Below, in pieces: positions 1 through 64,000 of a stretch of 64,000 nucleotides of DNA (the stretch's first letter is position 1; the number at the start of each line of letters is the position of its first letter). Position numbers and translations under genes: made by a program. A model generated the notes under the pieces. It did no database searches. It was not told the DNA's origin and was given only the letters and a program-made list of their open reading frames with translations. The DNA is from Ectopseudomonas mendocina (GTDB lineage: Bacteria; Pseudomonadota; Gammaproteobacteria; Pseudomonadales; Pseudomonadaceae), in the NCBI RefSeq assembly GCF_007049795.1, contig NZ_SCFY01000007.1, forward strand, positions 124,001-188,000, read 5' to 3'.

Positions 1-1331
1 AGCTGGCCAATGCTGTGGCGGCCATCACCAATGATCTCGGCCGGACGGCGGATAGCCGCGGCCACCACTTCGTAGCCGATTACCAGTACGCGCAGGTCGT
101 GACCTTCGTGATAACTCTCCAGCAGTACGCGCTGATCGAACACGCGGGCGCGTTCGATGGCTTCCTGCACCTCGCCCGGCGTACGCAGATCCACGGCCAC
201 GCCCTGGCCTTGCTCGCCATCGACTGGTTTGACCACGACCGAGCCATGCTCGGCGAGAAAAGTGGCGTTGTCTTCGGCGCTGGCGGCCAGGCGCTGGGCC
301 GGCACGCTGAGGTCGGCGCGCGACAGGGCACGGTGAGTCAGGCGCTTGTCCTGGCACAGGGTCATGCTCACGGCGCTGGTCAGGTCGCACAGCGATTCGC
401 GGCAGCGGATGCGTCGGCCGCCGTGACTGAGGGTGAACAGCCCGGCCTCGGCGTCATCCACCTGCACTTCGATGCCGCGGCGCAGCGCCTCGTCGACGAT
501 GATGCGCGCATAGGGGTTGAGCTCGGCCTGCGGGCCGGGGCCGAGGAACAGCGGCTGGTTGATGCCGTTCTTGCGCTTGAGGCTGAAGGTCTGCAACTCG
601 CGGAAGCCGAGCTTGGCGTAGAGCTTCTTGGCCTGCTTGTTATCGTGCAGCACCGACAGGTCGAGGTAGCTCAGGCCACGGCTCATGCCGTGCTCGATCA
701 GGTGACGCACCAGTACCTCGCCGACACCGGGTCGGCTGCATTGCGGGTCGACCGCCAGGCACCACAGGCTGCTGCCGTTTTCCGGGTCACGGAAGGCGCG
801 TTGGTGGTTAAGGCCCATGACACTGCCGATCACCGCGCCGCTGTCTTCGTCCTCGGCCAGCCAGTAGGTCGGGCCGCCCTCGGTGTAAGGCGTGAGCTTG
901 GCCGGGTCGATTGGCAGCATGCCGCGGGTCTGGTACAGGCAATTGATGGCCTGCCAGTCGGCATCGTTCTGCGCCCGGCGAATACGAAAACCACGGAAGC
1001 TGCGACGCGCCGGGCGGTAGTCGGTGAACCACAGGCGCAGCGTGTCGGAGGGGTCGAGAAACAGTTGCTGCGGTGCATGCGCCAGCACCTGGTGCGGGGC
1101 CGCCACGTACAGGGCGATGTCACGTTCACCGGGCTGTTCGTCCAGCAGGGATTCGGCCAGGACAGTGGCGTCGGGGTAGGTATGGCCGATCAGCAGGCGA
1201 CCCCAGCCGCAATGAATGGCCTGTGGCTGGCTGGGCTGGCTGCTATGATCCTCGGCCAGACGGGCCTGCAGACGCTCGTAAGATGGTGTCTGGCCTCGCA
1301 GCAGGCGTTGGTTGAAGGCAGTGGAGCGCAT
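1..1331 (-). CDS. ngg: N-acetylglutaminylglutamine synthetase, GNAT/ATP-grasp (3' part outside window)
   Basis: Catalyses formation of N-acetylglutaminylglutamine, the dipeptide precursor of the osmoprotectant NAGGN, in the cytoplasm. Reading the minus strand from ATG at 1331 gives an open frame of 443 codons that runs off the left edge: it begins MRSTAFNQRLLRGQTPSYER. Residues about 115-260 look like a GNAT acetyltransferase domain (LAVDPQCSRPGVGEVLVRHL, a CoA-binding loop, and a KKLYAKLGF tail). From about residue 330 an ATP-grasp domain begins (VVVKPVDGEQGQGV, a lysine/glycine-rich loop typical of the fold). Fusion of these two domains beside an asparagine-synthase-like gene is the signature of the NAGGN locus. 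It lies 130 bp downstream of asnO in the same direction, separated by hairpins. The last part of the ATP-grasp domain is missing only because the window ends. Confidence 0.9.
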   Translation of the reverse strand, partial: MRSTAFNQRLLRGQTPSYERLQARLAEDHSSQPSQPQAIHCGWGRLLIGHTYPDATVLAESLLDEQPGERDIALYVAAPHQVLAHAPQQLFLDPSDTLRLWFTDYRPARRSFRGFRIRRAQNDADWQAINCLYQTRGMLPIDPAKLTPYTEGGPTYWLAEDEDSGAVIGSVMGLNHQRAFRDPENGSSLWCLAVDPQCSRPGVGEVLVRHLIEHGMSRGLSYLDLSVLHDNKQAKKLYAKLGFRELQTFSLKRKNGINQPLFLGPGPQAELNPYARIIVDEALRRGIEVQVDDAEAGLFTLSHGGRRIRCRESLCDLTSAVSMTLCQDKRLTHRALSRADLSVPAQRLAASAEDNATFLAEHGSVVVKPVDGEQGQGVAVDLRTPGEVQEAIERARVFDQRVLLESYHEGHDLRVLVIGYEVVAAAIRRPAEIIGDGRHSIGQ

Positions 1332-1397
1332 GGAATAATCCCTGTCCGTGTTCACTACGTCCGGTCTTGGCCGGATCGTCATTGAGTCGCGACACAT

Positions 1398-1454
1398 CCC
1401 GGCTTTGCCGGGCTATGACCATTGATCCTGCAGGAGCGGCCCGAGGGCCGCTCC
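1398..1454. repeat. Two intercistronic hairpins between asnO and ngg
   Basis: Two perfect stem-loops follow one another: CCCGGC-ttt-GCCGGG at 1398-1412, and a 10-bp stem GGAGCGGCCC / GGGCCGCTCC with a 2-base loop at 1433-1454. Neither has a T-run, so they look like REP-type hairpins that could stabilise or partly terminate the asnO-ngg transcript rather than true terminators. Confidence 0.6.
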
Positions 1455-1461
1455 ACGTGAG

Positions 1462-3231
1462 TTATAGGCCTTGTTCGCTCAGCCACAGGTTGAGCGCTGC
1501 CAGTTGCCATAGCTTGGACCCGCGCAGCGGCGTGAGCTGGCTCTGCGGGTTGGTCAGCAACTGATCGAGCATGGTCGGGTTGAACAGGCCGCGATCCAGG
1601 CTTGGGTCGAGCAGCAGGTCGCGCACCCAACCGAGGGTGGCGCCCTCAAGATGCTTGAGTCCTGGCACGGGGAAGTAGCCTTTGGGCCGGTCGATCACCT
1701 CGCTGGGGATGACCTTGCGCGCGGCTTCCTTGAGCACGTACTTGCCGCCTTCCGGCAGCTTGAACTGCGCGGGAATGCGCGCCGACAGCTCGGCCACGCG
1801 ATAGTCGAGGAACGGCGTGCGCGCTTCGAGGCCCCAGGCCATGGTCATGTTGTCCACCCGTTTGACCGGGTCGTCGACCAGCATCACCGTGCTGTCCAGG
1901 CGCAGGGCCTTGTCCACTGCAGCATCGGCGCCGGGCATGGCGAAGTGCTCGCGAACGAACTCTCCAGCCATGTCGCCGGTCAGCCAGGCGGGCTGCACGC
2001 AGGCCGCGTATTCGTCGTGCTCGCGGTCGAAGAAAGCGGCACGGTAGGCGGCGAAAGCATCCTTGGCGCCATCGACTTGCGGATACCAGTGGTAGCCGGC
2101 GAACAGTTCGTCAGCGCCTTGGCCACTCTGTACCACCTTGCAATGCTTGGCGACTTCGCGCGAGAGCAGGTAGAAGGCGATGCAGTCATGGCTGACCATC
2201 GGCTCGCTCATGGCGCGGAAGGCCTGCGGCAGCTGCTCGAGAATCTCGTGCTCGCCAATGCGCAATTGATGATGGCGGGTGCCGAAATGCTGGGCGATCA
2301 GGTCCGAATACTGGAATTCGTCGCCACGTTCGCCGCCGGCATCCTGGAAGCCGATGGAGAAGGTCAGCAGGTTCTCCACACCAGCTTCGCGCAGCAGGCC
2401 GACCAGCATGCTCGAATCGACGCCACCGGAGAGCAGCACGCCGACGTCGACCGCCGCGCGCTGACGAATCTCCACCGCTTCGCGCATGGTCTGCAGTGTG
2501 CGGTCGCGCCATTCTTCAAAACCGAAGTTCACTTCCTCGCCTTGCGGGCCGAACTGCAGCGTCCACCAGGTGTGCTGCTCGACCTTGCCGTCGGCATCGA
2601 CACGCATCCAGGTGGCTGGCGGCAGTTTCTCCACGCCCGCCAGAATGGTGCGCGGCGCGGGTACCACGGCATGGAAGTTCAAATAGTGGTTGAGGGCGAC
2701 GGCATCCAGCGTCTTGGCGATGTCGCCACCCTGCAGCAGGGCTGGCAGCGACGAGGCGAAGCGCAGGCGCTCACCAGTGCGCGAGAGATAAAGCGGTTTG
2801 ACGCCGAGGCGGTCGCGGGCGATGAACAGGTTCTGCTTGTCACGCTCCCAGACGGCGAAGGCGAACATGCCATTGAGCTTGGGCAGCAGTTTTTCGCCCC
2901 AGGCGTGATAGCCCTTGAGCAGCACCTCGGTGTCACCGCCGGAGAAGAAGCGATAGCCCAGCGCTTCCAGCTCGCCGCGCAGCTCGGGGTAGTTATAGAT
3001 GGCGCCGTTGAACACCATGGACAGGCCGAGATCGCTGTCGATCATCGGCTGGCCCGAGGCTTCGGCCAGATCCATGATCTTCAGCCGGCGATGGCCTAGG
3101 GCGATGGGACCCTGACTATGAAAGCCATGGGCGTCGGGTCCGCGAGGGGCCAGGTGGTGGGTGATGCGTTCGACTGCCGCCAGGTCCGCGGGGCGTCGAT
3201 CAAAACGAAGTTCTCCAGCTATTCCGCACAT
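1462..3231 (-). CDS. asnO: N-acetylglutaminylglutamine amidotransferase (asparagine synthase-like)
   Basis: 589 residues. Transfers the amide nitrogen of glutamine onto N-acetylglutaminylglutamine to make NAGGN, an osmolyte made by pseudomonads at high salt. The protein starts MCGIAGELRF, so Cys2 is the N-terminal nucleophile of a class II glutamine amidotransferase domain (residues 1 to about 200, with the RGPDAHGF and HRRLKIMD motifs). The second half is the ATP-pyrophosphatase synthetase domain (VGVLLSGGVDSSMLVGLL near residue 265, SGQGADELFAGY near 370). It is a NAGGN-type rather than an ordinary AsnB because it stands directly before ngg. A MarR-family gene is transcribed divergently from a shared 108-bp gap that contains an inverted repeat. 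Confidence 0.92.
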   Translation of the reverse strand: MCGIAGELRFDRRPADLAAVERITHHLAPRGPDAHGFHSQGPIALGHRRLKIMDLAEASGQPMIDSDLGLSMVFNGAIYNYPELRGELEALGYRFFSGGDTEVLLKGYHAWGEKLLPKLNGMFAFAVWERDKQNLFIARDRLGVKPLYLSRTGERLRFASSLPALLQGGDIAKTLDAVALNHYLNFHAVVPAPRTILAGVEKLPPATWMRVDADGKVEQHTWWTLQFGPQGEEVNFGFEEWRDRTLQTMREAVEIRQRAAVDVGVLLSGGVDSSMLVGLLREAGVENLLTFSIGFQDAGGERGDEFQYSDLIAQHFGTRHHQLRIGEHEILEQLPQAFRAMSEPMVSHDCIAFYLLSREVAKHCKVVQSGQGADELFAGYHWYPQVDGAKDAFAAYRAAFFDREHDEYAACVQPAWLTGDMAGEFVREHFAMPGADAAVDKALRLDSTVMLVDDPVKRVDNMTMAWGLEARTPFLDYRVAELSARIPAQFKLPEGGKYVLKEAARKVIPSEVIDRPKGYFPVPGLKHLEGATLGWVRDLLLDPSLDRGLFNPTMLDQLLTNPQSQLTPLRGSKLWQLAALNLWLSEQGL

Positions 3232-3292
3232 AGTTCCTTACCGGTGTTGCCGTTGGGGAGTGGCTCGTGGTCGAGCCTTTTACACCAAAACA

Positions 3293-3332
3293 AAATAATG
3301 CTTTCATGTCAAAGTTTTGGTTGTCATTATTT
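3293..3332. promoter_or_regulatory. Inverted repeat operator between asnO and marR
   Basis: AAATAATG at 3293-3300 and its exact reverse complement CATTATTT at 3325-3332 lie 32 bp apart (about three helical turns) in the AT-rich gap between the divergent asnO (start 3231) and marR (start 3340) genes. The right arm ends 7 bp before the marR ATG. This position suits autoregulation by the MarR protein and control of NAGGN synthesis; the assignment is inference. Confidence 0.45.
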
Positions 3333-3339
3333 GGTGCTT

Positions 3340-3813
3340 ATGAGCGATAAAAAAGTTCCTGTTGAAATAGATTTGTCATCTGTCATGGCCTTCGAGATGC
3401 CCCTGTTTCAGGCGCTGCGGCGCTTGCAGCAGGCGGGGGAAGTGCACGCCAAGCGCCTGGCCCGCTTCGGTGGGCTGACGCCCATGCAGTTGATGATCCT
3501 ACAGGTGCTGGCCAGTGAAGCGCGCCTGACCGCCAGCGTGCTCAGCAGCCGCGTTAGCCTGACCGCTGCGACGCTGTCCGGCATGCTCGATCGCTTGGAA
3601 GAGCGTGGTCTGTTGCAGCGCCAGCGCGATGATCAGGATCGCCGGCGCCAGTGGCTGTTGATCAGCGATGCGGGCCGTGAGCTGATCCAGCAGGCACCTT
3701 CGTTGATGCCACCGGAATTCAACCAGCGTTTTGCCGCGCTGGCCGATTGGGAGCGCCACAGCCTCACGGCCGCGCTGCTGCGCGCCGCCGAACTGTGCGG
3801 AGAGATGGAATGA
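3340..3813 (+). CDS. MarR-family transcriptional regulator
   Basis: 157 residues from ATG 3340 (MSDKKVPVEI). Longer open frames reach back into asnO on the other strand and would put the operator inside the gene, so this start is preferred. The middle is a winged helix-turn-helix typical of MarR (LTPMQLMILQVLASEARLTA, then SLTAATLSGMLDRLEERGL and the wing RQRDDQDRRRQWLLISDAG). The ligand is unknown. Divergence from asnO-ngg suggests that it regulates NAGGN synthesis and itself through the inverted repeat at 3293-3332. Confidence 0.85.
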   Translation: MSDKKVPVEIDLSSVMAFEMPLFQALRRLQQAGEVHAKRLARFGGLTPMQLMILQVLASEARLTASVLSSRVSLTAATLSGMLDRLEERGLLQRQRDDQDRRRQWLLISDAGRELIQQAPSLMPPEFNQRFAALADWERHSLTAALLRAAELCGEME

Positions 3814-3909
3814 GGTGGGCGATGAATCTGCCTTTTTCAGAAAAAATTCAAGCAGGGTGTTGACTTAGCATCGCCGCCTGCATAAAGTGCGCGCCTCGCT
3901 AAGGCACAT

Positions 3910-3985
3910 GGGTGATTAGCTCAGCCGGGAGAGCATCTGCCTTACAAGCAGAGGGTCGGCGGTTCGATCCCGTCATCACCCACCA
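3910..3985 (+). tRNA. tRNA-Val (anticodon TAC)
   Basis: 76 nt including an encoded CCA. Acceptor GGGTGAT pairs with ATCACCC, the D arm is TAGCTCAGCCGGGAGAGCA, the anticodon arm TCTGC-CTTACAA-GCAGA shows anticodon TAC, and the T loop has GGTTCGATCC. It starts a tRNA cluster with the two tRNA-Asp genes. Confidence 0.96.
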
Positions 3986-4020
3986 TAGCCTTAGAGAGAA
4001 GGACGAAAGTCCACCGACGC

Positions 4021-4097
4021 GCAGCGGTAGTTCAGTCGGTTAGAATACCGGCCTGTCACGCCGGGGGTCGCGGGTTCGAGTCCCGTCCGCTGCGCCA
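4021..4097 (+). tRNA. tRNA-Asp (anticodon GTC), copy 1
   Basis: 77 nt with encoded CCA. Acceptor GCAGCGG pairs with CCGCTGC, the anticodon arm CCGGC-CTGTCAC-GCCGG shows GTC, and the T arm is CGGGTTCGAGTCCCG. Identical in sequence to the copy at 4206-4282. Confidence 0.96.
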
Positions 4098-4205
4098 TTA
4101 TTTCCCAGATCGGCACCTTGTCGATTTGAGATGGCAAAGCCCGCAAGGGCGCCATCAGAAGCAACAGAGCTTCAAGAGTTCTTTGGACGCAAGTCCAACC
4201 GACAC

Positions 4206-4282
4206 GCAGCGGTAGTTCAGTCGGTTAGAATACCGGCCTGTCACGCCGGGGGTCGCGGGTTCGAGTCCCGTCCGCTGCGCCA
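4206..4282 (+). tRNA. tRNA-Asp (anticodon GTC), copy 2
   Basis: 77 nt with encoded CCA, base-for-base the same as the copy at 4021-4097. The short sequence ahead of each copy is also similar (AAGTCCA followed by CCGACGC/CCGACAC), so the pair probably arose by a local duplication. A terminator follows 9 bp downstream. Confidence 0.96.
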
Positions 4283-4290
4283 TATACGAA

Positions 4291-4322
4291 ACCCGTCGAT
4301 CGCACGATCGACGGGTTTTTTA
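4291..4322 (+). terminator. Rho-independent terminator of the tRNA cluster
   Basis: Perfect 12-bp stem ACCCGTCGATCG (4291-4302) and CGATCGACGGGT (4305-4316) with a 2-base loop, followed directly by a T-run. Confidence 0.9.
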
Positions 4323-4431
4323 TTGCCTGTGATCCGAGGTAATCAATCGCCCTGCGGCTTTTCGTCATCTTGTCTTCACACTGGCAACGTAGCTTGCTGA
4401 CGAAAGATGAAATGCCCCAGGAGAATGCCCG

Positions 4432-4518
4432 ATGGATGACTATCAGGAAGAACTGCTCGAGCGCGACGTCCTCAGTCAGGACATGCCCGATGTGGACGAC
4501 GACGCTACCGAACTCTGA
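4432..4518 (+). CDS. Small acidic protein (28 aa), unknown function
   Basis: ATG at 4432 preceded by AGGAGA at 4419-4424 (7-nt spacer) opens a 28-codon frame: MDDYQEELLE, then RDVLSQDMPDVDDDATEL and TGA. Eleven of 28 residues are Asp or Glu. Its 3' end overlaps the 3' end of the convergent AraC gene by 43 bp. The good ribosome-binding site, the start shortly after a terminator and the biased composition argue for a real gene; no function is known to me. Confidence 0.5.
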   Translation: MDDYQEELLERDVLSQDMPDVDDDATEL

Positions 4519-5567
4519 GCTGCGCCGCTGGCCCAGCGCTGTGTGCGGCGGTAATCGCCCGGCGTCTGCCCGAGCCAGCGCTTGAACGCGCGCTGGAAGG
4601 CTTCGGCCGAGGCGAAGCCGAGCAGGTAGGCGATCTCGCCAAAGGCCAGCTCGGTGTCACGAATATAGGCCGTGGCCAGGTCGCGGCGGGTGTCGTTGAG
4701 GATGGCGCGAAATTGCGTGCCTTCCTCCGCCAGCTTGCGTCGTAACGTCCAGCTCGGCAGGTGCAGGCTACGCGCCACTTCCTGCAGGTCCGGCTCATGG
4801 CCGTGCAGCAAGGGCCCCAGAAGCTGGATGACCTGTTCGCGCAGGCTGCGCGTGCGGGTCAGTTGATCGAGCTCTCGTTCACACAGCTCCAGCAGGTGCC
4901 GCCAGGTGCCAGGGCAATGCTGTGGATTGCGCAGGGCCAGGGTTTCGCTGCTCAGGCGCAGGCGGTTGGCGCCGCTGGCGAATTCCACCGGGCAGCCGAA
5001 CAGGGGCTCGTAACGCTCGCTGTAGTCGGGTGGCGGAAATTCGATTTCAACCTTGTCCGCGATGATGGGGCGGTCGACCACCTGGCTCAGGTTGCTCTGC
5101 CAGCCGGCCAGCACCGAATCCACCACGAAGCGGTTGTAGGCGTTGTAGGGGCTGATCGAATAGAAATGCAGCCAGGCACCGCGGGCATCCTCGCTGAAGC
5201 CCGAACGGCCGCGATAGTTGGCGGCATACAGCGGTTCGAAGCGGGTCAGGGTGCGTGCCGCTTCGCGCAGATCAGGCGCTTGCGCGGCGCAGATACCAGC
5301 CAGGCCAACCTGGCTCAGGCGGCTGTGACGGCCCATGTCCAGGCCCAGGGCGGGGTTGTTGCACAGGGCAATGGCGCTATGGCCAAGGCGCATGAAACGC
5401 GGGATCGACAGGCGCGCGCGCGGCTCGCCCAGGCGTGCTGAATCCAGACCGAACTGTTCGAGCAACGGTTCGGGGCGCTGGCCCTGTTCGCGCAGTGCGT
5501 CGGCCAATGCCTGGGTGAAGCCGACGGAGAGATCGCCGAGGCGAACGCGTGATGCCTTCATAACCAT
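4476..5567 (-). CDS. AraC-family regulator with arabinose-binding-like N-terminal domain
   Basis: 363 residues. The N-terminal ~210 residues resemble the arabinose-binding-type sensor domain found in OruR-like AraC regulators. The C-terminal ~100 residues hold the double HTH (DLQEVARSLHLPSWTLRRKL, then FGEIAYLLGFASAEAFQRAF and a GQTPGDYRR ending). The upstream hydrolase gene stops with TGA overlapping the second in-frame ATG (5559-5561, ATGA), so translation is probably coupled and the start may be 5561 rather than 5567. The gene order regulator, hydrolase-like gene, divergent fadH matches what I remember of P. aeruginosa PA3094-PA3092. Likely targets are these neighbours, through the direct repeats at 6654-6685. 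Confidence 0.88.
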   Translation of the reverse strand: MVMKASRVRLGDLSVGFTQALADALREQGQRPEPLLEQFGLDSARLGEPRARLSIPRFMRLGHSAIALCNNPALGLDMGRHSRLSQVGLAGICAAQAPDLREAARTLTRFEPLYAANYRGRSGFSEDARGAWLHFYSISPYNAYNRFVVDSVLAGWQSNLSQVVDRPIIADKVEIEFPPPDYSERYEPLFGCPVEFASGANRLRLSSETLALRNPQHCPGTWRHLLELCERELDQLTRTRSLREQVIQLLGPLLHGHEPDLQEVARSLHLPSWTLRRKLAEEGTQFRAILNDTRRDLATAYIRDTELAFGEIAYLLGFASAEAFQRAFKRWLGQTPGDYRRTQRWASGAAQSSVASSSTSGMS

Positions 5568-6583
5568 AGATTGATCAGTTGCGCGCCACGCTCGCTGGCG
5601 CCTCGTTCGCTGCGTCCGGCATCGAAGGCGAGCGCCTGGGACTGACCGCTACGCTCCCACAATCGGCCGCGCAGATGGACTTTCAGCCCGGCGCGAATGC
5701 CATGGGTCTGCAGTTGTTCACCAAACTCGGCGTCGTCCGCCTGGCTGTCCAGATCGCTGGGCATTGCCAAGAGCTCGATGGTCTCGTCGCCAGCCGTCGT
5801 TGCCTGGCGCAACTGCTGCATGTCACCGCCGAGTAGCACGCCGAGGCGACCTGCCGGGGTCTCCAGCACCTGCACGGCGCCGTTTGTTTCGGTCGTCAGT
5901 GCGCCTGCACTGAAAGCGTGGCGTTGTGGCTGGCCGAGCGGGCTGCCGGCCCGGTCGAAGACCAGGCTGACGTTGTACAGCGGCCCGCGGCCGATCTCGA
6001 GACGCCCCTGTTCTATATGAGGCTCGGGCAGAACGATGGAACCCGCCACCAGGGTGATCTGGTAATCGCGAGCCAGAGCGCCAAACAGTTGCTGATAGTC
6101 ACGCGCCATGCTCTTGGCCTTGGTTCGCAGCATGGCATCGTCCAGGCGCGCGTCGTCTGCGGCGCCCAGTAGCGCGCCGAGAAAATCCAGCGGGTTGGTT
6201 ACCGCCAGCCAATGCATGGCCTGGCGGCGCTCGGTGGCGCGGTAGAGCTCTGCCTTCTCGCCAACGGCGAGCAGCCAGGTGCCGATATGTTCCGGCAGCA
6301 CGACGACGGTGCGCGCGTTGAGCATGCCCCGCTCGCGGGCGTGATCGAGGTAGGCCGCCAGTTTCAGGCGCAGGCGGGCGAGGCTCTGGTAGTCCGCTGG
6401 GAACAGCTCCGGCTGGATGCCCAGCAGATTACCGCGCGGGCCGGGCTCGCCGATATCCAGCGCGACCTGGCTGCGCAGGTCGGACAGGTAGTGGCTGCTG
6501 GGACGCTGCTCGATCCACTGGGCGTAGCTGCCAAGGCCGGCCAGCAGTGCGAACGCGAGCAGAAGGGTGATCAGTAGGCGCAT
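5558..6583 (-). CDS. Membrane-anchored carbon-nitrogen hydrolase-like protein
   Basis: 341 residues from ATG 6583 (MRLLITLLLAFALLAGLGSY, a signal anchor of about 20 residues); the frame stays open upstream only with a TTG. The rest resembles the nitrilase/carbon-nitrogen hydrolase fold (TVVVLPEHIGTWL, with the conserved Glu of the triad in LPEH; YQITLVAGSIVLPEP; LYNVSLVFDRAG; GRLGVLLGGDMQQL). The cysteine expected in the last of these motifs is absent: it reads LGGDM where nitrilases have CYD/CWD, so catalysis by the usual Cys mechanism is doubtful. Forms an operon with the AraC gene (4-10 nt overlap). Confidence 0.7.
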   Translation of the reverse strand: MRLLITLLLAFALLAGLGSYAQWIEQRPSSHYLSDLRSQVALDIGEPGPRGNLLGIQPELFPADYQSLARLRLKLAAYLDHARERGMLNARTVVVLPEHIGTWLLAVGEKAELYRATERRQAMHWLAVTNPLDFLGALLGAADDARLDDAMLRTKAKSMARDYQQLFGALARDYQITLVAGSIVLPEPHIEQGRLEIGRGPLYNVSLVFDRAGSPLGQPQRHAFSAGALTTETNGAVQVLETPAGRLGVLLGGDMQQLRQATTAGDETIELLAMPSDLDSQADDAEFGEQLQTHGIRAGLKVHLRGRLWERSGQSQALAFDAGRSERGASERGAQLINLWL

Positions 6584-6653
6584 TTCGGGATGTTCGGCTT
6601 CGTTGCGGTGCAGGTTAGGTCGGTCGAGCCGTGCTGCCAAGGTGAATTGCTAC

Positions 6654-8819
<2,166 letters not shown>

Positions 8820-8836
8820 TGACGACGCCCCGCCTA

Positions 8837-8976
8837 CAGACCGTTTGAAAACGTAGCGAGCGAAGGTCAGGCAAGGCAAAAAATGGCGAGAAAGCGCAGT
8901 TTACGAGTTGTAAATGAGCATTTTGAGCCGTTTTTTAACGCAGCATGGCCGAGCGCAGTAGTTTTCATACGGTCTG
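8837..8976. repeat. MITE-like repeat, copy A
   Basis: 140-bp element with imperfect terminal inverted repeats: the left end reads CAGACCGTTTGAAAAC and the right end, on the other strand, CAGACCGTATGAAAAC. Its interior (GAGCGAAGGTCAGGC, GCGAGAAAGCGCAGTTTACG, then TGTAAATGAGCAT) matches copy B at 9551-9691 in order and orientation. TA precedes the left end but CT follows the right end, so any target duplication has decayed. It lies between fadH and the NTF2-like gene and holds no gene. Confidence 0.75.
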
Positions 8977-9022
8977 CTGCGAGGTGTTGGCTGTCTGGCC
9001 TGACAACAACAAGGAGAAGCCG

Positions 9023-9454
9023 GTGTCTCTCAATGCCCTGCTGCAACCTGCCGCTGCAGCCAGCCTCGCGCGCTGGCACCAATTCGTCGCCGCCAAGGAT
9101 CTGAGCGCCTTGCCTGAGTTGCTGCACCCACAGGCGGTGTTCCGCTCACCCATGGCGCACACCCCATATCCGGGGGCGCAGGTGGTCAATATGATCCTCA
9201 ATACTGTGCTCAAGGTATTCGAGGACTTCGCCTATCACCGTGAACTGGCCACCGCCGATGGCCTCAATGTGGTGCTGGAGTTTTCCGCGAAGGTTGGTGG
9301 GCGCGAGTTGAAAGGAATCGACATGATTCGTTTCGACGATTCGGGGCTAATCGTCGAGTTCGAGGTGATGGTACGCCCGATGAGTGGGCTGCAGGCGCTC
9401 GGTGCCGAAATGGCCCAGCGCCTGGCGCCTTTTCTCGCTGCAGCCAAAGGCTGA
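9023..9454 (+). CDS. SnoaL/NTF2-like superfamily protein
   Basis: 143 residues from GTG 9023, chosen because AAGGAG at 9011-9016 is at the right distance and earlier starts would fall inside the MITE-like element. Small alpha+beta barrel protein of the nuclear-transport-factor-2 group (SLARWHQFVAAKDLSALPEL, HPQAVFRSPMAHTPYPG, VVLEFSAKVGGRELKGID, and VEFEVMVRPMSGLQAL near the end). Members bind or isomerise small hydrophobic ligands; the substrate is unknown. It follows fadH, which hints at lipid metabolism but does not prove it. Confidence 0.75.
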   Translation: MSLNALLQPAAAASLARWHQFVAAKDLSALPELLHPQAVFRSPMAHTPYPGAQVVNMILNTVLKVFEDFAYHRELATADGLNVVLEFSAKVGGRELKGIDMIRFDDSGLIVEFEVMVRPMSGLQALGAEMAQRLAPFLAAAKG

Positions 9455-9462
9455 ACGGCGCT

Positions 9463-9998
9463 CTACTTGAGAACGCCCACTTCTCGGTAAAAGCGCTCGG
9501 CGCCGGGATGCAGCGGAATCGGCAGACCTCTGGTGGCTCGCTCCAGCCTAGGGTTTGTACGAAAAGTCGTCGAGCGAAGGTCAGGCGAGGCAAAAACGGG
9601 TGAGGAAGCGGAGTTTACGAGCTGTAAATGAGCATTCCGAACCCGTTTTTAACGAAGCATCACCGAGCGCAGGCACTTTTCGTACAGAGCCTAATGTCCT
9701 TGGCGGCTGGATGCGCTTCAGCCAATCGGTCGAGGTTCTCGAAGAGCAACTTGGTCATCTGATAAGCCACGGCGTCGGAAACGCTGGTCTGGCTCACCAG
9801 AACGTTGGTGATGGTCGCCGTCGTCACGTCGTTGGCCTGGCCCTTGTAGGTGTCGGCAGGAATGGTGCCCGACTGATAGGCGCTGCTGCCGATACCGCCG
9901 GTAAGGATGTTGATCGAGGTTGGATTGGCGTGAGCGTTGGGACTACTGGCCAAAATCGCGGCAGCGGCGAACAGGCCAAGGCGCTTGGCTAAGTGCAT
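9463..9998 (-). pseudogene. TAXI-family TRAP transporter binding protein, deleted and MITE-interrupted
   Basis: Start ATG 9998 (GGAGAATTCCC ahead of it) gives a signal peptide and the TAXI N-terminus (SINILTGGIGSSAY). The frame then jumps to C-terminal TAXI sequence (SGTIPADTYKGQ, VAYQMTKLLFENLDRLAEA), so roughly 200 residues of the middle are missing. After HPAAKDIR the frame is broken by a 141-bp element (9551-9691). The true end continues beyond it: LERATRGLPIPLHPGAERF and YREVGVLK, then TAG at 9463-9465. Removing the element with one TA restores GAC ATT AGG CTG GAG (DIRLE) in frame. Intact TAXI proteins are about 310-330 residues. No TRAP membrane-subunit gene is adjacent. Confidence 0.85.
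9551..9691. mobile_element. MITE-like repeat, copy B, with TA target duplication
   Basis: 141 bp. Terminal inverted repeats: GGGTTTGTACGAAAAGT at the left and, on the other strand at the right, GGCTCTGTACGAAAAGT (15 of 17 match). TA is present at 9549-9550 and again at 9692-9693, and taking out the element plus one TA repairs the host reading frame. It encodes no protein of any size. TA duplications and GG ends suit mobilisation in trans by an IS630- or IS5-type transposase, but no such gene is in the window. Confidence 0.82.
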
Positions 9999-10018
9999 GG
10001 GAATTCTCCGTTGTTGTT

Positions 10019-10761
10019 ATTTTTAGCTAAGGACGCGGCAGTGCTGTGCAGGCAGTCTTCTGGCGCCGGAATAGGCACTCGCGAAGCGGATTGAACGATG
10101 AGGGGTTGGCAGTGAGGTGATAGCAGAACATGGCTGACCTCTTGTCTTTTTTATCAGTCCGGCCGCGCGACAGGCGCGCGAGCTTGTACGTGCCAGAGCA
10201 GGTGACGTGCCAGGTTGTCGGATCACCGCTCTACAGCAATCGCGGCTGAAGTCCCTCCCACTGAGCCAGCACGGCTTGCCTCCCCTCTTCAATTCACAGG
10301 TGACCGATACATCGTAGGGCGGGTGCAACCCGCCAGAATGGCGACGGCGGGTTGCACCCGCCCAACGCGCTGAATTGTGGAGCACCGCAAACCGTGGGAG
10401 GCGCTTCAGCGGCGACAAGCTCTAGAGCGGATGAGCCCAATGCTACGGGCTGAAATAGGCAAAATTCCGCTTGTGAGGCAGGGGTGAAAAGCAAGAATCC
10501 GCCGATCGAGTTATGTTGGGCAGGCTGTTACTCATCCCGGCGGACCGGACCGCTGGCAGCTTTCGTACTTTCCGGTCTGGTCACATTTTTGCGCCAAGCA
10601 GTGGCCTATTTGGGCTGGCTCGCAGAGTGAGTGCCAACCCAGTCACATTGCTGTGGTTGGGTTTTCCCCTAGACTTGCTCAAGGTATCAAGGACGATATC
10701 AGTGCAGAGTCTGCGCTGCGCTGTCACGCGACGTATTCCCGGTTGGTCCAGAGGGTCCTCA
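10019..10761. other. 743-bp intergenic region with nested REP repeats
   Basis: No gene is convincing here. A perfect 18-bp stem GGGCGGGTGCAACCCGCC (10317-10334) pairs with 10346-10363. Outside it, a second inverted pair of REP-like sequences (CGCGGCTGAAGTCCC... at 10241-10261 and GTGGGAGGCGCTTCAGC... at 10394-10414) faces inward. The part just upstream of 10762 has a weaker hairpin (GACCGGACC at about 10540 and GGTCTGGTC at about 10572) that could lie in the leader of the coiled-coil gene. Confidence 0.6.
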
Positions 10762-12129
10762 ATGAGCATGCAGAACAAGCCGCAGATGGTGGAAGCCGTG
10801 ATGTTCTTCAGTGAACGCGGTATCTGCAAACAGATGATGTTCCCTGAGTTCGAGGCTTTGCTCGACGGCGTGGTGAACATGCCCGAGTTCGCCGACGAGC
10901 AGATGCGTGCGGTGTTCGTGGTGATCAACCCGCGCCTGCTGGTCAGGGCTGCGGTGTTCTTCTTTCTGGATTTCGACGAAGACGGTCGCCCCGACAAGGG
11001 CTGGAATATTCCTCTGCAACATCTGGCCGAGCGTGCAGGCCGTGGTCCGGATCTTGGCGCCGGGCCGATTCGTCTGGCCTGTCGCAGCCAGTGTCCGGTT
11101 TCCTGGCATCAGATGCACCTTTGGGACCCCAGCCTGGCGCCCGCTCAGAATGACCTGGTGCTGCTGCGCGATGCCGTCAAGCGCAATCAGCTTGGGCTGC
11201 TGATCGAGGACGACAGTGCTCAGGCGGTGGTTGCCGAGCGTTTGCAGGTGGCCTCCGAAGATAAATGGTATGCGCCCGATCCTACCAAGGAAGTAGCCGA
11301 GCAACTGGCGCAGAAAATGGATCAGGAACATCGAGCCAAGACCGCGCAGCTGATTCAGCAGCAGCGTCTGCGCATCACCAGCCTGACCCAGCAGCATGAA
11401 GACGAGCTGGCCAAGTTCAAACTGGCCAGCGAGGAGCAGAGCAAGAATCTGCAGGGGCAGATTCATGGGCTGCATCAGGCGCTGCGCCAGCAGGAGGAGC
11501 TCAATGCTAACCTCAAGGCGCAACTGGCCGCCCAGGCCGAAAGATTCCAGAGCAGCCGTGAAGACATGACTCAACAGCTGCGTGCCCTTGAGCGTCATGG
11601 TCGTACCGAGGGCGACATCCTGCGTGCGCAGTTCGACGGCGAAATGCGCGCCAAGGTGGTTGCGGCCGTGGCGGAGTACAAGGAGCAGATCGCCATTCGT
11701 GACGTTGAACTGGCCTATCGCAACGAGCTGGATGCCCAGTTGCAAGCGGAAATCGAGCGCCTCAAGCGTGAGCGCGATGCATTCGCCAGTCAGGGCGGTG
11801 ACCAGGTGCTGGATCGTCTGGCCAAGCTTGGCGTGGTGTTCGTGGTGTACCACCCTGGCGCCGGGCACCTGACCATTCCTCTACAGGACGTCGCCCGCTA
11901 CCAGGACAACCCGATGGCCTACGCTGCGGGTAAGTGCTTCGTTTCCGAAGAGCAGTATCGACACTGGTTGGCGCATTATCAGCAGCCCAGCTGCGACGCA
12001 GCTTTGCCTAGTGGAGAGCGCTGCGCCATTCCCATCGATCGTGTCGATACGCCCAGCCGTTTCACCCTGGGTGATTCGAACTGCTGCGCGCGGCACAAGG
12101 CGAGTAGTCGTCTGCGCACTGTCAGCTGA
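10762..12129 (+). CDS. Conserved coiled-coil protein with cysteine-rich tail, unknown function
   Basis: 455 residues from ATG 10762 (MSMQNKPQMVEAVMFFSERG); the frame is open further upstream but with atypical composition. Residues 1 to about 175 are a globular domain. Residues about 178-345 are a long Gln/Glu/Lys-rich coiled coil (QKMDQEHRAKTAQLIQQQ, then RALERHGRTEGDILRAQFDG). The C-terminal ~110 residues are again globular and end with several cysteines (SCDAALPSGERCAIPI, SNCCARH), perhaps a metal site. It ends 2 bp before the PLP-enzyme gene. Coiled-coil proteins of this type are sometimes labelled chromosome-partition proteins, but I see no Walker motif, so I do not assign that function. 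Confidence 0.75.
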   Translation: MSMQNKPQMVEAVMFFSERGICKQMMFPEFEALLDGVVNMPEFADEQMRAVFVVINPRLLVRAAVFFFLDFDEDGRPDKGWNIPLQHLAERAGRGPDLGAGPIRLACRSQCPVSWHQMHLWDPSLAPAQNDLVLLRDAVKRNQLGLLIEDDSAQAVVAERLQVASEDKWYAPDPTKEVAEQLAQKMDQEHRAKTAQLIQQQRLRITSLTQQHEDELAKFKLASEEQSKNLQGQIHGLHQALRQQEELNANLKAQLAAQAERFQSSREDMTQQLRALERHGRTEGDILRAQFDGEMRAKVVAAVAEYKEQIAIRDVELAYRNELDAQLQAEIERLKRERDAFASQGGDQVLDRLAKLGVVFVVYHPGAGHLTIPLQDVARYQDNPMAYAAGKCFVSEEQYRHWLAHYQQPSCDAALPSGERCAIPIDRVDTPSRFTLGDSNCCARHKASSRLRTVS

Positions 12130-12131
12130 CC

Positions 12132-13073
12132 TTGCCAATACGGATTCCCACCTGGCGCCCGCGGGCGCCGCTACAACCTCTGCAACTGGACTGGCTCGAG
12201 GCTGCCGGCGTCGAACTCGCTTGCCTGCGCCTGGATCTTGTCGACCCACTGCTGTCCGGCAACAAGTGGTTCAAGCTCGCGCCCTATCTTGAGCAGGCCG
12301 CTGCGGCCGGCGCGCACGGTGTGATCAGCCTGGGTGGTGCGCACTCCAATCATCTGCATGCGCTGGCCGCGGCGGGCCGGCGTTTCGGCTTCGCCACCGT
12401 CGGCCTGTTACGTGGTGAGGAGCAGCAGACCCCGACCGTCGATGATCTGCAGCGCATGGGCATGACCCTGCACTGGCTGGGCTATGGCGGTTACCGTGCG
12501 CGGCATCAACCGGATTTCTGGGTGCCATGGCTCGCTCGATACCCGGATTTTCAGTTGATTGGTGAGGGCGGTCTGGGGCTTCAGGGCGCCAGTGGCTGTA
12601 GCTGTCTGGTGGCGATGGCCGAAGCGCAGTTGGCCGATATCAGCTGGTCCGATTTCGATGCCTGGTGGCTGGCTACGGGGACCGGCACTACCCTGGCCGG
12701 TTTGCTGCTGGGTGATGGTCAGCGCAGCGTATTCGGCGCGCAGGCGGTACCCAATGATCACGGCGTCGCCACTCAGGTCGCCACGTTGCTGGACGAGGCC
12801 GGGGCGTCGACGCGGCGTTACCAACTGATCGAGGCAGCACGCGGCGGTTTTGCCCGTATCGATGAGCCGCTACGCCAGTTCATCCTGGAAACCGAGCAAG
12901 CCTGCGGTGTGCCATTGGAGCCTGTGTATACCGGCAAGGCGCTGATGGCGCTACGCGATTTCTGCGAGCAAGGTCAACTCGCACGCGGCACTCGGCTGAT
13001 CTTCATTCATACTGGCGGCTTGCAAGGTCGACGGGTGTTGATGGGCGCCAGTGCCGACTACACTCAGGTCTGA
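12132..13073 (+). CDS. PLP-dependent ACC deaminase/D-cysteine desulfhydrase-family enzyme
   Basis: 313 residues. Fold-type II pyridoxal-phosphate enzyme. LLSGNKWFKLAPYL (Lys45 or Lys48) carries the lysine that should bind PLP; SLGGAHSNHLHALAAAGRRF is the SxGxHSNH substrate/cofactor loop; ATGTGTTLAGLL is the glycine-rich phosphate-binding loop. The start is TTG at 12132, two bases after the previous stop, with no Shine-Dalgarno visible, so translation is probably coupled; there is no in-frame ATG before the conserved region. The substrate could be D-cysteine, 1-aminocyclopropane-1-carboxylate or another amino acid and cannot be told from motifs alone. Confidence 0.85.
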   Translation: MPIRIPTWRPRAPLQPLQLDWLEAAGVELACLRLDLVDPLLSGNKWFKLAPYLEQAAAAGAHGVISLGGAHSNHLHALAAAGRRFGFATVGLLRGEEQQTPTVDDLQRMGMTLHWLGYGGYRARHQPDFWVPWLARYPDFQLIGEGGLGLQGASGCSCLVAMAEAQLADISWSDFDAWWLATGTGTTLAGLLLGDGQRSVFGAQAVPNDHGVATQVATLLDEAGASTRRYQLIEAARGGFARIDEPLRQFILETEQACGVPLEPVYTGKALMALRDFCEQGQLARGTRLIFIHTGGLQGRRVLMGASADYTQV

Positions 13074-13095
13074 CCAGCGGAGCCTGGAAATCCTC

Positions 13096-14205
13096 ATGAG
13101 CGAACCCCTTACCCCCGAACAACTGCGCAGCCTGACGCCGCTCAACGCGCTTTCCGCGCAGCAGTGGCGCGAGTTGCGTAGCCAGTTGGTACCGCAGCCG
13201 CTGTTGGCCGGGCAACTGCTGTTTCGTCAGGGGGATCAGGCGCGCCTGACCTGCTATCTGCTGGCCGGCGAGTTGCAGCTGCAGGATGCCGCGGGCAGGA
13301 CGCAGACGTTGCAGGCCGGCAGCGAGATCAGCTGTCACCCGGTGTCACCCAGCCTGCCACGGTTGCATGACGCTCGCGCCTTGACCGATATCAGCGTGCT
13401 GATGATCGACAGTGCCACGCTCGATCGCCTGTTGACCTGGCGTCTGGCGCATCAGGATCTGTTACTGGCATTGCAACACAGTGGCGCCGATATCGAATGG
13501 CTGGAGCGACTGCTGGAAAACCCGCTATTTGCCAAGGTACCGCCAGCCAACGTGCAGAACATGCTAGCGCGGCTACAGAGGGTCGAGCTGGCTGCTGGCA
13601 GTCAGGTGCTTGAAGAAGGCGCTACCGGCGATTGTTGCTACTTCCTGGAAAGTGGCCGCGCCGAGGTGATTCGCGGCGCCGGCAGTGATCACCAGGTGCT
13701 GGCGGAGCTGGAGGTGGGCGCCTGTTTCGGTGAAGAAGCGCTGCTTGCTGATCGGCCACGCAACGCCACGGTGACCATGGTCGAGGCGGGCAGTGTGTTG
13801 CGCCTGGATCGCCAGGATTTCTTTGCTTTGCTCAAGGCTCCAGTCGTGGCCGAGGTGTCGCTGGGCGAGGGCGCCAGGTTGCTGACGCAGGGCGCGCAGT
13901 GGCTGGATGTGCGTCTGCAGGAAGAGTACGAGAAGGCGCACGCGCCGCAAGCGCTGCACATGCCGCTGCAGCTGTTGCGCCTCAAGGCGCGCCTGCTGGA
14001 TCGCTCACGTACCTACCTGTGCTATTGCGATAGCGGCAAGCGCAGTAGCAGTGCAGTGTTTCTGCTCTCGCAACTGGGTTACAGCGTTTATGCCTTGCGC
14101 GGAGGCCTGGACGTCCTGCCGGCGGTGCAGCGTGATGCGCTGCTCTGTGAAAGCGGCGCAGGGTATCTGGCTCGTTCCGGTGGGCGTACCGAGCGTAGCC
14201 GTTGA
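13096..14205 (+). CDS. Two cyclic-nucleotide-binding-like domains fused to a rhodanese domain
   Basis: 369 residues from ATG 13096. Residues ~15-135 and ~140-270 are two CNMP/CRP-type beta-barrel domains. The second has the better preserved signature (GATGDCCYFLESGRAEVI, GACFGEEALLADRPRNATV, including the FGE-x-x-L-x5-R-x-A-T phosphate-binding cassette). Residues ~280-350 form a rhodanese domain with active-site loop CDSGKRSS, so Cys311 is a candidate persulfide carrier. No DNA-binding HTH is present, which separates it from CRP-type regulators. It may couple a nucleotide signal to sulfur transfer or thiol chemistry (inference). It lies 22 bp after the PLP enzyme. Confidence 0.85.
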   Translation: MSEPLTPEQLRSLTPLNALSAQQWRELRSQLVPQPLLAGQLLFRQGDQARLTCYLLAGELQLQDAAGRTQTLQAGSEISCHPVSPSLPRLHDARALTDISVLMIDSATLDRLLTWRLAHQDLLLALQHSGADIEWLERLLENPLFAKVPPANVQNMLARLQRVELAAGSQVLEEGATGDCCYFLESGRAEVIRGAGSDHQVLAELEVGACFGEEALLADRPRNATVTMVEAGSVLRLDRQDFFALLKAPVVAEVSLGEGARLLTQGAQWLDVRLQEEYEKAHAPQALHMPLQLLRLKARLLDRSRTYLCYCDSGKRSSSAVFLLSQLGYSVYALRGGLDVLPAVQRDALLCESGAGYLARSGGRTERSR

Positions 14206-14259
14206 TTGGCGCTGGCCCTGCGGTCTATCAACGAGGTGGGTGACGCCCGCGGATTGCCG

Positions 14260-14289
14260 GTAGCAGCATCCCGGATTGCATCGGGCTAC
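14260..14289. repeat. Degenerate REP-like palindrome
   Basis: GTAGCAGCATCCCGGATTGC followed by ATCGGGCTAC; one half resembles the TAGCCCGGATGCA element seen at 46700. It separates the convergent rhodanese and DUF1853 genes. Confidence 0.4.
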
Positions 14290-15230
14290 GACTGCGCCGG
14301 CCACTGATCGTTGACCAGAAACACCCGTTCGACCTCTCGCCAGTTCCCGGCGTGATCTTCCTCCAGGCGCACCAGCAACTGCGCCTGAGCGTCCGGTCGT
14401 AACAGCTTCAGCCATTGCTGGAAGGTGTCTGCGGGCCAGGCCTCGCCAGTCTTTATCAGCGCCGGTGCGAGCCAGGCCAATCGCGGCAAGGGTTGCCAGC
14501 GAGCGTCTGGTTTGGTCGCGGCGAAAGCATCCCAGTCGCACTGGTATAGCCAATTGCCCCGGCAGTGCTCGGGGCCCGCGCCGCGAGGTGATGGGCAACC
14601 ATCAGGCCAGGGGTAGAACAAGTAGCCGCCGAGCCAGAAGGCGGACCGAGTATCGCCCAACTGCAGCTCCTTCAAGGTCGCGCGTGCCTCGCGGCGCGAC
14701 GACAGGGGCAACTGGTGCTGCGCGAGGTGACCGAGTTTCAGGTCAAGCCGATCATGGCTGCCGGGGCCGAGCCAGTCCGCCGCGTCGCTACCGCGCGTGC
14801 CCAGGTAGAACTTCACCGCCAGCTCCAGGTGATGCTCGCCTTCCGCGTCGCGCAATAGCAGGTCCAACTCGCCCAGTGTCTGGCCGTTCTGGCGGATCGG
14901 CAGGTTGGCTGCGACCACCTCTACATCCGGCGCCGCGTGCAGGGCGAACTGCCACAGGCGTTCGTAATAGAGGCCGAGGCGGCGCACCGGTTTCGTGGCC
15001 AGCCAGGCATGCAGGGCACCGGCATCGTTGTCCTGCTGCACGAGCCAGTCAGTCAGCCGCTGCGGTTGCTGCGTCCAGCAACTGGCCTGTAGCGGATGAC
15101 GCTGGACTTTCGTGGTCTCACCGAGCATGGGTGGCGAGAGCAGCGTCCACGCCAGGTCGCGCACGGCAGGGGTATGCAGGCTTTGCAGCGGGTCATGCAT
15201 CAGGTCAGGGGCGCTCATGATCTCGAGCAT
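14286..15230 (-). CDS. DUF1853 family protein
   Basis: 314 residues (302 if the second ATG at 15218, MSAPDLMHDPLQSLHTP, is used; neither start has a strong ribosome site). Matches the DUF1853 family, known only as conserved in proteobacteria. The central stretch GELDLLLRDAEGEHHLELAV followed by KFYL has the spacing of a PD-(D/E)xK nuclease core (Asp in the first strand, then E-x-x-x-K). No biochemistry is known to me. It is transcribed divergently from nadK across an 85-bp gap. Confidence 0.8.
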   Translation of the reverse strand: MLEIMSAPDLMHDPLQSLHTPAVRDLAWTLLSPPMLGETTKVQRHPLQASCWTQQPQRLTDWLVQQDNDAGALHAWLATKPVRRLGLYYERLWQFALHAAPDVEVVAANLPIRQNGQTLGELDLLLRDAEGEHHLELAVKFYLGTRGSDAADWLGPGSHDRLDLKLGHLAQHQLPLSSRREARATLKELQLGDTRSAFWLGGYLFYPWPDGCPSPRGAGPEHCRGNWLYQCDWDAFAATKPDARWQPLPRLAWLAPALIKTGEAWPADTFQQWLKLLRPDAQAQLLVRLEEDHAGNWREVERVFLVNDQWPAQS

Positions 15231-15315
15231 AGCGCAGCAACAGCAGTGGTTTGCTGCGGCCCCGGCGTTTGGCCGATAATCTCTCTTCGTTTCTTATCTG
15301 TCTGGCGGGAGTCCC

Positions 15316-16203
15316 ATGGAGCAATTTCGCAATGTCGGCATCATCGGGCGCCTGGGTAGCACGCGGGTGCTGGAAACCGTGCGGCGACTCAAGCGCTTTC
15401 TGATCGACCGCCACCTGCATGTGATCCTCGAGGACACCATCGCCGACCTGCTGCCGGGACACGGCCTGCAAACCTCCTCACGCAAGATGCTTGGCGAGGT
15501 CTGCGACCTGGTGATCGTCGTCGGTGGCGACGGCAGTATGCTCGGCGCAGCCCGCGCCCTGGCACGGCACAAGGTGCCGGTGCTGGGGATCAACCGTGGC
15601 AGTCTGGGTTTTCTCACCGATATTCGCCCTGATGAGCTTGAGCTCAAGGTGGCGCAGGTGCTCGAAGGCCAGTACCTGACCGAGAATCGCTTCTTGCTCG
15701 AAGCCGAGGTGCGTCGTCAGGGCGAGGCCATCGGCCAGGGCGACGCGCTCAACGACGTGGTGCTGCACCCCGGCAAGTCGACGCGGATGATCGAGTTCGA
15801 GCTGTATATCGACGGTCAATTCGTTTGCAGCCAGAAGGCCGACGGCCTGATCGTCGCCACGCCCACGGGTTCTACCGCCTATGCGCTGTCTGCTGGCGGG
15901 CCGATCATGCATCCCAAACTCGATGCCATCGTGGTGGTGCCGATGTACCCGCATACGCTGTCCAGCCGGCCCATCGTGGTCGACGGCAATAGCGAGCTGA
16001 AGGTGGTGGTGTCGGCGGACATGACCATCTATCCGCAGGTGTCCTGCGACGGCCAGAACCACTTCACCTGTGCCCCGGGCGACACCCTGCACGTGGCCAA
16101 GAAAGCGCAGAAACTGCGCCTGATCCATCCGCTGGATCATAACTACTACGAGGTTTGCCGTACCAAGCTAGGCTGGGGCAGTCGCCTGGGAGGGCAGGAC
16201 TGA
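15316..16203 (+). CDS. nadK: NAD kinase
   Basis: 295 residues, the usual length. Phosphorylates NAD to NADP with ATP. VVGGDGSML near residue 70 is the GGDG motif, NRGSLGFLTDI the NE/D-type loop, and ADGLIVATPTGSTAYALSAG the substrate-binding signature. ATG 15316 follows GCGGGAGTCCC. The next gene starts on the base after its stop, so nadK heads an operon with the phosphatase and rhomboid genes. Confidence 0.97.
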   Translation: MEQFRNVGIIGRLGSTRVLETVRRLKRFLIDRHLHVILEDTIADLLPGHGLQTSSRKMLGEVCDLVIVVGGDGSMLGAARALARHKVPVLGINRGSLGFLTDIRPDELELKVAQVLEGQYLTENRFLLEAEVRRQGEAIGQGDALNDVVLHPGKSTRMIEFELYIDGQFVCSQKADGLIVATPTGSTAYALSAGGPIMHPKLDAIVVVPMYPHTLSSRPIVVDGNSELKVVVSADMTIYPQVSCDGQNHFTCAPGDTLHVAKKAQKLRLIHPLDHNYYEVCRTKLGWGSRLGGQD

Positions 16204-17178
16204 ATGTCCCTCGACCCCCATCGTGGCTATGACCTGATCGGTGATATCCACGGTTGTGCGCAAACCCTCGAACGCTTGCTTGAACGGCTGGGTTACAGCC
16301 GCCAGGGTGGCGTGTGGTGCCATCCGAGGCGCATGGTGATCTTCCTCGGTGACCTGGTCGACCGCGGCCCTGGCATTCGCGAGGCCCTGCACCTTGTGCA
16401 CGATATGGTCCGCGCCGGCCAGGCGCTGTGCATCATGGGCAATCACGAGTTTTACGCGCTGGGCTGGAGCACGCCGGCACCGCCAGGCAGCGGCCGACAG
16501 TACGTGCGCGAACACAGCCCGCGCCACCAGCGCCTGATGCGCGAGACATTGGCGCAGTTCGAGGATCATCCGCAGGAGTGGCGCGAGTTCCTCCGCTGGT
16601 TCTACGAGATGCCGCTGTTCATCGATGCCGGGCGCTTCCGCGTGGTGCACGCCTGCTGGGATGATGAGTTGATCACGCCGCTCAAGGCGCAATTCCCCGA
16701 TGGCTGCATCGACGAACATTTCCTGCAGGCCTCGGCGGTGCCCGGCAGTTTCGCCAACATGGCGCTCGATCGCCTGTTACGCGGGACCGACATGCGTCTG
16801 CCGCATGGTCTGACCCTGACCAGCGGCGATGGCTTCACCCGCTCGTACTTCCGCACCAAGTTCTGGGAGGAGGACCCGAAGACTTATGGCGATATCGTCT
16901 TCCAGCCCGATGCCTTGCCGGAGCTGGCGGCGCAGACGCCGTTGACTGAACTGCAGAAGGACGAGCTGCTCAGGTACGGCGAGCATGAGCCGCTGCTGTT
17001 CGTCGGTCACTACTGGCGACGTGGCAAGCCGGCGCCGATCAGGCCCAACCTGGCCTGCCTGGATTACAGCGCAGTGGTCGGCGGCCGCCTGGTGGCTTAT
17101 CGCCTGGATCAGGAAACACGTCTTGATGCGGGCAAATTCGTCTGGGTCGATGTCGACCCGCAGGAGGCACCGCGATGA
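16204..17178 (+). CDS. Calcineurin-like serine/threonine phosphatase (metallophosphoesterase)
   Basis: 324 residues, starting immediately after the nadK stop. Carries the PPP-type metal-binding motifs in order: GDIHG (residues ~13-17), GDLVDRGP (~48-55) and GNHE (~79-82), with later histidines in VVHACWDDE and FVGHYWRR. It therefore probably dephosphorylates phosphoproteins or small phosphoesters in the cytoplasm using two metal ions. Its stop overlaps the rhomboid ATG (ATGA at 17175-17178). Confidence 0.9.
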   Translation: MSLDPHRGYDLIGDIHGCAQTLERLLERLGYSRQGGVWCHPRRMVIFLGDLVDRGPGIREALHLVHDMVRAGQALCIMGNHEFYALGWSTPAPPGSGRQYVREHSPRHQRLMRETLAQFEDHPQEWREFLRWFYEMPLFIDAGRFRVVHACWDDELITPLKAQFPDGCIDEHFLQASAVPGSFANMALDRLLRGTDMRLPHGLTLTSGDGFTRSYFRTKFWEEDPKTYGDIVFQPDALPELAAQTPLTELQKDELLRYGEHEPLLFVGHYWRRGKPAPIRPNLACLDYSAVVGGRLVAYRLDQETRLDAGKFVWVDVDPQEAPR

Positions 17179-18035
17179 CGGCAGTAGAAGTACTGCGCTT
17201 GCCGCTGGATACCGACTTGAGCGGCTTTGTTGGCCTGTTGCGGCGCTTGAACGTGCCGCACCGGGTGGCGGAAGAGGGCGGGCAGCAGGTGCTCTGGGTG
17301 CCAGATGAGCAGCTTGCCGGGCAGGTGCGCGAGCTTTACGCGCGCCATCCGCAGGGCGATGCCGGCGGAGAGTTGCCGGCAAGCCCTGCGCTGGTGCGGG
17401 ACAGCTTCTTCACGCAGTTGCGGCGCAGTCCGGTTACGGCACTGGTGCTGCTGGCGACCTTCATCGTCTTTGCCGTGACCTTGGCGGGCGAGAATTTTTC
17501 CACTATCCGCTGGCTGAGCTTCGTCGATTTTCGTATCGACGGTGAGCGCATCTATCTGACCTATCTGGATGCCACTTTGGGCAGCGGTCAGTGGTGGCGC
17601 CTGATCACGCCGATGCTGATTCACTTCGGCTGGCTGCACCTGGCGATGAACAGCCTGTGGTACTGGGAGCTGGGGCGGCGGATCGAGTTTCGTCAGGGAG
17701 CCATTGGTCTGTTCGGGCTGACCTTGCTGTTCGGCCTGGCGTCGAACTTCGCCCAATACTGGTGGGCTGGGCCGTCGTTGTTCGGCGGGTTGTCTGGCGT
17801 GCTTTATGGCCTGCTCGGGCATTGCTGGATCTACCAGCGCCTGGCACCAAATCCGGCCTACCGGCTGCCGCCCGGCGTATTGGTGATGATGCTGATCTGG
17901 CTGGTTGTTTGTATGACCGGCATCTTCGAAACCCTGGGGGTTGGCGCTATCGCCAACGGCGCGCACGTCGGTGGCCTGCTCATCGGCTGCCTGACAGGGC
18001 TGCTTGGCGGTATGCTGGCCCGACGTAGTGCTTGA
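17175..18035 (+). CDS. Rhomboid-family intramembrane serine protease (GlpG-like)
   Basis: 286 residues. A cytoplasmic N-terminal domain of about 95 residues (LRRLNVPHRVAEEGGQQVLW resembles the GlpG N-terminal domain) is followed by six hydrophobic segments. Ser207 in FGGLSGVLYG and His264 in NGAHVGGLLIG form the catalytic dyad; HLAMNSLWYW carries the conserved HxxxN. It cleaves membrane-protein substrates within the bilayer. Overlaps the phosphatase gene by 4 nt. Confidence 0.93.
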   Translation: MTAVEVLRLPLDTDLSGFVGLLRRLNVPHRVAEEGGQQVLWVPDEQLAGQVRELYARHPQGDAGGELPASPALVRDSFFTQLRRSPVTALVLLATFIVFAVTLAGENFSTIRWLSFVDFRIDGERIYLTYLDATLGSGQWWRLITPMLIHFGWLHLAMNSLWYWELGRRIEFRQGAIGLFGLTLLFGLASNFAQYWWAGPSLFGGLSGVLYGLLGHCWIYQRLAPNPAYRLPPGVLVMMLIWLVVCMTGIFETLGVGAIANGAHVGGLLIGCLTGLLGGMLARRSA

Positions 18036-18050
18036 TCCGACTTTAGACCT

Positions 18051-18105
18051 GTAGGGCGGGTGCCACCCGCCAGCTCTGTGTTTCGGCGGGTTTCACCCGC
18101 CCTAC
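18051..18105. repeat. REP palindrome
   Basis: Near-perfect 21-bp arms at 18051-18071 and 18085-18105 (GTAGGGCGGGTG...ACCCGCCCTAC) with a 13-base loop, between the rhomboid gene and the yeaC-like gene. Same family as the hairpin at 10317-10363. Confidence 0.85.
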
Positions 18106-18124
18106 GATTTATCTGGAGACCTGT

Positions 18125-18388
18125 ATGTCGTCCTTTCTCGATGCGATTGAAAACATCACCCCGGAAATCTACGAAAGCCTCAAGCTGGCCGTGGAAATCG
18201 GTAAATGGCCGGACGGCCGCAAGCTGACTCAGGAACAGAAAGAGCTGAGCCTGCAGGCGATGATCGCCTGGGAAATGCAGAACCTGCCGGAGGAAGAGCG
18301 CACCGGTTACATGGGCCCTCAGGAATGCAGCAGCAAATCCGAGCCGGTGCCGAACCTGTTGTTCAAGTCCTCGGATACCCTGCACTGA
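18125..18388 (+). CDS. yeaC: YeaC-like DUF1315 family protein
   Basis: 87 residues. Typical DUF1315 sequence: NITPEIYESLKLAVEIGKWP, DGRKLTQEQKELSLQAMIAW and EEERTGYMGP. Function is unknown in the family. Preceded by TCTGGAGACCTGT, a fair ribosome site. Its stop overlaps the DUF2797 start (TGATG), so the two are translated together, a linkage I recall as conserved in pseudomonads. Confidence 0.9.
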   Translation: MSSFLDAIENITPEIYESLKLAVEIGKWPDGRKLTQEQKELSLQAMIAWEMQNLPEEERTGYMGPQECSSKSEPVPNLLFKSSDTLH

Positions 18389-19224
18389 TGAGTGAATTGG
18401 GACGTGGCTCGCTGAGCAAAATGAAGGCGCACCTGGACGCACCGGTGCAATACGCTTTCCGCCTGGGCGAGGAAGAAGTACCGGTCAATCCGCTGGTGGG
18501 CAAGCACTTGCGCCTGGAATTCCTCGGCGCCATCCATTGCACGCACTGCGGGCGCAAGACCAAGACCAGCTTCAGTCAGGGCTACTGCTACCCCTGCATG
18601 CAGAAGCTGGCGCAATGCGATGTCTGCATCATGAGTCCGGAGAAGTGCCATTACGATCAAGGCACCTGCCGCGAGCCGAGCTGGGGCGAGCAGTTCTGCA
18701 TGACCGATCATATCGTCTACCTGGCCAACTCCAGTGGCGTGAAGGTTGGCATCACCCGCGCCACTCAGGTGCCGACGCGCTGGATCGACCAGGGCGCGAC
18801 TCAAGCGCTGCCGATTCTGCGCGTGGCCACCCGGCAGCAGTCCGGCTTCGTCGAGGATTTGCTGCGTAGCCAGGTGGCGGACAAGACCAACTGGCGTGCG
18901 CTGCTCAAGGGCGACGCCGTACCGGTCGATCTGCTGGCCATTCGCGAGCAACTGTTCGACAGTTGTGGCGCGGGCATTGCCGAGCTGCAGCAGCGTTTCG
19001 GTCTACAGGCCATCCAGCCGCTGACCGCTGCCGAGGTGCAGGCGATTCGTTATCCCATCGAGGCCTATCCCGCCAAGATCACCAGCTTCAACCTAGACAA
19101 GCAGCCGCTGGCCGAAGGTACCCTGCTCGGTATCAAGGGCCAGTACCTGATGTTCGATACCGGCGTTATCAATATCCGCAAGTACACCGCCTACCAGTTG
19201 GCCGTCCACGAGATCGCCGCCTGA
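18388..19224 (+). CDS. DUF2797 family protein with cysteine-rich N-terminus and GIY-YIG-like core
   Basis: 278 residues from ATG 18388. The N-terminal third is rich in paired cysteines suited to zinc: CTHCGRKT, YCYPCMQKLAQCDVC, EKCHYDQGTC. Next comes HIVYLANSSGVKVGITR and TRWIDQGATQAL, which resembles the first strands of the GIY-YIG nuclease fold (VYLA...VKVGIT, with an Arg following). The family is named only DUF2797. The nuclease-like reading is inference. Translationally coupled to yeaC and 51 bp before pepN. Confidence 0.82.
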   Translation: MSELGRGSLSKMKAHLDAPVQYAFRLGEEEVPVNPLVGKHLRLEFLGAIHCTHCGRKTKTSFSQGYCYPCMQKLAQCDVCIMSPEKCHYDQGTCREPSWGEQFCMTDHIVYLANSSGVKVGITRATQVPTRWIDQGATQALPILRVATRQQSGFVEDLLRSQVADKTNWRALLKGDAVPVDLLAIREQLFDSCGAGIAELQQRFGLQAIQPLTAAEVQAIRYPIEAYPAKITSFNLDKQPLAEGTLLGIKGQYLMFDTGVINIRKYTAYQLAVHEIAA

Positions 19225-19275
19225 CACCCGATTGCCACCGGCGCCCGAGGCGCCGCAGACGAGAGGCCAAGAGCC

Positions 19276-21933
19276 ATGCGCACCGAACAATCCAAGACCA
19301 TCTACCTGAAGGACTATCAGGTTCCCGATTACCTGATCGACGAGACCCACCTGACCTTCGAGCTGTTCGAGGATCACAGCCTGGTGCACGCGCAACTGGT
19401 CATGCGTCGCAACCCTGAAGCCGGTGCCGGCTTGCCGAAGCTCGTACTGGATGGCCAGCAACTCGAGCTGCTGGAGCTCAAACTCGACGACCGCGAGCTG
19501 GGCGGGGGCGATTACAGCCTGACCGACAGCCACCTCACCCTGCAGCCGACCCAGGAGCGCTTCGTGGTCGACAGCAGTGTGCGCATTCACCCGGAGAGCA
19601 ACACCGCGCTGGAGGGGCTGTACAAGTCCGGCAAGATGTTCTGCACCCAGTGCGAGGCCGAGGGCTTCCGCAAGATCACCTTCTACCTCGACCGCCCGGA
19701 TGTGATGAGCAAATTCACCACCACGGTCAGTGCCGAGCAGCATGCCTATCCGGTGCTCTTGTCCAACGGCAACCCGATTGCCAGCGGCAGTGAAGAGGGT
19801 GGTCGCCACTGGGCGACCTGGGAAGACCCGTTCAAGAAGCCGGCCTATCTGTTCGCCCTGGTCGCCGGTGACCTCTGGTGCGTCGAGGACAGCTTCACCA
19901 CCATGAGTAAGCGTGAAGTGGCGCTGCGCATCTACGTCGAGCCGGAGAACATCGACAAGGTGCAGCACGCCATGGACAGCCTCAAGCGCTCGATGAAGTG
20001 GGACGAGGAAGCCTACGGCCGCGAGTATGACCTGGACATCTTCATGATCGTCGCGGTCAACGACTTCAATATGGGCGCCATGGAGAACAAGGGCCTCAAT
20101 ATCTTCAACTCCAGCTGCGTGCTGGCCAAGGCTGAGACCGCCACCGATGCCGCGCACCAGCGCGTCGAAGCAGTGGTGGCGCACGAGTACTTCCACAACT
20201 GGTCGGGTAACCGCGTGACCTGCCGCGACTGGTTTCAGCTGTCGCTCAAGGAAGGCTTCACCGTGTTCCGCGACAGCGAGTTCTCTGCCGATACCCACTC
20301 GCGCATCGTCAAACGCATCGAGGACGTGGCCTACCTGCGCACCCACCAGTTCGCCGAGGACGCGGGCCCCATGGCCCACCCGGTGCGTCCGGACGCGTAC
20401 ATGGAAATCTCCAACTTCTACACCCTGACCATCTACGAGAAGGGTGCCGAAGTGCTGCGCATGATCCACACCCTGCTCGGGCCGGAGTTGTTCCGCAAGG
20501 GCTCGGACCTGTACTTCGAGCGCCACGACGGCCAGGCCGTGACCTGCGACGATTTCGTCAAGGCCATGGAAGATGCCAGCGGTATCGATCTGACCCAGTT
20601 CAAGCGTTGGTACACCCAAGCGGGTACGCCGCGCCTAGACGTCAGCGAAGCTTATGATGCCGCCGCGCAGACCTACAGCCTGACCTTCCGCCAGAGCTGC
20701 CCGGCTACGCCGGGGCAGAGCGAGAAGCTGCCGTTCGTGATTCCGGTGGCGCTCGGCCTGCTCGATGCCCAGGGCGTTGAGCTGCCGCTGCGCCTGCAGG
20801 GCGAAAGCGCGTCGCAGGGTACTAGTCGAGTGTTGTCGGTGACTGAAGCCGAGCAGACCTTCACCTTCGAGGGCGTCGCCGAGAAGCCGCTGCCCTCCTT
20901 GCTGCGCGGCTTCAGTGCGCCGGTCAAGCTGCACTTCCCCTATTACCGCGATCAGCTGATGTTCCTCATGCAGCACGACAGCGACGGCTTCAATCGCTGG
21001 GAGGCTGGCCAGCAATTGTCCGTGCAGGTGCTGCAGGAGCTGATTGGCCAGCATCAGCGCGGCGAGGCTCTCAGCCTGGATCAACGCCTGGTCACCGCGC
21101 TGCGAACCCTGCTTGAAGACGAGTCGCTGGATCAGGCCATGGTCGCGGAGATGCTCTCGCTGCCGGGCGAGGCCTACCTGACCGAGATCAGCGAGGTAGC
21201 AGATGTCGAGGCCATCCACGCCGCGCGCGAATTCGCCCGCAAGGAGCTGGCTTCCGCGCTGTTCGCCCCGCTGTGGGCGCGCTACCAAGCCAATCGTGAA
21301 GTCTCCAAGGCCACCCCTTACGTGGCCGAGGCGGCGCACTTCGCTCGCCGCAGTCTGCAGAACATCGCGTTGTCCTACCTCATGCTCAGCGAGAAACCCG
21401 AGGTACTGGCGGCTTGCGTCGATCAGTTCGACAACGCCGACAACATGACCGAGCGCCTGGCGGCCCTGGCCGTACTGGTCAATTCGCCATTCCAGGAAGA
21501 GCAGGGCAAGGCACTGGCCATGTTCGCCGACTTCTTCAAGGACAATCCGCTGGTCATGGATCAGTGGTTCAGCGTGCAGGCTGGTTGCCCGCTGCCGGGC
21601 GGCCTGGAGCGTGTGCATGCACTGATGCAGCACGAAGCCTTCACCCTGAAGAATCCGAACAAGGTGCGTGCGCTGATCGGTGCCTTCGCCAACCAGAACC
21701 TGATCAACTTTCACCGCGCGGACGGGGCGGGCTACCGCTTTCTCGCCGACCAGGTGATCACCCTCAACGCCCTCAACCCGCAGATCGCTTCACGCCTGCT
21801 GGCGCCGCTGACCCGCTGGCGCAAGTACGGTTCGGCGCGTCAGGCACTGATGAAGGCCGAGCTGGAGCGCATCCTCGCCTCTGGTGAGCTCTCCAGCGAC
21901 GTCTATGAGGTGGTGAGTAAAAGCCTGGCGTAA
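19276..21933 (+). CDS. pepN: Aminopeptidase N (alanyl aminopeptidase, M1 family)
   Basis: 885 residues, the usual length of the gammaproteobacterial PepN. Cytoplasmic zinc aminopeptidase that trims N-terminal residues from peptides. GAMENKGLNIF near residue 266 is the substrate exopeptidase motif; HEYFHNWSGNR at residue 303 gives the HExxH zinc ligands, and the third ligand Glu follows in LKEGFTVFRDSEF. ATG 19276 is preceded by CGAGAGGCCAAGAGCC. A strong terminator follows. Confidence 0.97.
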   Translation: MRTEQSKTIYLKDYQVPDYLIDETHLTFELFEDHSLVHAQLVMRRNPEAGAGLPKLVLDGQQLELLELKLDDRELGGGDYSLTDSHLTLQPTQERFVVDSSVRIHPESNTALEGLYKSGKMFCTQCEAEGFRKITFYLDRPDVMSKFTTTVSAEQHAYPVLLSNGNPIASGSEEGGRHWATWEDPFKKPAYLFALVAGDLWCVEDSFTTMSKREVALRIYVEPENIDKVQHAMDSLKRSMKWDEEAYGREYDLDIFMIVAVNDFNMGAMENKGLNIFNSSCVLAKAETATDAAHQRVEAVVAHEYFHNWSGNRVTCRDWFQLSLKEGFTVFRDSEFSADTHSRIVKRIEDVAYLRTHQFAEDAGPMAHPVRPDAYMEISNFYTLTIYEKGAEVLRMIHTLLGPELFRKGSDLYFERHDGQAVTCDDFVKAMEDASGIDLTQFKRWYTQAGTPRLDVSEAYDAAAQTYSLTFRQSCPATPGQSEKLPFVIPVALGLLDAQGVELPLRLQGESASQGTSRVLSVTEAEQTFTFEGVAEKPLPSLLRGFSAPVKLHFPYYRDQLMFLMQHDSDGFNRWEAGQQLSVQVLQELIGQHQRGEALSLDQRLVTALRTLLEDESLDQAMVAEMLSLPGEAYLTEISEVADVEAIHAAREFARKELASALFAPLWARYQANREVSKATPYVAEAAHFARRSLQNIALSYLMLSEKPEVLAACVDQFDNADNMTERLAALAVLVNSPFQEEQGKALAMFADFFKDNPLVMDQWFSVQAGCPLPGGLERVHALMQHEAFTLKNPNKVRALIGAFANQNLINFHRADGAGYRFLADQVITLNALNPQIASRLLAPLTRWRKYGSARQALMKAELERILASGELSSDVYEVVSKSLA

Positions 21934-21953
21934 GACGGTTTTGGCTCTACAGG

Positions 21954-21988
21954 AAGTGTTACCGGCCTAGGGCTGGTAACACTTTTTT
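21954..21988 (+). terminator. Rho-independent terminator after pepN
   Basis: Perfect 10-bp stem AAGTGTTACC (21954-21963) / GGTAACACTT (21975-21984) followed by a run of six T. Confidence 0.88.
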
Positions 21989-22407
21989 GTTACCCAACGA
22001 AATGTGCGGGCCGCTGGTTATGTATTTGTACGCTTAAATTCGAGTGTCGGTGCTTGACAATGAGACGCTATTTTTGGCACGCTAACCCGTGCATAACAGG
22101 GGGTGATTGGCATAAAGCGTCGGATCGTAGGACAAAGTGCGCCACTTTTTCTGGTCTTTTGGTCAGTGGCTGATCAGTCACGAAAAGAAACCACCCAGCG
22201 GCTCTCCCACGCCTGTTTGCGCTGATACAACTGTTTGAATTGGCACCATGGTTGCAGTGCTGAACAGGACTTGACCGCGTGCAAGCTCTCGCTGGTCGTT
22301 GGAACACGTCGCTACAAAATAAAAACACAAGCCGTCGTCAGTACGGCAATTCGCGACCCGGCTACGGGATCGCCCAAAAGAATGATCTGTCCACGGAGTG
22401 AGTCTCG
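21989..22407 (+). promoter_or_regulatory. Leader region of the DUF1302 operon with a 16-bp palindrome
   Basis: 419 bp with no supported gene. GTGGCTGATCAGTCAC at 22166-22181 is a palindrome with one mismatched pair, placed as an operator 227 bp before the DUF1302 start. GCTTGACAATGAG near 22053 and other AT-rich stretches may be promoter parts. ATG 22408 follows CACGGAGTGAGTCTCG. Confidence 0.4.
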
Positions 22408-24468
22408 ATGGAAATTAAGTCCCGCAAGCCCGTTCTACGTTTTGCCCCGGCCAAGGCCGGCTTTGCGTTCGCAGGCGTTCTGCCGTTGCTGGTCGCCGCC
22501 CAGGCTCAAGCGGTGGAGTTCAGCTTCGCCGACAACGAAATCACCGGTTCCATTGACACCGCCATCTCCTACGGCCAGCTGTGGCGCGTCCAGGGCCAGG
22601 ACAAGACCAACGACGACATCAACACCAACGACGGCAACCGCAACTTCGATACCGGCCTGGTTTCCGAAGTGTTCAAGATCACCAGTGACCTGGAAGCGTC
22701 CTATCAGAATTACGGTCTCTTTATCCGTGGTACCGCTTTCTATGACACCCAGATCATGGACAAGCGCAATGACTTTTACGATGCTAACTCGCCCGCTCAG
22801 CCGAGCCAGAGCGCTCCTCGTGACAACAGTTTCACTCGCGAAACCCGTCACAAGGCTGGCCGTGATGCGCAGATCCTCGACGCCTACGTCTATGGCAACT
22901 GGGATGTCGGCAACATGCCGGTTTCCGGTCGTCTGGGTAAGCAGGTTTTCAACTGGGGTGAAGGTCTGTTCTACCGCAACGGCGTAAACACCACCAACCC
23001 GGTCGACGCCGCCAAATTCCGTCTGCCAGGTTCTGAAGTGAAGGAAGTGCTGGTGCCTGTCGAGGCGCTGAGCTTCAACATCGGTTTGACAGACAATCTG
23101 TCGATGGAGACCTTCTATCAGTTCAACTGGAAAGAGACTGCCATTGATCCGGTTGGTACCTACTTCTCCGAGACCGATCTATTTGCGGATGGCGGCAATA
23201 CTGCCTACTCCACTCAATCTCGATTGATCCCTCTGGCGGGTTTGTACTCCGGTCTTAGCAATGCTGGTGTGGGTGGACTGCAGGGTGGGCGTACCGTTGA
23301 TGCAAATGGCAACATCAAAGTTGCGAGTATCGGGCCCGACATCAACGCAAAGAATGATGGCCAGTTTGGTGTCGCTTTCCGTTATATCGCGGAAGAACTG
23401 AACTCCACCGAGTTTGGCTTTTACTTTGTTAACTACCATGCCAAAGAACCGACTATTTATGCGGATCTCGGAGCGTATGAAGGGCTTGATCTCGCCACCA
23501 TTGGCGCTGCTGCTGGGGCTCAACTGGATCCGCTGGTTCGCCAAGGTGTTGCTGCCCAGGCCGGGATTCCCGGAGCGGCACTGGACGGTATCATCGGTAC
23601 AGGTGCTAGTGGTGCGACTTTGGGGAGTGCTGCATTAGAACAAGCCATATTGGATGGTTATCTGGATGCTTTATCGAATGCGTCCCAGAATGCGGCCGGT
23701 GGGTTGGCTACGGTTGATGTAGCCAACCAAGTCAACGCCCGTCGCGAGTATGCCGAAGACATCCGCATGTACGGTTTCAGCTTCAACACAACCGTAGGTA
23801 ACGCTTCCGTTTTTGGTGAGCTGTCCTACCGCCCGAACCTGCCGATCGGCATTGCTGCAACCAACGACCTGCTCGGCGATTTGCTGACCCAGGCGCCCCA
23901 GTTGGCAGCCGGTGGTAGTGTGAACATCGGTGGCCAGCAAGTACAGCTGGGCGATCAGATTCACAACTACACCCGCGTTGAAGCATTCAACACTTCCCTG
24001 GGTACTATTTATAACTTCGGCCCGAGCCTGGGCTTTGACTCGTTGTTCGGGATCGCCGAACTGGCCTCCGAGCACCTGCGTGGCGACAGCCTGCAGTACG
24101 AGTCCCGCAACGGTACTCGCTACTACTCGGGGCGTGGTAATGGCTCCTACATCTCCGGCTACGACCGTGACGACCAGGTCAACAAGAACGCCTATGGCTA
24201 CACCCTGGTGCTCTCCGGTACCTGGAACGACGTTTACGCTGGCGTGAACCTGTCGCCCTTCGCCGTGTTCAAGCACGATTTCGAAGGTAACTCGCACCAG
24301 ACCGGCAACTTCATCGAAGGTCGCAAGGCCTACACCGTTGGTATGCGTGCCAGCTACCTGAACAGCCTGGAAGCCGAGCTCCAGTACACCGAGTTCTATG
24401 GCGCAGGCCAGAACAACGGTGCGCGCGACCGAGACAATATCGGTCTGAACGTCAAGTACTCCTTCTAA
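22408..24468 (+). CDS. DUF1302 family outer-membrane protein
   Basis: 686 residues. Signal peptide of about 36 residues ending AQAQA before VEFSFADNEITGS. The rest is Gly/Asn/Asp/Tyr-rich with alternating pattern and ends NIGLNVKYSF, with the C-terminal Phe of outer-membrane beta-barrels. Matches DUF1302, proteins found next to DUF1329 and MMPL genes and linked to handling of hydrophobic compounds. The region ~residue 360-440 (A/G-rich, e.g. GTGASGATLGSAALEQAIL) looks like an insert with different composition. First gene of a four-gene module. Confidence 0.85.
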   Translation: MEIKSRKPVLRFAPAKAGFAFAGVLPLLVAAQAQAVEFSFADNEITGSIDTAISYGQLWRVQGQDKTNDDINTNDGNRNFDTGLVSEVFKITSDLEASYQNYGLFIRGTAFYDTQIMDKRNDFYDANSPAQPSQSAPRDNSFTRETRHKAGRDAQILDAYVYGNWDVGNMPVSGRLGKQVFNWGEGLFYRNGVNTTNPVDAAKFRLPGSEVKEVLVPVEALSFNIGLTDNLSMETFYQFNWKETAIDPVGTYFSETDLFADGGNTAYSTQSRLIPLAGLYSGLSNAGVGGLQGGRTVDANGNIKVASIGPDINAKNDGQFGVAFRYIAEELNSTEFGFYFVNYHAKEPTIYADLGAYEGLDLATIGAAAGAQLDPLVRQGVAAQAGIPGAALDGIIGTGASGATLGSAALEQAILDGYLDALSNASQNAAGGLATVDVANQVNARREYAEDIRMYGFSFNTTVGNASVFGELSYRPNLPIGIAATNDLLGDLLTQAPQLAAGGSVNIGGQQVQLGDQIHNYTRVEAFNTSLGTIYNFGPSLGFDSLFGIAELASEHLRGDSLQYESRNGTRYYSGRGNGSYISGYDRDDQVNKNAYGYTLVLSGTWNDVYAGVNLSPFAVFKHDFEGNSHQTGNFIEGRKAYTVGMRASYLNSLEAELQYTEFYGAGQNNGARDRDNIGLNVKYSF

Positions 24469-24489
24469 TACCCATAACCAGAAAAAACG

Positions 24490-24512
24490 CCGGGCGCCGT
24501 TGGGCGCCCGGT
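24490..24512 (+). promoter_or_regulatory. Intergenic hairpin between DUF1302 and DUF1329 genes
   Basis: CGGGCGCC at 24491-24498 can pair with the GGGCGCCCG that ends at about 24511, with no T-run after it. It could stabilise the upstream mRNA or reduce read-through so that the outer-membrane protein is made in excess (inference). Confidence 0.45.
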
Positions 24513-24536
24513 CAGACTCTTCACGGAGAATTACCC

Positions 24537-25907
24537 ATGCTGAACAAGCACAGGCTGATGGCCGTAGCCGTTGCGCTGGCATTTTCCGCCGGCTCCGCGC
24601 TGGCTGCCGTTTCCCCGCAGGAAGCCGCAAAACTTGGCGATACCCTGACCCCCTTCGGCGCCGAAAAAGCCGGCAACGCCGCCGGCACCATTCCGGCCTG
24701 GACCGGTGGCATCACTCAGGCGCCGGCTGGCTACACTCGCTCTGGCCAGCACCACGTCAATCCGTTCCCGGACGACAAGCCGCTATTCACCATCACCGCG
24801 GCCAACCTTAGCCAGTACGAGGCCAACCTGACTCCTGGTCAGATCGCCATGTTCAAGGCTTATCCGGAAACCTACCAGATGCCGGTCTACCAGACCCGCC
24901 GCTCCGGCTCCGCGCCGCAGTGGGTCTATGACAACACCGCCAAGAACGCCACCAGCGCCAAGCTGGTCGATGGCGGCAACGGCTTCTCCGATGCCTACGG
25001 CGGAATCCCGTTCCCGATCCCGCAGAACGGTGTCGAGGCGCTGTGGAACCACATCGCCCGCTACCGCGGCACCTATATTGTGCGTCGCGCCTCGGAAGTG
25101 GCAGTGCAGCGCAATGGCGCTTACTCGCTGGTCACTTCCCAGCAGGAAGCGCTGTTCAAGTACTACCTGCAGAACGGCTCCTTCGCCGACCTGAACAACA
25201 TCATGTTCTACTACCTGTCCTTCACCACCAGCCCGGCGCGTCTGGCCGGTGGTGCGGTACTGGTTCACGAGACTCTGGATCAGGTCAAGGAACCCCGTCA
25301 GGCCTGGGGTTACAACGCCGGTCAGCGCCGCGTGCGTCGTGCGCCAAACCTGGCTTACGACACCCCGATCGCCGCTGCTGACGGTCTGCGTACTGCCGAC
25401 GACACCGACATGTTCAACGGTGCTCCGGATCGCTATGACTGGAAACTGGTGGGCAAGAAGGAAATCTACATCCCGTACAACAACTACAAGGTCACCAGCC
25501 CTGACGTTAAGTACAAGGATCTGCTGCAGGTGGGTCACCTCAACCCGGCGCTGACCCGTAACGAACTGCACCGCGTATGGGTGGTCGAGGGCACGCTGAA
25601 GTCCGGCGCCCGCCACATCTACTCCAAGCGTACCCTGTTCCTCGACGAGGACAGCTGGCAGGCTGCGGTGGTGGATCAGTACGACGGTCGTGGCGAGCTG
25701 TGGCGCGTATCCATCGCCTACCTGAAGAACTACTACGACCTGCCGACCACCTGGTCAGCGCTCGATGTGTTCCATGATCTGCAGGCGCGTCGTTATCACG
25801 TGCAGAACCTGGACAACGAAGAGAGCAATACCATCGACTTCACCCAGGCCACTCCAGACGACGGCTACTTCAAGCCAGCAGCCCTGCGTCGCCGCGGTAC
25901 GCGATAA
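24537..25907 (+). CDS. DUF1329 family secreted protein
   Basis: 456 residues with a clear signal peptide (LMAVAVALAFSAGSALAAVS, cleavage near residue 24). Typical DUF1329 features: KLGDTLTPFGAEKAGNAAGT and IPAWTGGITQ near the N-terminus, NPFPDDKPLFTITAANL, and a C-terminal DVFHDLQARRYHVQNLDNE. This type resembles a LolA/LolB-like lipid-binding fold according to family descriptions I recall, so a periplasmic carrier role is plausible. It follows the DUF1302 gene by 68 bp and precedes a terminator. Confidence 0.85.
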   Translation: MLNKHRLMAVAVALAFSAGSALAAVSPQEAAKLGDTLTPFGAEKAGNAAGTIPAWTGGITQAPAGYTRSGQHHVNPFPDDKPLFTITAANLSQYEANLTPGQIAMFKAYPETYQMPVYQTRRSGSAPQWVYDNTAKNATSAKLVDGGNGFSDAYGGIPFPIPQNGVEALWNHIARYRGTYIVRRASEVAVQRNGAYSLVTSQQEALFKYYLQNGSFADLNNIMFYYLSFTTSPARLAGGAVLVHETLDQVKEPRQAWGYNAGQRRVRRAPNLAYDTPIAAADGLRTADDTDMFNGAPDRYDWKLVGKKEIYIPYNNYKVTSPDVKYKDLLQVGHLNPALTRNELHRVWVVEGTLKSGARHIYSKRTLFLDEDSWQAAVVDQYDGRGELWRVSIAYLKNYYDLPTTWSALDVFHDLQARRYHVQNLDNEESNTIDFTQATPDDGYFKPAALRRRGTR

Positions 25908-25927
25908 TAGTCGTGTAGTCTCACGCG

Positions 25928-25955
25928 AAGGCCGCTACAGTAGTAGCGGCCTTTT
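25928..25955 (+). terminator. Terminator after the DUF1329 gene
   Basis: Stem GGCCGCTAC (25930-25938) / GTAGCGGCC (25943-25951), 4-base loop AGTA, then TTTT. The T-run is short, so some read-through into the YCF48-MMPL pair is possible. Confidence 0.8.
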
Positions 25956-26105
25956 CGTATCAGCTTGATGGATAGGCTTCTATCACGCGGGTTTTGCCTT
26001 AACAAAACATAACGTCGCGCCAATTGTCAGGGCTTTCCGAAGCTCGCTAGGATGAGCGGCCTGCTAATCAGCAGTACCGCCTATAACAAGAAAGGGGGAA
26101 GGTAT

Positions 26106-27200
26106 ATGAGTGAGCCCGTCATGCGGCGCACCCAGTCCGGTCTGGCGCCCATCCTGGCGCGCAAATCGGCGCTCCGTGTCCATTCGCCGCTGGCTAAAGC
26201 GCTCTCGCTGTGCAGTGTGCTTTCCATTCTGGCTTTCGCTGCCGCACCCTTGCAGGCCGAGACCTCGGCTGCGGCTGATGCCGGCTTCGCCATCGAGTCG
26301 CCCAAGGCCGTGCACAGCCTGTTGCTCGATGTGGTCAACACCGGCGAGCGCCTGGTTGCCGTTGGCGACCGTGGCCACATTCTCTATTCCAACGACCAGG
26401 GGCAAAGCTGGCAGCAGGCCAAGGTGCCGACTCGCCAGATGCTGACCTCCCTGTTCTTCGTCGATGCGCAGCATGGTTGGGTCGTCGGTCACGATGCGCA
26501 GATCCTCGCGACCACCGATGGCGGCCTGACCTGGACCAAGCAGTACGAAGACCTCGAACGCGAGGCGCCGCTGCTGGATATCTGGTTCAAGGATCTTGAG
26601 ACCGGCTACGCCGTGGGCGCTTATGGCGCGCTGCTGGAAACCAACGATGGTGGCCAGAACTGGGAAGACGCCAGCGATCGTCTCGACAACGAAGACGCCT
26701 ATCACCTCAATGCCATTGCCGCTGTGAAGGACTCGGGCCTGTTTATCGTCGGTGAGCTGGGCCAGATGTTCCGCTCCGCTGACTGGGGCCAGACCTGGGA
26801 ACGCATCGAGGATCTGCCCTACGAGGGTTCGCTGTTCGGCGTGCTCGGCACCGACCAGTCGGCCACCTTGCTGGCCTACGGCCTGCGCGGCCACCTGTTC
26901 CGTTCCACCGACTTCGGTGATAGCTGGCAGCAGGTCAAACTCAATACGCCGAACAATGGTCCGCTGGAGTTCGGTCTGGCCGATGGCGCGCTGCTCAATG
27001 ATGGCAACGTCGCTGTGGTAGGGCACGGTGGCACCGTGTTGCGCAGCAAGGATCACGGTCAGACTTTCAGCCTGATCAACCGTCCCGACCGCCTTTCGCT
27101 GGCCGGGGTAGCTGCACTGGATAACGGCAACCTGATCCTGGTGGGGCAGGGCGGCGTTCACCTCGCCGCCTCGACTGGCGCCGATCTGGGCCAACAATAA
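26106..27200 (+). CDS. YCF48/BNR-repeat periplasmic protein, partner of the MMPL exporter
   Basis: 364 residues from ATG 26106, chosen because GGGGGAAGG lies at the right distance. N-terminal signal segment (SLCSVLSILAFAAAPLQAET, ends near residue 56). The mature part is a beta-propeller with repeated blades of the Ycf48/sialidase-BNR type: SNDQGQSWQQAKVP, TTDGGLTWTKQYED, TNDGGQNWEDASDR, SADWGQTWERIED, STDFGDSWQQVKL, SKDHGQTFSLIN. In this gene order such proteins sit beside MMPL transporters and are thought to act as periplasmic partners. Ends 18 bp before the transporter. Confidence 0.85.
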   Translation: MSEPVMRRTQSGLAPILARKSALRVHSPLAKALSLCSVLSILAFAAAPLQAETSAAADAGFAIESPKAVHSLLLDVVNTGERLVAVGDRGHILYSNDQGQSWQQAKVPTRQMLTSLFFVDAQHGWVVGHDAQILATTDGGLTWTKQYEDLEREAPLLDIWFKDLETGYAVGAYGALLETNDGGQNWEDASDRLDNEDAYHLNAIAAVKDSGLFIVGELGQMFRSADWGQTWERIEDLPYEGSLFGVLGTDQSATLLAYGLRGHLFRSTDFGDSWQQVKLNTPNNGPLEFGLADGALLNDGNVAVVGHGGTVLRSKDHGQTFSLINRPDRLSLAGVAALDNGNLILVGQGGVHLAASTGADLGQQ

Positions 27201-27218
27201 CAAGCCGGGAGCCTTTGC

Positions 27219-29573
27219 ATGACCAAGCACCAACAACAGCCTGCTTCCTTCCTTGAACGGCTGATTTTCAACAATCGCCCGGCGGTGATCCTGATCTGCC
27301 TGCTGATCAGCATCTTCCTGTTCTATCAGGCTGCCCAGGTACGCCCGCAGACCAGTTTCGAGAAGATGATTCCGCTGGGGCACCCCTATATTCAGAAGAT
27401 GCTCGAGCACCGTAATGACCTGGCCAACCTGGGTAACACGGTGCGCATCTCGGTGGAAGCCACCGATGGTGACATCTTCAGCAAGGAATACATGGAAACG
27501 CTGCGGCAGATCAATGACGAGGCGTTCTACATTCCTGGCGTCGACCGCTCCGGTCTGAAGTCGCTGTGGAGTCCGAGCGTGCGCTGGACCGAAGTGACCG
27601 AAGAGGGCTTCGCCGGCGGCGAAGTGATCCCGCAGACCTACGACGGTTCTGCAGACAGCCTTGAGGATCTGCGTAGCAACATCCTCAAGTCCGGTCAGAT
27701 CGGTCGCCTGGTGGCGAACAACTTCAAGTCCAGCATCGTCGATATTCCGCTGCTCGAGTCCTACCCGGACCCGAATGATCAGAGCAAGCTGATCAAGCTG
27801 GACTACCAGAAGTTCTCTCACGAGCTTGAAGACAAGATTCGCCAGAAGTACGAGGCGCAGAATCCCAACGTCAAGGTGCATATCATCGGCTTCGCCAAGA
27901 AGGTCGGTGATCTCATCGATGGCCTGATCGGTGTGGCGCTGTTCTTTGCCGTGGCCATTGGCATCACCTTCGTGCTGCTGCTGTGGTTCACCCACTGCGT
28001 CAAGAGCACCTTGGCGGTGCTGGTCACCACGCTGGTCGCGGTGATCTGGCAGCTGGGCTTGCTGCACACCCTGGGCTTCGGTCTCGATCCCTATTCGATG
28101 CTGGTGCCATTCCTGGTATTTGCCATCGGCATCTCCCATGGCGTGCAGAAGATCAACGGCATCGCCATGGCATCGGGTGAGGCGACCGATGCACTCTCCG
28201 CCGCGCGCATGGCGTTCCGCCAACTGTTCATCCCGGGGCTGGTGGCGCTGCTGTCCGACGCAGTTGGCTTCGTTACCCTGCTGCTGATCGATATCGGCGT
28301 GATCCGCGAACTGGCCATCGGCGCATCGATGGGTGTGGCGGTGATCATCCTCACCAACCTGATCCTGCTGCCGGTCGTGATTTCCTATATCGGTATCGGC
28401 AACCGTGCGGTGAAGAAGAGCCGCGAGGAGGCTGCCAAGGATCATCCGGTCTGGCGCGCCATTTCCAACTTCGCCCATCCGATGGTGGCACCGATCTCCG
28501 TTGTCGTTGCCGTGGTGGCGCTGGCTGGTGGTGTCTGGTACGGGCAGAACCTGAAGATCGGCGACCTCGATCAGGGCGCGCCGGAACTGCATCCGGACTC
28601 GCGCTACAACCTGGACAATGACTTCGTCATCCGCAACTACTCGACCAGTTCCGACGTGCTGGTAGTCATGATCAAGACCGGCCCCGAAGGCTGCTCTACC
28701 TATGACAGCCTGGCCGCCATGGACGAGCTGATGTGGAAGATGGAGAACACCGAGGGCGTGCAGTCGGCCATCTCCATGGTCACCGTGTCCAAGCAGGTGA
28801 TCAAGGGCATGAACGAGGGCAACCTGAAATGGGAAACCCTGTCGCGTAACCAGGACGTACTGAACAACTCCATTGCCCGTGCCGAAGGCCTGTACAACGC
28901 CGACTGCTCGGTGGCGCCGGTGCTGGTGTTCCTCGAAGACCACAAGGCCGAGACCCTGTCGCGCGCCGTGGCTGCGGCTGAAGAGTTCTCTGCGCAGCAC
29001 ACCACTGACGACCTTCAGGTGGTACTGGCTGCCGGTAACGCCGGTATCGAAGCCGCGACCAACGAGGTAATCGCCGAGTCCGAGACCACCATGCTGATCG
29101 CCGTCTACGCGGCGGTGAGCATCATGTGTCTGCTGACCTTCCGCTCGCTGGCTGCGACCCTCTGCGTGATCCTGCCACTGGTGTTGACCTCGGTGCTGGG
29201 CAACGCGCTGATGGCCTTCATGGGTATCGGTGTGAAGGTCGCCACGCTGCCGGTGATCGCATTGGGTGTGGGTATCGGTGTCGACTATGGCATCTACATC
29301 TACAGCCGTCTGGAGACCTACCTGCGTCAGGGCATGCCGCTGCAGGAAGCCTACTACGAGACACTGAAGTCTACCGGTAAGGCGGTACTGTTCACCGGCG
29401 TCTGCCTGGCGATCGGTGTGGCGACCTGGATCTTCTCGGCGATCAAGTTCCAGGCAGACATGGGCTTGATGCTGACCTTCATGTTCCTGTGGAACATGAT
29501 CGGTGCGATCTGGCTGCTACCGGCTCTGGCTCGCTTCCTGATCAATACCGAGAAAATGCGCGCCAAGGCTTGA
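27219..29573 (+). CDS. RND-superfamily MMPL exporter
   Basis: 784 residues, half the size class of AcrB and like the hopanoid/lipid MMPL exporters. One TM helix near residues 20-37 (PAVILICLLISIFLFYQAAQ), a periplasmic loop to about 235, a five-helix bundle (~237-395, including the VLLLWFTHCVKSTLAVLVTT region), a second single TM near 425, a second loop to about 620, and a second helix bundle (YAAVSIMCLLTFRSLAATLC onward). IALGVGIGVDYGIYIYSRLE near residue 690 carries the charged Asp expected for proton coupling, and the first half has a matching FAIGISHGVQ site. It likely exports a lipid or other hydrophobic compound together with the YCF48-like protein and perhaps the DUF1302/DUF1329 pair. 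Confidence 0.88.
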   Translation: MTKHQQQPASFLERLIFNNRPAVILICLLISIFLFYQAAQVRPQTSFEKMIPLGHPYIQKMLEHRNDLANLGNTVRISVEATDGDIFSKEYMETLRQINDEAFYIPGVDRSGLKSLWSPSVRWTEVTEEGFAGGEVIPQTYDGSADSLEDLRSNILKSGQIGRLVANNFKSSIVDIPLLESYPDPNDQSKLIKLDYQKFSHELEDKIRQKYEAQNPNVKVHIIGFAKKVGDLIDGLIGVALFFAVAIGITFVLLLWFTHCVKSTLAVLVTTLVAVIWQLGLLHTLGFGLDPYSMLVPFLVFAIGISHGVQKINGIAMASGEATDALSAARMAFRQLFIPGLVALLSDAVGFVTLLLIDIGVIRELAIGASMGVAVIILTNLILLPVVISYIGIGNRAVKKSREEAAKDHPVWRAISNFAHPMVAPISVVVAVVALAGGVWYGQNLKIGDLDQGAPELHPDSRYNLDNDFVIRNYSTSSDVLVVMIKTGPEGCSTYDSLAAMDELMWKMENTEGVQSAISMVTVSKQVIKGMNEGNLKWETLSRNQDVLNNSIARAEGLYNADCSVAPVLVFLEDHKAETLSRAVAAAEEFSAQHTTDDLQVVLAAGNAGIEAATNEVIAESETTMLIAVYAAVSIMCLLTFRSLAATLCVILPLVLTSVLGNALMAFMGIGVKVATLPVIALGVGIGVDYGIYIYSRLETYLRQGMPLQEAYYETLKSTGKAVLFTGVCLAIGVATWIFSAIKFQADMGLMLTFMFLWNMIGAIWLLPALARFLINTEKMRAKA

Positions 29574-29591
29574 TGCCTATCGCGTAGAACG

Positions 29592-29622
29592 AAAACCGCG
29601 GCCCTTGGGCCGCGGTTTTTTT
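29592..29622 (+). terminator. Terminator after the MMPL gene
   Basis: Perfect 13-bp stem AAAACCGCGGCCC (29592-29604) / GGGCCGCGGTTTT (29607-29619) with a T-run to 29622. Confidence 0.92.
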
Positions 29623-29654
29623 ATGGGCTATCGGTATGTTTCCGCTGTGCGCTT

Positions 29655-29721
29655 TGTAGGAGCCAGTTTGCTGGCGATCATTGCAGCCATAGGGTGTATC
29701 GCCGGCAAGCCGGCTCCTACA
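29655..29721. repeat. REP palindrome (GTAGGAGCC type)
   Basis: TGTAGGAGCCAGTTTGCTGG begins the left arm (29655-29678) and the right arm (29698-29721) reads back as its near complement, ending CCGGCTCCTACA. This is the common Pseudomonas REP in the gap between the convergent MMPL and batD genes. Confidence 0.88.
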
Positions 29722-29825
29722 GTTCTGTGGGGCCACTGCAATCCGTAGGCGCCAGCCACGTTGGCGTTGTCGCCGTGATCCGAACGCGCTGCGTGGGGTT
29801 CGCTTCGATGCCCGCGAGATCAGTG

Positions 29826-31466
29826 CTAGCGCGGATACAGCGGCGGCAGCGCGCTGCTTTCCTGCGGCGCTGCGCTTGGCTCCTGTGCGGCGGGCAGGTT
29901 GCGAATTGCCTTCCACAGCTCCTCGCCTTGCCACTGTTGGCCAACTTCGCTGTACAGCGCGCCATTAAGACCGTCCAGGGCGTCCGACAGCGGCACGTAG
30001 CGTGCGGCCATATCGGCGAGGGTTTCCGGTTGCTGACGGGCCCAGGCGTCGAGTGCATGGCGCGTGGCCTGGGCATCGCCGGCCTGGCAGGCCCGCTTGA
30101 TGTCGTCGAGCAGCGTGCGCGGGCTGGGGCCGCTCTGTGCCGCGCGCTGGATCGCCGGTTGCCGGCGGGCATGCCACCACAAACCGAAGCCGAGCAGCGT
30201 GGTTACGCTCAATAGCGCGCAGGCCAACTGCCAGGGCCACAGGTCCGGCCCCTCGATCACCTGGGTCGTCACCATCGGTGTATTGGGTTGTTCATCGTTC
30301 TGTAGCTGCGGGTTTGCCGCGACCTGCAACGTGCGGGCGGAGAGGGTGGTGCGCTCCAGTGTGTCGGTCTGGGTGTTCCACCACAGCACTTCCAGAGGCG
30401 GCAGGTCGAAACTGCCGCTGCGATTGGGCACCAGCGCCTCGCGTTCCTCGCGGGTGCCGATGATGCCCGTTTCGCTCTTCTGGTCGCTCATCTGCGGCTG
30501 ATCCGGGTAGCGGCGCAGGCCATCGACCTGGGTCGCCGGCAATGGCGGCAGCTGGGCACTGGAAAGTCCGTCGACCTTGAGAATCAGGCGGCGGGTCAGT
30601 GAGTCGCCGACCTGGCTCTGCTCCGGTTGCGGGTTCCAGGTTTCCGCCAGGCCCAGTGCACGTGCAGGCAGCCAGGGCGCGTCAGGCGGGTAGTCAGCCG
30701 GCTTCGGTTTGACCAGCAGCGGAATGTCGGGGGACTTGACCCGTGAGACCTTGCCGGTGCGCGGCCCGAATGGCAGGAAGTCGGTACTGCGCGAGCGGTC
30801 GACCAGGGTGGCGCTGAAGGTCTGTCCGGGAATCACCAGCTCGCCGCTACGTTGCGGGTAGATGGCGTACTGCAGTTCGATCACGCCGTGCAGCACGCCG
30901 CCGATGCTCTTTTCGTAAGTGCGCGGTTCGCCCAGTTGTTCGACGCGGGCATCGGGCAACCGCAGCGGCGTCAGGATGCTGTCGTCGTACATAGACACCG
31001 AGTGGTAGATGCGCAGGGTCAGCACCGACTGAGCCTGGACGTAGACGTTGTCCTGATCGAGGCTGGCATCGATGAATACCGGTGCCAGTTGTTCGCCATC
31101 GCCTGCGCTGACGGCTGCCTCGACATTCAGCGTGATTGGCAGGGTTTCGGCGTCTTCAAGGCGGATTGCCGGGATTGTCACCTCGCCGTTGCGGCGCGGC
31201 TGCAGGGTGAGGATCCAGCGAGTGCTGGCGCGCGGTGCATCGCCGATGCTGCTCAGACGGTTGACCTGGCGACTGCCAAGTACCTCGAAGTCTTTCTCCA
31301 GCGGGCTCAGGTCGGGTCGACCGAAGCGGGTCGGGTCAGTCGACTCCAGCGTCAGTACCACGGTTTCGCCTTCGCTCAGGCGAGTGCGGTCGACGCTGGC
31401 GAAAAAGGCTTCGGCATGGGCCTGCCCCGCGAGCACTAGAAGAAGCAGGAAGACCAGACGCTTCAT
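29826..31466 (-). CDS. batD: BatD-like protein (aerotolerance operon)
   Basis: 546 residues. Signal peptide LVFLLLLVLAGQAHAEAF, then long beta-rich extracytoplasmic domains (SVDRTRLSEGETVVLTLEST is the typical BatD opening; VIPGQTFSATLVDRSRSTDF in the middle). One TM helix near residues 408-430 (WPWQLACALLSVTTLLGFGL) and a cytoplasmic tail of ~110 residues. Last gene of the moxR operon; overlaps the previous gene by 4 nt (ATGA type). In other bacteria Bat proteins support envelope integrity under stress. Confidence 0.88.
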   Translation of the reverse strand: MKRLVFLLLLVLAGQAHAEAFFASVDRTRLSEGETVVLTLESTDPTRFGRPDLSPLEKDFEVLGSRQVNRLSSIGDAPRASTRWILTLQPRRNGEVTIPAIRLEDAETLPITLNVEAAVSAGDGEQLAPVFIDASLDQDNVYVQAQSVLTLRIYHSVSMYDDSILTPLRLPDARVEQLGEPRTYEKSIGGVLHGVIELQYAIYPQRSGELVIPGQTFSATLVDRSRSTDFLPFGPRTGKVSRVKSPDIPLLVKPKPADYPPDAPWLPARALGLAETWNPQPEQSQVGDSLTRRLILKVDGLSSAQLPPLPATQVDGLRRYPDQPQMSDQKSETGIIGTREEREALVPNRSGSFDLPPLEVLWWNTQTDTLERTTLSARTLQVAANPQLQNDEQPNTPMVTTQVIEGPDLWPWQLACALLSVTTLLGFGLWWHARRQPAIQRAAQSGPSPRTLLDDIKRACQAGDAQATRHALDAWARQQPETLADMAARYVPLSDALDGLNGALYSEVGQQWQGEELWKAIRNLPAAQEPSAAPQESSALPPLYPR

Positions 31467-33226
31467 CGGTTCGAGTCCTGACGCTGTTGCTGTTCATACC
31501 AGAATTTGCGCCGCAGCAGCTCCGCCGGGTCGTCCGGGATCTGCCGCAGCCATTGTTCCAGCGCTTGCCGACGTTCTGCCGCGGTGCCCAGGTCGGCTTC
31601 CGTGCGGGGTTGCTCAACGGGCTCTGCATCGTCCGGGGAGGCACTGTCGGTGTGGCTGTCGGGTTGGCTGTCTTCCCCGGCGCCATTCGCGCTGCCCTGT
31701 ACTGCGCTGCTCTCGCTGTTTTCACCGCTACTGCTCGGCTGGGTAGGCTGTGCAGCGGTGCTGTCGGCGGGCTGGCCGGCCGTGGATTCCTTCGGCTCGG
31801 CCTGATCGTCGTCGGGTGCTTGCTGCTCGGCCGAGTCACCCTCGCCGGATTGCTGCTGATTCTCGCGTTGGCGCAGCGCTTCTTCCACCAGGGCCTTGTT
31901 GTGCTGCGCGGCAGCCAGCTCCGGTTGGCGTTCCAGGGCCTGCTCATAGGCATCCAGCGCCGCTTCCAGTTCACCGGCCTTGGCCAGGGCGTTACCGCGA
32001 TTGTAGTGATCGATGGCGCTGTCGCCCTTGGCGAAACGCTCTGCGGCGGCAGAGTAATCCTCGGCTTCATAGAGAGCCTTGCCTTGCCACTGCGGATCGA
32101 CGAAGCGTTGGGCGGCTTCGTCAGGGCGTTGTGCTTCCAGCAGGCGCTGGCCCTGCTGATCGCGGCGCAGCCAGAGGTCGTCGAATTCGAAGGCCTGGCT
32201 GTTTTGTGGCGGCAGCATCAGCAGCAGTGGCAGGCAGAACAGCCAGCCGCGGCGCCCGGCGCAGGCGGCCAGCAATAGCAGTGGCAGCAGCAGCCAGTAG
32301 CCCTGGTCGATATGGCTGTCGAGCAAGGTCGGCTCACCTGCCGCGCGCATTGCCTGTGGGCCATCGAGCAGGCCCAGGCGGCGCAGGTCGTCGTCGTCCA
32401 GGCGGATCGTCGCATAGCGACCGCCATGGGCCTCGGCGGTTTCCCGCAGGCCGCGTGCATCCAGGCGCGGAATGAGGATGGCGCCGCGCGAGTCCTTGAG
32501 GAAGCTACCGTCCTCTTGCACCACTGGTGCGCCTTCGCGACTGCCCACGCCGAGCACCAGCAGCGGTACCGAGCGTTTCTCCAATGCCTGCTGGATACCG
32601 CTGCGTTCCTCGTCATCGAGGGCGCTGGTGATCAGTAGCAGGCGGCCCTGGCCCAGCTGTGCCTGGTCGAGCAGTTGCAGCGCGCGCGCGACGGCCAGAT
32701 CGGCGCGTCGGCCCGGCTCCGGCATCAGCGACGGTTTCAGCGCTTCAAGCAGGTTGCGGCTGGTGGCCAGGTCATCGGACAGCGGCACCAGGCTGTGGGC
32801 GCTGCCGGCGTAAACGATGATTGCCGTCTGCGCGTCGCGACGGGCTTCGAGCAGGTCGAGCAGCTTGCGCCGAGCCTGCTCCAGGCGATTGGGCCGGCCG
32901 TCGGTTGCGAGCATCTGCGGCGTCAGTTCGAGCAGGATCAATAGTGGGTCGGCAGGCTTCTGGTTGCTCTGCTCGACGCGCTGCCAACTGGGGCCGAGTA
33001 GCGCCAGTACGGCGAGCAGCCAGGCCAGGCCGAGTGCCAGCCAGGGCAGCTTGCTGGAGCGGCCGCTGCCGCCCTTGAGCAGCGCCTGATGGAATACAGG
33101 GGGCAGCAACAGTTGCCAGCGCCCGCTCTGGCGCTCGCGATGCCATAGGCGCCAGAGCAGCCAGGCCAGCAAGGGCGCGGCCAGCAGCCACAATGGGCGC
33201 AGCCATTCCGGCCAGAGCAGGCTCAT
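31463..33226 (-). CDS. BatB/BatC-type protein: VWA domain fused to TPR, degenerate MIDAS
   Basis: 587 residues. Two N-terminal TM segments (WLLAAPLLAWLLWRL; LALGLAWLLAVLALLG) lead to a von Willebrand A domain (~85-290), then a TM near 315-345, a tetratricopeptide region (~345-460: GRNALAK-type repeats such as DHYNRGNALAKAGELEAALD) and a Gln/Ser/Glu-rich linker before a conserved C-terminal helix (LEQWLRQIPDDPAELLRRKF). The metal-ion-dependent adhesion site expected as DxSxS reads ELTPQ (LLILLELTPQMLATD), so the metal site seems lost, unlike the neighbouring VWA protein. Overlaps neighbours by 4 nt on both sides. Confidence 0.87.
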   Translation of the reverse strand: MSLLWPEWLRPLWLLAAPLLAWLLWRLWHRERQSGRWQLLLPPVFHQALLKGGSGRSSKLPWLALGLAWLLAVLALLGPSWQRVEQSNQKPADPLLILLELTPQMLATDGRPNRLEQARRKLLDLLEARRDAQTAIIVYAGSAHSLVPLSDDLATSRNLLEALKPSLMPEPGRRADLAVARALQLLDQAQLGQGRLLLITSALDDEERSGIQQALEKRSVPLLVLGVGSREGAPVVQEDGSFLKDSRGAILIPRLDARGLRETAEAHGGRYATIRLDDDDLRRLGLLDGPQAMRAAGEPTLLDSHIDQGYWLLLPLLLLAACAGRRGWLFCLPLLLMLPPQNSQAFEFDDLWLRRDQQGQRLLEAQRPDEAAQRFVDPQWQGKALYEAEDYSAAAERFAKGDSAIDHYNRGNALAKAGELEAALDAYEQALERQPELAAAQHNKALVEEALRQRENQQQSGEGDSAEQQAPDDDQAEPKESTAGQPADSTAAQPTQPSSSGENSESSAVQGSANGAGEDSQPDSHTDSASPDDAEPVEQPRTEADLGTAAERRQALEQWLRQIPDDPAELLRRKFWYEQQQRQDSNR

Positions 33227-34227
33227 GCGCGCCTCCTGAGCCGCTGTAGCAGGTCAGGCCAGAGCACCTGGCTGACCAGCAGCAGCGAGCCCAGCAGCGC
33301 CAGCGCCAGTGGCCAGGCATAGAGGGCCTGGGCCGGGCGGGCGAGGGTGGGTTGCTGGGCGACGGGCTCGAGGCGGTCGAGGGTCTGTTCGATCTGGGTC
33401 AGCTCGGCCTGATTGCGTGCGCGGAAATACTCACCGCCCGTGACGTCCGTGATCGCGCGCAGGCTGGTTTCGTCCAGATCCAACGCGCTGAAGCCGAAGC
33501 TGCCGAATACACCGCTTTGCTGTGGGTCTGCGCCGATGCCGATGGCATAGATACGCACACCTTCATCGGCGGCCAGTTGTGCAGCCACCATCGGATCGAT
33601 TTCGCCGCCGTTGTTGGCGCCGTCGGTGATCAGCACCAGCACGCGACTTTGCGCCGGACGTTGGCGCAGGCGCTTGACTGCCAGGCCGATGGCGTCGCCG
33701 ATGGCAGTGTTCTTGCCAGCGATGCCGATCAGCGCCTCGTCCAGCCAGGTGCGTACGGTGTGGCGGTCGAAGGTCAACGGCGCCTGCAGATAGGCCTGGC
33801 TGCCGAACAGGATCAGGCCAACGCGATCGCCACGGCGACCTTCGATGAAATCGCCGAGCAGGCGTTTGACCAGCTCCAGGCGGCTGATTGGCTCGTCATC
33901 CCACTGCATGTCGGCGTAATCCATGGAACCGGAGACATCCACGGCGAGCAGCAAATCGCGGCCGCTGGCCGGCAGCGGTAGCGGTTCGCCGACCCACTGT
34001 GGCCGGGCGGCAGCGCACAATAACAGGCACCAGAGCAGCACCAGCGGCGCTTGCTGGCGCCAGCTGGGCAGGGCAGCACGGGCGCGACGCCCGCTCAGGG
34101 CCTGCAACTCGTCGAGAAAGCCGACGCGCAGCGCCGCATCACCGCTGTCGGCCGGCGGCAGCAGCAGACGCAGCAGCCAGGGCAGCGGCGCGAGCAGAAA
34201 GACCCAGGGCCAGGCGAACTCAAACAT
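33223..34227 (-). CDS. batA: BatA-type VWA-domain membrane protein
   Basis: 334 residues. N-terminal TM segments (WPWVFLLAPLPWLLRLLLPP; VLLWCLLLCAAA near 55), a VWA domain ~85-280 with an intact MIDAS motif DVSGSMDYAD near residue 95, and VLVLITDGANNGGEID for the later metal ligands, then a C-terminal TM (PLALALLGSLLLVSQVLW). It likely presents its VWA domain to the periplasm or forms a complex with the MoxR ATPase. Overlaps the DUF4381 gene by 8 nt and the VWA-TPR gene by 4 nt. Confidence 0.9.
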   Translation of the reverse strand: MFEFAWPWVFLLAPLPWLLRLLLPPADSGDAALRVGFLDELQALSGRRARAALPSWRQQAPLVLLWCLLLCAAARPQWVGEPLPLPASGRDLLLAVDVSGSMDYADMQWDDEPISRLELVKRLLGDFIEGRRGDRVGLILFGSQAYLQAPLTFDRHTVRTWLDEALIGIAGKNTAIGDAIGLAVKRLRQRPAQSRVLVLITDGANNGGEIDPMVAAQLAADEGVRIYAIGIGADPQQSGVFGSFGFSALDLDETSLRAITDVTGGEYFRARNQAELTQIEQTLDRLEPVAQQPTLARPAQALYAWPLALALLGSLLLVSQVLWPDLLQRLRRRA

Positions 34228-34714
34228 GCTTGCGAATCCAGGTGGCGATGGCCTGATCGAGCTCCACTATGGCCTTGTCGCTCAACGTGCACTGCGGTCT
34301 GTAGCTACCGTCGACGAGTATCATCCAGCGGGTCAGACCCGCCGCCGGACAGCGGTTATCGAGAAACGCCAGCCAGGCGCGGCTGCTCAGGGTGTGGCTG
34401 GCACTCTCGGGATAGCGTTCGCGGCACAGGCGCTTGAGCAGGGCGTTGAGCTGCTGCAGCCAGGGGCCGGCCGGGGCGCCGTCGAAGGGCTTGCTCAGAC
34501 GCGCCAGTTCGTCGAGCGCAGCCTGGCGCAGTGGGTCGAGTGTTTGCTGTGTGGCCACCTTTGGCGGACGGCGTCGCCAATTGCGCAGCAAGCGCCACAG
34601 TCCCCAACCCAGCAGTGGCAAGAGCACGGCGAGCAACCACCAGCCGGGGGCCGGCGGCCACAAGGGCACGGGCGCTGGATCGATCAGCGGCTGCAACTGG
34701 TCGATGGGATTCAT
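34220..34714 (-). CDS. DUF4381 membrane protein
   Basis: 164 residues from ATG 34714 (MNPIDQLQPLIDPAPVPLWP). One TM near 24-45 (PGWWLLAVLLPLLGWGLWRL) followed by a basic stretch and a cytoplasmic domain (LNALLKRLCRERYPES, LSSRAWLAFLDNRC). DUF4381 genes are found between the DUF58 and VWA genes of moxR operons. The ATG overlaps the DUF58 stop by 4 nt. Confidence 0.88.
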   Translation of the reverse strand: MNPIDQLQPLIDPAPVPLWPPAPGWWLLAVLLPLLGWGLWRLLRNWRRRPPKVATQQTLDPLRQAALDELARLSKPFDGAPAGPWLQQLNALLKRLCRERYPESASHTLSSRAWLAFLDNRCPAAGLTRWMILVDGSYRPQCTLSDKAIVELDQAIATWIRKHV

Positions 34715-35658
34715 AGGGATTTTCTCGCGTGCAGGCTGCTGAGCTGCTCCTGCAATTGCTCGACCAGTTCGAACTGCGTGCTCAGCGGCAGCAGCGGCAC
34801 GCCCAGCTTCTGTGCCAGGCGTTGCCAGCGCGCCTCGCGGGCCTGGGCCTGGGTGCGATAAGCCTGGCGCAGGTCGCCATTGTGGCTGTCGAGCTCCAAC
34901 TGCGCACCGTTCTGGGTGAAGCGCAGCAGGCCGGCGGCCGGCAAGGCGTGGTCGAGCGGATCGGACAGTGGCAGCAGCAACAGGTCCGTGTGGCGTGCGA
35001 GCAAGGTGAGTTGCTGTTCGGCGTTGTCGCTGAGGGCACGTTCGTCGCAGAGCACGATTACCAGGCTGCCGGGGCGCAGCACCTCGCGGGCGCGACGCAG
35101 GGCCAGGCCAAAATTGTCGCGGTTCGTGTTGGCCTGGCTTTCCGGACCGAGCGCCTGGTTGGCGCGGGCCAGCAGGTTGAGCAGTTGCAGCAGGCTCTGC
35201 TTGCTGCGCCGTGGCTTGACCTCGTGATGCTCGTTGTCGGCGAACACCAGGCCGCCGATGCGATCGTTGTGACCCAGCGCGGCCCAGCCGATCAGCGCAG
35301 CGGCGCGAGCGGCCAGCACCGACTTGAAGCATTGGCCGGAGCCGAAGAACAGGCGCTGGCTCTGCTCGCTGATGATGAAGATGGGACGTTCGCGCTCTTC
35401 GTGGAACAGCTTGGTGTGCGGCTCCTGGGTACGTGCGGTGACGCGCCAGTCGATGGTGCGCACATCGTCGCCCGGCTGGTAGACGCGCACTTGGTCGAAG
35501 TCCACGCCGCGGCCGCGCAGCTTGGAGTGATGCAGGCCGATCAGCGGGCTACGGCGGGCCGGGGTGGAGAACAGGGGCACCTCATGCACCTTGTGGCGCA
35601 TGTCGATCAGCTCGCCGAGGGCGATATGGATGCCGGGTATCGGGGTTGGGCTGGACAT
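34711..35658 (-). CDS. DUF58 domain protein of the moxR operon
   Basis: 315 residues from ATG 35658 (MSSPTPIPGIHIALGELIDM). Typical DUF58 core: YQPGDDVRTIDWRVTARTQE and KLFHEERERPIFIISEQSQR, a VWA-like fold. The open frame extends upstream through a palindromic repeat (35684-35776), which would encode low-complexity RGRGRGQ-type sequence; that part is not accepted as protein. Probably a substrate adaptor of the MoxR ATPase. Confidence 0.9.
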   Translation of the reverse strand: MSSPTPIPGIHIALGELIDMRHKVHEVPLFSTPARRSPLIGLHHSKLRGRGVDFDQVRVYQPGDDVRTIDWRVTARTQEPHTKLFHEERERPIFIISEQSQRLFFGSGQCFKSVLAARAAALIGWAALGHNDRIGGLVFADNEHHEVKPRRSKQSLLQLLNLLARANQALGPESQANTNRDNFGLALRRAREVLRPGSLVIVLCDERALSDNAEQQLTLLARHTDLLLLPLSDPLDHALPAAGLLRFTQNGAQLELDSHNGDLRQAYRTQAQAREARWQRLAQKLGVPLLPLSTQFELVEQLQEQLSSLHARKSL

Positions 35659-35683
35659 ATCGGTCTCACGCCATCTTGCCGTG

Positions 35684-35776
35684 CTCCCTCGCCCATTCAT
35701 GGGAGAGGGCTGGGGAGAGGGTGGAGCGTTTCGCTGCCCTCTCCCCCGACCCCTCTCCCGCAAGCGGGAGAGGGGA
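35684..35776. repeat. Palindromic CTCTCCC/GGGAGAG repeat between moxR and the DUF58 gene
   Basis: Contains the perfect stem CCCTCTCCCG-caag-CGGGAGAGGG near 35751-35774 and a second imperfect hairpin (CCCATTCATGGG at 35691-35703 and nearby). It is the widespread gammaproteobacterial repeat that, when read through, gives PLSRLRERGRG-like peptides. It interrupts an otherwise tightly overlapping operon. Confidence 0.8.
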
Positions 35777-35797
35777 GACAAGCGCGCAATATGGCAT

Positions 35798-36757
<960 letters not shown>

Positions 36758-36829
36758 CGTAGGGCTCTTCTGGCGGATGGGCGGGGCTTTGATTGCCGCG
36801 CGTGCAGACCGCCGACTTTAATGCATTTG

Positions 36830-36867
36830 CGGCTTCAGCCGCTATCTGCGGCGCTGTTCATGAACAG
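36830..36867. promoter_or_regulatory. Hairpin and 14-bp palindrome upstream of moxR
   Basis: GCGGCT-tc-AGCCGC at about 36830-36843, then the perfect palindrome CTGTTCATGAACAG at 36854-36867, in the 190-bp gap between pxpC and moxR. The palindrome is two bases shorter than a LexA box (CTG-N8-CAG rather than CTG-N10-CAG), so it is not assigned to LexA. Confidence 0.4.
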
Positions 36868-36947
36868 TCTGGCAACAGAAATGAGAGGCTGATCGCCAGC
36901 GCCGCAGTGACCCGCCATTGCCGCAGGTGGGCCATTGCTACGCGGCG

Positions 36948-37877
36948 CTATTGCCACTGCGCGAGGAGTTGACGCTGGGTTAGCAGGGCGCTGTCCTGCG
37001 TGGTGGGGACAAGGTGTACGGTCTGCCCTGGCAGGCATTGCGCCAGCCGAGCCACGGCCTGTGGCGTCAGCGCACCCAGGCGCGGGTAGCCACCGATGGT
37101 CTGACGATCATTGAGCAGGATGATCGGCTGGCCGTCCGGCGGCACCTGTACGGCGCCCAAAGGGATGCCTTCGGAGATCATTGAGCCTCTCTGGCATTGC
37201 AGTTGCGGACCGTTCAGGCGAATGCCCATGCGGTCGGCGCGTTGGTCGATCAGCCATTCACTGTTGAAAGCGTCGAACAGGCTCTGCCCGCGAAAGTCGC
37301 CAATTTGCGCGCCCAGTACCAGTTGCAGGCGAGGCGCAGCCTGATATTCGGGAATGAATTCGGCGGGCATCTGCCGCGTTGCGCCAGCGGCAGCGGTCCA
37401 GCCCAGCGAGTCGCCGACAGCAATGGCACGGCCATCGCCCAGCAGGCCGCCAAGCCCTTCGCGCAGCATGCTGGCGCAGCTGCCGAGCACCAAGGGTGCC
37501 TGGAATCCACCCGGCGCAGCCAGGTAGGCACGCGCGCCCTGGCGCGGCTGGGCGAAGCTCAGGCGCTGGCCTTCGCGGACTGCGAAGTTGCGCCACGGTG
37601 TTAGCGGCTGGTCGTCCAGCCGTGCACCGAGGTCGGCACCGGTTAGCGCCAGGGTGGCGTCGCGGCTGCATTCGAACTCGGCATTGCCCAGAGTGATCTC
37701 CACCACGGCGGCAGTCAGCGGATTGCCCAGCAACCAGTTGGCCCAGCGATGGGCGATCCAGTCCAGGGCCCCGCACTGGGTCACACCAAGGTGGCGTACG
37801 CCGAAACGTCCACCATCTTGCAACTGAACGAAAGGGCTGCTGCGCAATGCACGCAAGCCGCCATCAAGAGAGCTCAT
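36948..37877 (-). CDS. pxpC: 5-oxoprolinase subunit C (KipA/biotin-dependent carboxyltransferase-like)
   Basis: 309 residues. Part of the PxpABC complex that hydrolyses pyroglutamate (5-oxoproline) to glutamate with ATP. Family features: VQLQDGGRFGVRHLGVTQCG and GALDWIAHRWANWLLGN at the N-terminus, TLALTGADLGARLDDQPL, and LLNDRQTIGGYPRLGALTPQ near the C-terminus. Overlaps pxpB by 4 nt. Confidence 0.93.
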   Translation of the reverse strand: MSSLDGGLRALRSSPFVQLQDGGRFGVRHLGVTQCGALDWIAHRWANWLLGNPLTAAVVEITLGNAEFECSRDATLALTGADLGARLDDQPLTPWRNFAVREGQRLSFAQPRQGARAYLAAPGGFQAPLVLGSCASMLREGLGGLLGDGRAIAVGDSLGWTAAAGATRQMPAEFIPEYQAAPRLQLVLGAQIGDFRGQSLFDAFNSEWLIDQRADRMGIRLNGPQLQCQRGSMISEGIPLGAVQVPPDGQPIILLNDRQTIGGYPRLGALTPQAVARLAQCLPGQTVHLVPTTQDSALLTQRQLLAQWQ

Positions 37878-38587
37878 TGGCTGGCCTCCAGCGGACTGTC
37901 GTCGCCGCCCAGACGGATGAACTCGGCGCGGTCGATGGCTACGAAGCGCACGCGATCACCGGGTTGCAGCAGGCTATAGCCTTCGATATCGCTGCCGAAC
38001 AGACGGCTGGGCGTGCGTCCGATCAGGTTCCAGCCACCGGGCGAAACCACCGGGTAGGCGGCTGTTTGCCGTTCGGCGATACCGACGCTGCCGGCAGCGA
38101 TGCGTTTGCGTGGTGTGCTCAGGCGCGGCGCGGCGAGGGTTTCCTCGACCAGACCCATGAAGGCGAAGCCGGGGGCGAAGCCCAGGGCGAATACCTGATA
38201 GGCGTGGCCGCTGTGCCGGGCGATCACTTCGGCTTCGCTCAGCCCGCTGCGGCGCGCCAGCAGTTGCAGCTCCGGGCCGACGCTGCAGTCGTACCAGGTG
38301 GGCAACTGGTGTTCGCGGCCGCCTTGCAGGTCGGCAGGTTGCAAACCGTCGAATGCTTCAGTGACCTTTGCCCGCACCTGTTTGCTGTCGAGTTGGCACA
38401 GGTCGTAGTGCAACAACAGGGTGGTGTAGGAGGGCACGAGGTCGATCAGTGCGCCGCCGAACACTTCCTGCAGGCGCGTGCGCGCTGCCAGCATCCACGG
38501 CATGTTGGCTTCATCGATAAAGTCGAACAGGCGCAGGATCAGGCTGTCGATGCCAGCGATTTCCAGCCGGACGTTGGGCGCCTTCAT
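37874..38587 (-). CDS. pxpB: 5-oxoprolinase subunit B (KipI-like)
   Basis: 237 residues from ATG 38587. Cyclophilin-like KipI/PxpB family: [39 protein letters not shown] and [20 protein letters not shown] are the conserved blocks, followed by [20 protein letters not shown]. Overlaps pxpA and pxpC by 4 nt each, so the three subunits are translated together. Confidence 0.94.
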
Positions 38588-39336
38588 GCCTGTGCCAGGC
38601 CGTCGAAGGCCTGCCGGATGCGTTGCACGGCAGCCACCGAACTGGCGTTGTCGCCATGCACGCACAGGGTCTGCGCGTTCAGTTGCAGCGCGCTGCCGTC
38701 ACTGGCCTGCAGTGCCTCGCCACGCGCCAGGGTGATCGCCTGGCTGACGATCACTTCGCTGTCGTGATGCACAGCGCCCGGCAGGCTGCGGCTGACCAGG
38801 AAACCGGCGGCATCGTAGGCGCGGTCGGCGAAGGCCTCGAACCACAGGGTAAGGCCGAACTCGTCACCGAGGGCCTGCGCCGCGCTGTTGTCGCGGGTGC
38901 ACATCAGCATCAGCGGCAGGTGGCGGTTGTACTTGGCCACGGCACTCATCACCGCACGCAGGGTGGCGGGCTTGCGCATCATGTCCTGGTACAGCGCGCC
39001 GTGCGGTTTGACGTAGCTGACGTGGGTACCCTGGCTGCGGCAGATGCCTTCCAGTGCACCGATCTGATAGAGCATCAGGTCTTCGACTTCCTGCGGCGTG
39101 CAGTCCATCGAGCGACGGCCGAAACCGACCAGATCCTGATAGGCGGTGTGCGCCCCGATGCGTACGTCGTGAGCCACGGCCAGGGCCACGGTCTTGCGCA
39201 TCACACTGGGGTCGGAAGCGTGGAAGCCGCAGGCGATGTTGGCGCAGTCGATGTAGGGCATGACCTCGGCGTCCAGGCCCATGGTCCAGGCGCCGAAGCT
39301 TTCGCCGATGTCACAGTTCAGAAGCAGATCGTTCAC
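38584..39336 (-). CDS. pxpA: 5-oxoprolinase subunit A (LamB/YcsF family)
   Basis: 250 residues from GTG 39336 ([17 protein letters not shown]), preceded by TGAGGAGCTCCCGC; the open frame upstream lacks family similarity. Conserved blocks: [49 protein letters not shown], and [10 protein letters not shown] near the end. First gene of the pxpABC operon. Confidence 0.94.
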
Positions 39337-39487
39337 GCGGGAGCTCCTCAGGCAGGCAGCGATAGGCCGGTGCTGGCACGGCTTGCGACGGCCGTAGCCG
39401 TCATCCAAGGCGGTCATTTTTCAACGGCCTGCCTGAGGCGTCCAACTAATTAAAACGTGCACCCTATATAGGAAAAGTCGATGGGGC

Positions 39488-41371
39488 TCAGGCCAGTCGG
39501 AACTGACTGGCGCTGCGTCCCAATGCATCGACCTGAGACGACAGCCCCTCGGTATGGCCGCCCAGGGTATGGCGCAGGTCCTTGCTTTGCCCGGTATGCA
39601 CGTTGATGGTTTCCATCTTGTCGGCGATGTCTTCGGTGGTGGTGGACACTTCCTCGATGGCCACCACGACCTGGTTCATCTCGCCGGTCAGGCGCTCCAT
39701 CGCCGAGGTGATGGAGCTGATGGCGTCGGCCACCTGAGCTGCATGTCGCTCGCTGTCGGCGGCCAGGTTCAGGCCATTGCTCATCAGCTGGTGCATGTGA
39801 CGGGTCTGCTGCTGGAACTCGCTGACGATGGTGCTGATGTCGGTGGTTGCCGAGACCGTCTTCTGCGCCAGCGAGCGCACCTCATCGGCCACCACCGAGA
39901 AGCCGCGGCCGGCGTCACCCGCTCTTGCTGCCTCGATGGCCGCGTTGAGGGCGAGCAGGTTGGTCTGGTCGGCGAGGCTGTTGATCACATCGACGATACC
40001 GTTTACCCGCGCGCTGCTTTGGCCAAGAGCATCGACCTGGCTATGGGTGTCCTGAATCAGCTGCGCCAGGCGACTCATGCTGTCGACGCTGGCAGCGATT
40101 ACCTTGCCGCCATCGCGCGCGGCATCGTAAGCGCTGGTGGTGGCGGTGCCGACTTCGGCGGTGCGTTGCGCCATGTCGTTGAGGGTGGCGCTGATCTGAT
40201 GCGAGGCCGAGGCAGCCTGCTCGGTCTGTATCTCCACCTGGGTGCTGTTGTCACCCAATTGGCGCATGGCATCGCCCAGGTGATGGTGCAGGCGGCTCAG
40301 CTCGCCGTTGGCGCGCACCACTTCGGCAACGATGCCGCCGATGCCCTGGATCATGCGGTTGGCGGATTCGGCCAACTGGTTGAATTCGTCACGCGGGTTG
40401 CTGCCTACCGGCAGCTTGCCGGTGAGATCGCCGGAAGCGACCTGAGTGAGCAACTGGGTGGCATTGCGCAGGCGGGTGACCAGCGTGCGTGACGCCTGCA
40501 GCAGGGTGAAGCAGAGCAGGGCAGCAACGGCAAGGAAGCTCAGCCCCATCATCCACAGTGCCGACAGGCGCGCCTGTTCGGCTTCCTGCGTGCGGCGCAA
40601 TAACAGGCCGCTCTGCAGTGCTTGCGCTTGCTCGTCAATGCGCGTCTGCAATTGCTCGCCGAGTTGGCGCAGGCGCTGATTGGTCGCGTTGATGCGCTGG
40701 ATGTTGCCGTGGATATCAGTGAACGCTTGGGCATAGCCCTGCACGTTCTTGCCGATCGGCGTGTCTTGCCATTCGAGATCCGCGATCTGCTCCTGCAGTT
40801 TGCCGATGGCCGTCAGAGCAATCTGGGCGAAGGCTGGATCGAACGTCGACAGATAATCACGCTGGCTGCTCAGGGCACTGGTAATGAAGGGTTTGATCAG
40901 GTCGAAACTGATCGCCTCCAACGCCTTGCCTTTTTCCGTCAGTGTTTTGCGTTGGCCCTCGAAAGGTGTCAGCCCCAGGGTCTGATTGAGGCTCAGCCAC
41001 TGGCGCTGTTGTGCCAGTTCCTCAAGCAGCACGGCCTGGATCTGCTGGGCGTGTTGCAAGGTGGCGTCATCTTCTAGGGCCTGGGCTTGTGTTAACAGTT
41101 GTCCGACAAGATCTTGCAATTCACCAAGGCCGTCATTGAACGCTTGCTGCAGGTCGGGGGTGATCTGCTGGCGCAACGCGTTCTGTTGCCACCAGTGGTT
41201 CATCAACTGAGTGCTGGCGCTGGCATAGGCGGCTGCCTGTTCCCTTGCCTGTAATGCACTGCTGACGCTATGGCTGGCCCACAGAGAAGCGGCCGCCATC
41301 AAGACCAGGCTGATCAGGGTGAGCGCGATAAGGGCTCGGAATTTTTGTTGCCAGGACAGTAAAAAGCTCAC
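39488..41371 (-). CDS. Methyl-accepting chemotaxis protein
   Basis: 627 residues. TM1 ~12-33 ([20 protein letters not shown]), a large periplasmic helical sensor (~35-270), TM2 ~272-293 ([20 protein letters not shown]), HAMP to about 345, and the cytoplasmic signalling domain whose hairpin tip reads [20 protein letters not shown] and [15 protein letters not shown]. No C-terminal CheR-docking pentapeptide. The ligand is unknown. Upstream, GTTGTCATACAAC (41419-41431) is a palindrome 48 bp before the start and could be an operator. Confidence 0.92.
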
Positions 41372-41784
41372 GATAACGCCTCGCCATCTTCTTCAGGATG
41401 ATTCTCAGGAGTCGGCAAGTTGTCATACAACGTGAAGAAAAGTCTATGGCTAACGTGGCCTTTTACAGTCGGCTCAAGTTTGAGTGCGCATTCGCCTCCC
41501 GTCGAAGGCCTGCTGAGGATGGGGGCCTTCAGCTTGTGCAGGGCTCCATCGGCAATGCACCGTGTCGATGCAGCCTTGAAAGAAAATGTCGCAGCGCCGC
41601 AAGCGGTTGCAGGCTATCCCTCGTTAAGCTCGCTGGTTATGTGTGACCCGTCGGTCGCGCTCTTCACGCCAGTCCGCATGCGACTCGCAAGTGTCATTGT
41701 CGCTTCATGGACTAACGTTGAACTAACACCTCACGGCAGCGATCCAGACCTCCTGTCGAGCCACTAGCCCAATGGAGCAAAACC
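41372..41784. other. 413-bp divergent intergenic region between the chemoreceptor and gdhB
   Basis: Contains the 13-bp palindrome GTTGTCATACAAC at 41419-41431 near the chemoreceptor start. The short open frames here have no ribosome sites or recognisable features. The gdhB promoter must lie here but no clear -35/-10 pair stands out. Confidence 0.5.
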
Positions 41785-44700
41785 ATGGCGTTCTTTACGG
41801 CGGCCAGCAAAGCCGACTTCCAGCACCAACTGCAAGCGGCCCTGGCACAACACGTGAGTGAGCGGGCGCTGCCACAAGTAGCCCTTTTCGCCGAACAGTT
41901 CTTCGGCATCATCGCCCTTGAAGAGTTGACCCAGCGGCGCCTGTCTGACCTGGTCGGCTGCACCCTGTCGGCCTGGCACATGCTGGAGCAGTTCGATCAC
42001 GCCAAACCGCAGGTGCGTACCTTCAACCCCGATTACGAGAAACACGGCTGGCAGTCCACCCACACCGCGGTGGAAATCCTCCATGGTGACATCCCGTTCC
42101 TGGTCGACTCGGTGCGCATGGAACTGAACCGCCATGGCTACAGCATCCACACGCTGCAGAACAGCGTATTCAGCGTACGCCGTAACCAGAATGGTCAGTT
42201 GCTGGAAATCCTGCCGCGCGGCACCCAGGGCGAGGGCGTGCTGCAGGAAGCGCTGATGTTCCTGGAGATCGACCGCTGCTCCAGCGCTGCCGAGCTGAAA
42301 ACTCTGGAGAAGGCCATTCACGAGGTATTTGGTGACGTGCGTATGAGCGTCGCCGACTTCCAGCCTATGAAGGCCAAGGCACGTGAGCTGCTGGCCTGGC
42401 TGGATCGCGCCAAGCTCAAGGTGGACAAGACCGAGCTGGACGAAATCAAGGTGTACCTGAACTGGTTGCTGGACAACCATTTCACCTTCCTCGGCTATGA
42501 AGAGTTCACCGTCGCGCCGACCGCCGACGGCGGCACTATGGTCTACGACGAGAAATCCCTGCTGGGTCTGTCCAAGCGCCTGCGCACCGGATTGTCCGCC
42601 GAGGAACTGCATATCGAGCCGGAGGCGGTGGCCTATCTGCGCGAACCGCAACTGCTGTCCTTCGCCAAGGCTGCGGTGCCGAGCCGGGTGCACCGTCCGG
42701 CCTACCCGGATTTCGTTTCCATCCGCGAACTCGATGCCAAGGGCAACGTGATCAAGGAATGCCGCTTCATGGGCCTGTACACCTCGGCGGTGTACGCCGA
42801 GAGCGTATGGAACATCCCCTACATCCGCCGCAAGGTGGACGTGATCAAGCAGCGTTCCGGCTTCGACAGCAGCGCCCACCTGGGCAAGGAACTGGCCCAG
42901 GTGCTGGAAGTGCTGCCGCGTGACGACCTGTTCCAGACCCCGGTGGACGACCTGTTCAGCACGGCGCTTTCCATCGTGCAGATTCAGGAGCGCAACAAGA
43001 TCCGCGTGTTCCTGCGCCGCGATCCCTATGGCCGCTTCTGCTACTGCCTGGCCTACGTGCCGCGCGACGTGTACTCCACCGAAACCCGGATGAAGATCCA
43101 GCAGGTGCTGATGGAGCGCCTGCAGGCTACCGACTGCGAGTTCTGGACCTTCTTCTCCGAGTCGGTGCTGGCGCGGGTGCAGTTCATCCTGCGCGTCGAC
43201 CCGAAGAACAAGACCCAGATCGACCCGGTGCGTCTGGAGAAGGAAGTCATCCAGGCCTGCCGTTCGTGGAAGGACGACTACGCCGGCCTGATGGTGGAAA
43301 GCCTCGGCGAAGCCCAGGGCACCAATGTACTGGCCGAGTTCCCCGGTGGCTTCCCGGCCGGCTATCGCGAGCGCTTCGCCCCGCATTCGGCGGTGGTGGA
43401 CATGCAGCATCTGCTCAGCCTGAGCAACGACAAGCCGCTGGTGATGAGCTTCTATCAGCCACTGGCGCAGGGCGACCAGCAACTGCACTGCAAGCTGTAT
43501 CACGCTGACACACCGCTGCCGCTGTCCGACGTGCTGCCGATTCTGGAGAACCTCGGCCTGCGTGTGCTCGGCGAGTTCCCTTACAAGCTGCGTCGTGCCG
43601 ATGGCCGCGAGTTCTGGATTCATGACTTCGCCTTCACCTACGCCGAAGGCCTCGACGTCGACATCCAGCAGCTCAACGACACGCTGCAGGACGCCTTCAT
43701 CCATATCGTCGGCGGCGATGCCGAGAACGACGCCTTCAACCGCCTGGTGCTCACCGCCGCCATGCCCTGGCGTGACGTGGCGCTGCTGCGGGCCTATGCC
43801 CGCTATCTCAAGCAGATTCGCCTGGGTTTCGACCTCAGCTATATCGCCTCGACCCTGATCAATCACGCCGACATCGCGAAGGAGCTGGTGCGCCTGTTCC
43901 GTACCCGCTTCTACCTCGCGCGCAAGCTCACTGCCGACGACCTGGAAGACAAGCAGCAGAAGCTCGAACAGGCCATCCTGGCTGCGCTGGATAACGTCGC
44001 CGTGCTCAACGAAGACCGCATTCTGCGTCGCTACCTGGACCTGATCAAAGCCACCCTGCGTACCAACTTCTTCCAGACCGACGCCAGCGGCGCGGTCAAA
44101 TCCTATTTCAGCTTCAAACTCAGCCCGCGCCTGATTCCGGATATTCCGCGGCCAGTGCCGAAGTTCGAGATCTTCGTCTACAGCCCGCGCGTCGAGGGTG
44201 TGCACCTGCGCTTCGGCGACGTCGCCCGTGGCGGTCTGCGCTGGTCGGACCGCGAAGAGGACTTCCGTACCGAAGTGCTCGGCCTGGTCAAAGCGCAGCA
44301 GGTGAAGAACGCGGTGATCGTGCCGATGGGCGCCAAGGGCGGCTTCGTACCGCGCCGGATACCGGTCGGTGGCTCGCGTGATGAGGTGCTGGCCGAGGGC
44401 ATCGCCTGCTACCGCATCTTCATCAGCGGCCTGCTGGATATCACCGACAACCTCAAGGAAGGCGAGGTGGTTCCGCCGCAGAACGTCGTACGTCACGACG
44501 CCGACGACCCCTACCTGGTGGTGGCGGCCGACAAGGGCACCGCGACCTTCTCCGACATCGCCAACGGCATCGCCGCCGAATATGACTTCTGGCTCGGTGA
44601 CGCCTTCGCCTCCGGCGGCTCGGCCGGTTACGACCACAAGGGCATGGGCATCACCGCCAAGGGCGGCTGGGTTTCGGTGCAACGTCACTTCCGCGAGCGC

Positions 44701-46626
44701 GGCATCGACGTGCAGAAGGACGACGTCACCGTGATCGGTATCGGCGACATGGCCGGCGACGTGTTCGGCAATGGCCTGCTGCTGTCGGAAAGCCTGCAGC
44801 TGGTAGCGGCTTTCAACCATATGCACATCTTCATCGACCCGAACCCGGACGCCGCCAAGAGCTTCGTCGAGCGCAAGCGTCTGTTCGAGCTGCCGCGTTC
44901 GAGCTGGGCCGATTACGACACCAAGCTGATTTCCGATGGCGGCGGCATCTTCCTGCGCAGCGCCAAGAGCATCGCCATTACCCCGCAGATGAAGGCGCGC
45001 TTCGACATCGCCGCCGACAAGCTGGCGCCCACCGAGCTGCTCAATGCTCTGCTCAAGGCACCGGTCGACCTGCTGTGGAACGGCGGCATCGGCACCTACG
45101 TCAAATCGAGCAAGGAAAGCCACGGCGATGTCGGCGACAAGGCCAACGACGCCCTGCGCGTAGACGGTCGCGAACTGCGCGCCAAGGTGGTGGGCGAGGG
45201 CGGCAACCTGGGCATGACCCAGCTCGGTCGCGTCGAATTCGGCCTGCATGGCGGCGCCAGCAACACCGACTTCATCGACAACGCCGGTGGTGTGGACTGC
45301 TCCGACCACGAAGTGAACATCAAGATTCTGCTGGGTGAGATCGTCTCGGGCGGCGACATGACCGAGAAACAGCGCAACAAGCTGCTGGCCGAGATGACCG
45401 ATGATGTGTCCGAACTGGTACTGGGCAACAACTACAAGCAGACCCAGGCGCTGTCGCTGGCCGAGCGTCGCGCCCGTGAGCACGTCGGCGAGTACAAGCG
45501 CCTGATGAATGCGCTGGAGAGCGCCGGCAAGCTGGACCGCGCCCTGGAGTTCCTGCCTTCGGACGAGGAGCTCAACGAGCGCGCCACCAACGGCCAGGGC
45601 CTGACCCGGCCGGAGCTGTCGGTGCTGATCTCCTACAGCAAGATCGACCTCAAGGAGTCGCTCCTCAAGTCCCTGGTTCCGGACGACGAGTACCTGGCCC
45701 GTGAGATGGAGACCGCCTTCCCGGCGATCCTCACCGAGAAGTTCGGCGACGCCATGCGCCGCCACCGCCTCAAGCGCGAGATCGTCAGCACGCAGATCGC
45801 CAACGACCTGGTCAACCACATGGGCATCACCTTCGTGCAGCGTCTGAAGGAGTCCACCGGCATGAGCGCGGCCAACGTCGCTGGCGCCTATGTCATCGTG
45901 CGTGATCTGTTCCGCTTGCCGCACTGGTGGTCGCAGATCGAGGCGCTGGATTACAAGGTATCGGCCGATCTGCAACTGCAGTTGATGGACGAGCTGATGC
46001 GTCTGGGCCGCCGCGCCACGCGCTGGTTCCTGCGCAGCCGCCGTAACGAGCTGGACGCCGCGCGCGACGTGGCGCATTTCGCACCGCGCATCGAAGCACT
46101 GGTCGGTCGCCTGGACGAATTGCTCGAAGGCCCGGCCCGCGAGCAGTGGCTGGCGCGCTACCAGAGCTTCGTCGAAGCCGGTACACCGGAAGAGCTGGCG
46201 CGCGTCGTCGCTGGCACCAGCCACCTGTACACGCTGCTGCCGATCATCGAAGCGGCGGACGTGACCGGCAAGGACACCAGCGAAGTGGCCACTGCCTACT
46301 TCGCCGTCGGTGGTGCGCTGGAGCTGTCCTGGTACTTGCAGCAGATCACCAATCTGCCGGTGGAGAACAACTGGCAGTCGCTGGCCCGCGAAGCCTTCCG
46401 TGATGATCTGGACTGGCAGCAACGTGCGATTACCGTGTCGGTACTGCAGATGGCCGATGGTCCGCAGGAAATCGAGGCGCGCGTGGCGCTGTGGCTCGAC
46501 CAGCATCAACGCCTGGTCGACCGCTGGAAGGCGATGCTGGCCGAGCTGCGTTCGGCGACCGGCACCGACTACGCCATGTACGCGGTGGCCAACCGCGAGC
46601 TGATGGACCTGGCGCAAAGCGCCTGA
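41785..46626 (+). CDS. gdhB: NAD-specific glutamate dehydrogenase, large (L-GDH180) type
   Basis: 1613 residues, as expected for the ~180-kDa GDH family. Oxidatively deaminates glutamate to 2-oxoglutarate with NAD. A long N-terminal regulatory part (ACT-like segments, ~1-700) precedes the catalytic domain at ~700-1200: RGGLRWSDREEDFRTEVLGL, VKNAVIVPMGAKGGFVPRR near 850, DPYLVVAADKGTATFSDIAN, and GIGDMAGDVFGNGLLLSES in the NAD-binding domain. A C-terminal helical region follows. ATG 41785 is preceded by AATGGAGCAAAACC. A 1617-codon open frame on the opposite strand covers almost the same interval but is a composition artefact. Confidence 0.96.
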   Translation: MAFFTAASKADFQHQLQAALAQHVSERALPQVALFAEQFFGIIALEELTQRRLSDLVGCTLSAWHMLEQFDHAKPQVRTFNPDYEKHGWQSTHTAVEILHGDIPFLVDSVRMELNRHGYSIHTLQNSVFSVRRNQNGQLLEILPRGTQGEGVLQEALMFLEIDRCSSAAELKTLEKAIHEVFGDVRMSVADFQPMKAKARELLAWLDRAKLKVDKTELDEIKVYLNWLLDNHFTFLGYEEFTVAPTADGGTMVYDEKSLLGLSKRLRTGLSAEELHIEPEAVAYLREPQLLSFAKAAVPSRVHRPAYPDFVSIRELDAKGNVIKECRFMGLYTSAVYAESVWNIPYIRRKVDVIKQRSGFDSSAHLGKELAQVLEVLPRDDLFQTPVDDLFSTALSIVQIQERNKIRVFLRRDPYGRFCYCLAYVPRDVYSTETRMKIQQVLMERLQATDCEFWTFFSESVLARVQFILRVDPKNKTQIDPVRLEKEVIQACRSWKDDYAGLMVESLGEAQGTNVLAEFPGGFPAGYRERFAPHSAVVDMQHLLSLSNDKPLVMSFYQPLAQGDQQLHCKLYHADTPLPLSDVLPILENLGLRVLGEFPYKLRRADGREFWIHDFAFTYAEGLDVDIQQLNDTLQDAFIHIVGGDAENDAFNRLVLTAAMPWRDVALLRAYARYLKQIRLGFDLSYIASTLINHADIAKELVRLFRTRFYLARKLTADDLEDKQQKLEQAILAALDNVAVLNEDRILRRYLDLIKATLRTNFFQTDASGAVKSYFSFKLSPRLIPDIPRPVPKFEIFVYSPRVEGVHLRFGDVARGGLRWSDREEDFRTEVLGLVKAQQVKNAVIVPMGAKGGFVPRRIPVGGSRDEVLAEGIACYRIFISGLLDITDNLKEGEVVPPQNVVRHDADDPYLVVAADKGTATFSDIANGIAAEYDFWLGDAFASGGSAGYDHKGMGITAKGGWVSVQRHFRERGIDVQKDDVTVIGIGDMAGDVFGNGLLLSESLQLVAAFNHMHIFIDPNPDAAKSFVERKRLFELPRSSWADYDTKLISDGGGIFLRSAKSIAITPQMKARFDIAADKLAPTELLNALLKAPVDLLWNGGIGTYVKSSKESHGDVGDKANDALRVDGRELRAKVVGEGGNLGMTQLGRVEFGLHGGASNTDFIDNAGGVDCSDHEVNIKILLGEIVSGGDMTEKQRNKLLAEMTDDVSELVLGNNYKQTQALSLAERRAREHVGEYKRLMNALESAGKLDRALEFLPSDEELNERATNGQGLTRPELSVLISYSKIDLKESLLKSLVPDDEYLAREMETAFPAILTEKFGDAMRRHRLKREIVSTQIANDLVNHMGITFVQRLKESTGMSAANVAGAYVIVRDLFRLPHWWSQIEALDYKVSADLQLQLMDELMRLGRRATRWFLRSRRNELDAARDVAHFAPRIEALVGRLDELLEGPAREQWLARYQSFVEAGTPEELARVVAGTSHLYTLLPIIEAADVTGKDTSEVATAYFAVGGALELSWYLQQITNLPVENNWQSLAREAFRDDLDWQQRAITVSVLQMADGPQEIEARVALWLDQHQRLVDRWKAMLAELRSATGTDYAMYAVANRELMDLAQSA

Positions 46627-46646
46627 GCAGTGCGCTGAAATAAAAG

Positions 46647-46674
46647 AGCCCCGCCAAGTGCGGGGCTTCTTTTT
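46647..46674 (+). terminator. Terminator after gdhB
   Basis: AGCCCCGC (46647-46654) / GCGGGGCT (46660-46667), 5-base loop, then TTCTTTTT. Confidence 0.92.
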
Positions 46675-46699
46675 GTGGCGCGGTATTCACAGGCTTGCG

Positions 46700-46810
46700 T
46701 AGCCCGGATGCATTCCGGGGAATTTGCCGCCGGGGTCCCGGATTGTATCCGGGCCACCACGCCGTTATCGGTGAATGCAGCGCACCCTACGAGATGGAGT
46801 AGGGTGCGCT
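46700..46810. repeat. REP-like palindromes between gdhB and the M48 protease gene
   Basis: TAGCCCGGATGCATTCCGGG (46700-46719) faces CCCGGATTGTATCCGGGCCA (46737-46756); a separate perfect 12-bp hairpin AGCGCACCCTAC / GTAGGGTGCGCT occupies 46779-46790 and 46799-46810. The genes on either side are convergent. Confidence 0.75.
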
Positions 46811-46832
46811 GTGCGCACCGAGATACTCCCGA

Positions 46833-48266
46833 TCAGCGCAGCATCTGTTCGACCAGGCGTTTTTCTTCGGAAAGCTCGCGTTGACGGGCATCAATGCGCG
46901 AAGCCAGCTGGAAGTTGTTGCTGGCGCGGCGCTTGGCGAAATCCAGTTGCTCGATGGCCTGGTTGTAATCGCCGACCAGGGCGAAGAACTCTGCGCGCGC
47001 CTGGTGTAGGCCGATGGTATTGCCGCTCAGGCCACGTACCTCGGCGACCTGATACCAGACGTCCGGGTCCTTGGCGCGAGTCTTGAGCAGATTGTCCAGC
47101 GCGCGCTCGGCATCGGGAATGCGTCGCTGCTTGAGAAGCAGGTCGACACGGGCCTGTTGCAACGGGTAATTGCTCGGGTAGAGGGTGAACATGCGCTCCT
47201 GACGACGCTCGGCGGCGTCCAGTCGGTTGGCCGCCATATCCAGCTCGATCTGCGCCAGGTTGTAGGTGATATCGTCCGGGCTCTTGCTCAGCAGCGGCGC
47301 CAGGGTCTCAACGGCTTCAGAGAGCTGACCGGTTTTCATCTGCGCCAGTACCAGGCCGTAGCGCGCGGCATCGATGCGCGGGTTCTCGTCGAGCATGGCG
47401 CGAAAGCGCTTGGCAGCAACGCCCGGCGTCTCTTCATAGGTCAGCTGTACGCGGGCGCGCATCAACTGGTAGCGCAGGCTGTCTTCGCGGCCCGTGGCGG
47501 GGTACTGCTCGGCGCGGTTGCGGGTATCGGCGATACGCGATTCCGACACCGGGTGAGTCAGCAGGAATTCCGGCGGCTTGGCGTCGTAACGGTACTGACG
47601 CATCAGCCGTTCGAACATCAGCGGCATGGCGCGTGGGTCGTAGCCGGCCTTTTCCAGGTTGACCAGGCCAATGCGGTCGGCCTCCTGTTCGTTCTGCCGG
47701 GAGAAACGCCGTTGTTCCTGAATGGCGGCGGCCTGGGTCGACATGATGGTGGCGATACCCGCATCACCGGCACCTGCCGCAGCGGCGACGATACCGGCAA
47801 GCATGGCGGCCATCAGTGGCAACTGCATGCGTTGCTGCGCTTCGACGCCACGAGCGAAGTGGCGCTGCGACAAGTGCGCCAATTCGTGGGCCATGACCGA
47901 GGCGTACTCGGCTTCGGTCTGGGCATAGAGGAACAGGCCACCGTTGACCCCGACGATCCCACCGGGGGCGGCGAAGGCGTTGAGTTGTGGGCTGTTGAGC
48001 AACACGAACTCCAGACGGCGGTCCTGCAGCTGGCTGGTTTCCGACAGGCGATAGACGCTGGACTCGACGAAATCCTTGAGTTGCGGGTCGTCCAGTTGCG
48101 AAACCTGACCACGCAGCAGGCCGAGCCAGGCACGGCCGAGCTGGTGTTCTTGCTGGGGCGAGACGATCGAGGAGCTGGCGTCGCCTAGCGACGGCAGATC
48201 ACTGGCACCCGTATGGGCGGCGAACAGGCAGGCCAGCGTCAGCAGGGTGGGGCGCAGAAAAGTCAT
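46833..48266 (-). CDS. M48-family metalloprotease with TPR region (BepA/YfgC-like)
   Basis: 477 residues from ATG 48266 (MTFLRPTLLTLACLFAAHTG, a signal peptide cleaved near residue 22). The zinc motif HExxH is MAHELAHLSQRHF near residue 135, with the third ligand in QNEQEADRIGLVNL. After about residue 290 the protein is built of TPR-like helices (RYGLVLAQMKTGQLSEAVET, FFALVGDYNQAIEQLDFAKR). BepA-type proteins control quality of outer-membrane LptD and BAM assembly in the periplasm. The open frame extends far upstream opposite tusA-like and permease genes, which is not coding. Confidence 0.9.
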   Translation of the reverse strand: MTFLRPTLLTLACLFAAHTGASDLPSLGDASSSIVSPQQEHQLGRAWLGLLRGQVSQLDDPQLKDFVESSVYRLSETSQLQDRRLEFVLLNSPQLNAFAAPGGIVGVNGGLFLYAQTEAEYASVMAHELAHLSQRHFARGVEAQQRMQLPLMAAMLAGIVAAAAGAGDAGIATIMSTQAAAIQEQRRFSRQNEQEADRIGLVNLEKAGYDPRAMPLMFERLMRQYRYDAKPPEFLLTHPVSESRIADTRNRAEQYPATGREDSLRYQLMRARVQLTYEETPGVAAKRFRAMLDENPRIDAARYGLVLAQMKTGQLSEAVETLAPLLSKSPDDITYNLAQIELDMAANRLDAAERRQERMFTLYPSNYPLQQARVDLLLKQRRIPDAERALDNLLKTRAKDPDVWYQVAEVRGLSGNTIGLHQARAEFFALVGDYNQAIEQLDFAKRRASNNFQLASRIDARQRELSEEKRLVEQMLR

Positions 48267-48371
48267 GCACTCAGGGCTCTCGGGAGGCAAAGGCGTTACT
48301 GTAGCCGGCCAGCTACCGCGCTGGCCAGGGTTGTGGCGGCTTGGGTATCCTAGCCGACCTATCAGGAGTAG

Positions 48372-48614
48372 ATGATGACAGACGTACCGGCTTTCGATGC
48401 TGAACTCGATGCCTGCGGGCTGAGCTGCCCGCTGCCTTTGCTCAAGGCCAAGCTCGAGCTCAATCGCCTGGCCAGTGGCGCCGTGCTCAAGGTCAGCGCC
48501 ACCGATGCCGGCTCGCAGCGCGACTTTCGCGCCTTCGCCAGTCTCGCCGGGCATGCGCTGCTGCATGAAGAGGTCGACGCGGGTATTTATCGTTACTGGT
48601 TGCGTAAGGCCTGA
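48372..48614 (+). CDS. TusA/SirA-family sulfurtransferase-like protein
   Basis: 80 residues (79 from the second ATG at 48375, which has better spacing to AGGAG at 48364-48368). The motif LDACGLSCPLPLLKAKLELN carries the CPxP-type signature (Cys-Pro-Leu-Pro) with the persulfide-carrying cysteine. Small carriers of this family deliver sulfur for tRNA thiolation or molybdenum-cofactor enzymes. Divergent from the M48 gene and 66 bp before the permease gene. Confidence 0.9.
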   Translation: MMTDVPAFDAELDACGLSCPLPLLKAKLELNRLASGAVLKVSATDAGSQRDFRAFASLAGHALLHEEVDAGIYRYWLRKA

Positions 48615-48680
48615 GCCACGCCCCGTGATGCAGGCTAAAAAGAGAGCGAACGCGCCTCTTTGGCAGATTAAGGATTGTTG

Positions 48681-49745
48681 ATGGTCAAGGTTATTCGCGA
48701 CTGGCTGCACCGCTACTTCTCCGATGAACAGGCTGTGGTGCTGGCCGTGTTGCTGGTGCTGGGTTTTGCGGTGGTGCTGACACTGGGCGGGATGCTCGCG
48801 CCGGTGCTGACCGGCCTGGTGCTGGCTTTTCTCATGCAGGGGCTGGTCAATGGCCTGGAGCGTCTCAAGGTGCCGCAGGTGCTGGCAGTCTGGCTGGTGT
48901 TCGCCTTGTTCTTGGGTGGCCTGGCGGTATTTATGCTGGTGTTGATGCCGCTGCTCTGGCAGCAACTGAGCACCCTGTTCAACGAGCTGCCGCGCATGGC
49001 CGCTGAATGGCAGTCGGTATTTCTGCTGCTGCCGGAGCGCTACCCGAACCTGATCACCGATGCGCAGATCGTGCAGCTGATCGACAGCATGCGCGGCGAA
49101 GCCGGCAAGTTCGGCCAGTGGGCGCTGTCGTTCTCCCTGTCCAGCCTGCCGATGCTGGTCAGCGTGATGATCTATCTGGTGCTGGTGCCGATCCTGGTGT
49201 TCTTCTTCCTCAAGGACCGTGAGCAGATCGGCCAGTGGTTCCGCAGCTACCTGCCGCGCGAACGCGCCCTGATCACGCAGGTGGCGCAGGAGATGAATCA
49301 GCAGATCGCCAACTACATCCGTGGCAAGTTCATCGAGATCATCATCTGCGGCGTGGCCACCTACATCGCATTCGCTTACATGGGCCTCAACTATGCGGCG
49401 TTGCTGGCTTTGCTGGTTGGCCTGTCGGTAGTGGTGCCTTATATCGGCGCGGTGGTGGTGACCGTGCCGGTGGCGTTGATCGGTCTGTTCCAGTGGGGCT
49501 GGAGCGATCAGTTCCTCTACCTGATGGTGGTATACGGCATCATCCAGGCGCTCGACGGCAACGTCTTGGTGCCGCTGCTGTTCTCCGAGGCGGTCAACCT
49601 GCATCCGGTGGCGATCATCTGCGCGGTACTGCTGTTTGGCGGGCTGTGGGGCTTCTGGGGCGTGTTCTTCGCCATTCCGCTGGCCACCCTGTTCAAGGCT
49701 GTGATCAACGCCTGGCCGCGTACCGAACCGGTGTCCGCCGAATAA
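48681..49745 (+). CDS. perM: AI-2E/PerM-family permease
   Basis: 354 residues from ATG 48681. Eight hydrophobic segments (AVVLAVLLVLGFAVVLTLGG, MLVSVMIYLVLVPILVFFFL, ALLALLVGLSVVVPYIGAVV, and LHPVAIICAVLLFGGLWGFW with the family VPYIG and GxWGxxGVxxAIP patterns). Members were named for AI-2 export, but many have other or unknown substrates. Start follows AAGGATTGTTG. Confidence 0.9.
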   Translation: MVKVIRDWLHRYFSDEQAVVLAVLLVLGFAVVLTLGGMLAPVLTGLVLAFLMQGLVNGLERLKVPQVLAVWLVFALFLGGLAVFMLVLMPLLWQQLSTLFNELPRMAAEWQSVFLLLPERYPNLITDAQIVQLIDSMRGEAGKFGQWALSFSLSSLPMLVSVMIYLVLVPILVFFFLKDREQIGQWFRSYLPRERALITQVAQEMNQQIANYIRGKFIEIIICGVATYIAFAYMGLNYAALLALLVGLSVVVPYIGAVVVTVPVALIGLFQWGWSDQFLYLMVVYGIIQALDGNVLVPLLFSEAVNLHPVAIICAVLLFGGLWGFWGVFFAIPLATLFKAVINAWPRTEPVSAE

Positions 49746-49790
49746 GGCTTCGATGGCAAAGGCCAGGCTTGGGTTCCGGCGCGGCTTTTC

Positions 49791-49862
49791 GTAGGAGCCC
49801 CGCCCCAGGGCGAAGCTTTCAATGGCGCGCCGCCCATGTTCGCGGCGGGGCGCCGCTCCTAC
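49791..49862. repeat. REP palindrome (GTAGGAG type)
   Basis: GTAGGAGCCCCGCCCC at 49791 is mirrored by GGGGCGCCGCTCCTAC ending at 49862. Sits between convergent perM and bcp. Confidence 0.8.
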
Positions 49863-49928
49863 ACGGGTGCTGCAACGATGCCTGGTAGCTTGGGTTTGCT
49901 CAGCTCAAACCAGACTACCTCCCAACAA

Positions 49929-49963
49929 AAACGCCGCGACTGCCAATGGCCGTCGCGGCGTTT
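49929..49963 (-). terminator. Terminator of the bcp-gcvR operon
   Basis: AAACGCCGCGAC (49929-49940) pairs with GTCGCGGCGTTT (49952-49963). Read on the minus strand the stem ends in TTTTTG, giving termination after bcp; the plus-strand T-run is short. Confidence 0.85.
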
Positions 49964-49981
49964 CATGTGCAGCGCAGGGGC

Positions 49982-50455
49982 TCAGCCTTTGTTCAGGGCT
50001 TCGGCGGCTGCCAGCACTTTGTCGACATGGCCGGCGACCTTGAGGTTGCGCCACTCTTCACGCAGCACACCGTCCTTGTCGATCAGGAAGGTGCTGCGCA
50101 CGATACCCATGTATTCCTTGCCGTAGTTCTTCTTCAGCTGGTACACGCCGAACTGGTCGCACAGCTGATGTTCTTCGTCGCTGATCAGCTCGAAAGGGAA
50201 CGCCTGCTTGCTCTTGAAGCTTTCGTGCTTCTTCAGGCTGTCCATCGACACGCCGAAGATCAGCGTGTTGGCCGCCTTGAACTGCTCGAAGCGAGCACTG
50301 AAGTCCATCCCCTCGGTGGTGCAGCCCGGGGTCGCGTCCTTCGGGTAGAAATACAGCACGACCTGCTGGCCCTTGAGGTCGGACAGCTTGACCTGCTGGC
50401 CACTGGTGGCCTCGGCCTGGAAGTCGGCAACGGCTTTGTCGAGTTCAACGGGCAT
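49982..50455 (-). CDS. bcp: Thioredoxin-dependent peroxiredoxin (Bcp/PrxQ)
   Basis: 157 residues from ATG 50455 (AAGGAG at good distance). Reduces hydroperoxides. Peroxidatic Cys45 lies in YPKDATPGCTTEGMDF. The usual resolving cysteine five residues later is a methionine/aspartate stretch here (TTEGMDF), so it may work as a 1-Cys enzyme or use another cysteine such as that in HQLCDQFGV. Second gene after gcvR, 22 bp downstream of it. Confidence 0.93.
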   Translation of the reverse strand: MPVELDKAVADFQAEATSGQQVKLSDLKGQQVVLYFYPKDATPGCTTEGMDFSARFEQFKAANTLIFGVSMDSLKKHESFKSKQAFPFELISDEEHQLCDQFGVYQLKKNYGKEYMGIVRSTFLIDKDGVLREEWRNLKVAGHVDKVLAAAEALNKG

Positions 50456-50477
50456 GGAAACTCCTTGCATGCGGCTA

Positions 50478-51035
50478 TCAGGGATTTTGCGGGCGCCAGG
50501 GTTCGATCAAGGCATCAAGATTCAGCGCATCGGCGAAATCTAGGAACTGGTCGCGCAGCCAGCTGATCTGCGTGCCGGCCGGCAGCGTCACGGTCAGGGT
50601 GGCGTTGAGCATGGTGCCGCCGGTCTGCGGCGCCTGGTAGGTGTCGCAGGTCAGGGCTTCCAGCTCGACGCGGTGGTCGATGAAGAACTGGCACAGCTCG
50701 TTGAGAATGTCCGGGCGGTACACGGCGCTGACATAGGCCACATAAGGCAGCGCCTGCGGGCGCACCTCGGCGGCGGCGCTGCGCGCCAGGTCCACGCTGA
50801 AATCATGCTTCTTGGCCAGCAGCGGCAGGCTCGACTCCAGGCGCGCCAGTGCATCCCAGCTACCGGACACCTGCAGCACCAGGGCGCTGAATTCACCGTG
50901 ACGGCTCAGGCGAGTGCTGATAACCGCGCAACGGTTCTCATGGCTGGTGCGGCTGAGCAGATTGGTCAGGGCCATGGCATCGCGGCCGAGAGCGCTGATG
51001 ACGAGGAATTGTTCGCGAACGGGGGGGGTGGACAT
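50478..51035 (-). CDS. gcvR: Glycine cleavage system repressor-like ACT-domain protein
   Basis: 185 residues. Two ACT domains: LVISALGRDAMALTNLLSRT near the start (the ligand-binding loop region) and YVAYVSAVYRPDILNELCQF about 90 residues later. GcvR proteins sense glycine and modulate GcvA. Divergent from dapA and cotranscribed with bcp, an arrangement common in gammaproteobacteria. Confidence 0.88.
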   Translation of the reverse strand: MSTPPVREQFLVISALGRDAMALTNLLSRTSHENRCAVISTRLSRHGEFSALVLQVSGSWDALARLESSLPLLAKKHDFSVDLARSAAAEVRPQALPYVAYVSAVYRPDILNELCQFFIDHRVELEALTCDTYQAPQTGGTMLNATLTVTLPAGTQISWLRDQFLDFADALNLDALIEPWRPQNP

Positions 51036-51282
51036 GCAGCCTTCCTAAAGCGATGAACGGTCCGCGCGTGAGAAGCCGCAGACCAAAGACAGCAGGTTAG
51101 CGAAAAGCACCGCCGAGGGGAATGGCGAAGCCTTGTGCATCGGACGACGGCCTGCGCCGATAGCCGGTCGCGGAAAAACGCAGGTCATGTGCAAACGACC
51201 TGATAAGCCCTTGTCCGTTGCTTGTGCCGGATTGGTGGCACCAGTACCATTACGGCTCAAATTTTCCGGCAGGAGCGGTTGC

Positions 51283-52161
51283 ATGATTGCGGGCAGTATG
51301 GTGGCACTGGTCACGCCCATGGATGCGCAGGGTGGTCTGGATTGGGAGGCCCTGAGCAAATTGGTGGATTTCCACCTGCAAGAGGGCACCAATGCCATCG
51401 TCGCGGTCGGTACCACCGGTGAGTCCGCCACGCTGGAAGTGCCCGAGCACATCGAAGTGATCAAACGTGTGGTCAAGCAGGTTGCCGGCCGTATCCCGGT
51501 GATCGCCGGCACCGGTGGCAACTCCACCCGTGAATCGGTCGAGCTGACCCGTGCCGCTCAGGAAGTCGGCGCCGACGCCGCCCTGCTGGTCACCCCGTAC
51601 TACAACAAGCCGACCCAGGAAGGCCTGTACCTGCATTTCCGCCACATCGCCGAAGCCGTCTCGATCCCGCAGATTCTCTACAACGTGCCGGGTCGTACCG
51701 TGTGCGACATGCTGCCGGAGACCGTCGAGCGCCTGTCGAAGATCGACAACATCATCGGCATCAAGGAAGCCACCGGCGACCTGCAGCGCGCCCAGGACGT
51801 ACTGGATCGCGTCAGCAAGGACTTCCTCGTCTACTCCGGTGACGACGCCACCGCTGTCGAGCTGATGCTGCTGGGCGGCAAAGGCAACATCTCCGTCACC
51901 GCCAACGTTGCGCCGCGTGCCATGAGCGACTTGTGCGCCGCCGCCATGCGTGGCGAGGCAGCCATCGCCCGTGCCATCAACGACCGTCTGATGCCGCTGC
52001 ACAAGGCACTGTTCCTCGAATCCAACCCGATTCCGGTGAAATGGGCGCTGCACGAAATGGGCCTGATGGGCGACGGTATTCGTCTGCCGCTGACCTGGCT
52101 CAGCTCGCGCTGTCACGAACCGCTGCGCCAGGCCATGCGCCAGTGCGGTGTATTGGCTTAA
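51283..52161 (+). CDS. dapA: 4-hydroxy-tetrahydrodipicolinate synthase
   Basis: 292 residues from ATG 51283 (AGGAGCGG upstream); longer frames cover the promoter. Condenses pyruvate with aspartate semialdehyde, first step of lysine/diaminopimelate synthesis. [14 protein letters not shown] holds the threonine pair, YNVPGRT the catalytic tyrosine, and Lys161 in [10 protein letters not shown] forms the Schiff base. bamC starts 17 bp later. Confidence 0.97.
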
Positions 52162-52177
52162 CTCAAGGATTCTACGC

Positions 52178-53302
52178 ATGAAGCGACTGGCCGGATTTTC
52201 CGCCCTTGCTCTGATCGTCTCCAGCACCAGCGGTTGTGGCTGGCTCTGGGGTGAAAATGGCTACTTCCGTGATCGCGGCAGCGACTACCTGGAAGCGCGC
52301 CAGACTGCACCGATGCAACTGCCGGCCGATGTCCAGGCCAAGCGCCTCGACCCGCTGCTGCCGGTGCCCGCTCAGATTGCCAGCACCACCGCTACCCCCG
52401 CTGAATTTGAAGTGCCGCGCCCGCAAGGCCTGCAGGTACGTGCCGATGAACGTGAATTCACCCTGCAGCGCAGTGGTGATTCGCGTTGGGTCGTGGCCCA
52501 GCGCGTGCCGGCCGAAGTCTGGCCGCTGGCGCGTCAGTTCTTCGAAGACAACGGCTTCCGCATCGCCAGCGAGCGCCCGCAGGTCGGTGAGTTCACCACC
52601 GCCTGGCAGCGTTTCGATGATCTCTCCGCAGGTATGGCACGCAGCCTCAGCAGCCGCGTAACCGGCGTTTCGGCGGATGCCGAAACCCGCGTGCGCGTGC
52701 GCATCGAGCCAGGCGTGCAGCGCAACACCAGTGAAGTCTTCGTCAGCAGCGCCGAGCGTCCTGCCGGCAGCACCGCCGATGTCGATTTCGCTGCCCGTAG
52801 CAGCAACGCCAGCAGCCTCGAAGCTGCACTGCTCGACGAAATGCTGGTGAGCATGGCTCGTGGCGTGGAGCAGGGCGGCTCGGTGTCGCTGCTTGCAGCA
52901 CGCGACTACGACGCGCCCAGCCGCGTCAGCCTGAGCGAAGACGGCAACGGCAACCCGGTGCTCAACCTCGGCGCCGATTTCGACCGCGCCTGGTCCGGCG
53001 TCGGCCGTTCGCTGGAGCTCGGCAACGTGCGCGTCGACGACCTCAACCGCAGCCTTGGCCTGTACTACATCAACATGGCCGAAGGCGCTCAGATTAACGA
53101 AGAGAAGCCAGGCTTCTTCGGTCGCCTGTTCGGCAGTGCGCCGAGCAAGGAAGAGATCGAAGCCCGCGCCGAGCGCTATCAGGTACGCCTGACCCCGGTT
53201 GGCGATGGCGTCCAGGTCACCGTGGAAAAAGACCTCAACACCATTGCCCCGGCCGATGTATCGCGCCGCGTGCTGAGCCTGATCCAGGATAATCTCGGCT
53301 GA
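52178..53302 (+). CDS. bamC: Outer-membrane assembly lipoprotein BamC
   Basis: 374 residues from ATG 52178. Signal peptide with lipobox SSTSGCGW, so Cys20 is lipidated. N-terminal unstructured region ([20 protein letters not shown], the BamD-binding part) followed by two helix-grip domains ([37 protein letters not shown]). Component of the BAM complex. Classic dapA-bamC order. Confidence 0.95.
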
Positions 53303-53360
53303 CCGGCGCCAGCAGGTCGTTGAAAAGCGGCCTGCAGTGCGCTCCAGCCGTTAATCGATG

Positions 53361-53391
53361 GGCGAAACCCGCAAAGGTTTCGCCTGTTTTG
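53361..53391 (+). terminator. Terminator-like hairpin between bamC and purC
   Basis: GGCGAAACC (53361-53369) / GGTTTCGCC (53376-53384) followed by TGTTTTGTTT. Separates purC from the dapA-bamC transcript. Confidence 0.75.
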
Positions 53392-53415
53392 TTTGCCAGA
53401 AACGGAAATGCCGAC

Positions 53416-54285
53416 ATGAGCACACCCACCACCCTGAGCCTGAAGAAGATCTACTCGGGCAAGGTCCGCGACCTCTACGAAATCGACGACAAGCGCATGC
53501 TGATGGTGGCCACCGATCGTCTGTCGGCATTCGACGTCATCCTCGAACAACCGATTCCGGAGAAGGGCAAGATCCTCACCGCCATCTCCAACTTCTGGTT
53601 CGACAAGCTGGCTGGCGTGGTGCCCAACCACTTCACCGGTGACAAGGTCGAAGACGTCGTCTCCGCCGCCGAGCTGCCACTGGTCGAAGGCCGTGCGGTG
53701 GTTGCCAAGCGCCTCAAGCCGGTCGCTGTGGAAGCCATCGTGCGCGGCTACATCGTCGGCTCCGGCTGGAAGGAATACCAGAAGAGCGGCACCGTCTGCG
53801 GCATCGCCCTGCCGGCAGGCCTGAAGGAAGCGGCCAAACTACCGCAACCGATCTTCACCCCCTCGACCAAGGCCGCTGTGGGCGATCATGACGAGAACAT
53901 CAGCTTCGAGCAGTGCGAAGCCATCATCGGCGCCGAACTGGCTGCCCAGGTGCGTGACACCGCGATCAAGCTGTACACCACGGCTGTCGAGTACGCCGCT
54001 ACCCGCGGCATCATCATCGCCGACACCAAGTTCGAATTCGGCCTGGACGAAGACGGCACCCTGACCTTGATGGATGAAGTGCTGACCCCGGACTCCAGCC
54101 GCTTCTGGCCGGCCGACAGCTACGCCGAAGGCAGCAACCCGCCGAGCTTCGACAAGCAGTTCGTGCGCGACTGGCTGGAATCCACCGGTTGGAACAAGCA
54201 AGCCCCGGCCCCGGCCGTACCGGCAGACGTCGCGCAGAAAACCGCCGACAAGTACCGCGAAGCGCTGACCCGCCTGACCGCCTGA
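53416..54285 (+). CDS. purC: SAICAR synthase, long form
   Basis: 289 residues from ATG 53416. Joins aspartate to CAIR in purine synthesis. [20 protein letters not shown] (nucleotide-binding loop), [40 protein letters not shown], and [16 protein letters not shown] are the signature blocks. Both the length and the [15 protein letters not shown] sequence are those of the long PurC class known from betaproteobacteria, eukaryotes and others, whereas the pseudomonad enzyme I remember at this locus is a 236-residue protein starting with a GKAKSVY motif. Codon use looks normal for the genome. Confidence 0.93.
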
Positions 54286-54300
54286 GCATTGTGAGAGAAG

Positions 54301-54322
54301 GCCGGGCAGCCCCCGGCTTTTT
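54301..54322 (+). terminator. Terminator after purC
   Basis: GCCGGG (54301-54306) / CCCGGC (54312-54317) then TTTTT. Confidence 0.85.
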
Positions 54323-54403
54323 CACAAGCGCCTGATAGAACACGAAAAATTTTCAAAATAAGCTTCGCCAAAGCGCATTCAGCTGTTATGATTCGCGCCG
54401 CTT

Positions 54404-54493
54404 GGGAAGATGCCGGAGTGGTCGAACGGGACGGATTCGAAATCCGTTGTGTCAGCAATGGCACCTAGGGTTCAAATCCCTATCTTCCCGCCA
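54404..54493 (+). tRNA. tRNA-Ser (anticodon CGA), island attachment gene
   Basis: 90 nt with CCA. Acceptor GGGAAGA pairs with TCTTCCC, the anticodon arm ACGGA-TTCGAAA-TCCGT shows CGA, a variable arm typical of class II tRNA follows, and the T loop is GGTTCAAATCC. An integrase gene faces its 3' end 120 bp away, so its 3' part is the probable attachment core. Confidence 0.96.
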
Positions 54494-54500
54494 CATAAGA

Positions 54501-54534
54501 AAGCCCCGTAATTCAATGAGTTACGGGGCTTTTT
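54501..54534 (+). terminator. Terminator after tRNA-Ser
   Basis: AAGCCCCGTAA (54501-54511) / TTACGGGGCTT (54521-54531) followed by TTT. Confidence 0.9.
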
Positions 54535-54561
54535 CTTGTCTTCGGGAAAGTGAAAAATCGC

Positions 54562-54592
54562 TTGGGGGCAAAATTGGGGGCATTTGGGGGCA
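54562..54592. repeat. Three TTGGGGGCA direct repeats, candidate integrase arm sites
   Basis: TTGGGGGCA occurs at 54562-54570, 54574-54582 and 54584-54592, between the tRNA end and the integrase stop. Clustered short direct repeats beside an attachment core are typical of arm-type binding sites for lambda-like integrases. Confidence 0.55.
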
Positions 54593-54613
54593 AAAACCAG
54601 TCCTCCCAAACCG

Positions 54614-55915
54614 CTATACACCGCTCCAATCCTCCCCAAATCCCATTTGCTCAGACACCTGGTGGGCCATTCGCTTGGTGTCAGACGGGATCAGCTTTGC
54701 ATAGTGTTTCTTAATCATGGTCGTGTCGGCATGGCCCAGCTGTTTGGCCAGCCACTCCAGCGTCACGTGGCTTGATAGGGCCTGGCTGGCAAACGTATGC
54801 CGGCACTGGTTGATACCGCGATGGTTCACCTTGGACTTGACCAGGTGCTCCTTGAACCACTCATCCAGGCGGTCAGGGTGCCACGCATTACCCGTCGTCC
54901 AGTCCCGGAACAGGAAGGTGACGCTCTCAGGCTCACTGGTCAGGTTATCGCGCTGGGTGACATCAATCTGCTGCGGTTGGCAGGTGACGGTGTCCTCCAG
55001 GACGAGCGCCATCAATTCCGCAGCTGGCTTGATCAGCTCAACAAAGCGCTCACGCGATTCTTCTTTGGGCACTCGGTAAATGCCATCCACATAGGCGCGG
55101 CGCACATGGATTAGCTTGTTGTCCAGATCCACGTCCTCACGAGCCAGTCCCATCATCTCAGAGCGTGAGAGGCCGGCCCAGCAGTTCATCACCACCACAC
55201 GGGCCTCACGCAGCCTCAGGGGATCTGCATGCTGGATCCGTTTGATTTCTTCGCGGGTGAACGGGTCTGCCAGGCTTTTGTATTTCACCTTGTGGTTCTG
55301 GATCCCCTCCATGTGATTGGTCGTAATCAGTTGGTTTGATTTGGCGTCAGCCCATACCCCCCGAACCACGGTCAAAACGTCGTTAACCGTCTTAGGCGAA
55401 AGCCCCTTTGAGCCGTCCAAGGGTTTCACCAGGTGGTTACGGAACAACTTGAGTTCTTGAATCGTGACTTCGTTGATAGCGGTGTCGCCGAAGTAGCGAA
55501 TCACATGGCCTGCTTTGCACTTGTAATTGAGGTATGTGGTCGATGCCAACCCGCTTTGTGCCACGCGCAGCCAGAGCAGGACGCCCTCTTTGACGGTCAT
55601 GCAATCGGACGTGGGGGCAGGGGGCGTCGCAACTGGTGCCGTAATAGCAGGTTGGACAGGAAGAGGACTTTCCACCTGATCAACCACCACGGCTTTAGTC
55701 ACTTTGACGGAATCCGGAAATCGGCGTTGGTAGTCAAAGACGCCCCGCTTGATTTCGTCGACCACCAATTCGCGGATGCTTTTGGCGTACGCGATGGTCT
55801 TCTCATTCACCGGCATGTCGCGGATCACTTCGCGACAGCGCTTGCCGTTGAGCATGAAGTTGATGCGGACTTTGCCGTTGTGGATTTCAACCCCTGTGGG
55901 CATCTTCATGTTCAT
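54614..55915 (-). CDS. int: Tyrosine recombinase (site-specific integrase)
   Basis: 433 residues from ATG 55915 (AGGAGC ahead of it, overlapping the xis stop as ATGA). N-terminal arm-binding domain of the DUF3596 type (PTGVEIHNGKVRINFMLNGK), a core-binding domain ~130-220 (SGLASTTYLNYKCKAGHVIR), and the catalytic domain: Arg in NCWAGLSRSEMMGL, Lys in VPKEESRERF, Arg in NQCRHTFASQAL (the usual first His of HxxR is Asn), His in AKQLGHADT and nucleophile Tyr in IKKHYAKLI. It integrates the island at tRNA-Ser(CGA). Confidence 0.93.
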   Translation of the reverse strand: MNMKMPTGVEIHNGKVRINFMLNGKRCREVIRDMPVNEKTIAYAKSIRELVVDEIKRGVFDYQRRFPDSVKVTKAVVVDQVESPLPVQPAITAPVATPPAPTSDCMTVKEGVLLWLRVAQSGLASTTYLNYKCKAGHVIRYFGDTAINEVTIQELKLFRNHLVKPLDGSKGLSPKTVNDVLTVVRGVWADAKSNQLITTNHMEGIQNHKVKYKSLADPFTREEIKRIQHADPLRLREARVVVMNCWAGLSRSEMMGLAREDVDLDNKLIHVRRAYVDGIYRVPKEESRERFVELIKPAAELMALVLEDTVTCQPQQIDVTQRDNLTSEPESVTFLFRDWTTGNAWHPDRLDEWFKEHLVKSKVNHRGINQCRHTFASQALSSHVTLEWLAKQLGHADTTMIKKHYAKLIPSDTKRMAHQVSEQMGFGEDWSGV

Positions 55916-56169
55916 AGCGCTCCTGACATCCATTTTTCGATGGCATCGCGGTTGTAGATGACGCGATTCGCGGGGTCTCGATCCCAGTGCTTACCTTCGT
56001 GCCATTGGCCGCTTCCTCGGTACTTTCGAGCAGCCTCAGGACTGATACCGAAGACAGGGAACAGGAGCTCTTGCCTGACCCACTTGGCGGGGACAATCGC
56101 GAATAACTGCTTAATGCTTGGTGGTTGGATGATGTCGTTGTCGGTGGGTTGTTTCGCTGTTGCTGTCAC
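55912..56169 (-). CDS. xis: Excisionase-family protein
   Basis: 85 residues from GTG 56169, with AGGAGA 8 nt upstream. Conserved excisionase-type sequence: PAKWVRQELLFPVFGISPEA followed by RKYRGSGQW, EGKHWDRDPANRVIYNRDAI and EKWMSG. It is a small winged-helix-like DNA binder that directs excision. Its stop overlaps the integrase start by 4 nt, and a 20-bp palindromic operator lies 26 bp upstream. Confidence 0.85.
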   Translation of the reverse strand: MTATAKQPTDNDIIQPPSIKQLFAIVPAKWVRQELLFPVFGISPEAARKYRGSGQWHEGKHWDRDPANRVIYNRDAIEKWMSGAL

Positions 56170-56194
56170 TGCTCTTTCTCCTGGCTGCCAATAT

Positions 56195-56214
56195 ATAACA
56201 GCAAATGCTGTTAT
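56195..56214. promoter_or_regulatory. Operator palindrome upstream of xis-int
   Basis: Perfect 20-bp palindrome ATAACAGCA-AA-TGCTGTTAT between the repressor stop and the xis start. Its core AACAGCAAATGCTGTT recurs with one base changed at 57396-57411. TATATT beside it on the minus strand could be a -10 box for xis-int. Confidence 0.7.
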
Positions 56215-56241
56215 GGTGGGTAAAAAAAGGGGGAGCCACGG

Positions 56242-57294
56242 CTAAGCCATGGCACGGCGCGCTCTCACTAGTCCCATGACGGTACCGACGGTCACTGTGT
56301 TCTCGTCTAGGCGGAGCATCTTTTCGGGGTACTTGGGGTTAAAGATTTCTAGGTACTTTGCGCTTGGTGTCTGGCATAGACGTCCAAAATCAGTAATGTC
56401 CCCGGCGTTCCGAACCACGACATCATCGTTATTGTTGGGCGTGACTGTGGGATCCACCAGGATCAGGTCGCCTACGAGGTAATGAGGCTCCATCTGATCA
56501 AAGCAGACCCTCATCCAAAAGGCGTGGGGGCTATGTTCAAAGGGGCTCAAGAACCAGTCTTTGTCTTGATGTTTTAGGTGGGCTTCGAGCGGTGTGCTCA
56601 GCGCTTCGTTCTCCCAGGAGATGATGGGCAATTTTCGCGCCGGGGGAGGGGTCGGTATACCGGCCTGCGTCTCTGGCTCATCCTCGACAACTGGTGCCAT
56701 TTTGGCGCGGCTGATCAAGCCCAATAAGTGCTGAGGGCCCGTCTCTTCCGCAGGCAAGACTCCCATATCTTTTCGGAAAAAAGCTCCTTTCGCTTGGGCA
56801 AGGTTACCGCCATGGATCAGCCATTCGGGCGTGATATGCAGGGCGTTTGCCAACTCAAGTATCTTCTTGGTGCCCTTATTACGCCCTGTCTCTAAGTTGC
56901 CGATGGTAGCTTGCGAAAGGCCTGACTTTGCGGCCAGTTGGGCTTGCGTCAGCTGGCGTTCTTCACGCAGGAAAGTCAGGCGTTCAGCAAAGCTAGCTAG
57001 CGATTTCTGTGTGGTGATAGCAATGCTTTCACCACTTTCATCCTGTGCAATTGGGCCACCGGTATCAGCAAAGGGGGCAGGGCCCTCTCCGTTGATAAGC
57101 CAGTCAGCAGGCACCTTGAGTGCCTGTGCGAGCTCTACAGCGTTGTGGGAGCTCTTGGACGATCCGCTCTCAAGCAGGGCAACGCTTGACTGGGTAATGC
57201 CGACCAGTCTTGCAAGGTCGCTTTGGGTCAGTTTACGAGCCCTGCGTGCAGTGGCGATCCGGCCACCGAGCGTGTTCGTGTCGAAGGCTTTCAT
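56242..57294 (-). CDS. Phage-type repressor with two tandem HTH domains and a non-catalytic S24-like domain
   Basis: 350 residues from ATG 57294 (AGGAACGAAGCC upstream); longer frames would use TTG and cross the promoter. HTH 1 (~9-68): LTQSDLARLVGITQSSVALL. HTH 2 (~97-160): LTQAQLAAKSGLSQATIGNL. Each HTH is followed by the same phrase (VPADWLINGEG; ITPEWLIHGGN), so the N-terminal half is an internal duplication. After a Pro-rich linker, residues ~230-345 follow the LexA/CI S24 fold (MEPHYLVGDLILVDPT). Where the self-cleaving serine should be, the sequence is FDQMEP (Gln267), and the lysine site reads DFGRL (Gly304). So autocleavage by RecA is not expected and induction must work differently. 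Confidence 0.88.
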   Translation of the reverse strand: MKAFDTNTLGGRIATARRARKLTQSDLARLVGITQSSVALLESGSSKSSHNAVELAQALKVPADWLINGEGPAPFADTGGPIAQDESGESIAITTQKSLASFAERLTFLREERQLTQAQLAAKSGLSQATIGNLETGRNKGTKKILELANALHITPEWLIHGGNLAQAKGAFFRKDMGVLPAEETGPQHLLGLISRAKMAPVVEDEPETQAGIPTPPPARKLPIISWENEALSTPLEAHLKHQDKDWFLSPFEHSPHAFWMRVCFDQMEPHYLVGDLILVDPTVTPNNNDDVVVRNAGDITDFGRLCQTPSAKYLEIFNPKYPEKMLRLDENTVTVGTVMGLVRARRAMA

Positions 57295-57322
57295 TGGCTT
57301 CGTTCCTATTTCAGTTGACTCA

Positions 57323-57351
57323 ATCCTACTCATCATCGATAGCGTTGTCAA
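57323..57351 (-). promoter_or_regulatory. Promoter of the repressor gene
   Basis: On the minus strand TTGACA (57346-57351) and TAGGAT (57323-57328) are 17 bp apart, 29 bp before the repressor start. The -35 box lies inside the palindrome at 57345-57367. Confidence 0.65.
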
Positions 57352-57371
57352 TAAAAGCTATTGACAATAGC
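57345..57371. promoter_or_regulatory. Overlapping operator palindromes in the divergent promoter region
   Basis: TTGTCAATA-aaagc-TATTGACAA (57345-57367) is a perfect inverted repeat, and GCTATTG-a-CAATAGC (57357-57371) is a second one sharing its right arm. They cover the -35 boxes of both divergent promoters. Their half-site differs from the AACAGCA site at 56195 and 57396. Confidence 0.7.
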
Positions 57372-57388
57372 AAGAGAAGCCATATTAT
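57361..57388 (+). promoter_or_regulatory. Strong rightward promoter
   Basis: Consensus TTGACA (57361-57366), 16-bp spacer, TATTAT (57383-57388). Drives the leader ORF and the AcrVA2-like gene. Confidence 0.75.
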
Positions 57389-57395
57389 TTGTGAA

Positions 57396-57411
57396 AACAG
57401 CAACTGCTGTT
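57396..57411. promoter_or_regulatory. Second AACAGCA-type operator
   Basis: AACAGCAACTGCTGTT, 15 of 16 bases identical to the core of the xis-int operator. It starts about where transcription from the rightward promoter should begin, a place where a bound repressor would block it. Confidence 0.65.
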
Positions 57412-57435
57412 GAGAATGACCGATCTGGGGTGGGA

Positions 57436-57543
57436 ATGATGAAAAGACTGAATATTGAGCGACAGAGCCTGAAAGCTGGCAGTGCTGGAATGCGAAAGCA
57501 GTTGTCTGTGTTCGTGGCAGTTCAGGAGGTGCAGCATGGCTAA
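57436..57543 (+). CDS. Leader peptide ORF (35 aa) coupled to the AcrVA2-like gene
   Basis: ATG 57436 after GGGGTGGGA opens MMKRLNIERQSLKAGSAGMR and ends with TAA at 57541-57543, overlapping the AcrVA2-like start (57536) by 8 nt. It contains the AGGAGG of the next gene in its coding sequence. It may serve translational coupling; it is basic and shows no known motif. Whether the peptide itself has a function is unknown. Confidence 0.45.
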   Translation: MMKRLNIERQSLKAGSAGMRKQLSVFVAVQEVQHG

Positions 57544-58549
57544 GGTAAGCCCAATGCAGTATCTGAAGAGTATCACTGAGGCCTATCCGGGAATGTCCTC
57601 TTGGGTCAGAACATGCCTCCAAGACAAGGGCAAGGTCGGTGAACCCGATTGGCCAAACTGGTGTTTTATGCCCATGGCAGCTTGGGCGGCATTGCTTCAA
57701 TTGAAGTATGCCGCCTCTGAACCCGTTGAGATGAAGTGGGCGGTTGCGCAAGGTGTTGGCGCGGTCTCTGCCGTAGGTATTTGGCGGTACTCGCAGGGTA
57801 TTTATAGGTATGACACAGACTTGCTTGATGCGCTTGCGGATTCAGATCTCTCGGGTGATCTTCCGTCAGAACTATTCCGTCGGCTGCCAGAATGGTGTGT
57901 CTATATTGAGACCCCGGGGTTGACTTGGCTTGGTACGGCGCTTCATGGATTTTGGGCGCATTTGGAATGGGATTTCAATGACCAGCGTGAAGAGCTCAGG
58001 CTGGTTATGAATACTGACGATGGCCTGTTTACACAGGCACTACACCTTGGCAAATGGTCAATTGAGGAGGCATTGTACAAGGCATTTGAGTTTACGCTGA
58101 GCAATGCCAAGAACAATAACTTGACGACCTTTTTGACCATGGACTTTTTGGTTCAGTTTTCACCACTTGAGGAACTGAAGCCATTAATTTCCATCCTGCT
58201 GTACCTTTGCTCTGACGAGCCCGATTTCGATCCATTGAGAACACCACAACCCAGGCCAAGTAGACCTGCTCTAAAAAAAGGGAAGCGGGGGCAATATATT
58301 TTCACGCCTGATAAACCCAAAGTCTTCCCGGTAGGCGGACGTGTCGGGCCGATGTTACGACAGGCCATCGAATCTGAGGTTACCGGTCGTACAATCAAAA
58401 CACACCTCAGGCGAGGCCATTGGCATGGGTTCTGGAAGGGGCCGCGCTCGGGTGTGCGGAATTTTATTTATCACTGGATTGCGCCTCTGGTTGTCGTGGG
58501 GAGAAAGCAATCCGAGGTGATGGATGCCGAAACATTTGAGTCAAGTTGA
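57536..58549 (+). CDS. AcrVA2-like protein, full length
   Basis: 337 residues from ATG 57536 with a consensus AGGAGG 6 nt upstream. From memory of the 322-residue Moraxella AcrVA2, an anti-CRISPR that blocks Cas12a biogenesis, the blocks match along the whole length: GIWRYSQGIYRYDTDLLDAL (AcrVA2 GAWRNTLGIYQLDEEIIKDC), LPEWCVY at 117-123 (LPDWCVY), GFWAH at 138-142 (GFWAI), LLYLCSDEPDFD at 221-232 (LLWLCVAEPDIT), IFTPDKPKVFPVGGRVG at 255-271 (FVTPSEPFIYQIGERLG), THLRRGHWHGFWKG at 289-302 (PHIRRGHWHGYWQG). Pseudomonads rarely carry Cas12a, so the target may differ. First gene of the rightward operon, followed by a terminator. Confidence 0.85.
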   Translation: MAKVSPMQYLKSITEAYPGMSSWVRTCLQDKGKVGEPDWPNWCFMPMAAWAALLQLKYAASEPVEMKWAVAQGVGAVSAVGIWRYSQGIYRYDTDLLDALADSDLSGDLPSELFRRLPEWCVYIETPGLTWLGTALHGFWAHLEWDFNDQREELRLVMNTDDGLFTQALHLGKWSIEEALYKAFEFTLSNAKNNNLTTFLTMDFLVQFSPLEELKPLISILLYLCSDEPDFDPLRTPQPRPSRPALKKGKRGQYIFTPDKPKVFPVGGRVGPMLRQAIESEVTGRTIKTHLRRGHWHGFWKGPRSGVRNFIYHWIAPLVVVGRKQSEVMDAETFESS

Positions 58550-58576
58550 GTGATGCCGAAAGGGCTGCATGGCTCT

Positions 58577-58614
58577 AAATCCTGGTCACGCTGCGACCAG
58601 GATTTGCTTTTTTT
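58577..58614 (+). terminator. Terminator after the AcrVA2-like gene
   Basis: Perfect 11-bp stem AAATCCTGGTC (58577-58587) / GACCAGGATTT (58595-58605), 7-base loop, then a run of seven T. Confidence 0.92.
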
Positions 58615-58691
58615 AGGAAGGGCAGTATCAGACTTCTTGTCGCCTGAGCTGACTTATCAAAACGATAGATCGGGGGCGTCAAAGAGAGCTG

Positions 58692-58977
58692 TATCTGTCA
58701 GGTGAAACTAAACCCTACAGCGAAGTGATGACCTAAAGGGTGTCGGCTGCATGGTCACGCTGATTGTCGACCAAGGTTGAAGGGAGAATGGACGGCGGTT
58801 CTTAAGAACCACGACCCCCGTCAGCCAGTCGGCTATCTGACAGGTGAGACCAAAATCCCCAGTGAAGTGATGACCTACGTGACATCGGCGGCCTGGTCAC
58901 GCTGATTGCCAGCCGGAGGTTGAACAGGGAATGAAGGCAGGTTCTTACGAACCACGATCTCAGGCAGCAAGTCAGGG
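58692..58977. repeat. Tandem imperfect repeat, two ~142-bp units
   Basis: Unit 1 starts TATCTGTCAGGTGAAACTAA at 58692 and unit 2 TATCTGACAGGTGAGACCAA at 58834. Shared landmarks in the same order: GAAGTGATGACCTA, GGTCACGCTGATTG, GGTTGAA, GGTTCTTAAGAACCACGA (unit 2 GGTTCTTACGAACCACGA), then CAGCCAGTC / CAGCAAGTC. Unit 1 holds the perfect palindrome GGTTCTTAAGAACC at 58797-58810. No convincing protein is encoded on either strand. It may be a structured RNA or protein-binding array. Confidence 0.7.
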
Positions 58978-59119
58978 TATCAGCCTGATGTAGGACGCGA
59001 CCTGGTGTTAAGGGGTGTCCTTTGGGTGGTCGTTTGTTCGACCGCCTTACGGTGTGCTTTGGTATAGCTGAGTTGAGCTGGTTATATATCAGTAGGTGTT
59101 TTTCTATATATTTACCTGT

Positions 59120-59134
59120 GGCATTTAAAATGCC
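59120..59134. promoter_or_regulatory. 15-bp palindrome GGCATTTAAAATGCC
   Basis: Perfect 7-bp arms around a central A in a very AT-rich stretch just ahead of the ~290-bp leader repeat; looks like an operator. The second leader copy at 63713 lacks it. Confidence 0.4.
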
Positions 59135-59423
59135 TGTCAATATATGTGTATTATAAAAAGAATTTAATAAAATTTTCTGCTGGGGCTTGACGACTATGCA
59201 CTCTCGGCGTTTATTCTATTTGCGTGTTCAAGCAATGGGTTCGATAAGGTGAGCAAGCAGATCGAAGAGAAGGGCGGATAAGCAAGGTGGTTTAGGGTTA
59301 ATAACTTTAAACCGCATTTCCAGTTCGCTGATTAATGCAGGCGAATTCGTCACTGCGTTTTCATTTGGGGTATCGATCTCTACGCCTTGGGGCAGGTTAT
59401 CCAAGGCAGGCAAGTTGCACCCT
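59135..59423. repeat. Leader repeat copy A (~290 bp) with conserved promoter
   Basis: Diverged copy of 63713-64000. Shared: TGTCAATATAT at the start; GGCTTGAC, GCACTC, then CGTTTATT and TATTTGC about 55 bp in (a likely promoter, with TTGAC and TTTATT 17-18 bp apart); GCTGATTAATGCAG vs GCCGATTAGTACTG; and GCCTTGGGGCAGGTTATCCA vs GCCTTGGGTCAGCCTATCCC near the end. It ends 42 bp before the gene at 59465. The open frame on its minus strand (61 codons) is broken by stops in copy B, so it is not called a gene. Confidence 0.65.
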
Positions 59424-59464
59424 GAATTCAGGTTAGGCGAGATATACCGGGATAGCTGGGGTGG

Positions 59465-59872
59465 ATGATGAGTGAGTTAAACAAGATTGCAGCGTTGTTA
59501 CACGGCCCTGGCGAAGTGATGCCTGGCATTCAAATGAGCTGGGAGCAGGCGCGTGCGCGTGTGGAGGCCAGAGGCCGTGCGTCTTGGATGGATTTTTGTG
59601 TAGTCGAGAACTGGAATTGGATTGATCTCACTCTTTCCGCAGAGGCGCAAGAGAAGTTCCGTTCCGCTGGTTTGCAGCCGGTAGTGCTGTATGCACATAA
59701 CGTTTTGTTTGATAGCCGGCGGCGATTTGATGTCGGCGATTGGGTGCGCACCACGCCGTTGGTGAGCTTTAGCGAGGATTGCTTCTTTCAGACGCGTAAC
59801 ACGCTGTACGTGTTGGTCGGAAACGGCCAGCGCAAGCAGGCCGAGTTTGCAACGGTCATGAGCATTTTTTGA
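59465..59872 (+). CDS. Mobile-element protein, DUF6957-like
   Basis: 135 residues, start ATG 59465 after AGCTGGGGTGG. LLHGPGEVMPGIQMSWEQAR, ENWNWIDLTLSAEAQEKF, LYAHNVLFDSRRRFDVGDWV and the end KQAEFATVMSIF are the kind of sequence I recall for DUF6957, a small family common in Pseudomonas prophage and island accessory regions; the exact family number is from memory. No function known. The next gene follows closely and may be coupled (a TTG overlaps the stop). Confidence 0.7.
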   Translation: MMSELNKIAALLHGPGEVMPGIQMSWEQARARVEARGRASWMDFCVVENWNWIDLTLSAEAQEKFRSAGLQPVVLYAHNVLFDSRRRFDVGDWVRTTPLVSFSEDCFFQTRNTLYVLVGNGQRKQAEFATVMSIF

Positions 59873-59880
59873 GTGAAGTT

Positions 59881-60174
59881 ATGGCTACCACCGATCCGTT
59901 ACCCGAGGCGGTGTGCTGCGATCTTTGCGGGAGCGATCTACGCATGCCGGGCTATGGCCAACAGTCTGGGCTGCTGCACGCCAGGTGGGGCTATGGCTCG
60001 CGGCATGACGGTGAGCATTACCGTGTCCAGTTGTGCGAAGCCTGTTTCTTCCAGGTGCTGGCGTACATCCGGCAAGAGCGTCGGGTACAGCGTCTTTTCG
60101 ATGAAGAACCACTGGATGATCAGGATTTTGGGCTGATAACTCGTGGAGATTATTGGGGGGATGTGAGCGGTTAA
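59881..60174 (+). CDS. Small cysteine-rich (putative zinc) island protein
   Basis: 97 residues from ATG 59881; a TTG at 59869 that overlaps the previous stop is an alternative. CCDLCGSDLRMPGYG and VQLCEACFFQVLAYI provide two CxxC pairs suited to zinc, separated by HARWGYGSRHDGEHYRV. Probably a small zinc-ribbon-like protein; no function known. Lies 8 bp after the DUF6957-like gene. Confidence 0.7.
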   Translation: MATTDPLPEAVCCDLCGSDLRMPGYGQQSGLLHARWGYGSRHDGEHYRVQLCEACFFQVLAYIRQERRVQRLFDEEPLDDQDFGLITRGDYWGDVSG

Positions 60175-60213
60175 TAGAGCGGGTTAGATATTTAATGACT
60201 AGGGGTGATAGTT

Positions 60214-60657
60214 ATGTTCAGGGCATCGCGTGACTGGATGGCTAAGAGGGGTGAGATTCTCGAGCCTGAACCAGGGTCTATGTATTTTGCGATGGTTGAG
60301 CTGGAGTTTGCATTGCCGTGGTTTCATTTACGAGTAGAGATTAAGGCAGAAGACGGAGTTTACTACACACAAGTGTTGCCCAGCGGTATTGAAGAGTTTA
60401 AATGTTTCATGAAGTGGGCTGGCCTTGATGAGAGAGCCCTATCCGTTAAAGCTCAGGTTATGCTGCCCATGCATATGACCGGGCGTGATGAATGGACACT
60501 GGAACCCTTAGTAACACTTCATGAGGTCACAGGAGCCGATTTTAAAACCGACTGGTTTTTTACCGTGGCCTCGGGTGCTGTGTTTCGTTATGGGGATGGC
60601 GCAACACTCGCTTTGGAAAATGCGCTGAATCCACTGCTGATCTATCCGCGGTTCTGA
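60214..60657 (+). CDS. Unrecognised island protein
   Basis: 147 residues from ATG 60214, preceded by AGGGGTGA (a GTG three codons earlier is possible but badly spaced). Soluble, no signal or TM, with aromatic-rich stretches (FALPWFHLRVEIKAEDGVYY, DFKTDWFFTVASGAVFRYGD). I do not recognise a family. Same strand as its neighbours, 39 bp after the previous gene. Confidence 0.6.
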   Translation: MFRASRDWMAKRGEILEPEPGSMYFAMVELEFALPWFHLRVEIKAEDGVYYTQVLPSGIEEFKCFMKWAGLDERALSVKAQVMLPMHMTGRDEWTLEPLVTLHEVTGADFKTDWFFTVASGAVFRYGDGATLALENALNPLLIYPRF

Positions 60658-60659
60658 TA

Positions 60660-60925
60660 TCACGTGTTGCCCTGTCCGCTCGGAAGAGGTCGCCGTGGCC
60701 TGGGCCTGGCAGGGTATTGCTCCACTTGTGGTTACGGTTCTACCCGGCTCGCACGCAGGCTTCGATGCCAGCTGAGACTGAAGAATGAGCGCCTGTGCTC
60801 AGTCAGGAGGATGTCGTGATCAACTCGCGTGGTTACCCAGGTGAGGGGCCGCGCTTGGATACAGCGCTGGTCGACCAGCTCGTCGGGATAAAGGTCGTAT
60901 TGTTCACATGGCCTCATCGTCGCAA
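60660..60925 (+). pseudogene. Remnant of a second metallophosphoesterase cassette
   Basis: The leader TCACGTGTTGCCCTGTCCGC at 60660 matches TCACGTGTTGTCCTGTGTGT at 61984, directly upstream of the phosphatase at 62016 (22 of 27 bases over the full block). Downstream, 60816-60872 translates as VINSRGYPGEGPRLDTALVD, matching the end of that phosphatase (VVCNPRGYPGEETGFDPALV). The catalytic middle is gone. The rest of the 428-bp gap to 61085 holds no supported gene. Confidence 0.6.
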
Positions 60926-61085
60926 GAGTTGAGATCCTCACGAAATACGGGGTTAGCCAGTACTTAGAAGCAAGAAGTACTCGGTCTGAATACTAAGAAT
61001 AAATATATAGCGCTCTCAGCATAAGGGCGTTGACTTCGCTCGTTCTCAAGGCGCAATTATATATAAAGCATATAGGGGAAATGCC

Positions 61086-61838
61086 ATGCGCAGAAGCTAC
61101 GAAATCAATTCTAAAAAATGTCACTTCTATGAGGGTGAAAACGAGATTGGTCATGATGTTTCAGACCTTTTCGATCTGCTGAGCATTCCGGTGGAGGCCC
61201 AGGGGGCTGTTCTATATCAATGGAAGGGCAGGATCACAACATACGTGGATGAGGGAAGTGAGGGGGGTGTAGTTTATTTAATTCCAGAGAGTGATTTAAA
61301 GGCGTTCTTAAAGAGTGCCATTGCAGCCAGCACAGAGAAAACCATTGTAAATGCTGCGTCGTTATTTGCAAAAATAACTCAAGAGCGCCTGGACTCAATT
61401 GTAGGGAATGACTCCCCTCAATTATCACACTCAGACCCCGCAGTGCGCAGCGCGATGCTGAAGGCGTCGAGAAATGGGTTTATTAGCTTTTATGATGATA
61501 TGGAGGTTTATGCAAAGAATAAACTATTAAGCCTCGAACAAATTAAGGAGTGGAGTCGAATAAAGAATCTTCTGCCAGATAGAAAGGGGGCTATCAATGA
61601 TCGGCATCTTTACGCGCTGATTATGTTGATCGCTCCAATTTGGCCAGATCCCAAGAATGCCAGACAGTATGCTTTCGACAATAACTACCTGATCATCCAG
61701 ACTATATTGCTTAACGTTTATAAATTTGACGGATTTAGCAAGTCTCAAAAAGCATTAATGCTTCAGGAGGTAGTGCGGCAAATCGGACAGAGAGATCAAG
61801 CGAAAGGAGAGTTAAAGAATGATCAGCCAGAGCCTTGA
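61086..61838 (+). CDS. Unrecognised AT-rich island gene
   Basis: 250 residues from ATG 61086, preceded by AGGGGAAATGCC. Charged, helical, no signal peptide or TM. Blocks such as KCHFYEGENEIGHDVSDLFD, LASIVGND-type loops and DGFSKSQKALMLQEVVRQIG do not match a family I know. GC content is clearly lower than in the flanking core genes, and rare codons such as ATA and AGA are frequent, so it is a recent acquisition. A promoter-like TTGACT near 61031 and TATATA stretch precede it. Confidence 0.65.
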   Translation: MRRSYEINSKKCHFYEGENEIGHDVSDLFDLLSIPVEAQGAVLYQWKGRITTYVDEGSEGGVVYLIPESDLKAFLKSAIAASTEKTIVNAASLFAKITQERLDSIVGNDSPQLSHSDPAVRSAMLKASRNGFISFYDDMEVYAKNKLLSLEQIKEWSRIKNLLPDRKGAINDRHLYALIMLIAPIWPDPKNARQYAFDNNYLIIQTILLNVYKFDGFSKSQKALMLQEVVRQIGQRDQAKGELKNDQPEP

Positions 61839-62015
61839 TGGCTCCGGGTTAGACGCCAACGATTAAATAATCAGGTCAATTTCAAGCGGCTCTCTGTTGT
61901 CACGCTCGGAATGAGCGGCTGGCTTGAGGTGCTCGGAAATAACCGATCATCCTTTCAAGACTGATTGATTTTCGACACTGATTTCACGTGTTGTCCTGTG
62001 TGTTCGGGAGCCGTC

Positions 62016-62753
62016 ATGCATATTCACGTACTGTCAGATTTGCACTTGGAATTTAGCCCCTTTGCGCCTCAGGTCACGGCAGCTGATGTGGTCATTCTGG
62101 CCGGTGATATTCATGTCAAAGGCCGTGGTGTTCCTTGGGCCAGGCAAGCCTTTGAGGGGCCTGTGTTGTATGTGCCGGGTAACCACGAGTTTTACGGCGG
62201 CCACCTTTCTCACACGCTGGCTTCGATGCGTGCTGAGGCTGATACGCGAGTGCGTGTGCTCGAACGGGATGACGTGGTGATCAACGGTACGCGCTTTCTG
62301 GGCTGCACGCTGTGGACGGACTTTACGGCCAAGGGTAGTGCTCATCTGGCGGCATTACAGGCTCACGCTGAGATGAACGACTTTCGAAAGATTCGCACCA
62401 GGGCCTATCAACGCATCGTTCCGAATGACCTGGTGCAAGAGTGCCTCAATTCTCTTCAGTGGCTGCGCCTGAAGCTGGCGGAGCCTTTCGTGGGTAAGAC
62501 GGTGGTCATCACCCACCATGCGCCATCGCTTCGCTCGCTAGCCGATAACCCGCATGCGGGGAACCTGCTCGATGCGGCCTATGCCACCAATTGTGAAACG
62601 TTGATGGGGGCGGAGCGCGTCGTGTTGTGGATCCATGGGCATTCGCACTGCGCTGTGGATTACAAGATTGCCGGCACACGAGTTGTCTGCAATCCGCGAG
62701 GTTATCCAGGTGAGGAGACTGGCTTTGATCCAGCACTGGTGTTGACGCTATGA
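62016..62753 (+). CDS. Calcineurin-like metallophosphoesterase of the island
   Basis: 245 residues from ATG 62016 (CGGGAGCCGTC). All metal-binding motifs are present: SDLHLEF at the start, GDIHVKG ~32, GNHEFYGG ~55, ITHHAPS ~170 and IHGHSHCAVDY ~213. This YfcE/MPE-like type hydrolyses phosphodiesters or phosphomonoesters; the substrate is unknown and could be a nucleotide. Stop overlaps the next start (ATGA at 62750-62753), so it is made together with the half-length AcrVA2-like protein. Confidence 0.9.
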   Translation: MHIHVLSDLHLEFSPFAPQVTAADVVILAGDIHVKGRGVPWARQAFEGPVLYVPGNHEFYGGHLSHTLASMRAEADTRVRVLERDDVVINGTRFLGCTLWTDFTAKGSAHLAALQAHAEMNDFRKIRTRAYQRIVPNDLVQECLNSLQWLRLKLAEPFVGKTVVITHHAPSLRSLADNPHAGNLLDAAYATNCETLMGAERVVLWIHGHSHCAVDYKIAGTRVVCNPRGYPGEETGFDPALVLTL

Positions 62754-63328
62754 GCTGGGCGAGGTTGTCACCCGCCGAGCGGGAGAAACTAGCCTGCGCG
62801 ATGAAAATGGACTTTGGGCGTCCTGTTACGGCGTATCTGACCAATGCGATGTTTGTGGCAGTTGACGAGCTGATGCACAAGGCTATGGGGATGATGAACG
62901 GAGAGCTTAATGCTCAATACTCTAACTTCACGGAGGGTTCTGCTCGGAGGAATTTCCAAGAGTTGAGATCATTGATCTCTATCGTTTTGTATCTGTGTTC
63001 ATCGGAGCCCGATATTGATCCGGCTCGCATGCCGAATTCTACAACCAGAGAATTGCCTTTTCGCAAAGGTAAGAAGGGTAACTATCTGTTCACGCCTGAT
63101 AAGCCAAGAGTCTTCCGCGTCGGGGGTACACTAGGAGAAAAGTTAAGAGGAGCGGCAGTTCAAGCGACCAGGAAAACTGTAAAAACCCATTTAAGGCGAG
63201 CGCACTGGCATGGCTTCTGGAAAGGGCCTCGCTCAGGTGAGCGGACGTTCTTCTATCGCTGGATTCCTCCTCTTGTCATTGAGGGTAAGATCTTGCCAGA
63301 GGCGGTTCTGGATGAGTCAGTGGTGTAA
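62750..63328 (+). CDS. Half-length AcrVA2-like protein (C-terminal half only)
   Basis: 192 residues. From about residue 28 it aligns with residues ~170-325 of the full-length protein at 57536: LISIVLYLCSSEPDID vs LISILLYLCSDEPDFD; LFTPDKPRVFRVGG vs IFTPDKPKVFPVGG; KTHLRRAHWHGFWKGPRSG vs KTHLRRGHWHGFWKGPRSG; then YRWIPPLVIEG vs YHWIAPLVVVG. The N-terminal half with LPEWCVY is absent, and the first ~27 residues (MSWARLSPAEREKLACAMKM) are unrelated. It has its own start coupled to the phosphatase, so it looks like a real separate protein rather than a broken copy. Confidence 0.8.
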   Translation: MSWARLSPAEREKLACAMKMDFGRPVTAYLTNAMFVAVDELMHKAMGMMNGELNAQYSNFTEGSARRNFQELRSLISIVLYLCSSEPDIDPARMPNSTTRELPFRKGKKGNYLFTPDKPRVFRVGGTLGEKLRGAAVQATRKTVKTHLRRAHWHGFWKGPRSGERTFFYRWIPPLVIEGKILPEAVLDESVV

Positions 63329-63383
63329 GTCGCCGTAGTCCCCAAGCTCAGTTGCTCGACGCAATGTTATTGAAGCTTAGAGA

Positions 63384-63421
63384 TAAGCCGGATGCTGTTC
63401 GTTTCCACAGTGTCCGGCTTA
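63384..63421. terminator. Hairpin downstream of the half-length AcrVA2-like gene
   Basis: TAAGCCGGA (63384-63392) / TCCGGCTTA (63413-63421), 20-base loop, no T-run. Weak as a terminator; its right arm includes the stop of the small minus-strand ORF. Confidence 0.4.
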
Positions 63422-63541
63422 CGATTTCCACAGAATGAACCCCTTCGACTCACCCATGGCAACGACCATTTCCATCGCTCTATCTAACGTTCGCTCTCGA
63501 TTCACATTAGATGGCTTATGGTGATTGAGTTGCAGTCTCAT
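63419..63541 (-). CDS. Possible small protein (40 aa)
   Basis: ATG 63541 on the minus strand opens MRLQLNHHKPSNVNRERTLD then RAMEMVVAMGESKGFILWKS and TAA. The amphipathic, natural-looking sequence and the hairpin after its stop support it; there is no clear ribosome site. Unknown function, low confidence. Confidence 0.3.
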   Translation of the reverse strand: MRLQLNHHKPSNVNRERTLDRAMEMVVAMGESKGFILWKS

Positions 63542-63712
63542 TTCAGAAGGTCAGACGCGCTTTCGGCAATTGCTCTCAGGCTTACCACTCGTAGACGAAT
63601 GGGGTGAAGTCTCCAGCCTTCCCCCACCGAAAGGGGCGCAGGTACGTGTCGATAATGCGGTGGATACTGGCAGTGCGCTGAATTTATATTGGCAGTTAGC
63701 TCTGCTAAAACT

Positions 63713-64000
63713 TGTCAATATATATTAATCATAATTAGATGGTGAAAAGATTTTACTGTTTTGGCTTGACTTATGCGCACTCCTGTCGTTTATTGTATTT
63801 GCTCGCTATCGAAATGAGGTTGGTCAGGTAGGAAGACAAGTCAAGGATAGATTAACTAATAACACCATGCTTTAGATTTGGTGGATCTAAACTTCGCCTT
63901 CAGATCGCCGATTAGTACTGACTAACTTTCGGAAGTCTTACGTTTCTTGCATTGCTTTATAAGCCTTGGGTCAGCCTATCCCAGGTAGGACAGTTGCATC
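63713..64000. repeat. Leader repeat copy B, cut by the window edge
   Basis: Homologous to 59135-59423 along its whole length, in the same orientation: TGTCAATATAT, GGCTTGAC, GCACTC, TCGTTTATT, TATTTGC, GATTAGTACTG and GCCTTGGGTCAGCCTATCCC appear in the same order. By analogy with copy A, a gene related to that at 59465 may start just beyond 64000. The stretch 63542-63712 between the small ORF and this repeat holds nothing I can support. Confidence 0.6.

Follow-up and report, generated by a model that had tools for sequence, protein, structure and literature searches.

An AcrVA2/FinQ family gene beside a CI/LexA-like repressor gene in a tRNA-Ser integrative element of Ectopseudomonas mendocina

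The integrative element and the control region of gene A

The window, a stretch of 64,000 nucleotides from Ectopseudomonas mendocina, contains the left end of an integrative element inserted at a tRNA-Ser gene, with an integrase, an excisionase-like protein, a repressor and a 337-aa protein of the AcrVA2/FinQ family encoded by gene A (Table 1). The island setting assumed in the original prediction is borne out by the att repeats at the tRNA gene, by the integrase and by two complete relatives with repeats of this kind at their ends, one of 35.1 kb in P. yangonensis and one of 50.2 kb in Stutzerimonas kunmingensis, whose integrases are 100% and 82% identical to the copy in the window, respectively. 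The identity between the window element and the P. yangonensis element falls at about position 57300, which, together with the identical integrases, implies that their left ends are shared through recent recombination or descent. All three elements have in common the integrase, the excisionase-like protein, the repressor, gene A and a TrwC relaxase, while their cargo differs: the window's element carries a BREX system in which two ORFs encode PglX, that of P. yangonensis a type ISP restriction enzyme and that of S. kunmingensis a different BREX system. The retention of A alongside changing cargo indicates that, within this element type, A belongs to the backbone and is not passing cargo. Neither the host nor the P. 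yangonensis genome gave a match to VirB4 (PF03135), a weak negative because the control was positive in only 1 of 14 genomes; S. kunmingensis has one such match, on a contig other than that of the element. The lack of VirB4 in the host suggests that the element may rely on the conjugation machinery of a helper.

Table 1. Coordinates of the features in the window (positions within the 64,000-nucleotide stretch)
Feature	Position	Strand	Basis or remark
tRNA-Ser(CGA), element integration site	54404..54493	+	ARAGORN
attL, 24-bp direct repeat formed by the tRNA 3' end	54470..54493	+	second copy at G000 C24:998-1021, on a different contig
Tyrosine integrase	54614..55933	-	Arm-DNA-bind_2 and Phage_integrase domains
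Excisionase-like protein (DUF1233)	55912..56169	-	domain match
Repressor, two HTH domains and peptidase S24 (CI/LexA-like), divergent from gene A	56242..57294	-	domain match
Predicted repressor promoter, TTGACA-17-TAGGAT	57323..57351	-	pattern only
Predicted operator, palindrome TTGTCAATA-N5-TATTGACAA	57345..57367	.	sequence pattern
Predicted gene A promoter, TTGACA-16-TATTAT, 11 of 12	57361..57388	+	pattern only
Gene A	57536..58549	+	337-aa AcrVA2/FinQ family protein
Predicted intrinsic terminator 3' of gene A	58576..58606	+	pattern only
B, 192-aa apparent chimera	62750..63328	+	3' part corresponds to the C-terminal half of another AcrVA2/FinQ-type gene

The palindrome overlaps the two predicted promoters at their -35 boxes, and the two complete relatives retain it but for one or two changes. 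The arrangement of repressor, promoter and operator ahead of gene A, as originally proposed, thus agrees with the domain matches and with the predicted sequence patterns. The further claim that A heads an operon finds no support, since a predicted terminator lies directly 3' of the gene, starting 26 bases past its stop codon, and A probably forms a monocistronic unit. The repressor adjoins an A homologue also in genomes G777 and G778 and at a fourth locus (L021) in another genome of the genus, where the two are divergent. No repressor match was found at the six more distant loci (L008, L009, L010, L012, L013 and L014) of the ten A loci compared, indicating that the pairing is specific to the element type and is not a rule of the family.

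Further downstream, the 3' part of B shows 44-46% identity to A and the 5' end is similar to a small protein found in the sister elements; the start of B and the stop of a phosphoesterase gene overlap. Judging from these sequence relationships, B is apparently a chimera left by a deletion at a place where a second family member once lay. The interval 59465-62753 encodes a DUF6957 protein, a 101-aa protein and the calcineurin-like phosphoesterase, in an order kept in the likewise BREX-bearing S. kunmingensis element. Three ORFs of about 410 aa that are alike by eye (L003:10168-11400, 13317-14555 and 14557-15786) lie between B and BREX; the one tested had no Pfam match. The BREX genes themselves (BrxA, BrxB, BrxC, PglX, PglZ and BrxL) are located downstream of the window on the same contig (L003:18224-19589 and L004:19-13627), with BrxC cut by the locus border, a 4-base overlap between the two PglX ORFs, and an HEC-06/SspE-like gene between PglX and PglZ.

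Membership and distribution of the family

The original prediction had A as a full-length AcrVA2 homologue, and the profile and structure comparisons were significant over the full length and not confined to a short motif. A matched AcrVA2 with a phmmer E of 2.1e-20, the profile A1 matched the AcrVA2 structure 7CI1 with an E of 5.9e-43 over residues 3-321 of 323, and the predicted fold of A corresponds to that of AcrVA2. A is likewise homologous to FinQ (pairwise E 3e-18; same predicted fold), which itself matches 7CI1 with an E of 3.8e-17. It is as good as certain, then, that A is a full-length member of the AcrVA2/FinQ family, even at identities to AcrVA2 and to FinQ of only about 20-25% each. 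Seven residues carried by A (W83, R84, P118, G138, Y223, G267 and W314) are invariant across 50 family rows, an alignment that excludes AcrVA2 itself, which has W at Y223; H290, R292, R293, H295, W296 and H297 are almost invariant in the same rows. The core common to AcrVA2, FinQ and A comprises W83-R84, P118, G138, G267, W314 and a C-terminal HxRRGHWHxxWxG block. Outside this core the three sequences vary widely, as expected if a common machine has different targets. Comparison of A with its P. yangonensis homologue (77% identity, dN 0.144, dS 0.620, ratio 0.23) points to a constrained gene under purifying selection. The Swiss-Prot FinQ entry P0126 (FINQ_ECOLX) departs from current FinQ records (P0122) exactly in the HIRRGHWHTYWTG block, a conserved part of the family; this may have made the kinship of FinQ and AcrVA2 easy to overlook.

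A search of 5.8 billion proteins returned 3,944 candidates, 981 of which were relatives of A at E <= 1e-3. All of the best 120 of these 981, with identities down to 40%, carry the precomputed label PF26125, and wherever a source names them they are called either 'AcrVA2 family anti-CRISPR protein' or 'hypothetical protein'. The former name is borne by a Pseudomonas protein 56% identical to A; it says little, since UniRef gives it to Kosakonia FinQ as well. Relatives were found in 243 of 72,556 plasmid records (204 of them from Acinetobacter) and in 57 of 50,697 phage records (37 from Erwinia). Large phages of Erwinia and Dickeya (about 235-275 kb; L016) hold diverged members, most of which, among those listed, are labelled hypothetical. 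Of 398 genomes of the genus, 3 gave a match to A itself, one of them partial; of 398 genomes of the phylum, 19 matched a family profile, several with short or interrupted sequences (host counted in both samples). The A homologue at L021 (G082), which adjoins the same type of repressor, has one inner TAG, and members in several other genomes are also interrupted; such interruptions may point to quick loss after the target disappears. In the phylogenetic tree, whose deep branches are weakly resolved and several of whose terminal branches are long, A falls in a clade of eight rows (support 99/100), apart from the clades of AcrVA2 (two rows, from Moraxella and Shewanella; 100/100) and FinQ (four rows; 100/100).

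Cas12a in the host, its order and the family carriers

The host genome contained no match to Cas12a (TIGR04330) and none to Cas1. Among the controls, Cas1 was positive in 9 of 14 genomes and Cas12a in 0 of 14, and hence two later positives (G590 and G684) were used, both of which gave a Cas12a signal in the carrier search. Cas12a was found in none of 31 family carriers, that is, in 0 of 13 genomes with A relatives (host included) and 0 of 18 further carriers from the phylum sample; single absences are soft, because MAGs make up 5 of the 10 named carriers and some of the 18 are less than 85% complete. The survey covers current residents, and past or passing Cas12a hosts fall outside its reach. 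In the order sample, Cas12a exceeded the cut-off in 2 of 390 genomes and matched at E <= 0.001 in 4 of 390, and all four lie outside the genus of the window. The presence of type V-A in the host is a non-strict criterion, as Acr genes can sit in hosts without their target. 'Anti-CRISPR' is nevertheless doubtful as a functional label for A, and the suggestion that the element visits Cas12a-bearing hosts is unsupported by the host, the carriers or the order sample. The original prediction holds for the homology, the island and the repressor setting, and is not supported for the Cas12a-host reading and the operon.

Possible role of gene A

AcrVA2 (PDB 7CI1/7CI2), known from Moraxella prophages, shares about 25% identity with A and belongs to a separate clade. 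Moraxella acrVA2 is reported next to other acr genes (PMC7913775), whereas the neighbour of A is a repressor of CI/S24 type, in a relaxase element integrated at a tRNA gene. As outlined in a review, AcrVA2 reads the nascent N-terminus of Cas12a and causes loss of the mRNA during translation (PMC13131331), and a meeting report has it that mRNAs of tagged Cas9 and Cas12f are also degraded (PMC12908700). FinQ, the IncI1 fertility inhibitor (FINQ_ECOLX and kin), is like A a mobile-element gene, again at about 25% identity; it is located on conjugative IncI1 plasmids beside trbA, and A lies instead in a tRNA-Ser integrative element. FinQ is described as inhibiting expression of the F-plasmid transfer (tra) genes, an effect reported as Rho-independent transcription termination. 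Going by these descriptions, transcript loss is the outcome common to AcrVA2 and FinQ, and one mechanism may lie behind both. Among 33 F-plasmid transfer proteins scanned for an LSKT-like motif at the N-terminus, none had a convincing one. A parallel between the Cas12a inhibitor and tubulin autoregulation by TTC5, in which nascent-chain recognition is coupled to mRNA decay, has been drawn in PMC10403363; TTC5 is a eukaryotic ribosome-binding factor of a system unrelated to A, and serves as an analogy only.

The most likely role of A, to which we give about an even chance, is the silencing of the mRNA of a rival or of a defence system. The repressor would bind the shared palindrome and keep A repressed while the element is resident; A would fire on arrival of the element in a cell that lacks the repressor, or upon cleavage of the S24-type repressor. 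By analogy with AcrVA2, A may then cause nascent-chain-dependent loss of an mRNA, and its target could belong to a competing conjugative element, much as FinQ acts on the F tra operon, or to a defence system of the host or a rival. Whether the element in this way silences a chosen gene through recognition of the nascent protein we regard as evenly poised, with a target that is probably not Cas12a, given that none was found in the host or the related carriers searched. The original suggestion of another nascent-protein or mRNA target is strengthened by the membership of FinQ, an inhibitor of F transfer genes, in the same family. Several points count against this explanation: the low identity and separate clade mean that the mechanism of AcrVA2 or FinQ may not carry over to A, Rho-independent termination by FinQ need not equal nascent-chain-guided decay, the motif scan of the F transfer proteins yielded nothing convincing, the pairing with the repressor does not extend across the family, and an element that depends on a helper could be harmed by silencing the helper's transfer genes.

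In an alternative, A acts within the life cycle of its own element and tunes expression of the element's relaxase or of the transfer genes of a helper plasmid, at whose expense the element would then transfer. The TrwC relaxase in the element, the lack of a PF03135 VirB4 in the host genome, the kinship with FinQ and the adjacency of A and the repressor, seen in the window, in the two complete relatives and at L021, are all consistent with it. Against it, the repressor has no match at six of the ten A loci compared, plasmids and phages account for many carriers elsewhere, and the VirB4 control was rarely positive; we consider it rather unlikely. That A is a true type V-A anti-CRISPR lowering Cas12a in hosts visited by the element is improbable: the full-length sequence and fold match to AcrVA2 and the database name of some relatives, including the 56% identical Pseudomonas protein, speak for it, but neither Cas12a nor Cas1 was found in the host, Cas12a was found in none of the 31 carriers, it is rare in the order sample, where the genomes of the genus gave not even a weak match, the clade of A stands apart from the Moraxella and Shewanella AcrVA2 rows, and the name is shared by Kosakonia FinQ. 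It is very improbable that the family shares only a peptide-binding fold, with A blocking a mature protein and the mRNA effect special to AcrVA2, a view that fits the low identity between branches but not FinQ, another member with a described effect, which is also reported to lower transcripts.

Returning to mRNA silencing as the preferred role, a broader proposal, which we put forward tentatively and as somewhat less likely than not to hold in full, is that AcrVA2 and FinQ are two faces of a widespread family of mobile-element genes that silence mRNA by reading the nascent protein, and that A is a third kind, directed at a non-CRISPR target, for instance a protein of conjugation or defence, and switched on by derepression as the island enters a new cell. 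If so, the 'transcription termination' of the F tra operon by FinQ would be nascent-chain-guided mRNA decay. The AcrVA2 label encourages database users to read such genes of plasmids, phages and islands as Cas12a inhibitors, even though none of the 31 carriers surveyed gave a Cas12a match, and the placement of FinQ in the family gives such genes a second, older phenotype, in which transfer transcripts of a rival are lost. The same placement makes jointly testable the mechanism of FinQ, the mRNA degrader in the AcrVA2 pathway and the role of AcrVA2-type genes outside Cas12a hosts. Family members differing in the peptide that they read would supply programmable mRNA silencers.
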